This document shows positions 1 to 64,000 of a stretch of 64,000 bases of DNA, one piece after another. Each line of letters opens with the position of its first letter. Within the stretch, counting starts at the first letter, position 1. The stretch is from Fragilaria crotonensis (taxonomy: Eukaryota; Bacillariophyta; Fragilariophyceae; Fragilariales; Fragilariaceae): positions 1 to 64,000 of the forward strand of contig JAKSYS010000079.1 of assembly GCA_022925895.1 (NCBI GenBank). Direction: 5' to 3'. The position numbers and the translations under genes were made by a program. The notes under the pieces are model-generated. The model saw only the letters and a program-made list of their open reading frames with translations. It did no database searches and was not told where the DNA came from.

Positions 1-159
1 GAACCTCACGGATCGCACTGAATGTGCCAACAGTACCTTTGGGGCAGTCTTGTGTATGCCTCTGCATGACGGATTTAACGTCAGAGCACTGGTTCCAACA
101 AAATTTCGATTAGATCGCATTGCCGTTGGGTCAATTTTTGCGATACAGACGACCAAAAT

Positions 160-3100
160 GTGAAACAAGACTTGTCCTCCATGACACTCCACAATCGCGT
201 CAGCATTATATCAGATGAATCGATGACAATGGACGATCTTGAGGAGCCGCAGGAGATGGAGGAGGACGATCCAAATTATGTTGGAGGTATTGATGATATT
301 GATAACAAGATGATGGAGTCCCTGTTTGATTTGAGCGCGTATGCAAGCAACGATGACGGCGGAAATGATGATGAAAGTGATAGTAGCAGTGCTGGCCAAT
401 CATCATCAAGTCAGGGCTGGACTTATCTTGTTGGGAACAAAGCGCCTGCTGTTTCCATTTCCATTGATGGTGTTGACCTTCGGTTGCTGGAAAAGGCTCG
501 TGATGAAGTCCCGACGGTGCTTGATAACATAAAACGGAAAGTCTTTGGCAGTAAGCGATATCGTGATATGAGTAAGGTTTCCCCTGGCGACTTTTTGAAG
601 GCGTTCATGGATCCCCAACTCTTGGGGTATCTCAAGACCTTTATTAACGCTAACATGACAAGCGATCCAGTTTCCAGTTCGGACATAATTGCTTTCATTC
701 GTGTTGAATTGATGTTGTCATTCTACAAGGTAGGAACAAAGTGAAAGCCGCTGTCGCAGCTGTTTGCCATACAGTCAGCATTCATTGAACTCATCATCCT
801 TCTTTTTCTTGCATTGATCCAGGTGTCACCTTTAATGTACTTTAATCCAGCCAACGTTGCGAACTTTCCTTCTTCAACATGTGGTATGAGCCATGCGAGA
901 TACAGATGTATTCTACAAGCACTCAATTCGAAGGAACACACACGGCACAACTTCCACATCTAGTGTGTGGCACCACTTCACGACGCCACATTCCTTCAGC
1001 AACCTCTACTGGAATCTGAAGCCCCCATGTCCCACAATCGGGAATTAGCAACTGCTATGGCCCTCGTACGACAATTTGTGCCGAAGTTGCCTTCATACCA
1101 GGCACAACTGATATCGGACTGGATGATGACTTACTTCGTCTCCGTTCTAGGAGAGTTGTCCTTGAAGGGTATTCTCACACTAACAATCCAAACAAGGGGT
1201 TGGGGGTCGTACACCATGGAGCTGTGTCGAACTGCACTTCGCTGTACTGTGGTGGACACGTTGCATCTCGCAATGAGTCCACGCTTGACTGCGTGAAAAT
1301 CCTACTTCTCTCCTTGTCAGGGGCATCAATCGAATCACAGATTCGTCTCAATCGGACAAACTTCTTCTGGGATCGAGGTTATGGGGGTATTGAAGGTGAT
1401 GTCAACTCGTTTGCAATGGCAAAGGGAGCTGTTCTGTGGGAACATCTCGGAGAATGAAGTCGTTTCCTTTTACGTTTGATCAGCGCCCTGGTACTTCGCG
1501 TCGCCTTATCCAAAAGAAAGGTACTACGGCAGCATACTGGGCTGTCAAAGGAACAGGACGTCAAACCCAGTATGCCTTGGCACACAGGAGTGGGATGGGG
1601 CGTGTCGTGTTGATGCACACAACCGATGAAGCCTTAGGGCCTGGGCGATACACTCTCATTACACGTGATGGAAAAAATGCAACGATTAAGTACGCACGAG
1701 ATGACGATGTTGTGATCCCATACCTGCTGCAGTCATCTTCACCACCAGGCGTCATTATGTTGACGGAAAGCCAACGCACTCCGGAATGGTTCTTACTGCG
1801 AAAGTTCCGGATAACGGGAACAGGTGCATATGGTATTTGGAAATTTATTAGTAGTACTATGAATGATGATCTTCTTGATGAGAATATGAACGCAGTGATA
1901 CAAATCCTCAGCATGCAAAGTAATGACAACGACTTGGTCGAGCCGCCAGAAGAAGACAACCAAACTTACGAACGTGAAGCTTTGAATACATTGCTGTTGC
2001 CGGATCTTCGGAGGATCTGCCGAAACAAGAAGCTACCAGTCTCGGGGTCAAAAGGGATACTCATCGATAGAATCTTATCATGGACGTCACAGCAGGAGCC
2101 TTCAAGAAGACCGGCAGCACAGAACAGCATTTTGTCGATACTAATGAAATCATGGTTCATGGCTCCATTCAAGTCTAGGGCTTGTCGCGAAGGAACTCTG
2201 AATGAGCCATTCATCTTTGCTAACTTTCCTCGGTTTGTTTCTCAGAAAAGTGCAAAGGAGGGTCCTGATGGGCAGCGGAGGACAGTAATTGAGAGTATTC
2301 ACGAATTTGGACTGATGTGTAACGCGGACAACGAGCAGCCTTCTCACCTGATGCCATAGCAGGAATTGCGGATGTTTTGCCTGATGGTACTTCAACTTCT
2401 GTTGTTGCGCTGGTGGAAATGAAGTCGAAATGCTCACAGGCGACACTGTCAGCGGAGATGGAGTTGATAACTTTGTACGGAGAGTATCAGGAAATCAATG
2501 CGGAGGAGGATCCAATAAGTTTCAAATCATCAATCCCAGATACGTCTTACCGATGCCAATTGCTTCACGGAATGGCATCAGGTAATCTTGATAATGCCTT
2601 TTTTGTTGTGGCTTCACTGAGAAAAATTATTCGTGTTGTTCGTGTTCGAATCAGCAGTCAGATACGAGGACAGTACATGTCGGCAATTGCTCATTTGGGT
2701 CGGCAGCATCTGCGGTGGATTGTCGATGGAGGAGTTGTCCCGGAGATGGAGTTTGAGACAGGGTCACATGCTGTCGATCAGCATAGTGTGCAGACAACGT
2801 TTGACCTGTGGCAAGCTATGTGCAACCTCATAATTGATGAGCGAGGGCGCCCTCTTCCAGCAGGGAAGCATCTTCTACCAGAGGTGGTTGCAACATGGAA
2901 CAGGGGCAAGGGACCGATTGATGTGTACAGTCGCTTTCAAAAAAACATCAAGTCGGTGCATTCACGTCTCGGCCCAGTTGCTGCAATTTGGATGCGTTTG
3001 GTAATGACAACTGTGTACAATGCATATCATTCCTTCAATCTAAGCCGTGCAGCCGCATTCCTTGCCAGCGATGAATGTAAATCATTCAAGGACTTCCAGA

Positions 3101-3831
3101 GAATTCGGGCTCGTCAATGCTCATTTCGTCAGTTTTGTCAACTTCTTGCTAACGATCTAACAGTTGAAGTTGCTTCAGAATTGAATTACACGGCCAGCAG
3201 CAGCGAGGACGAAGAGGCGATGCCAAACGATGAAGCAAGTGTACAGGAAGTGATTCTCTACAATAAACGGGAGGCTTTCTTCTCCAGGCCAAAGCTTATT
3301 TCAAAAAGACGAAGTCGAAGACTTGCACATGTTCCGTGTTCTGCTGGAAAGCAATCCAGTTGTGTCTGGTGTTGTCGTCTGGACCATTCACCAGGTTTTC
3401 AAAAGCATAGCCGACATGGCAGGAAAACAACCTGGTTATGCTCTACCTGCGATGTCCCTCTATGCAAAGTGAAAAGGTACAGCGAACGGAGCTGCTTTGA
3501 TCTATTCCACGAAGCTGATTCATTGTTTGACCCCTGTTGTGCCGCTGCTCAAGAGGCAGTGCATGTCCGCGCACACACCAACCGAACACTCCCGCCATCT
3601 CGCCGTCGTGTCGCCACTGCAAGTTCCGGCCTTGGTGATATCTCTGAAGGAACAAGTTCTGATGAAGATGCGGCATCATGTGACTCAGAAGAGGAGAAGA
3701 AGTCAATTCCAGGAAATTCAAGTAGCGACGACGCTGACAAAAGTGCGATGCGTCCTGCCATTCGACGCCGGACTGCAACAAAGGCTATTGCAATATCCAG
3801 AAGGAGAACAAGACAGAGTTATTTGATATGA
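160..3831 (+). mobile_element. Decayed piggyBac-like DNA transposon with SAP and YqaJ-like nuclease domains
   Basis: A broken transposase spreads over several frames. In order: an acidic N-terminus (from ATG 181 or upstream); a piggyBac-like N-terminal segment ending FIRVELMLSFYK; a likely intron 730-822; continuation VSPLMYFNPANVANF to an in-frame TAG at 961; then, in other frames, GLDDDLLRLRS (first catalytic acid, about 1110) and NFFWDRGYGG (second, about 1365). FPFTF follows near 1465, then RTPEWFLLRKFRITGTGA (YqaJ N-terminal motif, about 1775), a SAP domain (about 1980-2080), GTLNEP, a frame change near 2335, FSPDAIAG and LVEMKSK, which complete a PD-(D/E)xK signature. KGPIDVYSRF (third acid, about 2910) and a C-terminal Cys/His-rich segment typical of piggyBac close the protein. 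Stops and frameshifts show that it is dead. Terminal repeats were not found. The family call rests on motif order and is moderate; the YqaJ and SAP calls are firmer. Confidence 0.72.
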
Positions 3832-4208
3832 TCAAAAATGGTGTTGTCGGTTAATTCCGAGTTAGCAGCCATGATCATGGTGATGATCAAGTTTAACAAG
3901 TGCATTTAGTACGTGAAATCTTTGAATATTAAATTTGCGGGGCAATTTCGATGAATTTTGTCCTTCCACTGGTTTTTCCTCTAGGACAAACAACAAAATG
4001 AGCGTGAAAAAATCACCTATCTTTGTGGCATTGTATCTCCACCAAAACAAGACCGTATTTCAAAAGTAGGACAGATTTAGAAAGGTAATGTACTCAGGAG
4101 CAATTTGTACGCCTCAGTTTGTCCTAGTCTAAGAAATTGGAGGTTAGCGGTGATAGCCAAAATTTGTCCTCTTTTTTTGTCCTAAAAAAATTACCGTCGG
4201 GGGTTAAC
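3832..4208. other. Non-coding flank between two transposon remnants
   Basis: No gene was seen. The stretch is AT-rich and probably includes the 3' end of the piggyBac-like fossil, but I could not fix a terminal inverted repeat or TTAA duplication. Confidence 0.4.
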
Positions 4209-4636
4209 GGCGTGTCCATTCGGGTTTTTTTCACATCCAAGTTTCCAAGTTTCCAAGTGATCGAACTAGTCGAATTTTGGGTTCGATTTATGCTTGGTCG
4301 ATGTAGTGTCCATTCGGACAAAAGGAGAATCGAAGTTCCGAACTCCCAAGTTTTACTTCCTCCGAGTAGAGTTGAATGCTTGGGGAGTAGAGTCATTTCA
4401 AAATTTTCTGGCATTGCGAACATGAGTGTCGTATCCACTGGATTAGCTGGTACAGACAACAGGTTATGAAACTTGGATTTCTGAACTTGGCTAAAAAAAT
4501 CTCGTTAACTTGGATGTCCAAGTTAACGAAAGACGAGTCCCACGAAACACAAAATCCAAGTTGAATCACGAGTCGACTAGTTCGATCACTTGGAAACTTG
4601 AAACTTGGATGTGAAAAAAACCCGAATGGACACGCC
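4209..4636. mobile_element. MITE-like element with ~65-bp inverted termini
   Basis: The left arm 4209-4273 (starts GGCGTGTCCATTCGGG, ends CTAGTCGA) is the near-perfect reverse complement of 4573-4636, with a small indel in the CAAGTTTCC microrepeat. The 300-bp interior has no convincing gene. A perfect palindrome, TCGTTAACTTGGA at 4502-4514 and its complement at 4517-4529, lies inside. A further direct copy of the right arm lies just outside at about 4650-4703, so at least two insertions or a partial duplication occurred. No clear target-site duplication was seen. Confidence 0.65.
4502..4529. repeat. Perfect 13-bp palindrome with 2-nt spacer
   Basis: TCGTTAACTTGGA, spacer TG, TCCAAGTTAACGA. 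It lies inside the MITE-like element at 4209-4636 and could form a hairpin. Confidence 0.9.
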
Positions 4637-4909
4637 AAACCATAAATCGAAGTTGAATCACGAGTCGATTAGTTCGATCACTTGGAAACTTGGAAACTTG
4701 GATCCAATTTTTTTTGTTGTATGGAGTATGGACACCATCAACATTCTCCTGTTTCCCGGACGCTTGTCCGTTTGGGCTACGTGAGAATCCGGCACTTGTA
4801 GTAATTCCGGTGAAACAAACTTGATGACCGACGAATATGTGTACCTGGTACTGCATACAGAGGAGTACGAGGACACTACCGTAGTACTACTACAGTAGGA
4901 GATAGTTAC

Positions 4910-7166
4910 ATGTCATCTGAACGAGCGAATAAAGGTAAACTGGAGACTGGAGTACATCCATCACATCTATTACCCCTGTGCTCCACTTGTATTCGAAAGG
5001 CAAGGGTCCGAGACACCATGAGGTCGTGGCGAGGAATCAAACGAAAACTTCAAGTCAACCGTCACAATGAGGGTCGTCTGCTAAAGTCGATATCAACACC
5101 CGAGACGCATCTTCAAGATGCCATGGCTTCATTGTCCCTCGACTATTGGACAGCACCAAAAGAATCGCTATGTGCGTTCCATATCCCAAGCCTAAGTGTC
5201 AACTTTCTTTGCATGGACCAAGTTGCAGACGAGAAAGAGAGAAAAAGGCGGAAGAACATCAATCAAGCGTGCCGCTCGTTTCCAGGAAATCTTTGTGGAT
5301 CTCACGGGATGGCACGCGTCGCGTTGCTCCTCTTCCAGGTTTTTACTTGACGACCGTTTCCACTCAAATCTTGACGATGACGACAGGAGGTTGAAAGGGA
5401 GAATCCTTTCCTTACTCGAAGCACCCTCACGAGTAAGCCCAGCGTACAATGCCCTTGTAAGTCGACTACAAGAAGATTTCGGATTAGGGAATCTGGATCA
5501 TGCGCTGCAGAGGAGAGGAGAAAGAAGCTTTGCTGCCAGAAACACGAGGTCGATGCCATCAATGCCGTTCGTCTCCCAAAAGATGAAATGGGCTCCTAGC
5601 ACTCGTGCAACTGAAATTCTGCAGAAAATCGTTTACCGTATAGAGAATAACGCAGATATCAAACGAGCTGCCGCCATGACAGACATCTCAGAGGATTGGA
5701 AGAGGCTCAAGGATTTCCTTCATCGTCATAATGTCCTTGATCCCTTGCGCGCAGAATATGGAGACCTTCAAATGGAGATTGTTTTGGAGGAGGCACACGG
5801 AGATGTCCGAGCAGCGTTGTGGCGACTATTTGAGATCCCAAGCCACGTTTTTGTCTGCAACTCATCCGTGTGTGAACTTGCCTGCGATGCATTTCTTTGT
5901 CCCGTGGCAGCAATCACGGCTGGCGTGGAGTTGAACGGTAGGATTTGGGACCAGTGGAAAGACCAAACAAAACGAACAAATATGGACTTATGGCATGCAC
6001 TGACAGGAGGGCCCACATGTGATCACGTTGAGTTCCTTAAAGATAAACATGTCGCTGTGCCCACAAGGTGGCCGCAAAATCGCTCTCAACCACTCATACT
6101 TCCCACCGAAGTCGTCTTTGGGCGTGATGCAGGGTTACAGATTAAGGGACTCATGCAATCAGCACGCGATTTCTTACGCGTGGCGTATGATGAAGTGAAA
6201 GACACAGCGCCTCAGAATGGCCGTGAGCGTCATCTTCTAGCTCTCCCAGTCATTGGGACTGGTGGTGGCGGAGCTAGAGATATGACTGGGGAGATTATTA
6301 AGAACCTGTTTCATGTCCTTGACGAGTTTGTTTCCAGACACAAGGTGGATTGCGTCATTGTTGCTGCCGACGAAGCAACGTACGCTCATGCACAGGCCGT
6401 GCGAAAGGAACCTTCATCGATTCTCCATCCAGACAAGCTCAAGGCAGCTGAGGATCTGGCACAGCTTGCTGCATCAGGGCATTTATCGCTTTTTATTGGC
6501 GCTGGAACATCGATACCTTCTGGGTTACCTTCCTGGAAAGGACTCCTGAACGCGATAGAAGATCAACTCACGTCCTCCGGGGTGACCGGAGTATATACAA
6601 TTGAAGAAGAGTGTAATGGAGATCTCCTTCGGGTGGCTGACAAACTTGAGGAACTTGCGAGTTCACATGCAAACGGCAAATGCCTCAAGACGCGAGTTGC
6701 CAAACTTATTGAGGAGCAGAAATGTCACCCTTCGCTCGTTCTAGCTCTGCTTCTCTCGCTTCCTTCCAAGTCGATTGTGACTACGAACTATGACAAATTA
6801 ATCGAGACTGCCTTTCGAAACCAGAATCTTGCATCCTTGGATCGTTTTGCCCATCAGCCCAGACATGGACGTCAGACGTACCGTGTGAACATGAAATCAT
6901 CTGATCTTTCTATTTTGCCTCATGAACCTAAACCCGGAGCAAAGAAATGGCTATTAAAAATGCATGGATGTGTCTCACACCCCAAAAAGATGGTATTGAG
7001 CGGCAAGGACTACGTGGAAAGTAAGGTGTTGACTGGCATTGTTCAGGCCAACTTGTTGACTACTCATTTATTGTTCTGTGGCTTTTCCCTCACGGACCCC
7101 AACTACCAGAAGGTGGTGAAGGAAGTTCGAGATGCTATGCACGGCGATACAGTGGGAGGGCCTTGA
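4910..7166 (+). CDS. Macro-like plus SIR2-like (immune type) protein
   Basis: The main open frame is 5196-7166, but it opens with GTG right after a TAA. The only upstream ATG of note is 4910, in another frame, so an intron or frameshift is likely between 5196 and 5350; I could not pick the junction. After a charged, helical N-terminal region comes a macro-like domain (about 5850-6410) with CNSSVCELACDAFLCPVA and LPVIGTGGGGARDM. A SIR2-like domain of the SIR2_2 type follows (about 6430-7130): FIGAGTSIPSGLPSWKGLL, IVTTNYDKLIE, LLKMHGCVSHP and FCGFSLTDPNY. The Asn of TTNYD and the His of MHG, needed for NAD hydrolysis in bacterial defence SIR2 proteins, are both present. This domain type is common in phage-defence proteins such as ThsA and is not a histone-deacetylating sirtuin. 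Role in NAD depletion or ADP-ribose signalling is inferred. Gene ends are uncertain; domain calls are good. Confidence 0.78.
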
Positions 7167-7547
7167 ACGACCTCATGAATTGTTGGGCGACAGTAGTCAT
7201 ATCGCATTCCGATTTTTGGTTGTGCAACCTTGCACTGATGGCTTAAGACCCAATCGCACTTGATTCCCAATCAAGTTTGTAGCAACAACGGATGAAATGT
7301 GCATCTCAATTGTACCAGCGCCTCCGAGCTCCCTGAGCTGTAGCCACAATGCAGCCATGAATATAGTGCACGCCGGCGAATGCTTAACTGTGCCCTTTAC
7401 CTCTATCAAAGTTGAAGCCAATGAGAGAGATGGATCGAATAGTGTTGTGCACAAAACGGTATACGGAACAAGCACCACGACGATTTGGTACTCCGAGTAT
7501 ACTTGCGTCTACTCTACGATAGCAACTAGAAGAATTTAGAACCAAAA
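7167..7547. other. Intergenic, nothing recognised
   Basis: No gene was seen. It holds one TACTCCGAGTA palindrome at 7489-7499. Confidence 0.5.
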
Positions 7548-8538
7548 TCATAAAATAAGCTCACGCACAACCGAGTCAGCTACAAAGATACCTTCAGCCG
7601 CCCCTGGTTCCAGCGTGATATCTGTACCATCGAAACGGATGGAAAACACTCGCTTGCCGTCCTCAAACGTGCCAGCATCACGCTCCTCTAAAAGACGAGT
7701 CATGGCATCTTGGATGTTGCACTCATGTTGCATGAGCTTAACGGCATCAAGACCATTGTCGACCACCGTAGGTAAATGTTGCTCCTCGACTTGGTGTAAC
7801 AAGTCTCCGTCTTTGAACCCCACACAAAGCGTGAAGACTGCCACTGCTGATCATTTGATAAACTTTTCGGGTCGCCCAGAACCGCCGTTTGCCTGCTGTT
7901 ACTTCTACCGGGTCGTCGTTGTTGTCCATAGCGTCAACTTCAGCCTCGAATAATACAACATGTCCACCAACATCCATAAGGTGCATGTGAGCTACGTCGG
8001 CAGATGTGTGCTCGTCGCGGAAACTCTTGCCCGTCGTGAATCGTTCAAATTGGAAACCAGGTGCCGACTTATTGGAAATGTAGTCCTTGTGTGAGGCAAT
8101 CATGATGGTATTCGTTCCGGGCAAGACGGTGACGAGATATTCTTTGCCGTTCTTTATCTTTCGAGTTGCGAGTATTTCCAATGTCGAACCACCAAAGAAA
8201 AAGTCCACCTTGTTCATGTCGACACCACGATGACGCACGGCAACATGAATGGGAATAACGTGTGGTGGCTTGTGAGGATACTTGTTGGTGGTCTCGCGAG
8301 ACGGAAGTGACTCAAAAGGCAGTGGTAACTTCGACATGAGTTGCTCGATGGGCACAATCCGTGATGGTTTACAATCCACATGAAGATTGGGTGTGATATC
8401 AGCTACCGTCACCTTGTCCACGGTTTTGCTCGCACCATTGGGTGTCCAGCCGAAGTATCCCAGATCTGCAATTGGCGTAAAGATACTTAGCTTAGTTGCT
8501 TTGAGTGCCTGGACGAGACCTTTGCTTGGACGAAACAT
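7548..8538 (-). pseudogene. Frameshifted paralogue of the 10.4-11.5 kb gene
   Basis: The upstream part starts at ATG 8538 (MFRPSKGLVQ) and shares nearly the whole middle of the neighbouring protein, including SIFTPIADLGYFGWTPNGA, AVRHRGVDMNKVDFFFGGST and VYQMISSG. The frame breaks at about 7833: the intact copy reads GTGAGACTG where this one reads GTGAAGACTG, a single extra A. After the shift the protein continues colinearly (LMQHECNIQDAMTRLLEE, KRVFSIRFDGTDITLEP) to the stop at 7548. It lacks the paralogue's N-terminal acidic helix (TDINDLIKEILALE). Function is unknown. The single-base break may be an assembly error, so the gene could be intact in the cell. Confidence 0.75.
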
Positions 8539-9473
8539 CGTCCCATCGTATCTGCCTCTGTTGTGGATTTTTCTTTTGTTGTGTGATGAATGTTGTGTGG
8601 TTTATGTCGTGTTTTGAGTTTTGAATTTTCAAACGTTATACTGGAGTACTGGACGCCGATCGCGACAGTAATGCGAAACGCGGGATGCGGTGATGCGGTT
8701 GATCGCTGCGCCGTGCTGGCATGATGTATGCATATGTGTAAATGACACGGGCACGAATCATGAATAGTCCTATAAACATGTGTATTATATACACAGTATT
8801 CTTATGTTACACTGTATATGTATTGTGACATACGAAGCACATGACACATGACATAGAAAGATTCTGGGAATTTATGTGTATATGCATACTGCGTATATTT
8901 ATTCAAAACAGTCGATATGAAGTCTATATTCAATATACTGTATATGCATAGTCACTCGAGCATTTCGACAACTGCCCTTGCAATTTGTTTTCACAAAATA
9001 GGATGCCAAGCTAACCTGAGCGTAGTATCGTGGTAGCAACTTGACGGAGCTCATTTGAATATAGGCATCTTATAATCCTTCCATTCGTTTGGATTGGGCC
9101 TAAGCGCCTAAGCCCACACGAGTTGAACCCCTTAGCGCGAGGAAGGGGTAAAACGTCGCATCGTGTCGCGCGGGGTTTTGTCGAGGCGGGCTGGGCGTGG
9201 GACTCGGAGTGTGGTCGGTCGTGCGGTGCGCGACACATGCGCAGGAGTTGGTGTGCATGATCCCGCAACAGACAACTCAAAGAGGCTTGCAAACAATGCC
9301 AAACACCAGCCACGCATGAGCAAGAGAACTAATCGATACAGGTTTGACAGCTGCCGCCGTGAAATTGCAATATTTGTTAGAACAGAACACGAGCGTACAC
9401 GATGATGCAGAACAAGAATAAAAGACGTGCTCGTGAACATGCATATTTTTGTCGATTTCTAGACGAAACTTAC
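8539..9473. other. AT-rich intergenic stretch
   Basis: 8750-8960 is AT-rich with repeated TATATGCATA-like words. 9000-9470 is GC-richer and may contain minus-strand downstream exons of the small secreted protein that starts at 9670. No other gene could be supported. Confidence 0.35.
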
Positions 9474-9670
9474 CAGCAAACAGTGTCATATTTGCACGTT
9501 GTCTTTGAGTCTACATAGCACGGTGAGTCTTGGGGTGGTGGGGTTTTGGATCCTTGGTTTGGGCATGAATCGACATGTAAATCACGTTCTAGCTTAGACG
9601 TTCCGCTCATCACAGGCGAGGCAACGACCATGCCAATAAGGAACAAAGCAGAGCGATAAAGGCGAAACAT
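9474..9670 (-). CDS. First exon of a putative small secreted Cys-rich protein
   Basis: ATG at 9670 opens a signal-peptide-like leader (MFRLYRSALFLIGMVVAS), then a Cys-spaced stretch containing CPNQG, SPCYVDSK, TTCKYDTVC. This spacing resembles small Cys-rich modules of diatom secreted proteins. A strong splice donor, GGTAAGT, ends the exon at 9474 in phase 2; without splicing the frame meets TAA at once. Downstream exons probably lie in 9000-9450, but I could not place the acceptor. Partial gene model, low to moderate confidence. Confidence 0.4.
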
Positions 9671-9713
9671 TTTGATATTGATGAGCTTGTCCATTCGAAG
9701 GCTTTCTCCAAAT

Positions 9714-10171
9714 AATGGAGAAAGTTGTAACACCCTGGAGGAATGCAGAAGGGCATGCGAAATTCCTGTACGAACGTTCCGAACGTCGCTCGCAGCACTA
9801 TCGTATGCTCAGAATACTATTTCACGAATGGTAAAGTGGGGAAAAGCAAATCCCTTAAACGCTTCTCCCAAACATCACATTTACGCTATGACGAATCAGA
9901 CAATGTTGGTGAACGCATGGATACATTCATACTCACAGGATGGAAAAAGTTGTCACATGCTTAGGGGATGCAGATGAGCATGCCAAAGGCTGTAAGAAAC
10001 TCGCTCTTCGCAGTCTTGACTGTCGTATGTCATACACCTCGCACTTGTTGTACTCTACTCGGAGTACCGGTGAATTCACCAATGGAAAAGTGAAGAAAGC
10101 GAAGCCCTTACAAACTATGTAACTCACCAACGAGTGAACGCATACGAGAGAGGGAGATTTATCATCATACT
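9714..10171. repeat. Diverged tandem duplication, unit about 226-232 bp
   Basis: Copy 1 (9714-9939) and copy 2 (9940 to about 10171) share colinear blocks: ATGGARAAAGTTGT, GCAGAWGRGCATGC, CACSAATGGWAAAGTG, AAAGC.AA.CCCTT and GTGAACGCAT. Each begins with an ATG encoding MEKVVT, but the two short frames diverge after about 16 codons and stop early, so coding is doubtful. Two TACTCSGAGTA palindromes (10056-10066, 10168-10178) fall in copy 2. Confidence 0.65.
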
Positions 10172-10429
10172 CCGAGTATCTTTTGTTATTCTGCTCGATA
10201 GCTATGCATGTCATAACAACCATTCTATTACTGCATTACCGGTAATTCGAGGACAGGTCTGTTCTCGAGGATGTCTCGTCACTCTCTCTCGGCACACACT
10301 CGGCAAGTGCGATCCACTACGCCAAGCATGATGTGCAGTTGATGTATGCATAGAGTAATGGGCATGGTCCTTGGATGGTGAACTATTGGTAGGCATTGTC
10401 CCATTCCCTTGGAAATTTCGAAACCGAAA
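10172..10429. other. Spacer downstream of the unknown-family gene
   Basis: It contains the 3' flank of the minus-strand gene ending at 10430. Nothing else was seen. Confidence 0.4.
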
Positions 10430-11509
10430 TCATTGTATGAGTTCACGAATGACAGCTCCAGGAACGAAGACATTTTCAGTCGACCATGGATCCAGCAAGA
10501 TATCCGTACCATCGAAAGTAATGGAAAACACTCGCTTGCCACCCTCAAACTTGCCACCCTCAAACTTGCCCGCCTCAAGCTCCTCTAGTAGACGAGCCAT
10601 GGCATCTTTAATGTTGCACTCATGTTGCACGATCTCAACGTCAACAAAACCCTTGGCGGCAAGGCTTTGTAGGCGATGCTCCGCGACTCGGGTCAACGAG
10701 CCTCTGTATTTGTTCCCTGCCCAAAGAGTGAGACTGCCACTGCTGATCATTTGATACACTTTGCTGGTACCCCAGTACCGGGGATTTCCTGTTGTAACTT
10801 CAACCGGGTCGTCGTTGTCGTCCATAGCGTCAACTTCAGCATTGAACAAGACTACGTGTCCACCAACATCCATGAGGTGCAGATGAACAAGTTCTTCGGA
10901 TCTGTGCTCGTCGCGAAAAGTCTTTCCCGTCGTGAATCTTTCAAATTGGAAACCAGGTGCCGCCTTATCGGAAGTGTAGTCCTTGTGTGTGGCAATCATG
11001 ATGGTATCGGTTCCAGGCAAAAGGGTGACGAGATATGCTTTGTCGTTGCTTATTGTCCTAGTCGCGAGGACTTCCAGTGTCGAACCACCAAAGAAAAAGT
11101 CCACCTTGTTCATGTCCACACCGCGATGACGCACGGCGACATGGATGGTGGTCACGTGTGGTGGCTTGTGGGGGTACTTGTTGGTGGTCTCGCGAGGAGA
11201 AAGCGACTCAAAGGGCAGAGGCAGTTTCGAATTGAGTCGCTCGATGGGCACAGTCAGCGATGGCTTCATATCAACATCGATACTGCCTTTGATATCAGCT
11301 ACCGTCACCTCATCCAGATCTTTGTACGCACCATTGGGTGTCCAGCCGAAGTATCCCAGATCAGCGATTGGAGTAAAGATGCTTAGCTCCGTTGCTTCAA
11401 GTGCCTGGACGAGTCCTTTGCTCGGACGAAACCCAGTAGTATCGTCGGACTTCGCTTTGGAGATCTCGAGCGCGAGGATCTCTTTAATGAGGTCATTGAT
11501 ATCCGTCAT
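10430..11509 (-). CDS. Unknown-family protein, intact paralogue
   Basis: 359 aa from ATG 11509; the frame also runs further up to a TTG, but no earlier ATG exists. It begins with an amphipathic helix (MTDINDLIKEILALEISKA), followed by a globular-looking body with motifs shared with the 7.5-8.5 kb copy: IADLGYFGWTPNGA, TTNKYPHKPPHV, RHRGVDMNKVDFFFGGSTLE, FTTGKTFRDEH and GGHVVLFNAEVDAMDDNDDPVEV. A short in-frame duplication, GKFEGGKFEGGK, lies near the C-terminus. No signal peptide or membrane segment. I do not recognise the family. The pair lies head-to-tail on the minus strand, about 1.9 kb apart, which fits a tandem or dispersed local duplication. Confidence 0.85.
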   Translation of the reverse strand: MTDINDLIKEILALEISKAKSDDTTGFRPSKGLVQALEATELSIFTPIADLGYFGWTPNGAYKDLDEVTVADIKGSIDVDMKPSLTVPIERLNSKLPLPFESLSPRETTNKYPHKPPHVTTIHVAVRHRGVDMNKVDFFFGGSTLEVLATRTISNDKAYLVTLLPGTDTIMIATHKDYTSDKAAPGFQFERFTTGKTFRDEHRSEELVHLHLMDVGGHVVLFNAEVDAMDDNDDPVEVTTGNPRYWGTSKVYQMISSGSLTLWAGNKYRGSLTRVAEHRLQSLAAKGFVDVEIVQHECNIKDAMARLLEELEAGKFEGGKFEGGKRVFSITFDGTDILLDPWSTENVFVPGAVIRELIQ

Positions 11510-11983
11510 GGTGAGGAACTCTGTTTTTGTGGAATAAATCAATCAATGGATAAAGATTCTTCTTCCCGTGCTGCACACTATATGCTTTCTACATCAGCGT
11601 TCTCGACCTTGATATGGTCTGGCTCGCGAAGCTGAATATTTCAAATTCATATGGGATTCATACCAGAGAGTGACTTCATGCCTTCATCTGCAAGTTGGGA
11701 GCGACAGATTAAATATTTCATTGTCACATAGTAGGATTCATACCAGAGTCCGAGCTGCGAGCTTTCCTATCGGCTATCCGAGTTTGAAGGCGTCCGCTAT
11801 GACATCGGACCTGCACCCCCTCCAGACTAATCCACCATGAACAAACACTACATCACTCACCGTAAAATACTGCCGAAATCGTAGTTTAATTATCGGAACA
11901 CGATTCTACCTTGTGATTGTATAAGCGACGCCGCTAAAGCTTTTCCTTGCAATAGATACCTAAGAGGATCATGTCGAATTCGT
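11510..11983. other. Intergenic, nothing recognised
   Basis: 5' flank of the unknown-family gene and 3' flank of the lectin gene. GATTCATACCAGAG occurs twice (about 11650 and 11730), suggesting a small local duplication. Confidence 0.4.
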
Positions 11984-13138
11984 TCAAATAGGTCCCCAAC
12001 GGAGTCCGATCGCGTCGAGGGACGCACCGGCACGGCCATTAATGCCGCACAGCTTCTTGCCATTAGGTGCCTGGAATTCCGTTTCCTCACCTTTCTTGTC
12101 GATAAGGGGTCGGCCCTTGCCTCCAGCCACCAATTTGTGGCCCTTGTTTGTGACAAACGTCAAACAGTGAACCAAGTTCGCGTGGCGGACAACAACCGAA
12201 GTGACATATTCGTCATCGTCCAACTCAATCGAGTGTTCCTTTCCAGCATCACCTCCATGTCTCTTGCCAGGGCCATTGTCGTAAGTAACCATAATGGCAT
12301 CGACAATCATGCCACTATAGACCGAAATCTTCTTAATGGCCTTGTGGTTAAGATCGTCAAAGGCAGCTCCACCTTCGCCACCAACTTGTCGGGAGCCTGC
12401 GAACGATGGTTTGGCAGCTTGCTTGGCAGGCGCAGAAGACGTCTTGACAGGCGCAGCAGTCTCGTCCTCCGTCTCCTCTTCCTTACTTGAGGGAGCAGCA
12501 GCGGGGGCCGCGGAAGTCTTGGTAGGCTTTGGTGGAAATCGTCAGTGTGAAAATTGTTGGTCCTCAAAATGATTCATGAACAACGGAGCTGATATCATGC
12601 AACACGTACCGCCTTGCCATCATCTTCAAAAAGAACTTCGCCAGTCTCGTCCCACGTAATGCGCGTGTATCCAAAGTGAGTGGCAGCAGTTCGTTCCGCA
12701 TCGGTCAATTCCTTCCAGTATTTGTGTTCAATAGGAAAGTCTCGAACGTGCCAGTCGTCATCCCAACTTTCCTTGGTCCAACCAATGACCAATGCAGCGG
12801 CCTGAGTTTCTGCACATTGACAAATGTTGGAATGATCGTTCATTGTAAGTCATGTGCAACGAGGGGGGACATGACGACGACGTACACCTGCATACATTTG
12901 ACATACCTTTATCAGTATCATCCCACCAAATATCAAGCTTCTCTCTGACAATATCCCATCCCAAAAACAGGGCGGCACGTTTTTCACTCAAGGTCAGGTC
13001 GACAAATTCCTTCGTATCGTAGGGGACTGGATGGTCGTCATCCCACGATTCCTGCGTGGTGTAGCCCATGGCGGCTGCTGCCTTTTTGCATTCGGCAGGG
13101 AGATCCTCGTACCACCAATCCTTGTACTTTTCTGGCAT
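11984..13138 (-). CDS. Jacalin-like lectin with two N-terminal ~60-aa repeats (3 exons)
   Basis: Exons on the minus strand are 13138-12907, 12809-12610 and 12526-11984. Introns have GTATGT..AG and GTACGT..AG ends, and the frame is kept at both junctions, giving 324 aa. The N-terminus holds two related modules of pattern AAxxxGYTxxSWDDD...L(T/S)xxE(R/K)xAAxxxG; each exon boundary falls at a module edge. A low-complexity Ala/Pro/Lys/Glu linker follows. The C-terminal third is a jacalin fold: RQVGGEGGAAFDDL, SVYSGMIVDAIMVTYDNG, HGGDAGKEHSIELDDDE and GRAGASLDAIGLRWG. The N-terminal GG and C-terminal G..LD sugar-loop residues are kept, so carbohydrate binding is plausible. No signal peptide, so probably cytosolic or nuclear. 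Domain call is confident. Confidence 0.88.
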
Positions 13139-13851
13139 TGTTAGAGTATGTGTTTGGGGGGTTGATTTGTTGTTGTTGTTACGTTTGCAGCGAGCGAGAT
13201 TTTGTGTCTCTATACCCTCGAGTGGTTTGTTTTTGTGTGACAGAGAATCCCGGTTTCGAATGTATGGGAAAGAGTGTGCGTCTCATGTGCTCTCCCTGTA
13301 TGCTCTCCACTATGATTGGAAAGATCCGCTGATCCCCAAGTCGGAGACGGGCTGACACCACGAACCACTATGTGGCAAAGAGATTGGAGGGAAAATAGAT
13401 CCGTTCTCGCAACGGTCGGGTAGGAGACATCCGGGATCCCGTACTGCAACTCGTTTCGGCGAGATCCACATCGGTTTGGCTATACTCGGTGTATATGTGG
13501 TACACATGGTGTCCGAGGGGATGGCGGGCGTCTAAATTTATCGAGGTAGTCAAACGTCGTTATGAAAATGCCGATTAGAAAGAACCCGGGAAATTGAAAT
13601 GAATGCGAGTTTTAATATATGGAATAAAATATGGATCTAGCTCGATCTACACGTGGAGGTGTTTTGGCAAAGTAGGCCTTGTCATCGTTCTTCACGTTTT
13701 CAGGGTTGTGCCGAATCCACCGACGCCCAGCTCATCAGATACGAGTGACGCTGTGACGACTCATCGGAGTCATATCCATGACGCAGCCCACAATCCACAA
13801 TCCAACTCGACTTGAAGCGATGGCATATATCATACATCTTGGAAGAAGAAG
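13139..13851. other. Divergent intergenic region between lectin and DUF1350 genes
   Basis: It probably carries both promoters. No gene or repeat was recognised. Confidence 0.4.
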
Positions 13852-15272
13852 ATGATGTGTGCCTATGTACATGTACGCATTCCAACTGTGATTGTATCAA
13901 TATGGATTTTAGCATGTTTACCAACTCCAGTATCAGCATTTGCGGAGTGTCCCAATTTGAATTCAATGGGAAGGCCGTTGGCAGTGATCAATCGAGGGAC
14001 CAGACAAATGAACATTCATGCCCCAGCCGCGCACGCTACAACTGGTAGCAGTTCAAGATCAATACTTTCTCTTCGAATGGCTGATACTACCCGTACTGCG
14101 GGAAGTACCGTCTCTGACTCAAAAACGGCCGCTACTTCAACCAATTTTCTCATGGGCCGCTGGGAAGAACTTCACGATAACTATGTGTTGAGGCCAAATG
14201 TTGAAGACGACCCCCTCGGGCCCTACTACATTTTCTTGGCGGAGCCATTGTGGGCGCTGTCCCTCATGTTTCATATCGATACTTGCTGGAGCGGCTCGCT
14301 GACAAGGGGTATTTGGTCATTGCAACCCCATACAATCTATCGTTTGATCACCTAGATACGTGCGACGTTGTCATTCAACGATTCGAACGAATTGCTCCCA
14401 TGTTGGCACGAGAATACGGTGCGATACCCGTTATTGGCGTAGGGCATTCATGCGGAGCCCTCTTGCAGCTGCTTATCACCAGTCTCTTTCCAGACACACC
14501 CAGAGCCGCAAACGCGCTCATAAGTTTCAACAACAAGCCCATCAAGGTCGCCGTGCCGTTCTTTGATGAAGTATTTGCTCCATTCTTTACCTCGGTCGCT
14601 CTCAAGGATGGAGCTTCAGACTCCAGTGGATTAGACGTTATCAATGTTGCTCTCAAGTTGGCAAGAACCGCAAGCGAGGGTCAATTACCGTCGGATGAAT
14701 TGTTGGCCGAAGCGAACCGCGTCATGACTCCACAACTGCTGAAAGGCCTCCCTCCACTTGCAATTCCGGACGCCCTGCGCCAGGGCCTTCAGACCTTATT
14801 ATCTCCATCTTCCGCAGCTCTCACCTCCGCCGGCGTTCTGCCTCTCCTCCACCAACTGGTTGACACGTTGGATCAGATACCACTCTTGATCCAAGAAGTT
14901 GCTGACGGCGCCCGCGATTTCGTCCCCACCCCCGCCACGGTCCGAGCCGCCGCCCGACGCGCGTATCGCGCTCGTCGCACTCTCATTCTACAATACGATG
15001 AGGATTCGATTGACGAATCCGAAGAAATTGAAAACCTATTGAAGGAAGCCGAAAGTGTCACGCGCATGAAACGTCCCATGATTGAAATTGATGTGCAGCG
15101 GACAGTATTAACTGGCGGACATGTCACGCCGTGCCTCGGACCACCCCTGGATGTGGCGACGCGTGCCGAAGATTTGGTGGGGAAGGATACTGCCAAGGAC
15201 GCATTGTTGTACGCGCAAACTGACGCTACAGTTGAGGAACTGGTACGGTGGTTGGAGGAAGCGAATCTGTAG
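13852..15272 (+). CDS. DUF1350 alpha/beta-hydrolase, probably plastid-targeted
   Basis: From ATG 13852 the protein has a hydrophobic leader (VSIWILACLPTPVSAFAECP) with the SAF cleavage motif of diatom plastid presequences, then a Ser/Thr-rich transit-like stretch. The first frame runs to about 14210. The rest is one frame on: ALLHFLGGAIVGAVPHVSYR, KGYLVIATPYNLSFDHL, and GVGHSCGALL with a likely nucleophile Ser, ending at 15272. The junction is the run CCCCC at 14210-14214; six C would keep one frame, so this looks like a one-base loss in a homopolymer rather than an intron. DUF1350 proteins occur in plastids and cyanobacteria, and their reaction is unknown. The 340-aa second part matches the usual family length. 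Confidence 0.82.
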
Positions 15273-15476
15273 CAGTTGTTGGAGAGTGGAACATTTTGAT
15301 GATGGCAATGACGTTGGACGGTATGGGCATTAGGGTAGCTAGGGACGAAACATAACTTTGGATTATTGAAGTTAACAGTCTACGAGTTGCCTGCTTGTTT
15401 TCGTCGGTTTGGGAAATTCGCCGAACAAAGTTCGTGTATTCTAGAAGTTACTCATTAAATAGTAGTATTAGTATTG

Positions 15477-17850
15477 TTAAAGCATCCTTGGTGGAGGAGG
15501 GAGTCCAAAAAAATCTTGTGCCGTAGCGGCGGCAGCAGGCGAGGCCCTCGGTTTATCATGTAGTGGTGATGCTTCCGAGAGTGGAACATCTTGCATATCA
15601 GCAATGGAATCATCGTACACGCCTGGGGCCGCAGTCGATTCAAAGGGCGCTGACGAAGGTGGCTCCGCTTCTGGTTGCGATGGGACAGCAAAGACTTCCG
15701 CCTCAGCCGCCGTTTCGGGTGCATGATGTTCCTCTTGTTTCTCTTCTTCTTGGTTGACGATGGGAGAACTCTCATCAGCACTCTGTTCTGTCACTACCTC
15801 ATCACTTTTGCTGGGTTCCGAGGCGAACAAGTCTTGCGCACTTCGGATCGATTCGGTCGACGCACTATGCATAATTGGTTTTTGAGCAGGTATAACTGGA
15901 ACGTTGCCAGAAGGAGGTGCCGCAAACACTGCCGCAGGATCAGTCTTTAGAGGAGTTGTATAATCCGAAGAAATGGACTGCTCTGCCAACTGCTTTTGCA
16001 AAGCAGGAACGCCGTCCGAGGGTGGAGACGCGAAGAAAGATGCAGGATCACAGCTGCCGGGCGTCACAGCAGGGTGGCCAAGTGAGTTGTGTCGAGCGTG
16101 AGGAGTTGTCGGCGCATGCTCAACATGCCGAGCATTCCCGATCGGGTTTGGGTTCCTGCTTACGCTGGAGAGCGGGAGGCGGTGGAAGGAACAAAGACGC
16201 TGCAGAGGGTGACGGATGCTGATATGGCGAAGCTGCTGATTGTTGGTACCCTTGATCATATCCCTGCTGAGGAGGTTGTTGTTGATATCCTTGATCATAT
16301 CCGTGTTGGGCAGGTGGTTGTTGGTATCCTTGATCATATCCCTGCTGGGCAGTTGGTTGTTGATATCCTTGATCATATCCCTGCTGTGGAGGTGGTTGTT
16401 GGTATCCTAGATCATACCCCTGCTGGGCGGGTGGTTGTTGATATCCTTGATCGTATCCCTGCTGGGGAGGTGGTTGTTGATATCCTTGATCATATCCCTG
16501 TTGGGCAGGTGGTTGTTGATATCCTTGATCATATCCCTGCTGAGGAGGTGGTTCTTGATAACCTTGATCATATCCCTGCTGAGCTGGTGGCTGTTGATAA
16601 CCTTGATCATAGCCCTGCTGAGAAGGCGACTGCTGGTATCCTTGATGATATCCCTGCTGAACTGGAGTGGTTTGGGCTACCACGGATGGAGCACGACTGG
16701 CTGGATTGAACATGGTAAAGCCAGTAGATGCGGCAGTCGCTGCTACTCCTGCTGCCAGTGGAGGTACCCCATAAAAGTTGTTGATGGCTCCCGAAGTGGG
16801 AGGGGTCGGCAGGGCCTTGCCGTCGTAGGATAAATACCTGGATTTAGGGAGTCCACCCCTGGCGTAGGGATTGGGTGCAGAAGATGATGATGAGGCAGCA
16901 GTGTAGGGGTTGGAGCTTCCCACGGCGGGAGTACTTCCAGAGGAGGGAGGAGGTGGAATTGCAGGAGCACTGCCAGAATTGGCATTGCCGTACTTTTTAG
17001 CGAGATTGACATCGGAAGAGGATGAATGAAAGCCATCTGGACGATACCTTGATGCAGCTCCAATGGCAGCGGATGAATGACCAGTACGAGCATACCCATG
17101 ATTTCCAGATGGTGGTGCGGATGCATTGGTACTCGAACTGGTAGGGTAACTGCTTGCCGAGGGTGGCGCCGACATTGCTGTCGGCGGCATTCCAGGTGAT
17201 GGAGTTGCAAATTGACCCGGAGGTCCGATCGGTGGTGGTCCACCTGGAGGCGGGGTGGAGGGGACTCCATGATTTGGAATTCCACCCATGGGCGGAGGAG
17301 GCATGTTGGAATAATTAATTTGCAGTCCTCCCATATCAATGCCCGGAGGAAGACCAACACCACCATTATCCAAGGCATGCTGCGTCTCTTGCTGTAGCTG
17401 AAGCGGAAGCAGATATTGCCTGACACTATTTACTGTGGCTGTATCGTAGGGTGTTTGTCCCGTCCCGTTCTTGGCAACCACGGATGCACTGAATTCTGTG
17501 ACTAGCAGTTTAACAATGTGCAATGCCGTCTTGGAATTGGTATTGAGGCAGGCATAGTGTAAAGCAGTATTGCCCATGGCATCCAACTGTTCGGTCGTCG
17601 CTCCTGGAATCGCCAAGAGTTGTCTCATTAAGCGTTCCATACCATGCTGACAAGCCAAGTGAATGGGATACGTTCCCTTCGTGGGCTGAATGACCGTGTA
17701 GACTGGATCCATCATTTCAGTGAGACATCCTTGCGCCGTTGATTCGTCGTTCCTCTGAACCGAGTACAGGAACCGTCCGACGGCATCGGTCGGAGGCGGA
17801 GCCACTGTCTGCGCCAGTTGTTCCAGTCTTTCTGTGGCCCAGGAGAACAT
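15477..17850 (-). CDS. Ankyrin-repeat protein with Pro-rich and QQGYDQGYQQPPA tandem-repeat region
   Basis: ATG 17850. Residues about 57-135 form two ankyrin repeats (TYPIHLACQHGMERLMRQLL, MGNTALHYACLNTNSK). A Pro/Gly/Ser-rich region follows, then 11 copies of a 13-aa QQGYDQGYQQPPA-type repeat (DNA 16231-16659). The first frame ends at 16120, but the neighbouring frame continues convincingly from about 16145 to TAA 15477, with short motifs DPASFF, DPAAVF, AQDLFA and AQDFFG spaced along an acidic tail. Removing one C from the CCC (plus-strand GGG 16144-16146) would give KQEPKPIGNARHVEHAP and join them. Total would be about 790 aa. The Q/Y/G-rich array is prion-like; a role in condensates or vesicle coats is speculation. 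Confidence 0.75.
16231..16659 (-). repeat. 11-copy 39-bp coding minisatellite
   Basis: Unit encodes QQGYDQGYQQPPA with variants (PPP, PTA, EPPP, QHGY, DLGY). The array is in frame inside the ankyrin gene and is likely to vary in copy number between strains. Confidence 0.92.
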
Positions 17851-18820
17851 GTTAACGCGCTATGCTGTTCAGGTACTTTACTGAGAGGTGGTGATTGATG
17901 ATTGAGACAGAGGTATGAGTGCGTCGAGTAGAAAGCTCAGCGGCTCCAACAAGGACACTATGATCCGCACCAACTGGGATAAGAAATGCCATGCTTTGCA
18001 TTGCACAATACGAAGCAAGCCATGTCCTCTCTTGCCAGGCATTTCGTGTGGATGACACGCCGTCTGGAGGGTGTCCGTAAGTCCGTTCATGCTTGCTATA
18101 AATGCGAATTGTATGCTATTTTTATATCATTAATTTAACTCATGAATTGATAGTTGAATAAAACTTCCCTTCTGGGTTACTCAGTACTCCCGCCACTGTG
18201 TTCGTTGTACTTGAGGCTTGAGGCTATACTGCCCTCCCGCGCAATTCGCACATTCGATATGTACAAAAAATTTGCTCGCTGTCTGTGTATGACTACTAGC
18301 AGTAGCTACTGTAGTTCACAAAGTACTCGTACCGGTACTTGTGTAGGACTCCAGTACAGCAATATAGTGAACGATAACACGATGCAGGCACGGTTTGCGG
18401 GCTTCGTAGACGTTCACAGTTAAGTGCTACTCGGCGCATTTTTCTATTCAACGGCGCAGTGGGAGTAATTTGTCAATACTCACACAAATTTGTTCACCCT
18501 GATCGTTCCAAGAGACAACGCTGTCTTGAACTTGCACTCCAGCACTCGACCGGGAGTTCATACTTCAGCACTCGATCTCACAGATCCGCCGGTCACGTCT
18601 CACATCCTTCTCTGTTGCGGTATCAGTCATCACGATATCACTTTATTGAACGTTTCGTCCTTGTGGCAGGTTTTCTTCGTTCCATTACAATTCAAACTTG
18701 AACGGAAAACGCGACGCAAACCAAGACTTCTGGGATCAATTGTCATTATCATTTGTTCCAGCACCACTGTACTGTGATTAGTGATCATTGACCAGGGACT
18801 CTGCATTTCAACCTACTGCC
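17851..18820. other. Divergent intergenic region
   Basis: It lies between the ankyrin gene and the glycosyltransferase gene and probably holds both promoters. Short frames here have no recognisable features. Confidence 0.4.
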
Positions 18821-20994
18821 ATGCTTCCTCTGAATCAATCAACTCCCAATAGCAACTCGACTTTGAAACCATGGAAGTCGCAACCGGTCGTATTGCTCTC
18901 AAGTTCGGTTGCTTTTGTCTTGCTGTTCATACTTTCATCATTTTCATGGAATCAGGATTCAGGTGACTCGACGTCCAATGCTATTTCATCGCCGTTGCGC
19001 CGCATGACGGGAGATTTGCTTTCGCCCAACTTGGACGTGTTTATGGCATATTCAGACTCACCAGTGGCACGAAAGAAATTCAAGGATTTCGGTGCCAATG
19101 ACGGAATACGAATGGTCGTTTCAAATCCACAAGAACAAATGTCCTACTTTGAGCTCAATGAATGCGTCGATAAGGCTCTGGAGCGCTATCAAGCTTTTGT
19201 AAAGAAGGAACAACCTCATTTGGCTCAAGAATTGTGGAAGTTCTGCGTCCTGTCACACCACGGCGGCCTCTATGTCGATGCAGAAAGTCCTCTTCTCATA
19301 TCGGTGGACGAAATTAAAATCCTCAATCGAAACGTCGCGATCACCTCTGATTACTTTGACTCTACGATCCACGGTGCAATTCTTCTCCTCAAGGATGGCC
19401 GTATTGCAAAAGAAATGGCACAACTGTTAGTCGACACTCCAATTTCAACCCTCATCGCGTCGCCTCTCATTGTCGCTCAGACGCTGTACCAACTCATTCA
19501 CGACAAGAATTCATCGATGTCCCAGTGGCACTTGTATAAGCACTCTTGTGTCATGAACGCACTTTCAGGACGCAAGCTCGCATCGTACTCACCGACGAAT
19601 CGCCTCGCGCACTATTGCCCGCTCGATGCTGGATACTGTTGCCAAGTTTTGGATTCTCAGACTGTTGTCATGATGACCAAACATCCAATTCTGCCGAATC
19701 AAATTCTACCAGAGACTCTCCCGCTCACATATAATCCGTCGTCGAACGGTGACGAAATTGATGAGGACCTGCCATATATTGCCACAATTCAGGAGACAAC
19801 CTACACTCGCCCTGACGATGCCCCAAAGACTCCCAATTTCTTTGATACCTTGCTTCAAAACAATTGTTTGCCGTCTGACCTGCAATGCTCCATGTGTCTT
19901 CGCGATAAGAAGGGTGCGGATTGCAAGAGATGCAAGGACGTGTGTCCTTGCTATTGCAAGACTCTCTGCAAAGTTTCGGTGGATCAGAAGTTTGTCTCCA
20001 AGGAATTGGCCATCTCATCACCTCGCTTCGCCCGAGACCCTACACGTTTGGTGCCTCGCATCATCCATCAAACGTGGTTTGAAAGTGTCACCCCTGAGAA
20101 GTATCCAAATATGTCTAGATTGATTGAATCCTTCAAGCAATCAGGCTGGGAATATAAATTTTATGATGACGATTCATCTCGCAGGCTATTGAAGAAACAC
20201 TTCCCGCCGGAGGTTCTGCAGGCCTACGATGCCTTGAAGCCTGGCGCCTTCAAGGCAGATCTCTTTCGATACTGTGTCCTTTTGATTTATGGTGGCATTT
20301 ACGCCGACATGGATGTATTGCTGGAATCGAATCTCGACGCTGCCGTGGGACCTGATATTGGCTTTATGGTCCCTGTAGACGAACCTGGAACGGTACGTTA
20401 TTCCTTGTTGCTCACGATGGTTCAGATCATTCACAAGTCTCACACGATAGATCTTACAGCCTGTGGGGAAGCGAATGTGTCTGTGGAATGGTTTCATTGC
20501 CTCTGCACCTGCCCATCCTTTCTTGGCCAAGGCCATTGAGACCGTTGTCAACAATGTTCGCAATAGATTCACCTCTGTCGATGTTGATGCTACCTTTTTG
20601 TCCTGAGCCAGAGCTCTCAGTGCTGCACGCCTTTGATACTCTCTTTACGGCTGGTCCTTGCATTCTCGGATCTGTTGTGAATAAGGTGATGGGTCGTCAC
20701 GGTCAAACTCAATTCGAACCCGGTCAAATGGAGCCTGAGGATCCTGCTTCGATTCCCGGCCGTACCATTATCTTGAAGCAAAACAAGTGGGACATGGGGG
20801 CCCATCGCTTTACGTTGCTGGAAAAGAATCTCGTCGTGGCCGCGACCGACATGCCTGACTATGACGATCGCGATAAGTTGCAAGACAAGGAGCATTACTC
20901 CAAGACGCACGTCAAGACTGGAATTTACGGTTTGGAAAAGTTGTACACCGACAACAAGAAGGCCAACGAAGACATTAAACTGATTGTAGTGTGA
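18821..20994 (+). CDS. Type II membrane glycosyltransferase with two GT32-like (OCH1/DXD) modules
   Basis: The frame extends to a TTG, but ATG 18821 is the first real start. One N-terminal membrane anchor (VVLLSSSVAFVLLFILSSF) suggests a Golgi enzyme. The first module has FCVLSHHGGLYVDAESPLL. The second has RIIHQTWFESV, KADLFRYCVLLIYGGIYADMDV with an intact DMD metal/sugar motif. Between them is a Cys-rich insert (QCSMCLRDKKGADCKRC). An intron 20393-20459 (GTACGT..CTTACAG) joins EPGT to PVGKRMCLWNGFIAS in phase 0. The frame then breaks at the T5 run 20595-20599; four T would give DATFCPEPELSVLHAFDTL, so this is probably one extra base. The C-terminus ends at TGA 20994. Substrate unknown; mannosyl- or galactosyl-transfer in N-glycan or polysaccharide synthesis is the family expectation. 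Confidence 0.82.
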
Positions 20995-21666
20995 TTGTAA
21001 TTGGGAATGGGACTGGGACTGCTGTAGGTACTACCGTAGTTAGGGTACAATAGTACAAAGTACTAATAAAGTAGACGCCACCGAAAAGATATACGGTAAC
21101 AAAAAATCAGGGTATGTTCATTCGCAATACGCAAAAAGTACTGTACCAAATGCACTGTACATGTACTCATCAGAGAACAAATGGAAACGCGACCTTGAAT
21201 ATCGTGAAAGGCCGCCGGTGTGAAGGGGACACTGTTTTCACGTGTGAATAAGAAATGTTGTTCATTTCTTCCCCTGGGTTCCTGGTCCTTGTGTTACATC
21301 TTGCATTCTCATTGGAATGCCACACAGACAGCTCGAAGTCTACCTTCTATGCGACAGTAGGACCAAAGGAGTTCGCGATTGGATCAATGGCACGTTCAAC
21401 ACAGCTGCGGGGTGAACGCGCGACTGTGTTCTCGTTTTCGATTCAGTTGGTTCGCGTTTCAACGCAGTGTTCTCATTTTGTTCCAACAGGGAATATGTGT
21501 TCCGCGTTAGACTTGGTACTCCGAGTACTACTCTTTGTAGGCAGGAGAGCTCTACGATCACTATCATTGTTCATTCAATAGATCCTTTTTCCTTGATTTT
21601 ACTCATTTTTTTCAAAATCTTGAGTGATTCCACGATACAAATTCGCATACCATCATCATCTTCACC
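20995..21666. other. Intergenic region upstream of lipase 1
   Basis: It contains a TACTCCGAGTA palindrome at 21517-21527, about 140 bp before the lipase start, and GTAC-rich short repeats near 21030-21170. No gene was seen. Confidence 0.4.
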
Positions 21667-23380
21667 ATGATTGTCTACGATTGGGATACTGCTCTTGCGT
21701 CCCCGCCATTGTCCAATGCCGCGGAAGGCCCTCAACACTGGTTAGTCAATTATTCCGTCTTGGAGACCATGAAAAGTACAAGAGATGATATGGCCTTTGT
21801 GAAAGAGACTGAGAGAAAAACTCTCGAACGTTTGAACACAACGAAGATTCTTGAGAGAGCGTTAGCGGGAGGTCTCACGTCCGCGGTGGAGATCCAAAAA
21901 GCTTTGGATGAAGGTTTGGAAAGCTTTCCAGACGAATACAGCCAGGAGGATCTCACGTCACTGCTTCTCGGTCTGATTGGGTTTATGCAAAACTCGCTCC
22001 TGGACATGATGATCGAGCCTGCTTCGAAGGCAAGTATCTTCCTTTGGTCTCTCCCAACGCTCTTTGTGTGGATGCTGAAAACCGGAATCGGCTTCAGACT
22101 TTATTATGCCTTATTCACCAGGTTTTTAATTATCAACGCACTCCTCACGGCGGTGATTCAGTCGTCGCTTCCACATCCGCCACACATGATGTCCCGTTCA
22201 CGGCCCTGCCGCTTGATTCGAAAGATACAACGCAGCTGCTCCATGAGGCGCAGCGCTATATGATGTTCTCCACTGCTGCATATGGGACCATGGAAATGGA
22301 CGCCGCCGATAAGCTCCTACCGCCAATGATGGCCGCGGGGCCTGTCCGAGGTATCATCGATGCGAAAACAAAGGAATTGAAAAGGCGCATTGCCGAGTAC
22401 CTAAACATTACGGAGGATCATATCCTTTATATTTCTTATCCAGGCGACAGCCGCGGAATAATCCCGCACTTTGTTGCAATCGATAACGCTACCGAGTCTT
22501 TGGTCTTGGCCATTCGAGGCACCAATTCATTAACTGGTTTGCATACGGATGTCAGGGCCCAAAACAGTAAGTGACATCATCGCACTCCAGTGTACAGCGC
22601 CATCGCACCCTGCACTCTTGTCTCACAATCATGTTCGTTCGTCGCTCAGTCGAATTCTGCGGCGGCGAGGCCCACAAAGGCATGGCTGACAGAGCTTGTA
22701 AGTTGTTCGAAAACAAGAAGACGATGGAGACGATAAACGCTTTTCTTGAGGAAAACCCCAAATTCCGATTGATCCTTACCGGTCACTCCCTTGGGGCTGG
22801 TGTGGCAGGGCTCCTCTCCATCAAGCTGCATCGTCAAACCGAAGAATATGTGCATGTGAAAAGAAAATCGATGCACTGTTTTGGCTTCGGCTGCCCACCC
22901 GTCTTCGCACCACCAGAAAACGATGCCAAAGTGGAGGGTGCCCTGTCCAGCTCAACCTGGCTTGTTAATCGTCGCGACGTCATTCCATTTATGTCGCTCG
23001 ATTCAATAAGTTTGTTAGCCAAAGTTCTTCACAAGGTGGATCTGTTTACGCGAAAGGTGATTGAGGCAGGGAACTCACCGCTTGATCTCGCAAAATGGAA
23101 CATTCCCGAAAGCCTTGTCAGAGAAGTTACAGATGGTTCGAATACGCTGGGCCCGCCGATAAACGGAAAACGTCTCCAGATTCCAGGAAAGCGTGTGTTA
23201 TGGATGAACGATGTCCAGGGTCAAGGGGACACGAGGGAATCAAACATCGTGTGTTGCGATCCGTCTGACCTTGCAAACCTTGCGATCAGGCTGTCCGACC
23301 AATTCATTTTTGATCATATGTCTCCACGGTATCAATTACGAATTGCAAACCTCCTGCCAAGTAAGGACGGGAAACGCTAG
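21667..23380 (+). CDS. Class 3 (DAG lipase-like) lipase, copy 1
   Basis: ATG 21667. The first frame (to about 22170) has an alpha-helical N-terminal region with a hydrophobic segment (LWSLPTLFVWMLKTGIG). A one-base shift near 22165-22185 moves to the frame with AQRYMMFSTAAYGT, PHFVAIDNATESLVLAIRGTNSL. An intron 22567-22649 (GTAAGT..CTCAG, phase 1) follows. Exon 2 has IEFCGGEAHKGMAD, the nucleophile elbow GHSLG (22781-22795), CFGFGCPP, VNRRDVIPFMS with the likely catalytic Asp, and DHMSPRYQLRI with the likely His. The triad is complete, so it is probably active on diacylglycerol or related lipids. The intron phase and position match copy 2. The frameshift is probably an assembly or homopolymer error (CC for CCC) because both sides are well conserved. 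Confidence 0.8.
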
Positions 23381-24546
23381 TGTTGCACATTTCGGTAGAT
23401 GTTGTTCTGTTCCGAAAGTGGTACGCGGTTGACAGGACAATTGCCAAATACTTCTTGTACTTGTTACCCGCTCATGTGCCATCCTTATGAAGCCAGATTT
23501 CGGAATGATCGGGCTGTGGAGCCTTTACATCGCACTGTAGCACTTTAACTTCACATAAATAACGTGCGTCGTCACCCACAATTCGCAGACAATCGTTTTT
23601 GGGAGCACATTCTTGTTGGCTCAACACGCCTTCATCGTTGCTCTTCTTTCGTTCCGACGAAGCCCACTGTCGCTGAACAACTCTCGTCCTTTCTTGATGG
23701 AGGTTAAATCGAATCAAGTCCCGCTTCCCTTCCTCCTGCACGGGCAGCAGCTACGGAACGCCTCACTGTAACTCGGACGTTTTGCATCCATGGTCTCTCA
23801 GGTGTAATGACCTTATTCTATAGAGGTTAGGGATTTGGCGTTCCAAGACGGTGATGACCTGGATGAGGATCGTACCCGTCCTTGGTTGATCCGATGATCC
23901 CAAGGCTCTGTCAGGAAGCCTGTCCTTTCTTGCCTAGTGTGCCAGACATTGCGTTCACTCACATGAACATAGCCTCCACATGCCGGTGTTGATGCGTGAT
24001 TATGATACTCGCTCAATGGACCATATGATAATGATGTTTCCATGTTCGTCGAAATCTCCCTGCAGCGATCCCCCACCGCTTGAGTTCTTTAACTTACATA
24101 AACAAGAAGTTCGCGTTTCGACCAAGTGTTTTAAACTCGTGTGTTGCAGCGCACAATCATGCACCTTGGATGTCTCTCAACGTGACAAGCAATCGCCCCA
24201 TCCGCTACTCTACCATCGAAAGTATGGTAAGATATTGACTGTTTGTGGCTTTCATGAAAGCAGGATGTAGTGATAGCCTTCGGAATCAAGAGCCTCCTGC
24301 ATTTCGTGCTATCACGTGGGTGTTCTGAATCTGGAAAGGGACTGCCCACCGTCCAGAACTTGATGTTGGGGTTGCCCCTTGCGGACTGCGAAGGAAGAAA
24401 GGTACACCCATCATAAAGCATTGAACCCATCAACATCGACGGTAGGATTCAAGATCTGATTTATAGGGAGGGGACAGTTTGCATCTAATTTAGCAATACT
24501 TAGGCATAACAGGTGCTCTCAACCCAAGCTAGCAGCTCGTCAATGC
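23381..24546. other. Intergenic, no gene supported
   Basis: Several short frames exist on both strands, none with recognisable motifs. It includes the 3' flanks of lipase 1 and the FCP gene. Confidence 0.45.
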
Positions 24547-25179
24547 TTAGTGAAGGTGTCCAATGATTGGGAGGTCAGGGTCATATCCGAGAGGGATGAT
24601 GAGCTCATGCACCACAAGTCCGAGAATGCCGAACTGGGCAGCACGTCCATTGTTGAGCTCGATGGCACGCTTGGTGAGCTTCTCCTCCTCACTGAAAGTG
24701 TCCCATCCGAAGTCAATGTATCCGTTGCGGAAGTCACCAACGAACTCGTTTCCAGTTCCTGGGACATCCTTGAGGAATGCAACCTCAAGGACTCCGATGA
24801 AGGCAATGATCTGGACAAGTCCAGCAGTTGGGATGGCGTCAGGGCCGTAGAGGGCCGCGACACCGTTAGGGTAGGAGTCGAACGGGTGTCCGGCGTAGTC
24901 AATGTTTCCTGGAAGGTGGATTCCGGCACGGGTGACAATCTGGCCGAGGAATGCAAGCTGGGCGATACGGCCGTGCTTGATCTCGACGTAACGGAGGCGG
25001 TCGAAGCGCTCCTGGTCCTCACCGGAGAGCTGTCCGAAGGGATCGAAGAATCCAAGAGGAGGCTGGGCGCCGAGCTCGTCCTCGAAGGACATGCTGGTGG
25101 CGACGGAGGTCTTGGTCTGGGCAGCAGGCGCGAAGGCTGCAGCGGAGGCGAGGAGGGAGGCGAGGACAGCGAACTTCAT
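24547..25179 (-). CDS. Fucoxanthin-chlorophyll a/c binding protein (light-harvesting, FCP/Lhcf type)
   Basis: 210 aa from ATG 25179, chosen because MKFAVLASLLASAAAFAPAAQ is a textbook bipartite plastid presequence with an AAFAP cleavage site; the open frame upstream is untranslated leader. Mature protein has helix 1 with EIKHGRIAQLAFLG and helix 3 with ELNNGRAAQFGILG, which carry the paired Glu-Arg ligands for chlorophyll. Helix 2 (TAGLVQIIAFIGVLEVAF) lies between. Length is normal and there is no intron in the coding part. It inserts in the thylakoid membrane and feeds light energy to the photosystems. Codon use is strongly biased to C-ending codons, as expected for very high expression, and explains the long antisense open frame. 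Confidence 0.97.
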   Translation of the reverse strand: MKFAVLASLLASAAAFAPAAQTKTSVATSMSFEDELGAQPPLGFFDPFGQLSGEDQERFDRLRYVEIKHGRIAQLAFLGQIVTRAGIHLPGNIDYAGHPFDSYPNGVAALYGPDAIPTAGLVQIIAFIGVLEVAFLKDVPGTGNEFVGDFRNGYIDFGWDTFSEEEKLTKRAIELNNGRAAQFGILGLVVHELIIPLGYDPDLPIIGHLH

Positions 25180-25850
25180 CTTGGCAATCTGATTATTGTA
25201 ATCGGAAATATTGTGTCCATTGTCAAGAGATCCTTGAGGCAAAGGCGAAAAATTGGATCTTTGAAGAGCAGTACCGGTTGACGTTTTACTATAGTGGATA
25301 GTGGAAATCAAACGTGCCATACACACACGCAAGCATTTCCACCATCAGCGAACCCGTTTGTTCGTTCATACGTGCCATGGTGTCCGTTTCAAGCAGACTC
25401 AAGAACAATTGATGCAATTTCTGGTTGAATAAGATCTTGTCAACGTCTTTCTCACATGAAGAGGAGCATCCCTTTTGATCTGTTTGTGGGTAAGGGATGG
25501 TACGACGTCATTGCCCGAGCTATTCAGTGAAAGCAAATCAAGATTCCGGTTGACTGAAGACGATTTTCAATATTGCCTCCAACCAATAAAATACATTCCG
25601 ATGACTAGCACACATATCCAAGCTCAATCGGGAAGTCGACGTCGTCTCATGAACAAGGAGGTAGAAAGGCTGTTTGCAGACAAGCTAACAATGCTTGCAA
25701 GCAACACAGACGGACGACTTTTTTTCACAGTGTAGTGAAGAAAATGTTCGGGTTCTTGATGCAGAACTGAATGTTTCATCGGTGGACGAGCCTGAACGAC
25801 GTGGTTCAAGCTACACAATCTTGGGCGGGGAAATCTACGCTTTTAGCTTC
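25180..25850. other. FCP promoter region and unresolved sequence
   Basis: 25180-25470 is the FCP 5' leader and promoter. 25475-25735 is open in one frame with no recognised product; it may be the worn 5' part of the adjacent lipase pseudogene. Confidence 0.35.
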
Positions 25851-25859
25851 ATGCATGCT

Positions 25860-26400
25860 AAGATTGGCTCGCGAAGGTGTTGATCCCAAAGCAAAAATAT
25901 CAAGAAGCAACAGAAAAATCATTCTCAAGATATGCGTATTAACATTGCCCTTGATGAAGGACCCAAGATTGCGAGGCACCAATTCATGAACACAATAATG
26001 AGGGATACCGAGGCCGCAACCAGTAAGTGATGACATGACATTCCCATGCAACCTGCCTTCTAACCCGTCTCCCATCGCACAATTAAGGATTTCCCATGCT
26101 CAGCCCAATTCTACGGCGGAGCAGTTCACGAAGACATGACCGACGAAGATAAACTGTTCCGCAACAAGGAAACCCTGACGTGCACCACAGAAGGACTCCG
26201 GCACTATCCACCCTGCCTTGATAATGACCTGCCAATAACTTGGAGCTGGTGTTGCGGGGCTCCTCTTGCTCATACAACACTTCGAAGAACGAGACAATTC
26301 AGATTGTTTATGAAACAGCGTGAGATCCAGTGCTTTGGCTTTCCTTTCCGCCAGCCTTGGCTCCATCACAGAACTGCCAACGTGCGAATATACAGTAGAT
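25860..26400 (+). pseudogene. Decayed third copy of the class 3 lipase
   Basis: The sequence around 25970-26030 aligns with the exon-1 end of lipase 1: GCGAGGCACCAATTCAT, then AGTAAGTGA, the same splice donor. After a similar-length intron ending TGCTCAG (about 26100), CCCAATTCTACGGCGGAG parallels TCGAATTCTGCGGCGGCG of lipase 1 and encodes QFYGGAVHEDM. Further on, TTGGAGCTGGTGTTGCGGGGCTCC (26240-26263) is a worn GHSLGAGVAGLL region in which the GHS part is lost. Frames are broken throughout. It lies between the two intact copies and is clearly a relic. Confidence 0.7.
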
Positions 26401-29327
26401 GTGATACTCGAAGCGCGTGATTGTAGAAGTGTCAGCAAACGGAAGAGTTGCCTTGCCATGCTTGCAATTGCTAGGCATGAATCTCCAGGCTGGGTGAATC
26501 ATGTTTCCCACTTTCGTGCAACAGGCCGTAGAGTTTTTGAGCATTCCGTACTGCGCGTTCCGCATAGTATCCCTCATACCCCATAACCCTTCACATCAAC
26601 CCTCTGGAACACCACTATCGTGTCCAGGAACGATTATCAATAACTCAACCTTGGCATGAGCGATACAGCAGTCAAGGCTGCACATTTCTCCAAAAACTTG
26701 TGTCGACGACTGTGGGATCAGCACGTTCATCCAATGCCGATGAAATGTTGTCGAAAACGACTCAACTATCCAAGGCATGAAATGCGTCACTTTTTTCAAT
26801 AGAATGTAGAAAAAATGTCGAACATTCTGCGTTATCTTCCCACGGATCACGTCTAGATCGCGGTATGCATCTCGATCGCATTCCAAGTGACTAATCAGGT
26901 TGCAGCCCTTTTAATGCTTTGCTGAAGACCAAGTCGAGCATTGCTCATGTGTCAACATATCATGGTATCGACAGTGGCGATGCGATTCAACTCATGATGA
27001 TGGTGACTGCAACCTTCGTCATTGGTCATTGCTTGTAAAATTGTTGGTACAGTATGAGGATGATTCTACACGAAGGCAAAAAGGACCGGTAGCAACCAAA
27101 GCCTCGACAAAAAGTATAAGAAAGTCTATACAATTTCGTCGTCTGTCCGGCATCCTTAGTTATCTTACCTGCGCGCACAAGCACACACCTGTCCAACTTT
27201 CCATACGCCGCCTCCTTGATGTTCCCGCCAGTACTGCAGTACCATGCGAGGTATCATACTAGTTCTCGAATGCACAGGCCTTGTACTGCAGCACAAGTAC
27301 CTTAGACTGTACCAGTGTAACAGTAACTCTACACAAGAAAACGAGTAGAATGTACTGAGACGCGGTTTCTAGTAGTGTTACTGTAGTTATACTATCCACT
27401 ATCCAGTCAGAACTCAACATGGGATAGCTGCAGTATTTGAACTAGTAGCAATTCTAAAGAATTGCAGGATTCCTATTCTATTGGTTGGACTTCCATTCCA
27501 ATTAAACTTAAAGGAATTGAACAATGGAGCCGCCAAGAACAGAAAAGAAGGTCAAGTTTTCTTTTATTGAACTAAACATTACAGAGGAATTGAACTGGCT
27601 GATGATTTTGCCAGTTGTTTTTGGAATACTGTATCTGTAATTCACTAGTATGTGCTGGTTGATGGGATTGATTCAGTATCATACTTACATACATTGTGTG
27701 GTTGAAGGTCTCAAATGAAAACTTCCAATTAAATGAATGTTGTGGTGAAGTGCACTCTACAAACTCTCCAATGCATTAGTAATGGGAATATCTATAATGA
27801 GCATGGCAAAATCATCATAAGAGAAACAAGCAAATCCCAGCATCTGCAGAAATTGATTGTTAAGTATGGGATTCAAGGGATTACGAGCAGTAGGTTGCAG
27901 CAGAAATTACATATTTGGTCATGATAGTAGTAGCAATGCATTACTGTATGAAATCATCTATGTACCCATGATCAGTGGCTGTATCAGGAATCAGGACGCA
28001 CCATCACATAGGTCTCACACTGTACCATTACTACTGAATGAAATTATCAATGTAAAATTCTTGGAAGAAATCCAAAAATCTGTGAATTAGCTATTTGGGT
28101 GTTATGGGGAGCTTCTTGCAATAACACAGCCTATTCCTGATTGTCACAGGTAGTTATTCAACAAATAGGCAGCCATGTCATGCAATGAGATGATGAACTC
28201 TTGTACATCATATTACCTATGCAAAAGCTTGTTCCTTTTACTGACTTTTCAGTCATGAGGAAGCTCCTATGTGATGTTTACAGTTTACCATGTTATCTGA
28301 CCAAATCAAGAACATGAAGTTCATGCAATATTTCGCTCACCACAGTGAAAGAGCTTGTCCTGATGACTAGCTAATGCTGGTCCCAAAATTCTGCTGGGGA
28401 CAGTGCTGGATGCAGGTGGTGAAGACATTTTCAATGTGATGTGTGTTTGCAGCAGTGAAGAATGGACTATTCACTGACATAAATTTGCTATTGCTGGTGA
28501 TCCAATTCAGTGTCAACTTGCCAGAGCACCATTCAAAAGCTCTCCCGTCCGTAATGAATCAAATTTAGCCATAAACAATGGAATCCTACTGATGGTACAA
28601 CTCTAACTGGAATCCTTTGTTCTAATAGTTACAGGAGCCCATCGTCAGGCTTGTATAGTGTATTTTATGCTTCACCATTTTTAGGATAAGTTCCATACTA
28701 CATCAGTCTCCAATACTATATGGTATATTTTGTATGGAGTACTCTACTACAGTAGGAAGTCGCTAGTGCAACTACTGTACTCAATGTAAAGTTGACTGTA
28801 CGGTAGAAACACTAACATTAGATACGATAGATGACCAAGTACCTGGTACTCCAGTACTGTGCAATAGTCTAAAGATTCAGTGTCGCGAGTCGCGAGTACT
28901 CGGTCGTACCTACTCCCTCAGGAAAAGTATAAGACAAAGAGCTCGAAGTCTTATACTTTTCCACGCGCATACCGCTCGTGATTGCTGTGACAGAGAAATT
29001 ACGTGCAGTACCACCGCGACAAGATTTGACGAGTACTTCCGGGAGTTCTGAAAAATATAAGGTTTTCTTATACAATTCGTCCTCCGCGCTCGTATAAGCC
29101 TAAGGCCCACCCTTACAGGGACAAAAATCAAAAATCAAAACTGAAATCTTCGTGATTTTTGTTGCATAAACCATATACCGGCCTTATATAGATCAAAAAT
29201 CAAAAATCAAAACCGCGGACAGTTTTACAAAAGCCCAAAATAATAACCTATTGAAATCAAAACTGATCCTCGGTTTTACTTTTTTGAGAAAAAAGTAAAA
29301 ATGTTGTCGTGAAGGAGAGATTCCGTT
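26401..29327. other. 2.9 kb without a supported gene; AT-rich
   Basis: 26400-26900 may hold worn 3' sequence of the lipase pseudogene. 27400-28750 is AT-rich with no frame longer than about 75 codons. A perfect hairpin lies at 28923-28960. From 29104 GGCCCACCCTTACAGGG, preceded by TAA, resembles the Harbinger end at 48773. CAAAAATCAAAAATCAAAAC repeats twice (about 29123 and 29194). No RNA gene was recognised. Confidence 0.4.
28923..28960. repeat. Perfect 13-bp inverted repeat, 12-nt loop
   Basis: AAAAGTATAAGAC (28923-28935) and GTCTTATACTTTT (28948-28960) can form a strong hairpin. No gene ends beside it, so a transposon-internal hairpin is more likely than a regulatory one. Confidence 0.85.
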
Positions 29328-29842
29328 TTGACTACTTCGATCACTTGTGATTATTCGTGTTGGCGCCGTGCATGTGCTATGGACGCCTATAGATACAGGA
29401 TTGACCGTACGTCAAATCTTCGTAGCAGTGTAGTGGTACACTGTAAGTGGAAGGCGGAAGTGAAAAAAATTGACGATGGGGACGAAAGGCTATTGTACGA
29501 CAAATTGGCAGCGACCGTCGGCTGCGACGGGCGATGGTGGGAATACATGTATCGAGAGCGCATCAAGCAATGATGCAAAGGCGAGTGACGTACATGAGAT
29601 GCTTGGTTGAATACTCAGCCAGCTTTCACGAAGGCAGATTTTTCATCCGACGGCGACGACAAGTGCTGTGGTACAACAAAGAATTGCACTTCATCTGCCG
29701 TACATTTTGTAACAATTTGGACTAATCATTAAAAGCACTACATTCTATTGATAACGAAGTCTTCTTGATTCGAATGTTTCAAGCCGCTGCAGCAACAACA
29801 AAGCTGAATCTTCGTTTCAGTCAATTCTGACGCTTCGCTACC
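29328..29842. other. Unassigned sequence upstream of copia fragment
   Basis: 29328-29573 is open for 81 codons from an ATG with no recognised motifs. It may be part of the truncated retrotransposon or unrelated. Confidence 0.25.
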
Positions 29843-30547
29843 ATGTCCTTGTCTCGGTTCTCGGCTTGTCCGCGGCGTGAACATCTCGACGGCGCGTTGA
29901 AAATCTTTGGTTACCTGAAGAAGCGTCCTAACCGCCGCATCTGCGTCGACTCCAGGGATCCGACCTTCATTAATTTTGAGGCAGAGTTCTCAAAAAATTA
30001 TGTCAACACTCTCCGCGATGACTATCCCGAGGCTTCAGAGGAGCTTGATGTGAACTTGCCTCGTGCTATGATTGATGAATTGACGGTGACCGCATTCGTT
30101 GATTCGGATCACGCGCATGACAAACTCACTCGCCGTTCGGTGACGGGGATGATCATCCTTGTTGGGAGAACGCCTATTTCCTTTTCAAGCAAGCGACAGG
30201 GGTCGATTGAAACTTCTACTTACGGCGCGGAATTTTGTGCCATGAAAACCGCTGTGGAAGAGCTTCTTTCTGTCCGCTACATGTTGCGTTGTTTGGGGGT
30301 TCGAGTCGAGCACGCCTCTTACCTGTTCGGGGATAACCTTGGTGTTGTCCAGAATGCTACGATGAAGGAAAGCTTGCTTAAGAAAAAGCATGTCGCTATC
30401 TCCTACCACAAAGTTCGCGAGGCGGCGGCTTGCGGCATCGTGCATCCGACAAAGATTGACGGCAAATACAACTTTGCTGACATCTGTACTAAAGCCCAGA
30501 CGAACGTGATTTTTCATTCGCTCGTTGGGGGTTTGCTGCATGGTTAG
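29843..30547 (+). mobile_element. 5'-truncated Ty1/copia retrotransposon fragment (RT end and RNase H)
   Basis: 234 codons open from ATG 29843. PRREHLDGALKIFGYLKKRP is the end of the copia reverse transcriptase region. VTAFVDSDHAHDKLTRRSVTG, ISFSSKRQGSIETSTYGAEF and LFGDNLGVVQNA are RNase H motifs with the acidic residues present. KKKHVAISYHKVREA and ADICTKAQT are the usual C-terminal copia features. Gag, integrase and most of RT are missing and no LTR was found, so it is immobile, though this part has no stop codon and may be young or a coding fragment. Confidence 0.88.
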
Positions 30548-30876
30548 TAAGGGGGGAGTGGAGTCCACACCACACTACGAACCTATTTGGCCACCATCCC
30601 ATCCTCCGCTCAAGAGGAGTGATAAGTTCATGAATGGCAGTCCTATCGTACTGTCACCTGTCGACGTCGTGGATGTGCGTACGTAAGTGATTGGAGCATA
30701 CGTGGTGACCAGGTACCTGTAGTACGTGTTAACGTGTATGTGTAGGCTAAACTAAAAAGTACCGCGAAAGGGAGCCACAATTCTCGCGAGAGGTTGTTGG
30801 ATACTCTATCTAACCTTTCGTGGGGCACTCACAGGCCATTACATCTTTGTAGTGTTCCAGTGACTTTATCAAAAAC
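30548..30876. other. Spacer before lipase 2
   Basis: It contains the 3' flank of the copia fragment and the promoter region of lipase 2. Nothing else was seen. Confidence 0.4.
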
Positions 30877-32827
30877 ATGGGGTTCTCGAATGATGACGGC
30901 TGTGGCCACGATGCGGCAACACTGGCATCATCAGCAACAACAGCATCAGAGTCATCAATAACACCCATGAGTATTGTTGGAAAGATTCTTCAGGATGCCG
31001 AGCATGATCTGGATAACTCAGAGTGGCCTGGAATGATGGGGACGGTGTTGCATCCAGTTCGAGATACATTTTGGCTCCCTCCATTACGCTTCTTCAACCA
31101 ACACATTGCTCCGATAGCAACGTCGGCTCTTCCATCAACGATAGATCATGCCGTAGGTGCGGTTGTGGGGGTCACCAGTGGGGCTATCAGATTCACCTAC
31201 GGCATCCTCCCTCACATTCCAAGTTTGAGCGAATTCGCAGTACAGGAGATCGAGACGACATCGCTTCTAACATTTAATCGTCTGCCAAGTCGAGACAGTG
31301 TCAGCGATGCCATTTCACAGCTCTTCAGTTTATTTGGATTCGTACTTAATTCCATTTTGGATTTGCTGACCAATCCTGCTCAGAAGTATTCGGCATTTCT
31401 TAATACAATCAAGATGTTCGCTGCATTCTTGATGCGAACAGGAATCACAACTGAGCTCTCGAATGCCATTGCAACGCGAAATGCAGTCACAAACATGATG
31501 CTGGTAGCTAGGATTCAAGGATCCCTTGATGATTCTCGACGTGCCGATGTTGCGTTTCGCACTCCACCCTTCACTCCAAAGGAAGAGATGCACTTGTTGC
31601 AGGAATCCAAACGACATCTCCAATACGCGACTGCTGCCTATGGGACCTTTCAAATCTCAGCATCAGACTCGTTGCCTCAAGACCACCAGCAACAACAAAA
31701 AGGGCCGCTGATGGCGGCAGGAATTATAGATGATGCCATGGATCAGCTTCAAAAGAAATTCAGAAGGCGCATTGCCAAGTACCTTGGCCTTGCCGAGGAG
31801 GACATACTCTACATGACTTCGCCTGGTGAAGAACTTTCTGTTATTCCGCATTTTGTTGCAATCGAGAAAGCCACTAAATCACTAATCTTGGCCCTTCGAG
31901 GCACCAATTCATTGACTGGCGTGTTTACGGATATCGATGCTACCACCAGTATGTGATCAGTAATGGATTCAAAAATTGATACCCCACTTTCCAACCGATG
32001 TTTGCGTCTCACACAATCATTCCTTTCACCTCTTGCTATTTCTGTGTTATCTCTTCAGTCGAATTCTGTGGTGGAGTAGCACACAAGGGCATGGCTGACT
32101 TGGCAATCAATTTGCTTCAAAATCAGAAAACGATGCAAATCATCGACAATGCTCTCACGGACCATGATGATTTCCGTTTAATACTAATTGGTCATTCCCT
32201 CGGTGCTGGCGTTGCAAGTCTCGTTTGTATGAAAGTACATTACGATGGTCATGAATTTTACAATTCATGGGTCCGACACGATCGTGAGGTCCGTTGCATC
32301 GGCTTTGGGTGTCCCCCGTATTCGGAGCACCCGTGTGTTCGCCGTGCATGAAGGGAATGGTGGGATTCCAACGGATCAAGACTGCCCTCTCCAAAATTGT
32401 ATGTTTCATCAATCGTCATGATGTTGTTCCATTCCTGTCGGTCGATTCGATTCGTCGGTTGGTACACATGCTGGACCGAGTGGATGCATTGACGCAATCG
32501 ATGAATCCAATCGAGCTGGCGTTGATTGTGAGAGGGATGAAGGCGCCACCCCGGGAGATGGTCCAAATTGTCGAGGATGGTTCGAAGGCACTGCCACAGG
32601 TCGGTGGTGCGGAACGGCTGAAAATTCCAGGACTGTTCGTTCTGTGGATGGATGATGCCCCGAACGACGAGACGAGCAACGGCGCGGAATGGAACATGGG
32701 AAATTCAATCGTTGTGTGTTGCCGTCCATCGGACCTCTCCAACCTTGCTATCCGCTTTTCCGATCAGTTCATTGCCGATCATATGCCTCCAAGATACGAA
32801 GTACGAATTCAAGATATCTTATCATAA
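30877..32827 (+). CDS. Class 3 (DAG lipase-like) lipase, copy 2
   Basis: ATG 30877. Exon 1 runs to 31948, the intron is 31949-32058 (GTATGT..TTCAG, phase 1), at the same place as in copy 1. N-terminal part is about 120 aa longer than in copy 1 and partly hydrophobic. Catalytic features: IPHFVAIEKATKSLILALRGTNSL, IEFCGGVAHKGMAD, GHSLGAGVASL (32190 on), GFGCPP, INRHDVVPFLS and DHMPPRYEVRI. The frame breaks at the C5 run 32313-32317; with six C the text reads GFGCPPVFGAPVCSPCMKG and continues to TAA 32827, matching copy 1 (GFGCPPVFAPPE). One missing base in a homopolymer is the simplest reading. Likely a membrane-associated diacylglycerol lipase. Confidence 0.82.
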
Positions 32828-33061
32828 CGATGTGCTATGTACTGCGGAGTAATATCAAGGTTTCCATGCCAGATAAAATTTTCGGGGTGGCTTCATCGTT
32901 GTATACATATTTTTGCGTGTATGTGTATGTCTGTACATTCACAGCGTAGCTGCTGTTGAGTGAAAAAATGGTAGCAGTAGATGTAGGGAAATAGCACGAA
33001 AATTGAACGACAACGTCGCCTAACTTTCCTCCCATGGCCAGGCATAGGGGGCACGCACGAC

Positions 33062-35095
33062 CTACTCAACCTTGATCTTCTTTGGTTCTGGTCCCTCGTC
33101 ATAGTTCGAATCCGAATCAGCATCGTTGGAACGCGTCTCGGAAGAATTATCCGATCCCGACACAACACCAATCGATTCGCCCATTACATTGAATGCTTCC
33201 CATTTGGTGGACAAATTGTCGCTGCCACTGATGAAGTTAGAATTGTCAGTCACCATGGAGTGCGCTCGGAGATTTTCCGCATTCACGACAGCAGGAGTCA
33301 GCGATGGCTCGTCGCATGGAAAGTTGACAGCGGATCTGCCATTTGCATCTCCAAAGTACGCCGAATGCTGACTGACGGCAAGTGCTGATTCCTGGGCGAA
33401 TACCGCGTACGAATCCGCAGTAACTGATCCCACGGGAACACTGCCGCCCAATAGTGATTGACTGGTTGTTGCAGCACTTTTCTGTCCAACAGCGGGAGCC
33501 GTGATTGCCGACGGAAGGGGAGGAAACTCAGGAAACGTCAAGCGCAATGGTCGAGGCGACAGTCCCTGCCCAGATGCTGATGAAGATCGTCGAACGATCT
33601 GCTTGTAAAAGGAGGAGAGTATTGCGACTGATCCACCGGTACTTTATTGAAAGAAAGCTTCGTAACATTCGTGGGGTGATCAGTATCCACAGCTTCAGCA
33701 TTCTGGGCAGTAACTTTCTCAAAACCAGACAAAAAATCTGGCAATTCAGTCGAGGAGGAAGCAACATCTGGATTAGGAGTTGCAGATCGAGTGACGAGTG
33801 GGAGGTCGTGCTGCAACGGTTTAGGCCAGGACTGTCGCTGGTCTGGTTGGGGCGTCTGTTGTCGAGGTGCAATGGGCAGTGCAACAAGTCCTTGCGTTGG
33901 CGCAGCAAGTTGTTCAGCGGTTGGGAGACCAGAAGGAATGCGTAGCGAAGAAGGAGGCGACACTACTGGTGGAGCGGGCAAAATAGGTGGGGGTGCCACA
34001 ACCGACACAGCCTTTTGTGAGTGAAGAGCGCTCATAAACGTTTGGTGTAGCTGATTCGTCTGTTGAACGCACGGCTGGGGGAAGGAAAGAAAGGACGCCG
34101 GAGCACAGTGTGCCATACTCTTGAGAAGCAAGGGTTTGTGAGCGAAAGCGTCATGTTGGAAAGGAGATTGTCACGACTTATCGTACCTGGCTTGGAACAG
34201 GTAGTAACATGCCTCCAGCTGAGAAGGGAGTGAGGTAAGGAACTGTTGCCTCTGATTCGCGTTGCAAGGACTTGTAAAAGTTGGTCTCCAACTCAAGAAG
34301 CCTTGCCTTGTTGCAGGTCTCACCGAGAGTGACAGTTGAGGATGGGGCACTTGCCCTGGACAAAAACACGTGTTTCCCAATGGATTTTCCTAACGTTCAT
34401 AAGTTGATGTTGGATTAGCACGAAGCATGAATTGGAACATCCAAGGAAAGATACGAGTCAAGTGGATGCCCGCAGAACGTACCTGCATACTTTTTGGATA
34501 TTCGCATGGGCGCACAGTGCAACTTCTTGCTAAGAAAAGATCGTAAGGTGCATCCGTTTTCACAGCCCTCCACCGTCCCCCGTTCGAATTCTTTGATCAG
34601 AAATTCAGCGTATGCTTCTTCATCCGCTGTCCACTTCCCCCTGCGTAGCTTAATCGTATCGACAAACCCTGCATTCGGTTGAAGAATAATGGGCACTAAC
34701 TGCGGTCCTGGTGGCTGCACCAGGAGCTGTTGAGGCTTTCCAGGATTGCTATAAGGGACGTAGTTGTGGGGATGAATGACTGGCGGTTGTGCCACTGGAA
34801 AAGGAACCATTACTGGCAAGGTTGCAGTGGATGTAGTCGTATTGGGTGAAAATATAGGAGCAGCGGAGGATCCTTCACAAGTTGTTGGCGCCGTTGGCAA
34901 TGATGGTACTGCTGCGCTTGGTGTAGGAGCTGGAATACTAACAACAGGAATTGACCCTGGAACGGCAGACTCAGTTGTTGTTTCTCGTGCTGCAATGTCT
35001 TCCATAGCCGCCGCTGCGAGCGCAGCGGCTGTGCTGAGTGCCTCCTGCAGTGTTCTATCGTCTCCATGATTCTCCTCTGGAGGGCGAAGATTCAT
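33062..35095 (-). CDS. Diatom-type nuclear protein with KWTADEEAYAEFLI motif (3 exons)
   Basis: Exons: 35095-34483, 34389-34187, and 34119 to 33062. Introns begin GTACGT and GTACGA, and frames join as KYAG-KSIGKHVF and PSQ-SMAHCAP. Exon 1 ends with a conserved block: RRGKWTADEEAYAEFLIKEF, TLRSFLSKKLHC and MRISKKYAG, then IGKHVF in exon 2. I recall this block from many unnamed diatom proteins; it looks like a small helical, possibly DNA-binding, domain. The rest is low-complexity Pro/Ser/Gln/Thr-rich, and the C-terminus ends PEPKKIKVE, a likely nuclear signal. Exon 3 changes frame at the plus-strand A4 run 33607-33610; one more base would give SPPFYKQIVRRSSSASGQGL, so it is probably a homopolymer error. 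Function unknown, regulator suspected. Confidence 0.72.
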
Positions 35096-36352
35096 GGCAG
35101 TGACGACCTGCAGTCCTTGCCCTGTGTGTTTTGCGTGAGTGCAAGTATACCTAGGGCTACTTCGGTCGAATACAATTCAATAACGCTGTAAAGTGTCGAG
35201 TGTCAACTGTCCGCTGGAACTGGCATACGAACTTTTCGCCGTACAATCTCAAACGGATGTCTGTGTCTTCACTTGTATGACCACCTAACAATGCCCTTCG
35301 TTCAAGAGGAATATGACGAAGAACACAAGTTGCTTTCGCACAATGACAAGAGCAGGAAGAGCTTAATGCGATGCTTGTCAAAGTGTATAATCAGCCCTTC
35401 GTAGTAGCTGAGAGCTAAGAATGCGCTGACTTGAGCAAAGGAGACTTTCAGTGTCGTAATGGGAGGGGCTTGTGCTCCGCGAAACAAATTGCACAAGGGC
35501 TCTACTCCTATGTAAGTGGCTCGCGCTCGGCGATACATACCGCATTGTACCTGTGAAAACGTAACGGCGAATGGCGAAGATGAAAGCGGAAAAAGGGCAT
35601 CACGGGTTTGATGCGGTGCCAGCAATTGGTGCCACCTGCTCATTAGAACAGCTGCGGCATCTGTTCTTTCCTTTTTGAAATGATCCAATCGCGACACGAA
35701 ACGACATCGTGACATCACTATATGGTTCTTTTTACTTCATGTCACTCATAAATAAAATGAAACAGCTTGAATGTACGAAAATGTCAGCAGCTGTTTCTTA
35801 TGTCGGGGGTGGGTGCGGGTCTCCAATCCGCGCCAAATCGTTGTGTGTTCAAATATTTTGCGGATTCCGAATTCCATGTATCAGCAGAAGGGCAGGCGAC
35901 CATGGAAAGGGCGTACGGACGTGCCACCTGGAAGATCAGTCATTCATTTATGGATATGGACATGACGCTCCCGAGAACACGTCCAATCATGTGGGCAACC
36001 GTTGGGGTGGAAAAGTGAATATGTGGAACGTGGAACTACAGCAAGGATTGGAATTCAAGCGCCGTTGGACGAGAAAGGTAAGAACGTGGTCGATGTACAG
36101 ACATAGACGTAGCACACGCGTACTCGTACTTACTTTGTACCCGGCACAGGGTACTAGACACTGTCCCAAATCTAATGTAGCAGTTGCACCTTATGTACAC
36201 GATATACCGTGCTCAACTTCCTGCAGTGGGAATGGTGGCAGTTGGTTGTGTGTGTGGTTGTCTCTCGTGATTGCGACTGTGTGACACGGAATGGAGACCC
36301 TGCAAGGACGACAGATGGCTCGTCGCACAAATCAAATCCGTGGAATGCGAGG
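35096..36352. other. Intergenic, no gene supported
   Basis: A 138-codon minus-strand frame (35302-35718) has no recognised motif and starts far from any ATG context I would trust. The remainder is promoter sequence for the flanking genes. Confidence 0.4.
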
Positions 36353-37235
36353 ATGCGACTTCAACCCCTCGCTATTTCAAGCACAGCCATAGCCATCACC
36401 GCCACCTTCCTTAGCACCGGCTTCCGCCTATCTACTTGCCAGGCAACATTTGTTATTAATTCTGACGGAGGTCATCATAAAAAGCGCCGCAACTTTGCCA
36501 TGGCTTTCAAGACAAAAACTAATATTGATGATGCGGCAGTTCTAACAGAACTCAAGGACACAATTCGAAGGCAAGCCATTGAGATTGAAGAGCTCAAGAA
36601 AACTCAACTCTCTCCATCCACATCACTGGCGACGTCGTCGCATGGCGGTCACGGAGGTGCTCCTATCGAGGATGCCACGTCGTACATGTCCAAGTCCTTT
36701 ACAAATTGCACACCAACGAGCCGGATGGCTTAGTCTGTTTCTCGTTTCACTGAGTGTGACTGCTATCATCGTCAATGGATTCGAACACACTCTTAGTCGA
36801 CAAATTGAATTGGCGTTCTTTATGCCACTCCTTGCTGGACATGGCGGCAATACTGGAGGCCAAACAGTTGGAACCATTCTCTCGGGACTGTCGTCAAAAT
36901 CCATAACACTCCACGATGCGCCAAAGGTTATTCTGAAAGAAGCCTGTTCTGGTCTGACGGTTGGTTTCTTCTTGGGAATGGTCCTGGCACTGGTTTCCCA
37001 TTTCTTTATGGGAATTTCGATTCATGTGTCAACCTGTTTGTGTTGTACACTGCCATTGGTGTCGCTCATTGCCTCCACACTGGGAGCGACAATACCATTC
37101 CTATGTGTTATGCTCCACCTAGAACCATCGGTCATTGCAGCACCGGCCATGACAAGCTTTGTGGATGTTACCGGACTCTTATCTTATTTCTTGATTGCCA
37201 ACCAAGTCTTTCGATGCTTTGGTTTGGAATTATGA
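36353..37235 (+). CDS. MgtE-like divalent cation (Mg2+) transporter, single membrane domain
   Basis: ATG 36353 gives a hydrophobic leader (MRLQPLAISSTAIAITATFL) and a short charged helix (AVLTELKDTIRRQAIEIEEL). One frame shift at about 36700-36712 (AATT would be AAT) joins it to AHQRAGWLSLFLVSLSVTAI. The C-terminal part carries about five membrane helices and the family signature AGHGGNTGGQTVGT, equivalent to the GMGGNAG(N/T)Q of MgtE. It ends with TGA/TAG-bounded frame at 37235. Only one MgtE membrane domain and no CBS domains are present, so it is shorter than bacterial MgtE; it would need to dimerise. The leader could direct it to plastid or ER. Confidence 0.75.
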
Positions 37236-37625
37236 GATTTCATACTATATTTGAATATAGAAATGAATGGAACTATGAACACATGCGTATAGAATATAGG
37301 TTTCTGATGGTCCAGCATGGTGAATCGATGCATTAGACATCATCTGATGCCACTGAAGTTTCAGTATATTCTCATGTTCTCGCCAGATGCCAAGCCAAAT
37401 TACGGTGGTACCAGTACTACTAACGGCAATACTGTAGTCGGGGTTGACAGTAGAGTTTGCACCATCGTGCAATCTTCATCACAGCATCACACTTCAGCAC
37501 ACCGATCCGCCTCTACACACATGCACCCACACTCTGACTTGACTACAAGACAGTGAGTCCGACACTTGGTTTCCATTCAACAATTTCGAATAAAAGCACG
37601 CTGTACCTGACACGATCGACTCATA
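37236..37625. other. Spacer before the MYST gene
   Basis: It holds the 3' flank of the transporter and the promoter of the acetyltransferase gene. Nothing specific was seen. Confidence 0.4.
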
Positions 37626-39647
37626 ATGGGTGCCAATAAGAAAGATGATGTCGGAGGTGGTGGAGGTGACAATGACGAGGGAACCGCAACAATCGCCGCC
37701 GCTGCTGCTGCTGCGGTTGTTAGTGATTCCGGAACGGACAAGAAGCTGACATCGCCATCCCCAGCTCCGAGTGGTAGTGGTATTGACTCTCATCCGTACG
37801 CTCGTGGGTCTGTCATTGAAGTGTTGCATGGTGTCAAGGAGGCCATTGCCAAGGAGACATTCTGGTGGTCAGACAGTGATGAGGAAAACGAGGACAACGA
37901 CGAAGGACAAGCAAGTGCAGAGATTACGGACGAGGAAGGAGTTTCCGTTCGTCTTTGTGATATCATTGATCGAGTTCCTGATGGTGAAGACAAGTGGCGT
38001 TATTATGTACACTACCGAGACTTTAATAGACGAATGGACGAATGGATCGGCATGGATAAGATTGTTTCACCTCCCAGTGTCGGGAATGCCAAGGCCAGAG
38101 CACTCAAGAAACAGGAAGAGAAACTCAAACGTAAATTGGCCAAATTGGAAGAAGAAAAATTGGCTGCAGCCGAAACCTTGCAACCACGTGGTCCTCGTGC
38201 TGCACGACGGACTAGTGATGTTACTTCTTCTTCTTCTGCCATTGCTGGAACTGCCGTGACAGCTGCGGCGGCGGCAGCGGCGATAGAAGACAACACACCC
38301 CGCATGACACGTCGACAACGCCGGAAAAGTGATATTATGGATGTGCCACAGACGAATGTAGATGGTAGTGCACCATCAGGAGGAGATGCCGATCCACTTT
38401 CTCCAGAAATTGATGCCGATAAGGAAGTTGTCACCATAACAACAACTGCCAAGGCCGAGACGAAACTAGTTGGCCAACATGTGATTGCAACAATTCCAGC
38501 CCAAGAACTGGATGAACATGAAGGTTTAGACGAGGCATCCCTGCGAGAACATGAAGAAGTTACCAAGGTAAAGAATGTGGCATTCTTGGAATTGGGTGAA
38601 TTTCGCATGGAAACTTGGTATTTCACTCCACTTCCAAAAGAGTTGTTGAGTGAGCGTGGTTTCGTCGAAGTGCTGTACGTATGCGAATTCAGTTTCAACA
38701 TGTTTGCTCGCAAATCAGAACTGTTGCGATATCAAGCTCGTGAATTGCCCAAAAATAGACGCCATCCTCCAGGAAATGAGATTTATCGTCACGGAAATTT
38801 GTCCAGTAAGTGAACGTGTTGGTTCTTCAAGCGTGTATTTTTTATTTTATATGCTTTGTCATCGTGCTGGTGTGCCTAACAATTCTGTGAATGACCATCT
38901 TCATTAGTGTTTGAAGTGGACGGATTCGAGGAACGAATCTATTGTCAGAATCTTTGTTATATTGCCAAACTGTTTTTGGACCACAAGACATTGTACTTTG
39001 ATGTTGATCCGTTCCTGTTCTATGTCTTGTGCGAAGTTGATGATCGAGGCTTTCATCCAGTGGGCTATTACAGCAAGGAAAAGTACTCTGACGTGGGCTA
39101 CAACCTTGCGTGTATCTTGACATTTCCATCCCACCAACGAAAGGGATATGGTCGTTTCATTATTGCATTCTCGTACGAGCTGTCGAAAAAGGAAGAAAAG
39201 GTGGGATCACCCGAAAAACCAATGAGTGATTTGGGCCAACAAGCGTACAAGCCGTATTGGATGTCCACAATTGTGGAATTCTTGCTCACCAGAACCGAGG
39301 GTCTCAGCAGCATAAGTATTATGGATATTGCCAAAATGACCAGTATCATGGCAGAAGATATTGTCTTTACATTGAATCAACTTGGGATACTGAAAATCAT
39401 CAATGGCGTTTACTTTATTGCCGCCGACGAATCACTTCTCAGAGAACTGGCAAAGAAACACCCCGTCAAGGAACCCCGTGTTCATCCATCGAAACTACAT
39501 TGGACTCCATTCTTGACAGATGTCAAACGGGACAAGTTTTCCATCCATTCCAAACGTCCCACGTTGGAAAAGACGGCCACGGCAATCCTTCAACCTGCAG
39601 AGGTACCCACCACCAGCAGCAGCGGCGGTGTAACGAAGCGAAGTTAG
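37626..39647 (+). CDS. MYST-family histone acetyltransferase
   Basis: ATG 37626, intron 38806-38907 (GTAAGT..CATTAG), stop 39647. An acidic N-terminus precedes a chromo-barrel/tudor-knot domain (SVRLCDIIDRVPDGEDKWRY, HYRDFNRRMDEWIGMDKI), a basic/Glu coiled stretch, and the MOZ/SAS catalytic domain. There, NLACILTFPSHQRKGYGRF supplies the conserved Cys and the acetyl-CoA loop Q-x-x-G-Y-G; SPEKPMSDLG supplies the catalytic Glu. Layout matches Esa1/Tip60/MOF. The zinc finger ahead of it is degenerate: LYVCEFSFNMFARKSELLRYQAREL keeps only the first of four zinc ligands. It should acetylate histone H4 in the nucleus, as part of a NuA4- or MSL-like complex. Confidence 0.95.
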
Positions 39648-39726
39648 TATAGCAATATAGCTCGAATTTTATTTTATACTTGATCAAGAGAACGACCAGC
39701 CTGACTAGTATTAGCATATGTGAAAG

Positions 39727-41826
39727 TCAGAATGTGGTGTTTTGTATTGTTGTCCGCGGTAAGGAATGAAATGAGGGAGCATTTACTCCATGCCGTGCAA
39801 TCTGCGAGACGTCTGAAGCGACATTTGCAATATATCCCAGCGGTACAAAACAGCGACCCGATGGTTTTCGTGATTTTGATATTGGATCATCGAGATTTTG
39901 GGGAACAGGAGCAGGAGCAATTTCTAAATCATCGATTTGAACAACAGGAGCAATTTCTAAATCCTGTATAGCTGGAATCTCAACCTTGGGCTTGACGGCT
40001 TGAAGTTTTACCTTTTCCTTGTTGGGGACCAATGGCAATGTAATCTCCTTTTGGGGCTCAAAGAAAGTAGGAATATCCGACTGTGGGTTCTCTACTCTCT
40101 GACTGACCACGAGCGGCTGTGTTGCCGAGGGGTCGCTATCGGTAGTTGCTGCGCCATTGTCGCTGAAGATCAACTTGGCCGTGAGGACAAGGGCTACCGA
40201 CAATACGATACACACGACAAAGGCACGAATCAGGCTGTTTCGTTTCAATTTCCATGATCGCTTCTTGACGAGACCTGCGTCATGTTCTGGCATGAGTCCC
40301 ACTCCTAAAGATCTGCTGCCCGAGTTTCTAAAATCCTGAATTGGCGCATAATCTTCATCGTAAGGCTTGATGGGCGAGTATGTCTCCCATTCAACCTCGT
40401 GGGATGGACTTCTCCAGGCCATAAAGTTGTTTTTTCTGGGCGAAATAGCATCATGCTCATCCCAAACCTGTGCACTGGCCAGCGCTCGACTGTTGCTGTA
40501 GCTGCTTTTGTTATTGATTGTGGGCGAAGTGGTACTGGCATTAATCAGCTGCCTAGGACGAAGGGCAGGCGATGTGACATCGTCGTCGTCTTGCAGCGAT
40601 GACGATTGCGAGTGAATCAAGGTTTCTTCCAACGCCTTTGCCATTTGCATTGCCATGTCTTCGGCCTCCTCGACTGATTTTGCGCTTGCTTCCTCCATTG
40701 CCAAGGATGTAGTAGAATTGTTTCTCTCGGGAGAGCCAAACGCCGGATCTACACCATGCAAAGATCTCGTGGCAGACCGAGCTGATCCGGATCCTACCGA
40801 AGAATAATCGTCCGAGTCCAAAGTCTTGAGGAGTGCCACTGAGTTTGGCATGACAGGCGAATCCGGGGTCTTTGTGGTAGGGAATCGTTGCAGCGTTGCA
40901 ATGACTCGTTCCATGAGATCTTCCGTGTCTGGTGCCTTTGACTGTTGTGCCTTTGGACTTGGGGTGATGGCCTGAGTAGCAGCGGGAGTCCTCATGGTGG
41001 AGGGTGGTCGGGGTGGTCTGTTGAGTAACGAAGGAAGTTGCGTACCATTACGGACAGGGTCTGTTTCCATGGAATGAGCGACCGTGTCAACACTCATATC
41101 TCCCAGCCTGGCAACGCTCTCGGGATGGGTTAAAATCTTTTGAGCTCTTGCCAACAAGTGTGGCGTAGTCTCAGTGGCAATGGATTCATCATTCCGTTTT
41201 GCTCGTTTCAAAATTTCGTCAGATGCGCGAAGTAGCTCTGGTGTGTTGAGCTGTCCATTTGCAGCTGAGCGGATGGTCCGAGAAAGTAAATCGGCCTTTA
41301 GCAGCATCGTCTCGACATCTTCGTCGTCCTGTTCGTCCAAGGATACAGTCGCAACTATTGCCCGTGGGGTCGTGAAGTCATTGCAGTCACTAGAGTGATG
41401 CCATTGATCCACGTCGGTCGTATTAATGGTCAAGGAATTGGTGGAGGTTGTCTGCTCCGACCTGATTGGCCATATGGATTCCTTGGGTTTTCTCATTTGG
41501 GCCGCAAGCTTGCCTGCCTTTAGGAGCATCTCATCCACAGGATCATCCGCGCTTTCTTGAAGAGAATCGAATTGATCTTCGCTGTCTTTCTTTTCTTCCA
41601 AATGAACCACATCCCGTTTCATCAGGTGTGCATCATTGGCAGCCTTCGGAAGCACTGCGTCGCTTTGGCTGGTACTCTCATCCTCGTCGTGTACAAAAGA
41701 CTGTTGAATATCCTGACCACCACTTCTCATGAAGGATGCCAGTTCTTTGGCTTTCCTTAGCATTTCCTCGAGATCTGGACTGGACTCGTCGTTTGCGTCG
41801 TGTTCAAAATACTGAGGAGATTCCAT
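39727..41826 (-). CDS. Acidic single-pass membrane protein of unknown function
   Basis: 699 aa from ATG 41826, no intron. The long N-terminal part is acidic, Ser/Thr-rich and carries recurring helical units: DLEEMLRKAKELASFMR, VDEMLLKAGKLAAQMRK, VETMLLKADLLSRTIRS, EEAEDMAMQMAKALEE. One hydrophobic segment (IRAFVVCIVLSVALVLTAKLIF, near residues 530-555), preceded by KKRSWKLKRN, would leave the acidic part on the cytosolic side. The tail of about 145 aa has two DLEIAP repeats (DNA near 39900-39965). No homologue recognised. Convergent with the MYST gene, ends 79 nt apart. Confidence 0.8.
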   Translation of the reverse strand: MESPQYFEHDANDESSPDLEEMLRKAKELASFMRSGGQDIQQSFVHDEDESTSQSDAVLPKAANDAHLMKRDVVHLEEKKDSEDQFDSLQESADDPVDEMLLKAGKLAAQMRKPKESIWPIRSEQTTSTNSLTINTTDVDQWHHSSDCNDFTTPRAIVATVSLDEQDDEDVETMLLKADLLSRTIRSAANGQLNTPELLRASDEILKRAKRNDESIATETTPHLLARAQKILTHPESVARLGDMSVDTVAHSMETDPVRNGTQLPSLLNRPPRPPSTMRTPAATQAITPSPKAQQSKAPDTEDLMERVIATLQRFPTTKTPDSPVMPNSVALLKTLDSDDYSSVGSGSARSATRSLHGVDPAFGSPERNNSTTSLAMEEASAKSVEEAEDMAMQMAKALEETLIHSQSSSLQDDDDVTSPALRPRQLINASTTSPTINNKSSYSNSRALASAQVWDEHDAISPRKNNFMAWRSPSHEVEWETYSPIKPYDEDYAPIQDFRNSGSRSLGVGLMPEHDAGLVKKRSWKLKRNSLIRAFVVCIVLSVALVLTAKLIFSDNGAATTDSDPSATQPLVVSQRVENPQSDIPTFFEPQKEITLPLVPNKEKVKLQAVKPKVEIPAIQDLEIAPVVQIDDLEIAPAPVPQNLDDPISKSRKPSGRCFVPLGYIANVASDVSQIARHGVNAPSFHSLPRTTIQNTTF

Positions 41827-43345
41827 ATCTTTATTCTACTGTAAAGACTCCTAATACGAAGGAGTAGTATCGAAAACTACAATACACAAAGGACAAACGC
41901 AGCAGCCGAAGGAGTAGAAGCAAAGAGAATGGATGGCCTGGTCCTGTCAGATATATTCCGCGTTACGAGTTGTACGGAGGGTGGAAGAGTCAGGTCACCA
42001 AGTTGCAACTTGCAAGATACAATTCTCTCACAAGCACGTCCAACAATTTTGAGATTGCCATGAGTTCTAATTGGAGTACACATCAAACATCAAGGATTGA
42101 TCATATGCACAGTGGATATCGCTTATGTATCTCCCTGGTATGATCGGTACACGTCCTTGTACGTGTCTTCCAGTATCGTGCAACGAACAACGTGCTACAA
42201 AATTTATTCTGCGTATTTTTACGCTCGGTAGTCTACTCCAATTCTCTATAGTGACGTAGTTCTTCCCCACTTCGACGAAGTTTAAAACGAGAAAACGTCG
42301 GCAAGGATGCAGGCGCACACTCTCACCTGGCACACGGACAAGTCGCAACCATAAACAAATCGGATTTCAATATATACCTACATGTATACGTATCTAATGA
42401 TTTCCCTCGCCCGTTTCAAAACTTGGTGTTCGGGGAAACCGTCACTTATCGCTTTGTTCATTATAATTCTATGTACATAGAGTACTCTTACTTCGTTACA
42501 ACGTTACAACTATGATGACTATAGAGGATATAGGCTGTAGGGTATCGAAACATGAAACTACTGTTTCAGTGAACCGACACTTCACGTCACGAGAACACAC
42601 ACAAGACGATGATATATCTACCGGCGGGTAGGCATCAGAGACAGGAATTTCAAACCCAGCCCACCCAAACCGGCTTGGGTTAAGGGTGCTCAGGCATGGG
42701 TCTGGGTGGGCCGGCAAATCATAGCAGACAGTAGATGTTTGCTACCGGTAGTAGTAGAACCATGCCAGGACTGGCTACTGAGGTTGGTCTTGGTAGATCG
42801 TATGGGTTCTGGGTGGGTTTGGGCTGGTACTTCCGTGAGCGTAGCTTTACGTGGGTACCCATGGGTTTGATGTTTTCAGAAATTCCCGTCTCTGGTAGGC
42901 ATGCGCAGGCAAGGTTGCTTGCAGCTTTGGTTTCAACAAGATACCCAAGCCACAAGCCAGTCCAAGGTCCCAGTGCATCAGGACAGGACTGCTTTCCAAC
43001 GTCCATCGTTGTACTCCGAGTACAAGTACTAGTATTCCATATGCCCTCTTTAGAATCTACAGTGCCAGGGACTAGAGTAGTAGGAGTAAAGTGCCGAGAC
43101 AACTCCACCGCTTCGTTGTAGAACCTCATACAGTAGTACTCGAAGTATGGAGTAGTACCTTTTCATTGTGAAATTGTTATTGCTCTTAGTGTAAACATGC
43201 AAGTTCAACATACACCATGACAATTCAATACTTATTTAGTTCGCGCAACTCGTAACAGGTACACAGTACTATCCACAATCAAATAAGAATTAGCCATGCG
43301 CCATATGCACAAGTAGAACAACAAAGGTCGCTCCTGCACGAGGCT
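41827..43345. other. 1.5 kb intergenic, no gene supported
   Basis: 42640-43130 is open on both strands for about 130 codons, but with low-complexity GGTTTGGG-type composition and no motifs. A TACTCCGAGTA palindrome lies at 43012-43022. Confidence 0.4.
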
Positions 43346-44716
43346 CTATGAAACGGTGCATTTTCCATTTCCGTAGGTGCGATGTAGTGCTCTGACGTTA
43401 ATCCAGGGCGCTTTTTTCTTCGCCAGTGGATCGAACTGTAGGTCTTCCATTACTAGCTTCTCTTGAACGTATTTCAGAAAATCCTTCCAGGCAATGGTTG
43501 GATCCGGAACGTTCTCGAAGCGAGTCCCGAACAAGACGCAGCAAAAGTCTCTCAGTTCGCCCTTTGTGAGCGGTCGTTCATCCAGATAGTCAAAGACACG
43601 ATTGTGATAGCCCAATTCCCGACACCGGTGCATGGGCAAGCAATAGTTGAGCCATTTGTTGTGGCGGCGAACCTCTTTGGCTTCTCCAAAAAAGTCATCC
43701 AAAACTTCGAGGCTGAGATCGAGCTTTTGGTCTAGTTCGTTGTAGAATTTAGTCACCTTGTCTTCGTCGGTGCACAATCGAATAACCAACCACACCGGAA
43801 GTCCCTCCAGAGCTTTGAGAGCGTCGAAGAACTCGGCATCCACATCGTCTCCAATGTATCCGTCGGAATCAGTAGGAAGTCCATCTGTTGCCAAGACAAC
43901 CACCACTCGCTTACGGTCTCGTCTCAATTGCGGAGCAATGTAATGAACATGCTTTTGAATGCCCCAAACGTGTGCCACAAGGGGAGTGGTTCCTATGGGC
44001 TTAACTCGTTGCATGAACGTTCTACCGTTGCGAATATCCGCGTCCGCATTTGATCCAGGACCGCCAACTCTAAAGTCTTGTTGTTGGAATCCAGGACCGG
44101 GATGATTGAGAAGTTTGAACCATGTTGGGGAATGCAATAAGGCTGCCATTTCAGCATGATATGCCACAGTATCTTGCAGCTCTTCCCAACGACTAACATC
44201 CTGAGCAACTGTTTTTCGATCGCTGGTGAGCACGATGCGATGGCCATCTCCAATTTCCATGGAACCACTATTGTCCACAATCCAAATGCGACTATGAAAC
44301 ATCATTGCATTGGTGTGGAGTGCAATTGCCAGGCCGGTGCTGAAGCCTTGTTCTCTCAGTAGCGCAATGGCACCCTCATCTGCTGCAGTAAAGGGTTTAC
44401 CATTCCCAAGTGCAACATCCTGCTGATCGACATGTCGATAAATGCGATCCAGAGTCGTCTTGTGAGAGACCCTGAAGGAGTCGCTAGTCTTGTGAGTGAA
44501 ATTGCCACTCCCTTTGTTGTTGCTCTCTCTCATGGCACTCATGTCAGGTAGAGAGATGGAAGAGGAATAATCGTGGCTCCCTCCTCCTCCCGGACGACGG
44601 GTTTTACGGAATACAAATCCGCGTTTTCGGGTTCGTTCCGCTGGCGCTGACGATGGTTCTGGGATTAGACCATTCACACCGTCTATTCCAACACGATCCA
44701 TGGGAACCTCGTTCAT
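43346..44716 (-). CDS. von Willebrand factor A (VWA) domain protein
   Basis: 456 aa from ATG 44716; the longer frame opens only at TTG. N-terminus is basic and Ser-rich. The VWA domain has a complete MIDAS: IWIVDNSGSM (DxSxS), IGTTPLV (Thr) and VVLATDGLPTDSDG (Asp). After it come LPVWLVIRLCTDEDKV, EVLDDFFGEAKEV and HNKWLNYCLPMHRCRELGYH, then DERPLTKGELRDFCCVLFG. I recall this last segment as typical of a large stramenopile family. No signal peptide, so intracellular metal-dependent protein binding is the likely role. No intron. Confidence 0.88.
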   Translation of the reverse strand: MNEVPMDRVGIDGVNGLIPEPSSAPAERTRKRGFVFRKTRRPGGGGSHDYSSSISLPDMSAMRESNNKGSGNFTHKTSDSFRVSHKTTLDRIYRHVDQQDVALGNGKPFTAADEGAIALLREQGFSTGLAIALHTNAMMFHSRIWIVDNSGSMEIGDGHRIVLTSDRKTVAQDVSRWEELQDTVAYHAEMAALLHSPTWFKLLNHPGPGFQQQDFRVGGPGSNADADIRNGRTFMQRVKPIGTTPLVAHVWGIQKHVHYIAPQLRRDRKRVVVVLATDGLPTDSDGYIGDDVDAEFFDALKALEGLPVWLVIRLCTDEDKVTKFYNELDQKLDLSLEVLDDFFGEAKEVRRHNKWLNYCLPMHRCRELGYHNRVFDYLDERPLTKGELRDFCCVLFGTRFENVPDPTIAWKDFLKYVQEKLVMEDLQFDPLAKKKAPWINVRALHRTYGNGKCTVS

Positions 44717-45513
44717 TATACCTCTATTACTCAAGTGTCAGTATCAGTACAGTTATCAGTATCGAGCAGAAGGATGTTGGATGCGAACAAAACAAAGGCA
44801 AGGCAATCACAACGTCATGCCATTGACAGAAAGGTGGTTGCCGGTGAAATGGAACGTTGAACGCACAAAGAAGCAATCGTACCTTTGGCCGCTTTGGCAA
44901 CCTCTGTGCGTTATACTCGGAGTACCAAGTACAGACTGCATACCTGGTTCATACACGGAAAAGAGGGTTGACTGTAGAGGTGTTCAAGTCTAAGTAGAAC
45001 CTACTTCGTCTTGACAGTATGACATTTGCGTTCCGAACACTTGTGATATGATTCGGCTCACAGCGTTTTCGGTCGCCTCTCGCGCTGTTGCATGGTGCAT
45101 GCTGGATTCCGAAATCCTCAACAACAATAACCAAAGGTGTATGCGTACTGTGTACGAAGGACCAATACAGGAACAGGTGGCGTACTGGAATACCATATAT
45201 GAAATATGAATGTAACTAACCGTACATACTCTGCGTCTTTGTTTTCGTACTGGGAGTATGACATCGTCAACTCCCAGTCTCACAGATCCTACTTGCATCA
45301 CAAAAAGCAGGTACATCTATTGTACGAATGCAAGTACTCCCAAGTACATTGTACTGTGCTGGTACCTGGTACCGGCCGAACGAGGCGCGTTCATTCAACT
45401 CGCATCCCCCTTCACAGTCTGCCACGCCCATCCATGTCTTCCATCTCTCATCATTAAGGAAGAGTCCGTGATGATGGTACCAGGGTAATCTCAAATGTGA
45501 TGATGGGATAGTA
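44717..45513. other. Divergent promoter region
   Basis: It lies between the VWA and RWD genes. TACTCGGAGTA occurs at 44914-44924, and GTAC-rich words are frequent near 45330-45375. No gene was seen. Confidence 0.4.
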
Positions 45514-46455
45514 ATGAATGTTGATATGGAACAAATAGAGCGAGCCGTTCTAGAGATTGAGGCACTCCAAGCTATTTACGAGGACAAGTTTACAGTGTAT
45601 TCCAAAACAAAGCTCCATGATACACAGATCGCTCTCGCTCAATATCATGAAGACCCTCAGACTCAACAGCTCCATTGTGAAAGTCACTTTGCCATTCCTG
45701 AACTAGAGATTGGACTCGGTATAATTGATATGGACCACAGACACAGCAGCGACAACGACACGATGCTGCAGTTGCATTTTTGTCTCCCACCTGGCTATCC
45801 TGAATCAAGCCCGGCACGAGTTCGGCTTTCCCATTGTGTGAAATTCTCCAAAAAGGTGCAAGACGACCTTTGTGTCCAATTAAATGAGAAAGCGCACGAA
45901 TTGATTGGACATGAAGCAATCCTGCTGCTTGTCCAAGAGCTTCAGGAAGTTTTGGATCAGTTGTCGACACAGGACAACACGTCTCAACCTGACACGGAGT
46001 ACTTGTCCAGATCTGCTACTGCTACAGCAGGAACTACTGCTACTACAACTTCTGTATTGGAAGGACCAGCAACTCTCCACAAAGTAGATTTGGAACGGCG
46101 GTGGATATGGGCCCATCATATCCTTGATCCTGCTAGGCGCAAATCAATTGTGAAGGAGGCCTTGGATTTAGGGTTGGGTGGCTATCTCAAACCAGGATAT
46201 CCGGGAATTGTTGTGGTGGAAGGCGATGCGTCGGCATGTGAGGAGTTTGTCCATTGGATCAAAGGCAACAAGAGCCGTCCCGGTGGATTTGGCCGAAATT
46301 GGGGACATCATGTCAAGGGTGAACTGCGCATCATCGATCGAATCCTACTAACCCCATTTAGGGAATTGGATGAAGGCATGAAGGAGCTCGGCGCACTCTG
46401 CAAAGAGCATGGTCTCAACGACGAATTTTTGGAATACGTAATGCAGCAGAAATGA
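45514..46455 (+). CDS. RWD domain and DUF1115 protein (RWDD2-like)
   Basis: 313 aa from ATG 45514, no intron. Residues 5-150 form an RWD domain: IERAVLEIEALQAIYEDKF at the start and LHFCLPPGYPESSPARVRL with the YPxxxP-type core. The C-terminal half is DUF1115: WIWAHHILDPARRKSIVKEA, GGYLKPGYPGIVVVEG and VHWIKGNKSRPGG. RWDD2 proteins in animals have this order and are poorly understood; RWD is a ubiquitin-conjugase-like protein-binding fold. The gene converges on the MsrA gene, with 174 nt between stops. Confidence 0.92.
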   Translation: MNVDMEQIERAVLEIEALQAIYEDKFTVYSKTKLHDTQIALAQYHEDPQTQQLHCESHFAIPELEIGLGIIDMDHRHSSDNDTMLQLHFCLPPGYPESSPARVRLSHCVKFSKKVQDDLCVQLNEKAHELIGHEAILLLVQELQEVLDQLSTQDNTSQPDTEYLSRSATATAGTTATTTSVLEGPATLHKVDLERRWIWAHHILDPARRKSIVKEALDLGLGGYLKPGYPGIVVVEGDASACEEFVHWIKGNKSRPGGFGRNWGHHVKGELRIIDRILLTPFRELDEGMKELGALCKEHGLNDEFLEYVMQQK

Positions 46456-46544
46456 TGTCCCATACTAACCTATCACACACAACATTCGAAGCCAGGAGCT
46501 TGTTTACAATTTTGTTTAATTCTATCAGAGCAGACTTGCTTGTA

Positions 46545-46607
46545 CACCTTGTTCGTGCTCAGGATCATGCCAGCATTTCATGAATCCGTCATTCCGAACA
46601 AAAGGTG
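46545..46607 (-). ncRNA. SECIS element in the MsrA 3' UTR
   Basis: On the minus strand, 22 nt after the MsrA stop. Helix I: CACCTT-tt-GTTCG pairs with CGAACAAGGTG (11 bp, 2-nt bulge). Internal loop GA/CA. Core quartet: ATGAC on the 5' side (46588-46592) faces TGAG (46558-46561), giving the tandem G.A/A.G pairs. Helix II: GGATtCATG pairs with CATGATCC (8 bp plus bulge). The apical loop begins AAA, 10 nt after the core UGA. All parts of a eukaryotic SECIS are in place. It would bind SBP2 and direct Sec insertion at the upstream TGA. Confidence 0.88.
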
Positions 46608-46629
46608 GGCAAGCCAATCCAAACCGATT

Positions 46630-47325
46630 TTAAAAATATCCAGTTCCTCCGGTGTGCTTCCTTAAATAATCCTGATGATAGTCCTCGGCCTGGTAGAACG
46701 GCCCTGCATCCTCCACGTCTACGTACAGCTTACGAGGCTTGATGGTTGCAGTCGTTCTTGCTGTTGTTCCACCAAAGCCATGTTGCTGCATCGTCATGTG
46801 TTGAATTTGATCCATGGCACACGATCGTTCGAATTCATTCTTGACCCAAATGGCGGATCGGTATTGTTTGCTTTGTTTGTATTGAGGATTATGCAGTTCA
46901 GACCACTCCTTCAGAATGGTTTGATAGGAAATTACAGAAGGATCATATTCAATCAGAATTGCTTCCGTAGCATCCAAGATGCAATCGTACGTGGGATTCT
47001 TCTCCACCCCACCCGTATACCCCACAACCGTTCGAACAATACCCTGCATGGATTCAAAATGCAGTTGAGGGTGCCAAAATCATCCCAAGGCCAAAATGCA
47101 AGTGTCGTATTCTGGAGAGAGCAGAGGGGTGGTGGGAATCTCCGGACAGTCGTTGCTTGCAGCAGCTGCCGCTACTGCTGATGTTGTTCGTTTGGATGAC
47201 ACAGAGACGACACCTCTGCCCCTGTACCTCATACTAGCAGCAGCGAATGCTACTGTGTACTCGAAGAAGAACGCCAACAGCAAGACTACCGGTAGTAGCT
47301 TCAGCAGCGATCGGCGAAGCAACAT
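46630..47325 (-). CDS. MSRA: Selenoprotein peptide-methionine (S)-S-oxide reductase MsrA
   Basis: 231 aa from ATG 47325 if TGA at 47082-47080 (codon 82) is read as selenocysteine. The context ILALG-U-FWHPQLHFESM is the MsrA active site, where other enzymes have GCFW. Frame is continuous on both sides. Further family motifs: VGYTGGVEKNPTYD, WSELHNPQYKQSKQYRSAIW and AEDYHQDYLRKHTGGTGYF. A hydrophobic leader (LLKLLPVVLLLAFFFEYTVAFAAASM) with an AFA motif suggests a plastid or secretory location. No C-terminal resolving Cys is present, as is typical of Sec-type algal MsrA. The SECIS lies directly downstream. It reduces methionine-S-sulfoxide in proteins and would need a selenium-competent cell. 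An earlier TTG-open frame is ignored. Confidence 0.93.
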
Positions 47326-49065
47326 CAGAGTGAATGAGGAATGATATATAAGTACAACCACAGGTACACGTACTTGTACCTGGAAGGTCCGGCCCAAGCA
47401 CGCTCCAGCCGTTATTTGTGAAATCGATGAGCGCTGACGCCAGCCGTCCTCCGATTGGCGTGATGCGACAATTTTAGCGATCTTGTTGATCCAACCGAGC
47501 CGGCAAGGTCTTTCTTTGTCAGCAATTTTTTCAGTCTGTCAGCAAATTCTGTAACTAAATTCTTAGTGTCAGCAAATTTTGTCAGCAAATTTTTGCAGAT
47601 CAGGGTCGAAACCACCAGGATGACGAATTTTGACGTCAGCAAGATGTCACGGAATGTTTCATCAAGGGAATTTCGGTTATGAAACTGAAACATGGGCACA
47701 TGTATTCCTCTATTTATATAGCTTGAATATTGAAATGTCATACTAGGGATACACACGTTGTATGGAGTTCTACCTACTGTATTAGGTGCCGTTTGAATCT
47801 TTGTGTGAGCCATTGAGCCGCGCCCATATTCAAATTTGACAGCCACGAGAGTCCCTGTACAAGAATACTGATACGTACATTTCTACGGAACTGGATTCGG
47901 CACACAATTGGATTCACAATTCCAATAAAATGTAATTTGGGACAATGGACCCCAGCTGACAATCTGCTTGTAATATCTCTGTAGTTCACTTCTTTTTTTC
48001 TTTCCAATCTGTGCATTTACAGAACATGTAGTAATTGTAGTCATTATTTGTGGAAATGGGATTGAAGCTCTCTGCTTTTGATTGATAATCTTGTCATTTT
48101 TCTGAGGAGGATGACACCAACACCGGTGTACAAGCACCAGTATCGCATCAATTCCATATTGACAAATCTCACGACGGTAATGCCGGAGTACTGTACCAGG
48201 CAACCTGAGTACTCCAGTGTAGTAGTAGAAGTAGACCTGCGTAGTCTCCAGTAGAGTTAGTGGATGTACAGCAAATGTAGGCTTCGAAGTAAGACGTATA
48301 TTGAACTCGGGTATGTATCAGGTATTACCTATGATATGATACCATGGACCACTCGAAATATTTTGTACTGTAGTATACCCTGATGACAAGTTACGAACAT
48401 CATTCTCTCTTTGTGTACGACGTGTGCGTAGAGGTGAGTATGACATACTTGTATACCACTCGCAGGTATGCACACCAGGTAGGAACATATTCGAGTGCAT
48501 GTGCATGCCGTTAACGCCAACAGAACAATCGCAACAGGAATGTGATGCACACATAATGTAAGATTCCCATCGTCAATTAGCTACTACGCGTGGAATTAAT
48601 TTTCTACGCAATCTTTGTGTATGGACTCCACATGCTGACGTCAAAAATCGTCACTCTGGTGGTTTCGACTCGGATCTCAAATCAGATTGTCGTAAGCAAA
48701 TTGTGTCAGCAAATCAGCAAATTTGATTGTCGTAAGCAAATTGTATCAGCAATTCAGCAAAATGCTCCTTAAGGCCCTCCCTTATACGAGAATTCGACCA
48801 ACAAAAACAGTTCTAACACACAGAATTGTCGGTCACTTCTGTTGTCACCGTCCTTATAGTAAAACCCAACAATTCTCTTAATCGTGTTAGTCAAATGGGA
48901 AACGTGTGGTCCTCCAAGCATGGAATCTTCGCTTTCAACAAAAGTATATATCTTCCCCTTTTTCCTATCTTTTCGCGCCTGTTGTCACAATGATTGTTTC
49001 ACCTTCTATTGCAACTTCCTCCCTCACATTTTCCCTGCAGCAGATCTTCCAGTGCTTTCAGCATC

Positions 49066-50856
49066 ATGACAACAACAACTGCGGGTGCTGGTGTTGTCAG
49101 AGTTTCCAACAAGTTCCCTGGTGGAACCGTTCTGCAAAAAGAGCTGCAAGGTTTTGCTAGCTTCGTATCTTTCCAAAACGCATGTTTCCGTAATGGTACT
49201 GCTATGACGAAGATAACTCAAGAAAGAGTACTTGCAGAACAGTATTTTGGCAATCCTGATGATCCAGACTCAGTTGGCATTGTTCAGCAACTTGTGGACG
49301 GTACTGGTATATTTGAAAATTTGTTCGACACCGAGGAAATGATCCAGCAGACCAGCAGGAGTCAGCAGACTGGAAACAGTCGCAACAACGTGACACTGGC
49401 TCTAAAACCCTATCTTCATTGTCTTTCTGGCACGAGCGTTATTGTTGGGAATCAATCGAACCACATCAATTTGGCTCTTCTCATCTCCAGCGGGCTCTCG
49501 TCGCATAAAGCCTTGCCAATCAAGGCCAGATCTCTGCTCACTCGTGCCCAAGAGCACATTAAAAATGGGAAGAAAGCACTTGCAGTTGTTATGAACAAGA
49601 GGAGTCCATACAAATCCTATGCTTCTACGGGCAATTTACCATCGGGCATGAGTATGGACGATTATTATGTGTATGTCCGAAAACGAATGTATGCTTCTCT
49701 CGTCACTAACAATACTAAACCTCCTTTGGAAGGCGCTCTTTCATTGGCTTCTCTTCGAAATGACAGCATTTCTCCTGCTATTCCGGCAAGTGTACCTCGC
49801 TATGATGACGACGCAACTGATCGCGCGTTAGATGAGGATGCTAGTAGCTTTGTCAGCTGCAGTGCAAGTTTGGTGATGGACGAGGACACTTTTACTCCTG
49901 CTGACCAAAACGAGGAGGATGGTGACGTCAATCCCGTGGATATTGATGATGGTGGCGAACTCATGCCGGTCGACTGGTCTTTTCCAGGCTTCATAACATT
50001 TGCTTTGCTTGGGCCAATCGTCCCAAGTGGTATGGTACCGTACCGTTCTGAGCTATTGATGGCGTCACTTCCATCAGGAAATGATACTAGTAACGGACGA
50101 GCTACGCTACGAAAAAACGCAAGAAGCGCGAAACAAAAGCAGAACGACGAGACAACAACATCAACGCAAGGACGTGAATTGACGGTGGAGGAGGGTGTCC
50201 CTCGAAGTATTCTGGGACGGGCGGAGGACAACCAATCAACGCTCCCGGTTGTTCAAGAACCATCTCTCCAACAAAAAATCATGCTGGCAGGCATTGCGCA
50301 ATCAAAGATGTTGATAGAGCAGAGACACTCGTTCAAAATGAACGACAGAGTCATTTCGTTGCATCAAAAGAAAGTTTCAGCAAAGAAAATGCTGATTGAC
50401 GAAGTCAAATTCATGATTGCTAACACGCCAGCCAATGATCCTGAGCGTGTCGTACAAATGCATAATCTTAAGGAGCTGAACAAGGAATTGAACGATGCGG
50501 TCCAAAATTTGATCGCAGCTGAAGAGAAAATTGTCGAAGGTGACATGCTGATAGCACTTAAAACGAAAGCGGCCAATACCTTCATTGATCTTACAATCGA
50601 TAGGGTACTCGGTGTCGATACCGACAATAACAAGAGCGACGTTGCTAATGCAAACTATGACACGCCGCTTTCATCAAACAAAAGAAAAAGAACGGTTCAA
50701 GACGAGAGCAACCCATCATCAGCAACCTCGCGTACAACATCCTCGTCGCTTGCTGAGCAAAGCCTTGGAATTGGCCGTCCTATTTGGCCTAATACTGAGA
50801 ACATGTCCCCTGATTCTCCGCCCTTCTTTGGCACTGCTCATCACGAGGACGAATAG
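49066..50856 (+). CDS. Harbinger accessory protein of unrecognised type
   Basis: 596 aa from ATG 49066; the frame also opens at TTG 48994. PIF/Harbinger elements normally carry a second gene with a Myb/SANT DNA-binding domain, but I see no Trp-repeat Myb motif here. Visible features: a globular N-terminal half (VLAEQYFGNPDDPDSVGIVQ, YLHCLSGTSVIVGNQSNHIN), an acidic middle, a helical segment likely to coil (SLHQKKVSAKKMLIDEVKF, HNLKELNKELNDAVQNLI), and a basic NKRKR nuclear signal near the C-terminus. Convergent with the transposase, 76 nt between stops. Its place in the element implies a role in DNA binding or nuclear import of the transposase; this is inference. Confidence 0.75.
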   Translation: MTTTTAGAGVVRVSNKFPGGTVLQKELQGFASFVSFQNACFRNGTAMTKITQERVLAEQYFGNPDDPDSVGIVQQLVDGTGIFENLFDTEEMIQQTSRSQQTGNSRNNVTLALKPYLHCLSGTSVIVGNQSNHINLALLISSGLSSHKALPIKARSLLTRAQEHIKNGKKALAVVMNKRSPYKSYASTGNLPSGMSMDDYYVYVRKRMYASLVTNNTKPPLEGALSLASLRNDSISPAIPASVPRYDDDATDRALDEDASSFVSCSASLVMDEDTFTPADQNEEDGDVNPVDIDDGGELMPVDWSFPGFITFALLGPIVPSGMVPYRSELLMASLPSGNDTSNGRATLRKNARSAKQKQNDETTTSTQGRELTVEEGVPRSILGRAEDNQSTLPVVQEPSLQQKIMLAGIAQSKMLIEQRHSFKMNDRVISLHQKKVSAKKMLIDEVKFMIANTPANDPERVVQMHNLKELNKELNDAVQNLIAAEEKIVEGDMLIALKTKAANTFIDLTIDRVLGVDTDNNKSDVANANYDTPLSSNKRKRTVQDESNPSSATSRTTSSSLAEQSLGIGRPIWPNTENMSPDSPPFFGTAHHEDE

Positions 50857-50932
50857 TAACTAGTACTAGAAAGAAGATCTCGTGTTAAAAACAAATAATT
50901 CTTTACAAACAGCACTATTCTGCTGTTTGTTA

Positions 50933-52687
50933 CTAGTAAGAAGGTTCCGGCACACGTGTACTTCTGCTCCTTGGCCATTTTATTTGGCGTCGATGATACG
51001 CAATATCAAAATGAGTGATCAGGCGTTTGCGAAACTCGACCAGAGACAAGTTCCGAACTCCAACCGGAACATCTGCCTGCTCTGCGATTAGTACATCATC
51101 ATTGCTGTGTTCTTGATTGTCGCTGGTATTGTCGTCTAGTACTGCTGTACCGTCAGCACATGCAATCGTGTCAGGGAACGTGTCACTTCCAGGACCCATC
51201 CCCGACAAGTCGTACGTTCGCATTGCCACTGGATTGTGAAGGTTGCGAATGGCCTGCGGAATTACGCAGTCATCCTCAGGACTGTGTTCTCCAAGTGGTC
51301 CATCCCACTCGCTGTCCACAGTTGAAACGCCGTTATTCCAGGTAGTCGCAAACCCGTCTGTTTCTAACAGCCAATTGTGCAGTGCACAACAAGTAAGAAA
51401 GATCTTGTCGGCGCACTCAACTCCATTCAATCGGATGCCGGTCTTGAGTATCCGCCATCTTCCCTTTAGGATTCCGAACGTACATTCAACATCCTTTCTC
51501 ATCGATTCAAGCCACGAAGAAAATCGAATTTCAGTTCGACTACTTGTTGTTTTGATTGGTGGAACTGTTGTCGGCCAAGCTAAATATCCGTTGTCGACCA
51601 AAAGCCACGCACCCTGGTACCTTCGCGTTTTCACAATGTTAGGAATATTGCCCCCACTTTCATCGGCACCACCAGCAGCCGCCGTTGACTCGTACAAATC
51701 AAAATGCATGTCTTGCATAATGATTCCATCCTTCAAATCGGTCATGAAGTTATCGAACAAAGCCAACGTTTTGTCGTTCCAACGCGCAGGATGTCCTGAT
51801 GTTGTCGCAAGAATTTGGCGGCGATGATTAACTGTGATATTATACGTCCGTGCTGTGTGAGACATCTTAAAACCAATGTGTGTTTGTCGGAGGCGATATG
51901 AGACGCGTTCAAGCATGATGTGAGTTGCATCAGTACTCCCAATTGCTCCAGGAAAGCCTGCCATTTCGTACTCAGCAGTATGAGTGCGCGCCTCTTGGCA
52001 ATTTGTAGGCGAACGTACATACTGCCTGTACAAAATAGTACTTCCAAAATCGATGAAGGTGTGAAAAAAAACACGAATGGTCTCTTCACTGATGGACGTA
52101 TTCTCAGAAAGGTCATCAAACGTCCATCCTCGTCCCAGGTAGCGAAGCGAAGTCAACAAGAGAAGAGAAATGGGGGTAGATTGAACCCGTGACCATGGAT
52201 TGATTTTCCCATCATGCCAGCGCGAAAACGACGCTTCTGTTTCCAGGCGATCATTCAGTTCACGGAACTGTGCATATGGCAAACGAAACCGTAAACGAAA
52301 TAACGTATGAAATTGTGGATTCTCAAGATCCGGGGCAGCAACATACACACTGTACCAAAATGTCTGTCTTGGGAGAATGGGGCGTCGTCTGCCATCTTGA
52401 TCTGTCCACATTGCAGTCCTTTTTGAACGACGCTTCTTCCTTGTCGGCGCATCTGTATTATTCGAGGATTGCTCTTCCTCACCCCCGTCAACCACAGAGG
52501 AATTAACACCAAGAGAAGGCTCCTCCTCAACTTGCTGGAGGAGAATCATGCGGAGGGTGTTGTCAACAACCTGACAGTCAATATCACTGTCATCATCATC
52601 ACCCACTGGCACATCAGGGAATAAGCTGCGGATACTGCCTTCTTCTTGGTGCTGCTCATGGAAATCATCATGAGTTGCAGATGACAT
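50933..52687 (-). CDS. PIF/Harbinger transposase (DDE_4 type)
   Basis: 584 aa from ATG 52687; a TTG lies three codons upstream. The N-terminal part is acidic with a basic patch (TRKKRRSKRTA). YLGRGWTFDDLSENTSISEETIRVFFHTF is the helix-turn-helix-like segment ahead of the catalytic core. DDE residues: GSTDATHIMLERV (first D), LLVDNGYLAWPT (second D) and WLESMRKDVECTFGILKGRWRIL (E), followed by CCALHNWLLE, all typical. No stop or shift in 584 codons. Likely active nuclease that cuts at the 15-bp ends and inserts at TWA sites. Confidence 0.95.
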   Translation of the reverse strand: MSSATHDDFHEQHQEEGSIRSLFPDVPVGDDDDSDIDCQVVDNTLRMILLQQVEEEPSLGVNSSVVDGGEEEQSSNNTDAPTRKKRRSKRTAMWTDQDGRRRPILPRQTFWYSVYVAAPDLENPQFHTLFRLRFRLPYAQFRELNDRLETEASFSRWHDGKINPWSRVQSTPISLLLLTSLRYLGRGWTFDDLSENTSISEETIRVFFHTFIDFGSTILYRQYVRSPTNCQEARTHTAEYEMAGFPGAIGSTDATHIMLERVSYRLRQTHIGFKMSHTARTYNITVNHRRQILATTSGHPARWNDKTLALFDNFMTDLKDGIIMQDMHFDLYESTAAAGGADESGGNIPNIVKTRRYQGAWLLVDNGYLAWPTTVPPIKTTSSRTEIRFSSWLESMRKDVECTFGILKGRWRILKTGIRLNGVECADKIFLTCCALHNWLLETDGFATTWNNGVSTVDSEWDGPLGEHSPEDDCVIPQAIRNLHNPVAMRTYDLSGMGPGSDTFPDTIACADGTAVLDDNTSDNQEHSNDDVLIAEQADVPVGVRNLSLVEFRKRLITHFDIAYHRRQIKWPRSRSTRVPEPSY

Positions 52688-53139
52688 GATGGACAACTAT
52701 GAGGCAATTCCGTTGTTGGTTACCATATCTTGTTGTTGGTGGAATATCCTCCACGACCAGCGACAACCACACAAAAGGCTAGTTTTGGAATCCAACTTTT
52801 TCATTTCGAGCTGAATGGCCATTAAAAACAGGAATCTCACAGAATTGTTATTACTTCTGTTGGCCGTTCGGTCAGCAATTCTGTTCAACAGAATTGGCGG
52901 TGATAGGTTATCAGTCAGGTGCCGACAATTCTAAAATCAGAATTGTTATTGCTTTTGTTGTGTATAAGGACGGTGAAAGCGACAAAAAGGGGGAAAACGC
53001 GGAGTAATTATCAATTTTTGTTTTTGTTTTTGCCCCGTATAAGGGAGGGCCTAAAAGAAAAACGTGAGTCTTGGATTCCCATGTCCACGGCGACATAAAC
53101 TAATGTTCTACTATGAAAGCCAATTCTGTAAACAATTAT

Positions 53140-53345
53140 TTTTGCTGACGAAGCAAATTCGATTCACCCTAAGCAATTTTTTTGCTGAATCAGCAAATTC
53201 GATTCTCCGTAAGCAATGTTTTTGCTGATTCAGAAAATTTGCTTTTCAGTAAGCAAATTTGCTTTTCGTAAGCAAATTGTTTAAGCAATTTTATTCTGTC
53301 AGCAAATTTGTCTTCCTGTAAGCAAATTTTTTTGCAGACGCCAGC
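53140..53345. repeat. AAGCAAATT/TCAGCAAATT repeat tract
   Basis: Right arm of the foldback-like element. Repeated words GTAAGCAAATT and TGCTGAATCAGCAAATTC recur about every 20-30 bp; the matching left-arm tract is at 47510-47620 and 48680-48765. Confidence 0.75.
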
Positions 53346-53531
53346 TGCACTATAATCACGCCGGCATATCCAGTTTTACACCAGCCAGACATTGAACGGA
53401 ACCGATTTCTCCTCCGGCCGGCGCGTTTCTTCTTTATTCACGATTCAGTACCTATGTGCCGGACCTTCCTGTCTCCCCGCACCCCACACACACGTCCACT
53501 GCACTGCATGCTGCATAGACTCCAGACTGCA

Positions 53532-54048
53532 GGAAGGTCCGGCAATACACGCTTAGTCGTGAATCAAGGTCGAATTCACGCTGGCCGGAGGCGAAAATCA
53601 TTTCCGTTCTGTGTCTGGCTGGTGCTAAACTGGTTATGCCAGCGTCATCGTCGTTTTGCTGACACTTGCTGACGAAAAGACAGATCTGCTGACATCCGCT
53701 GACAAAAAACGAATTTGCTGACGTCTGCTGACGAAATTCGAATCTGCTGACATTTTCTGACATATGATGACGAAAACGAGTTTTTTCCAGTACAAAAGCT
53801 ACGGTGATGCTGACATCTTCTGACGTTTGCTGACGAGAATCAAGTTTGCTGACATTTGCTGACGAAAAGCAAATCTGCTGACATTTGCTGACGAAAAAGA
53901 AATCCGCTGACATTTGCTGAACCTTGCCAGCTCGAATGATACGACAAAGATCCTAACAAGCTCTCATCACGCCGGCCGGTCATTGGCTGGCGCGCACATC
54001 CTTAAGGTACATCTGTTAATCGCGAAACGTGCTTGGGCCGGACCTTCC
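53532..54048. mobile_element. Inverted partner of the foldback-like element (517 bp)
   Basis: It begins GGAAGGTCCGGCAATACACG and ends CGTGCTTGGGCCGGACCTTCC. The left half mirrors 53345-53469: GGCCGGAGGCGAAAATC, TTCCGTTCTGTGTCTGGCTGG and TATGCCAGCG are the complements of words there. The right end mirrors 47382-47402. So it is the same family in opposite orientation, 62 bp away. Flanks AGACTGCA and AGACTCTA may be a worn 8-bp target duplication. Confidence 0.65.
53655..53925. repeat. TGCTGACATYTGCTGACGAAAA tandem array
   Basis: About ten irregular units of 20-30 bp built on TTTGCTGACA and TGCTGACGAAA, inside the 53532-54048 element. An open minus-strand frame through it only reflects the repeat. 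Confidence 0.85.
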
Positions 54049-55254
54049 AGACTCTAATACCGGTCGTAGACCACCATGCCCAACGTTGCACCGTAGTACC
54101 AGGTACTAGTACAAGTGCCTTGTACTGAAGTACACAGAGAAATCATCCTACCATCCTACCATCCTACCACGAACTAGCAGAGTTAAGAACGCCCCAAACA
54201 AAGATGCTATCCTACACACTACACAGGTTGATGCAAAGTGTGAAAGTTCTGGTCTTCTTGATATTGTGTGGTATCACATGTCGTAAACATAAAACAGTAC
54301 CATTATATATGGCAGTTATGTATGAATACCGAAACGACAGCGATGGTGCCAAATAAGCCCGTCGGCTGTTGGAAGGTGGCAGTTGCACTTTGCACCATAT
54401 GTAGGGTCTGATAAACTTCTACCGGTAATTCTGATCCGCACAATCGAAGTTAGGACCACTGGAGCCCTTCGCAAGGCGATCATCCCCCGAAGGATTAATG
54501 GTGATCGGTGATGGTCTTCGAATTAAGGAAATACTACAGATTACAGTACTCCGAGTAATGCAGCACTCGTAGTACTCCTAATCGGAGTATGCTCTACGAC
54601 AGTATGCTGCTCGCCAACTACGGCCCCAGGTTCGAGTGCTCTGTACTCTAGTGTCTACCGGTAGATGCGAGCAGCATCACACCTGTTGCTTTCTAATCTG
54701 AATCTCGGTAGACCGTCGTACCGTCAGACGACAGTGCCAGGGTGGGCTAGTGTTCGACTGGGTATATGACATACCGTATACGCGTATACGGTATACCCAA
54801 ATACTGAAACACCCCAGCTAGATTTTTAGGCGACAGAATTCTCGGCGAATCCCAAGGAATCTGTCAGTTTGTCAAGTGGCGTAAGAACAAAGTGGGGGGT
54901 GTCGTCGTATCTACTGTGTACCAGTACTGTTGGGTTCGTTTTTACACCAGAAGTCATGGATTTTGTGGATCGATTTGGAATGCAGCAGCAGGAAAACATC
55001 ACATGGCTTTCATCGTACTGCCGCTCCCTTCTCCCTGCTCTACCATAGCAACAGACAAGGTCAGATAAAAAGGGTGTGCCAAGTCGTCTCGCAATCAATA
55101 CTACCTGGCAATACATTGATACTCTGATACTCTGATTCGCTGATTCGCTATTGAACACTCCAATTTCTGCTAGCAAAGCACTACCAGGTACCAGGTAACT
55201 GCTACACACCAGTATCCAACTCTGTCAATATATCAATACCAACATTTTCGGATC
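54049..55254. other. Intergenic between transposon cluster and PP1 inhibitor gene
   Basis: TACTCCGAGTA at 54547-54557 and CCATCCTAC repeated three times near 54147-54170. CGTATACGCGTATACG near 54776-54791 is palindromic. No gene was supported. Confidence 0.45.
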
Positions 55255-56082
55255 ATGGAAGACGATCATGCAATTGACGACGCTGCTCGAAAGATTGCTG
55301 CCAAACCAGCTCTGAAGAAACACCACTTGCACAATTATACCGGTCCTTCCGACGGGATTGATACTCCGACAGATTCTGTTGGCGAGGATTCAAGGAAGAA
55401 GAAGGGCCATCTCAAGTGGGACGAGGAGGTGATTGCCGAGCATGATCAACTTCGTGGTACTCGCATGAAGGTACGTGACAAGTTACAGTGACGTTGATTT
55501 TGTTGTTAGTGTTCATTCGTAACATCAGGTGCAGGACCCTTGTTATCAGACCAATTGTGTACTTCACTATCGAACCGAGTCAGCATTCAGTGCACTCACT
55601 TGATACGGATGAATGTCATACCAGATCATAAGTGCGCACCACAATCATCCTGACAACTACTCACTATTTAACCAACTCAAACGACACCCACGCCCACGCT
55701 CTGCACCTGTCTCATCTGCATTTTTCTTTTCAAGATTGACGAACCCAACACTCCGTTTTACTACGACTCGGGTGCCGAATCGGATGGTAGTCACCAAAAA
55801 TCACCATCGCGGAAGCGTCCCACCATTGATTTCGATTTGTTGCAAGATAAGTTGACCGATGTGGTTGCGACATGCCCCTCCTCACCATCGTCGCACGGTG
55901 ATTCCAGTGTCGATGATGAAAAGAAGCGACAGTTCAGGGAACATCGCAAGAAGCATTACAATGAAATTGATAAAGTACGCCAATTTCGAAGTTCACATCC
56001 GGATTCGTTTGATGATTCCATGGATGGTGATAATGATGATGCGGGTGATGATGCGGGTGATGAGGCCGATGAAGAGGTGTAG
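55255..56082 (+). CDS. Protein phosphatase 1 inhibitor 2 (IPP-2) homologue
   Basis: Exon 1 55255-55470, intron 55471-55734 (GTACGT..TTTCAAG, phase 0), exon 2 55735-56082; 187 aa. KKGHLKWDEEVIAEHDQLRGTRMK joins IDEPNTPFYYDSGAE, the combined KLHY-region and SILK/PP1-contact block of inhibitor-2. EKKRQFREHRKKHYNEIDKVRQF matches the conserved HYNE helix that blocks the PP1 active site. The acidic tail (DDAGDDAGDEADEEV) and lack of globular domains fit this intrinsically disordered family. It regulates protein phosphatase 1 in nucleus and cytosol. The Thr in the EPNTP motif is the usual GSK3 phosphorylation site. Confidence 0.93.
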
Positions 56083-56596
56083 TGGTACGGCTAAATACCG
56101 AGCCATGTTGACTCCAGTAGAACTTGCCTCACCTGCCACAAATGCCAGTCATACCTTAACCAACTAAATCTTGTTTTGTGGTCTTTTTGATGTTGGAACA
56201 ATTTATCATCCTTACTCTCATTCTGCGCCAGTAGATAATTTTCATAATTCCAGAATGACATGAAACCATCCCAACGAGCGAAATCTAAATCAAGAATGCG
56301 CACACGTCGTGACGACGATTAGAATATCAGCCGTGTCTGTCGTACGTGGCCATGATTTGAAAGTGTATGATGGAATTGTGAGTTTACGAAACTATGGTTC
56401 GCAGAACGAACCCTACCCTGCCGGGAGGGAAAAAAGAAATAATCCCCAAAACCTTTCTTAACAACAACAAGTACGTTCCCCCCACAAAATGTGACTCTAC
56501 TAGAGTGTGTGTGTACCAATGTGTTCCACGTTCCTCTAGAGCACCCATGTCACAATGCATAATTACGATTTTTTTACAACCACCAATCGTAGTGGG
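56083..56596. other. Spacer between convergent genes
   Basis: It holds the 3' ends of the inhibitor-2 and heat-shock-factor transcripts. Nothing else was seen. Confidence 0.4.
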
Positions 56597-57917
56597 TTAC
56601 GAATCCTCATCACTATCGTCGTGAGTCGCACTCACATCCGAATCCTCGGCGTCTTCAATTCGGTTCGGCGATTTTAGTTTCTGAGACTTTGCGGCGGATG
56701 CGGATACTTTCCTACTATCACGTGCTGCTGCTGCTGCTGCTGATTTGGCGGGAGGGCTCGAGTCGTCCTGATCAGTCTTTCGATTGGCCTCACGGTCGGA
56801 TGTTGATCGGAATTTGTGAGGCGGCCGACGCATCTTGGCACACAGTTGTGGAAATCCCCGTCGGAACATTTCATGATGGTAGGCATTCTGATCAGGTCCG
56901 GTCGGTGTTCGTAGGAATCCCCATCCATTCACTTGTCTCATGAAGGATGACAACTTGGCATGTCGGAAAAAGAGCGGAATCACCTTTTCTTCAAATTCGT
57001 GTTGGTTGTGAATCTTCCACGATCTGCCGTGCGGTTGCCACGAGATGTATTCCTGACAATCTGGATCTTCCAACATTCGGAATAATTTGGCCGGGAAGGA
57101 GCGCGTTTTCGCTAAATCTGCCAAATCAAGATCGGGTCCTTGAGGCTCTGATTCCTGGATTGTGAGGGGAAAAAAATTACGTGAGTTTCATATTGAATAG
57201 GCATTGTAACATGAAAAACTGATCTTGTGTCATTGTTACCTGCGCGAGCCCTTGAAATGTGCCAGGGAGTGTTGCGGATGAAGGTGTCGAGAGCGCATCT
57301 GCTTGTAGCTGTACATGGCTTGGAACGAGCGCTCTGTGAAGAGCCATATTCTCAGCACCGTGGCCCATAAGTCCGAGGGAAGGGTTCATTTGCCCTTGTA
57401 GTGTCATTCCACCTGATCCAGCCAGGTTCTGCAGAAGGGCCGGGTATCGATTCCGCAGCATTTGTTGCTGTACAATTTGTTGCATGAAGCGTTGCTCCGC
57501 CAGTTGTCGTTGAAGAACATGCACGTCCACCAATGCGTTGTTATTACCAGGAAAAAGTGGGATGGAGCTGGACTGTGACGTCCCTTGCATCTGCATTGGC
57601 ATTTGAATTGGCATCTGCATTGGCATTTGAATTGGCATCTGCATTGGCATTTGCATTGACATCGTTGACAAGGGGTGCGATATTTGCCCTCCGAGCGTGA
57701 GGTCTCGCTGCATTGGCATGCCACGCTGCGGGAAGACTCCTCCTCTGTTGACGAACGATTGTGATTGCTGTGGCACCGCTGCGGGGTTGAACCCTGAAAT
57801 GAGATTTTGTGAGTTCATGTTTAAGTTCATGTTCGCCGCGAGGTTCATGCTGTTCATCATGTGGACCCGATCCCTGTCGTCTTGTTTATTTCGTTGATCA
57901 TCGTCACTATCGTTCAT
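56597..57917 (-). CDS. Heat-shock transcription factor with C-terminal DNA-binding domain
   Basis: Exon 1 57917-57240, intron 57239-57155 (GTAACA..ATCCAG, phase 0), exon 2 57154-56597; 411 aa. Exon 1 encodes an acidic start and a Met/Gln-rich region with repeats of MQMPIQMPMQMP and a likely helix (LQRQLAEQRFMQQIVQQQML). Exon 2 carries the HSF DNA-binding domain: FPAKLFRMLEDPDCQEYISW, GRSWKIHNQHEFEEKVIPLFF and KLSSFMRQVNGWGFLR, whose recognition helix is intact. A Ser/Lys tail ends the protein. The family usually has the DNA-binding domain at the N-terminus with a coiled coil after it; here it sits at residues about 235-330. HSFs are greatly expanded in diatoms. Confidence 0.94.
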
Positions 57918-58887
57918 CGGAGAGGAACCGTTGAGAGTTCAGCGACAACGTTGTTCAACTCGACGTAGGTTAAGGACTTGACGTACGAAAGACAGCAGGC
58001 AAATGCCCTATGCGAGCATTCAGGAAAGCAGGAGTTGTCTGTCTCCCCCTCCACTGGAATGCGAAAGGTGTCTCGTAGTACTCTATGTACCTTGCTGTTG
58101 ACGCCCATATGTTATACAATGATAACTCTAAATTGAGAGACCACCCGATCACAGTTGTGAAAAACAAGAAATACATATGACATATGCATACACACAATTA
58201 GCCCTCGAGGAGCAGTAGAATACTTGCTATCGGTCGTGTACTCGTACTGTATCCGAAGTCGCAGCAGTGCTGGGGACATTCGGAAACGAACCACTGCCGT
58301 TTAATGACTTCGACGTTGATACTACATTGAACACACATGCTTTTCCTGACATTCTTTGTATTGACGTCAGCTCGGTTCTTTTTTCCTCGCGCGTTTCTGT
58401 TCGAAACATGATATTGCTCGACTCAATTATATTGGATACTTTGGTTCTACGTTCTATGATACGCACCTCTACGAACTGCCTCGTCCGTGGACACAGAATA
58501 CTGACCATGCATGATGTCGAGTCCCGAGGCGGAGCAATTCGGGAAGTGCGTAGCCCGGTTTGCAATTACATGGATGAGAATGATGACGTCAAGGTTCAAG
58601 GGATTGTACGACGTGTTTCAGTTTTAAATATATCATTTTCCGTTGACCACGAACGTTCGCCAGGTCAGAAAACGAATCCAACGGATTCGAGGAAAATGGT
58701 TTTATGTTTCTAAAATGCCGGAAGTTTGTCAAGTGCGTTTCGTGTCGCTGAACGTAACAATGGAGAGGTTGGAGCAATCAACGCACCAACATCATGACGC
58801 TCGCCATTGCGAACATGCATTGTATCGGTGTACGAGTATCCCAGAAAACAAAGACCAGAAACGGCTAACACAATCGCCCGTCCGCCT
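57918..58887. other. Intergenic, no gene supported
   Basis: It includes the promoter side of the HSF gene. A 148-codon plus-strand frame (58267-58713) has no recognised motif. Confidence 0.4.
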
Positions 58888-58895
58888 GTCAAGGG

Positions 58896-59459
58896 TATCG
58901 TTGTGTTTAAAACAAATTCAGATTTTGAATTTGTTTTAAACAGTTTAAAACAGCAACAGTTCACAGTAGTAAGTACTACAGTACTCCAAGTAGTCAAGTA
59001 CTCGGAGTAGACCACTAATCAATACGGTTCAAAACCTTGAGAACAAGACAACAAGGATAACCAAGATAGAAAGGAGTCCTAAGGACTAATCAGCATGAAC
59101 TTATAATTGCACTTATGCCTGACAATACTCTGCCTTTTTGCATGCAGGTTTCCCACCAACTGAATGGTATGGATCCCCTAAGTGTCCACTGATAACATCC
59201 TAAAGTTGCACCATTCTTGAATCAAAATGTAATGAATTGTCTCACATGCATCACTTAACTGATGTTATGCATTTTGATGCTTTTTCAACCTACAAACAGT
59301 ATAGTTATGTGATGAGCAATGAGACTTGTCGATGAAAAAACCGCATCATAACCGTAAAACCTTAACCCTAACCTCGATTTCAATGAAACAAATTGCTTTT
59401 TTGAAGAAAAAAGTTGTTAACAGGGTGTTTTAAACAGCAATTAAACAAACACAACGATA
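58896..59459. mobile_element. hAT-like MITE with perfect 8-bp target duplication (564 bp)
   Basis: Terminal inverted repeat TATCGTTGTGTTT at 58896-58908 and its complement at 59447-59459. Flanks GTCAAGGG at 58888-58895 and 59460-59467 are identical, the 8-bp duplication of hAT-type elements. Just inside the left end, GTTTAAAACAAATTC (58905-58919) and GAATTTGTTTTAAAC (58927-58941) form a perfect hairpin. No coding capacity. Confidence 0.88.
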
Positions 59460-59467
59460 GTCAAGGG

Positions 59468-61198
59468 GGATCTACTGTTTGGACAAGAAGTGCCAGAAAA
59501 ATACAGTAGGACCACGTAAACAATGGTAGATGGTAGATGGTACTTGTAATACTACCGGTAGTCGTATGGTGCTTGTACCGGATCACTTCTACAATAGTAA
59601 ACTCAAGCACAGGAGCATCGTCAAGCAGGTGTTTTTCGATGAGTGTTTCTTTGTTGTTACTCCAAAACGCAGAAGCACCTCACTTTGGCGCCTTTGGTTT
59701 TTGTAGTTCGACAAGAAGAGGTGTTTTTCAAGACATTCGCATATCAATACTACCGGTAATACGCCAGTACTACTACAAAGCAGGACCATCACTCCAACAA
59801 GCTGAGATGCACGGGTAGTGAAGCACTTTGCTTTCTGTGCATCCTGTTATGATGATATCATGAAGCAAATACCATAAGTCAATTGTGCCTGTAATATTGT
59901 CCTTGTGCCCATCAAGCAGCATGTATTTAATGACCCTCTCTCACAAGAAACTGTGTGACAACAAGAGTACAGGAGGAGCAATGGTGGCTAGAGAGGAATG
60001 CATGGTGTTGAATTCGGTGCCTTGAAAGCAAGGTACAGTAAATCTACCAGAAAGAGATGCAAATGCAGCTGACGTTCTCAGGCTTGGTGCTGCTGATAGA
60101 CTTACACTGGTTTGTGGAATGTTGAGGATGAGAAGGAAAAATGGCGCCTCTGTAGGAAGTATTGTGGGCAGAGCAGCTGTGATGGAACTGCATGGTTCAA
60201 ACAATTTGGTTGCCAATCTTAAGGTACTACCTCCACAGAGGACTGCAAGGTTCTCAACAGTGACCTGATGCTCGTAGAGTGTAGTAACAGGAGGTGATAA
60301 CTCTAGTTCTCTGGGTACTAAACGGTGATCAGCTGGTGGACAAAAATTCAGAATGGAAGGGCAAAAAGCAAAATGATGCAAGCGCTGACAGACTTGTCGG
60401 TCTACTGTATTACCAGCAGGCATAAGTACAATGTGAGACTTGCGACTATCGCTAGACGTCTAGCGGCATCGAAGGCATCACCTTGGCTGCACAGAAATTT
60501 AGCGTTAGGAACTTTGGGTACTGCTACACGACGTTCTAGTAACAATACTATCCATACACACTGCATGCGACAGTACCGGTACGACTTAAATGCTGCTTGA
60601 CGCTGGATCGGTGTTAGAAGCAGGGCTGGCATTGCTTGGTTTTTCTAATAAAGGTTTTTGTAGCTTTTATTCAAATGTGACCCCTCGTTTCCCGCACCAT
60701 CATTGCATTCGTTGGTTCTTTCAGCACTGCTGCTACTACAGTGTCAACAACTACAACATTTTGAGCAACACAATTCAATGATGGAAGTGAATGAGGATGA
60801 TGTTATTGTCAACATTGACAATAACAATCCTGCAGATATAGCAGATAGTACTCCAGAGAGCCAGAGCATTAGGAGGATGCAGTGCCTCACTTCTGGCATC
60901 AATTTGCCAATGATCCTTGCCAACGAAATTGAATGGTGCTGTTTGCTGGTATTGTCATATCTGATATCATCACCACAAGAATGGAATCGGCAATGGTGCA
61001 TCCGGTAGTTCATGTCGTGGAGTTTGCTTTTCAGCAATATACTTTATTGAAGATTGAGATTGATGATCACCCCACTTGGCCACGTAGGACGTGGTACGTA
61101 ATAGGTTAACTTAGGTTTTTGTAAGTTTTTTAAAAAAAACCTAAAAATTAGGATTTTGCCGGGCCTGGGGTGAGAAGGTGAGAAGTAAAGTGCAACGA
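59468..61198. other. 1.7 kb without a supported gene
   Basis: A 160-codon minus-strand frame (59941-60423) lacks recognisable motifs, and its start context is poor. The rest has short frames only. Confidence 0.4.
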
Positions 61199-62350
61199 AT
61201 GAGTGACCCAGAGAATGAATGGGCTTTTTGCACTCGAGGCATTTCTCAATACTGTACATGGAACAGCACCTTGAAAAGTTTGTTCATTGTCGGCGGGCCC
61301 GTGACATGTGTCTCCTTCCTATCCGACGACAGACTATTGATTGGCAAGGGCCCATACCTTGAGGTTGTTCCGTCGCAGGTCAACGCCGTCGTTGTTGCAC
61401 CAGCGCGAACGTTTGGCGTTGGGACAGAGATTTTGTGTATTAATACTAGCAATAGTGCTGAACCAGCCTCCGCTCCATTCGTACTTGCTTCTACCGAAGC
61501 ACAAACAGCAACTGCGACATGTTCAAAAGCACGCCTTATATTTTCCAAAGGTGGCACGATACACGGGGCACGACAAACAAGTGCAGGTTTTCTCATTGTT
61601 TTTGGCGGTCGTCAATTGGCCTTTCTTCATAACGAGACCTTCCAACCATTGGAAATTAATCAAAAGGATGCGCTACATGTCTCGGACTGGATTTGGGATG
61701 CACGATTACATCAAAAGAGCTTTCAAAATGGAAATGGAGACGGGTTGTTAGCGCTCGGACTTGGCAACAATACCGGTGAACTATGGAAAGTCCGGACAGA
61801 AACGTCCACGTCGTTCTCTGTCGTCAGACAGCACTGCTGTGGCAACCAAATTCGATGCATCACGTACTGCATGGTCTTGAATGGATGGAATGAATCAATG
61901 GACTCTCTTATCATCGCTTCTGGTACTGTCTGGAACGAGATTCTACTTTGGAACGTGGAGGAGAATGAAAGTGACACGACCGATAGACCTGTGACATCGA
62001 CACTAAAAGGACACGAGGGACTCATTTTGTCGCTCAAATTCAACAGGGATGGAGACTTGCTGGCTTCAACCTCGGACGATCGATCGGTACGTTTATGGAG
62101 CATCCTCCATGGCTCGGAAGGAGCCTTACTTTGGGTCGCTTGGGGTGACACTGCTCGAGTATGGGATGTTGCATTCTCGGCGTCGCATGGCATTGTGAGT
62201 TCAGGAGAGGATGGTACAGCTCGACTCTGGGACATACACGATGGATATGAGCGTGCCATCTTCCGAAATTACGTCTCGCACTCTCTGTGGCGCGTCGACG
62301 TGTGTGATGAACTCCGTCATGTATGCTTTCAGTGGCTATGTCTGCTCTGA
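61199..62350 (+). CDS. WDR6-like WD40 protein, N-terminal part
   Basis: ATG 61199 (the frame opens earlier at GTG). N-terminal GGPVTCVSFLSDDRLLIGKGPYLEVV matches the WDR6/Rtt10 start. Later repeats: LKGHEGLILSLKFNRDGDLLASTSDDRSVRLWSI and RVWDVAFSASHGIVSSGEDGTARLWDI. Yeast and human homologues bind the FTSJ1/Trm7 tRNA 2'-O-methyltransferase and are about 1000 aa; this frame stops after about 380. GTATGC at 62319-62324, just before the frame loses sense, is a possible splice donor, so more exons may follow in 62400-63000. The rest could not be traced, so truncation or frameshift remains possible. Confidence 0.72.
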   Translation: MSDPENEWAFCTRGISQYCTWNSTLKSLFIVGGPVTCVSFLSDDRLLIGKGPYLEVVPSQVNAVVVAPARTFGVGTEILCINTSNSAEPASAPFVLASTEAQTATATCSKARLIFSKGGTIHGARQTSAGFLIVFGGRQLAFLHNETFQPLEINQKDALHVSDWIWDARLHQKSFQNGNGDGLLALGLGNNTGELWKVRTETSTSFSVVRQHCCGNQIRCITYCMVLNGWNESMDSLIIASGTVWNEILLWNVEENESDTTDRPVTSTLKGHEGLILSLKFNRDGDLLASTSDDRSVRLWSILHGSEGALLWVAWGDTARVWDVAFSASHGIVSSGEDGTARLWDIHDGYERAIFRNYVSHSLWRVDVCDELRHVCFQWLCLL

Positions 62351-63685
62351 TATTGGGACTTCTCACGAGAGCCACGACCATGGAACCACGTATGCTGGGA
62401 ATGATTTCCCGGTCAGCAAAGTCCTCTGACGAACGAACCATGGCCATGTATTTGTTGTCCGTTCTTATCGTGAACTGTGCTGCCACCGAGACCATCCGAG
62501 GGTCGTCGAGGTTCTGATGGACTCCCCGTGGCTTTCCATCCTTTGCGCCAAAACAGTGATTCTGTGTGTTGGCCTTCAGCGTACTTCGCCGGCTCGGATT
62601 CAGGATTGCTCTTTAGCTGATACTTGTCCTTTCTTTGTGATCAATCTTACTTCACCAATTCATATCCTTTGAGTAAACTGATGGATATGTGTTTTCATGA
62701 AAGCGATGACGGTTCCGCGTTCAAGCTCGGCGAACTCAAGGCCCTTGTTCGTATTACTTTCGAACACCGCTTGATGTCACGTCGTAGAGAAGCCGAAATT
62801 GAGGGGGTTATTCAACAGTCTAAGAGTGCTGATACTTTGGGGCCTTATGGGCCGTACCGCATATTGGGACCTATGCGATGCGTCATACAAGATGATGAGC
62901 GTCCTGCGTGTCGAGAAATGGAGACTTTTTTGATAATAATGCAGATGACGATGACATAGCGAACATGCACAATCACTCTAAAAAAGACGACATGTTGCCA
63001 GCCATTTACTCCATTACGACAAGTTGTTGCTGTCACTTTAGACTCTGTTTTGGACGGAGCTAAAATCATTGACGTCTACCGCAAGGAATATAGTCGTTCC
63101 CACGTACTTCAAGAATTTCACGATGGTAGCCGAATCAGTGGTTTCTGCGGAATTCTACTAACGAAGCAGCATATTGTGGTACGAAAGGAAGACATCACCT
63201 CAGTATAGGCAGCCATGTGTCTCGCCGGACGCAACCATTAGTGTTGCCTGCAACATCATCCAATCACGGAATTCGCAGAAGTCGAGTAGAATTGCGTTAC
63301 TTTGCTAAGACCCAGATCTGGCGATATGAGCTTTATATGAAGGCAAAACCGTCCCCCTCGTGGCTAGGGTTTTAGGAAACATCACATGGAAGAATACATT
63401 GGAACAAAGACTGATATTTCAAACCTCCCATGGAACTATTACAGTGGGCAGTGGCAAAGTGGAAAGTATTTACTCTGATGCAGCGCCAGGAGCTACAACA
63501 GCATGCACATTATGGAGTTGACAACCCTTTTGACTTCGTTAAGTTCCAAGATGTTTGTTGAGTACAGTAAACAAATTCGATGTAACGCAATTTGGCTATT
63601 GAATTGGAGCATCTCACGATACCAATCTGGAATATGCATAGGGGCAACACACAAGGATGTAGCAACTGGTGAAGAGGTGCCACCA
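62351..63685. other. Unresolved region downstream of the WDR6-like gene
   Basis: 62624-62959 is open for 111 codons (DMCFHESDDGSAFKLGELKAL) without a recognised domain. It may belong to a WDR6 downstream exon or be non-coding. Confidence 0.3.
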
Positions 63686-64000
63686 CTAACCGGGTGGAGA
63701 GACGCCAGTGGTTGGTGCAGCGACGGGAGGAGAGCTGCCGCCACCAGTTCCCGGTGGAAGAGTCCCATCAACACAAAGGCAGACACCAATCAAATTTGGA
63801 AGGACCGGACAGTTTTCTAATGCAACTCGGCCTTCTAGGCCAGCCTGTTGCAAATCTCCACAAGGGACGGGGTCAAAACCTGGAAATGCAAAGATGGCAT
63901 CAGGTGCTGAAACGACCTTGCCATCTCCGCAAACTGAACACCCTTGGGCATTGGAAGCGCCACCAGTGGTTGGAGCAGCGACTGGTGGAGAGGTGCCAGT
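63686..64000 (-). CDS. Partial Cys-rich secreted-type protein (runs off the window)
   Basis: The minus strand is open from the window edge to TAG 63688-63686 (104 codons). It contains one repeat module, CSVCGDGKVVSAPDAIFAFP and VPCGDLQQAGLEGRV, then ENCPVLPNLIGVCLCVDG, bounded by Pro/Thr linkers TSPPVAAPTTGG. I recall this CxVCG...PDAIF...PCG..Q.AG pattern as a repeated extracellular module in diatom proteins. The linker words recur further down (SGGTSSPVAT), and CCGGTTAGT at the stop could be a splice donor, so the true end may be lower. The 5' part lies outside the window. Confidence 0.65.
   Translation of the reverse strand, partial: TGTSPPVAAPTTGGASNAQGCSVCGDGKVVSAPDAIFAFPGFDPVPCGDLQQAGLEGRVALENCPVLPNLIGVCLCVDGTLPPGTGGGSSPPVAAPTTGVSPPG

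Follow-up and report, generated by a model that had tools for sequence, protein, structure and literature searches.

The window, by which we mean the whole 64,000-nt stretch of Fragilaria crotonensis DNA analysed here (on contig C786, in an assembly whose 881 contigs total 62.1 Mb), carries an MsrA gene on its minus strand and, behind it, a convergent plus-strand gene for an RWD-domain protein (Table 1). The MsrA reading frame starts at its first in-frame ATG and contains a single TGA, at codon 82, which is followed by 149 sense codons before the TAA stop. A sequence-only reading of this DNA had described the active-site motif GCFW as G-TGA-FW in an unbroken frame, and the open frame was confirmed: the Pfam model PMSR (PF01625) matches on both sides of the TGA (5.4e-32, 111.6 bits, cut-off 23.7). 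The curated NCBIfam msrA model TIGR00401 gives 95 bits, under its cut-off of 108.1, and the predicted protein has the MsrA fold. The in-frame TGA aligns with the Cys or Sec of homologues, and the nucleophile position of G-C/U-F-W is occupied only if TGA is read as selenocysteine (Sec). Gene calling with translation table 11 (ORFs of at least 120 aa) yields a 139-aa ORF beginning at Met93 (46630-47049), just as the earlier reading had expected of standard annotation.

Table 1. Features of the MsrA locus in the window
Feature	Position	Strand	Details and basis
Predicted Sec-MsrA coding sequence	46630..47325	-	231 residues with Sec82; TAA stop 46632-46630
Predicted signal peptide, residues 1-26 (MLLRRSLLKLLPVVLLLAFFFEYTVA)	47248..47325	-	hydrophobic core computed; cleavage by eye, ASAFAP rule
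Predicted plastid transit peptide, residues 27-59, first residue Phe27	47149..47247	-	hydropathy and by eye
CPEIP motif, residues 60-64; Cys60	47134..47148	-	kept in 15/15 clade sequences reaching it
MsrA catalytic domain, residues 76-226	46648..47100	-	Pfam PMSR match
In-frame TGA, read as putative selenocysteine 82, catalytic position of G-U-F-W	47080..47082	-	translation; same codon in C164, C871
SECIS-like element, 3' UTR: helix I, ATGA 46592-46589, helix II, GA 46560-46559	46530..46620	-	own descriptor and folding
Convergent RWD-domain gene, TGA stop	45514..46455	+	bounds MsrA 3' region

Two other features of the window were recorded. The word TTTGCTGACA occurs nine times against 0.2 expected, at 47537-47589, 48678-48757 and 53139-53921 and at isolated sites. 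Some copies belong to diverged tandem arrays spaced at 29 and 40 nt, and one cluster lies just upstream of MsrA. An ORF of 587 aa (50933-52696, minus strand) matches DDE_Tnp_4 and Plant_tran and encodes a transposase, presumably PIF/Harbinger-like.

A PMSR search of the whole genome returned 14 matches, three of which contain a TGA: the window gene and the genes on contigs C164 and C871. In all three the TGA stands at the Cys of GCFW, the translations of the two paralogues reading ..VACG-U-FWGPQ.. (C164) and ..LAMG-U-FWGPQ.. (C871). The C871 gene was modelled with a 77-nt intron; 23 GT-AG introns would keep the frame, and this one was taken for its resemblance to the window gene. Seven other MsrA-like genes (C427, C621, C545, C109, C672, C797 and C831) have Cys at the site. 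The two on C621 and C545 (L002 and L003), each with a Cys-MsrA domain, are almost identical and may be alleles or the outcome of a recent duplication.

In a tree of 59 hand-picked sequences, 25 of them, including the three TGA-containing genes, form one group (100/97), referred to below as the clade. Within it the C164-type sequences group separately (99/97), as do, with weaker support, the window-type sequences (80/89); the Cys forms P0182 and P0019 sit on long branches, at the base of the clade or without a resolved place. The clostridial selenoprotein pairs with P0185 (97/94) outside the diatom clade, on a long branch (1.39) and with weak deeper forks, and the tree gives no support for a descent of the diatom genes from clostridial Sec-MsrA.

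The AFA-type leader noted in the sequence-only reading is present (..FFEYTVA-FAAASMRYRGRG..), and the plastid location that had been attached to it remains a prediction from sequence. By eye and hydropathy, the 40 residues between the hydrophobic core and CPEIP have a net charge of +3 and 2 acidic residues. Ten clade sequences have a readable N-terminus, with at least 25 residues ahead of the CPxx motif or the site, and a Phe-led leader of plastid type recurs in 8 of them, with both subclades represented; the cleavage point reads ..TPQA-FHRLNS in C164, ..CKS-FSFVRP in C871 (where 7 acidic residues make the leader region less typical), VSS-FGLN in P0003, IVA-FTPS in P0154, IHS-FVPP in P0159, VLG-FQQP in P0187 and AFA-FNGY in P0189, the last read from an inner Met of its model. 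The leaderless pair consists of the Cys forms P0019 and P0182, of which P0182 is perhaps incomplete (it starts with V). Six further models that span the site (P0008, P0009, P0011, P0140, P0156 and P0183) start 10 or fewer residues before CPEIP and have no leader, perhaps because the gene caller started behind an intron. Such leaders are also found in the Cys-MsrAs on C427 (..TASAFGPTAV..) and C109 (..VVAFSPSA..).

The same N-terminus could direct a Sec-MsrA into the ER, into the secretory pathway or in between the membranes of the plastid, so that the enzyme would work outside the plastid stroma. Localisation here comes from motif reading, and the six spanning models and two Cys forms without a leader fit such a destination; the Phe at the cleavage point in both subclades argues against it, since import into the plastid is said to depend crucially on a Phe at +1 (the ASAFAP rule; PMC4329603, in excerpt), and we regard a non-stromal enzyme as unlikely. 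The window MsrA is probably sent to the chloroplast. In the literature searched, with most subscription journals lying outside it, no report of a plastid-type leader on MsrA or of plastid targeting of Sec-MsrA was found; the main text of PMC7539508, which places MsrA among the most widely distributed algal Sec families (in excerpt), contains no word that starts with plastid, chloroplast or targeting.

A SECIS-like hairpin lies between the stop codons of MsrA and the RWD gene; it has a helix I of 21 pairs, a helix II of 8 pairs and the apical loop AAATGCTGG, which begins with AAA. The minimum-energy fold of 46620-46530 has the same SECIS shape (-32.8 kcal/mol, z -3.0; equalled by none of 200 shuffles), and the remaining MsrA 3' region folds less well than its own shuffles (z +1.9). 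A strict SECIS descriptor, written after the window hairpin had been seen, gave 12 partly overlapping matches on both strands of the window; helix I reaches -26.5 kcal/mol in the MsrA hairpin versus -7.1 to -15.2 in the other 11. When the 193-nt region was shuffled 5000 times, a strict match arose in 56 cases, with a best helix I of -18.8, and none reached the real helix I. In the 3' regions of C164 and C871 neither sequence passes the strict descriptor. The former contains ATGAC..AA..TGAG, and whether the fold that holds it is optimal depends on where the stretch is cut (with one choice of ends the best fold is not SECIS-shaped, z -0.47). The latter forms a long and strong hairpin (z -3.96, equalled by 1 of 200 shuffles) that lacks AA in the usual position; these paralogue hairpins are weaker evidence than that of the window.

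Searches with the Rfam SECIS library gave no match in the window at 45600-47600 with E up to 10 (one snoRNA match lay far under its cut-off), and none with E up to 5 in the four further loci L029, L030, L072 and L073, three of which hold TGA genes. Either the library fails to recognise such elements here or these hairpins are of an unusual kind; because the SelT gene in L072, with its TGA in CVGU, was missed as well, Rfam is no test for SECIS in this case. On contig C173 of this genome (G000), two SelT genes (L072 and L073) lie about 19 kb apart, one with TGA and the other with Cys at the CVGU site. The Cys copy retains a 3' stretch with ATGA..TTGATAATGATTGATG; over the first 90 positions after the stop, 41/50 and 36/40 columns of the pair are identical, and 27/50 further on, which perhaps reflects a Sec-to-Cys change with a SECIS remnant.

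Genes for eEFSec (C415; euk_SelB_III 7.7e-27, eEFSec_4th 1.5e-15), SBP2 (C591; best PDB match 7zjw, SECIS-binding protein 2, 5.4e-19) and selenophosphate synthetase (SPS; C753, 1.5e-77) were found in the genome. An RRM_1 match was recorded in the SBP2 homologue (L159 1-1815) as well, at 8.5e-12 for the protein as a whole. The search for tRNA-Sec with Rfam RF01852, in which 53 of 5073 tRNA candidates in the genome were scored, gave four plastid tRNAs under the cut-off, and these were rejected as ARAGORN reads them as Leu, Leu, Ser and Gly; the assembly includes a plastid contig with EF-Tu. Pattern searches gave 8 matches, 144 (30 of them excised as loci) and, when up to 3 mismatches were allowed, 228; on 79 loci, among them those from the first two patterns, ARAGORN called 7 tRNAs, none of them Sec. 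The tRNA is to be taken as not found rather than absent; it has been sequenced from Thalassiosira pseudonana (PMC2375036, in excerpt) and annotated in Nitzschia inconspicua (PMC8329260, in excerpt). An exon-by-exon protein search of the genome with two SepSecS models and a genome search for bacterial SelA each returned 0 candidates, perhaps owing to an assembly gap or to introns. The earlier reading had staked its claim on tRNA-Sec, SBP2 and EFsec not being absent together; eEFSec and SBP2 are present, and tRNA-Sec was not located.

A TGA lies one base away from the Cys codons TGC and TGT, and a mutation or a sequencing error at that base would leave a pseudogene, or an apparent one, with no product beyond codon 82. 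This is very improbable: two diverged paralogues also have TGA at this codon, the frame of 231 codons is otherwise intact, a 96% identical protein from another source (P0002, perhaps from the same species) has its first Met in the same place, and the SECIS-like hairpin is accompanied by genes for eEFSec, SBP2 and SPS.

Two protein searches showed what stands at the site in database relatives. Among the best 120 of 587 matches in the first, the 16 closest sequences either start behind the site (12) or have Trp there (4). A profile search gave 6009 matches among 7999 scored; within the best 120 of these 6009, the 75 closest (E <= 2.4e-34) start behind the site in 67 cases, have Trp in 6, skip the site in 2 (Cyclotella and Seminavis) and have Cys in none. 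The active site is therefore missing from most such entries. The 45 weaker sequences among the matches listed comprise four with Trp (P0183, P0185, P0187 and P0189), two that start behind the site (P0184 and P0192) and 39 with Cys, which are bacterial-type apart from P0182 and P0019. Named among the 75 closest listed are Chaetoceros tenuissimus, Thalassiosira sp., Conticribra weissflogii, Cyclotella cf. meneghiniana, Seminavis robusta and Trieres chinensis, all six genera of which we take to be diatoms; the Conticribra sequence opens with FWHPQ, the residues directly behind the site. The public models of six named diatoms (P0125, P0135, P0144, P0154, P0159 and P0166) begin behind the Sec codon or skip it. 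No relatives of the window MsrA were found in viral contigs, and in prokaryote genomes 573 stretches were confirmed, with a best identity of 38% among the best 80 of 573.

Met is the first residue in 61 of the 67 listed relatives that start behind the site, as would be expected if the real product were the 139-aa protein from Met93; we give this very little credence, as such a product would have neither the catalytic residue nor the first strand of the domain, and the upstream CPEIP stretch and leader recur in relatives. Code-4 gene callers print TGA as Trp. The Trp in protein sequences of relatives is most simply explained in this way, and it could also be a real TGG, which is named as a possible change from TGA (PMC7539508, in excerpt). 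That the code itself has changed, TGA standing for Trp or another standard residue, is scarcely believable despite the Trp in 6 of the 75 closest and four weaker listed relatives, as the neighbouring RWD gene ends in TGA, which thus serves as a stop in the same genome, a Trp in the catalytic position would deprive the enzyme of its nucleophile, and the Trp matches the code-4 print. The view that this MsrA is a selenoprotein is supported by the SECIS-like hairpin, the TGA in two paralogues, the database relatives and the presence of eEFSec and SBP2; judged from these sequences, the window gene most likely reads TGA as selenocysteine at the catalytic centre.

The Cys of the CPxx motif is found in 13 of 13 clade sequences examined as well as in C164 and C871, 20-22 residues before the site wherever it was placed. 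The motif reads CPLL in the two Cys forms P0019 and P0182; the P0159 model skips the region, and P0185, outside the clade, does not have this Cys. Cys60 is a candidate resolving residue because no Cys behind the active site is common to the whole clade: P0003, P0008, P0140 and P0156 (4 of the 12 sequences scored) have none there, and P0154 has one. The C164-type sequences P0183, P0187 and P0189, together with C164, share Cys residues 17 and about 91 residues behind the site, which offers other resolving candidates in that subclade and counts against the Cys60 idea. In the predicted structure, block 61-70 has a pLDDT of 97, so the arm beside Cys60 appears to belong to the fold. Y103, E121 and Y155, kept in 90% or more of the sequences, and an Asp five residues before the Tyr of QYR, present in the Cys enzyme on C427 and missing in the window and clostridial proteins, are residues that we take to be catalytic in MsrA.

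The sequence-only reading named green algae and some other algae as sources of Sec-MsrA; a diatom Sec-MsrA had already been published: that of T. pseudonana, found by a SECIS search (Lobanov 2007; PMC2375036, in excerpt). Like the window gene it is a Sec-containing MsrA in a diatom nuclear genome, with the likeness drawn from its description and with targeting and Cys pattern undiscussed in that excerpt. Sec-MsrA as a kind is thus already known from diatoms, and the window gene is a further member. The MsrA protein of T. pseudonana rises 2.2-fold in high light, the Sec or Cys form being unstated (PMC5139114, in excerpt). The MsrA of Clostridium oremlandii (1-Cys type; 4lwj-4lwm, PMC4479559) resembles the window protein in having Sec at the catalytic position and in having neither a GTTGHAEA-type insertion nor the Asp five residues before the Tyr of QYxS; unlike the window protein, it carries a helical domain at the C-terminus and no further Cys. 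There, Sec works 20-fold better than Cys, and the reducer is glutaredoxin, not thioredoxin (both points from PMC4479559, in excerpt). The Sec-GPx of Chlamydomonas is likewise a nuclear selenoprotein predicted to be chloroplast-targeted (PMC3095285, in excerpt), but its enzyme family is a different one and the plastid concerned is primary. MsrA_b of Mamiellophyceae is also an algal Sec-MsrA, likened here by description and differing in that it comes from green algae and is termed bacterium-like (PMC6627142, in excerpt).

Taken as a whole, the locus is best explained, with considerable confidence, as a nuclear diatom gene for the peptide methionine-S-sulfoxide reductase MsrA in its Sec form, with SECIS-driven Sec insertion and predicted plastid import. 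At codon 82 the ribosome would encounter UGA; SBP2 and eEFSec with Sec-tRNA would be recruited by the 3' UTR hairpin, and Sec would then be inserted. The nascent MsrA would enter the ER by its signal peptide and pass onward through the membranes of the complex plastid by its Phe-led transit peptide. In the plastid, the selenolate would attack the Met-S-sulfoxide of oxidised proteins, freeing Met and leaving a selenenic acid, whose resolution may fall to glutaredoxin, to glutathione or perhaps to Cys60. Two features merit further attention, the plastid-type leader that recurs in the clade and the invariant Cys60.

Selenium is needed for growth by many diatoms. If the reading holds, a plastid selenoenzyme of Met-sulfoxide repair would link this need to photosynthesis under light stress. 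Within a wider joint reading it would follow that selenium supply directly limits the repair of photo-oxidised plastid proteins, a consequence that we put forward tentatively and with considerable doubt.
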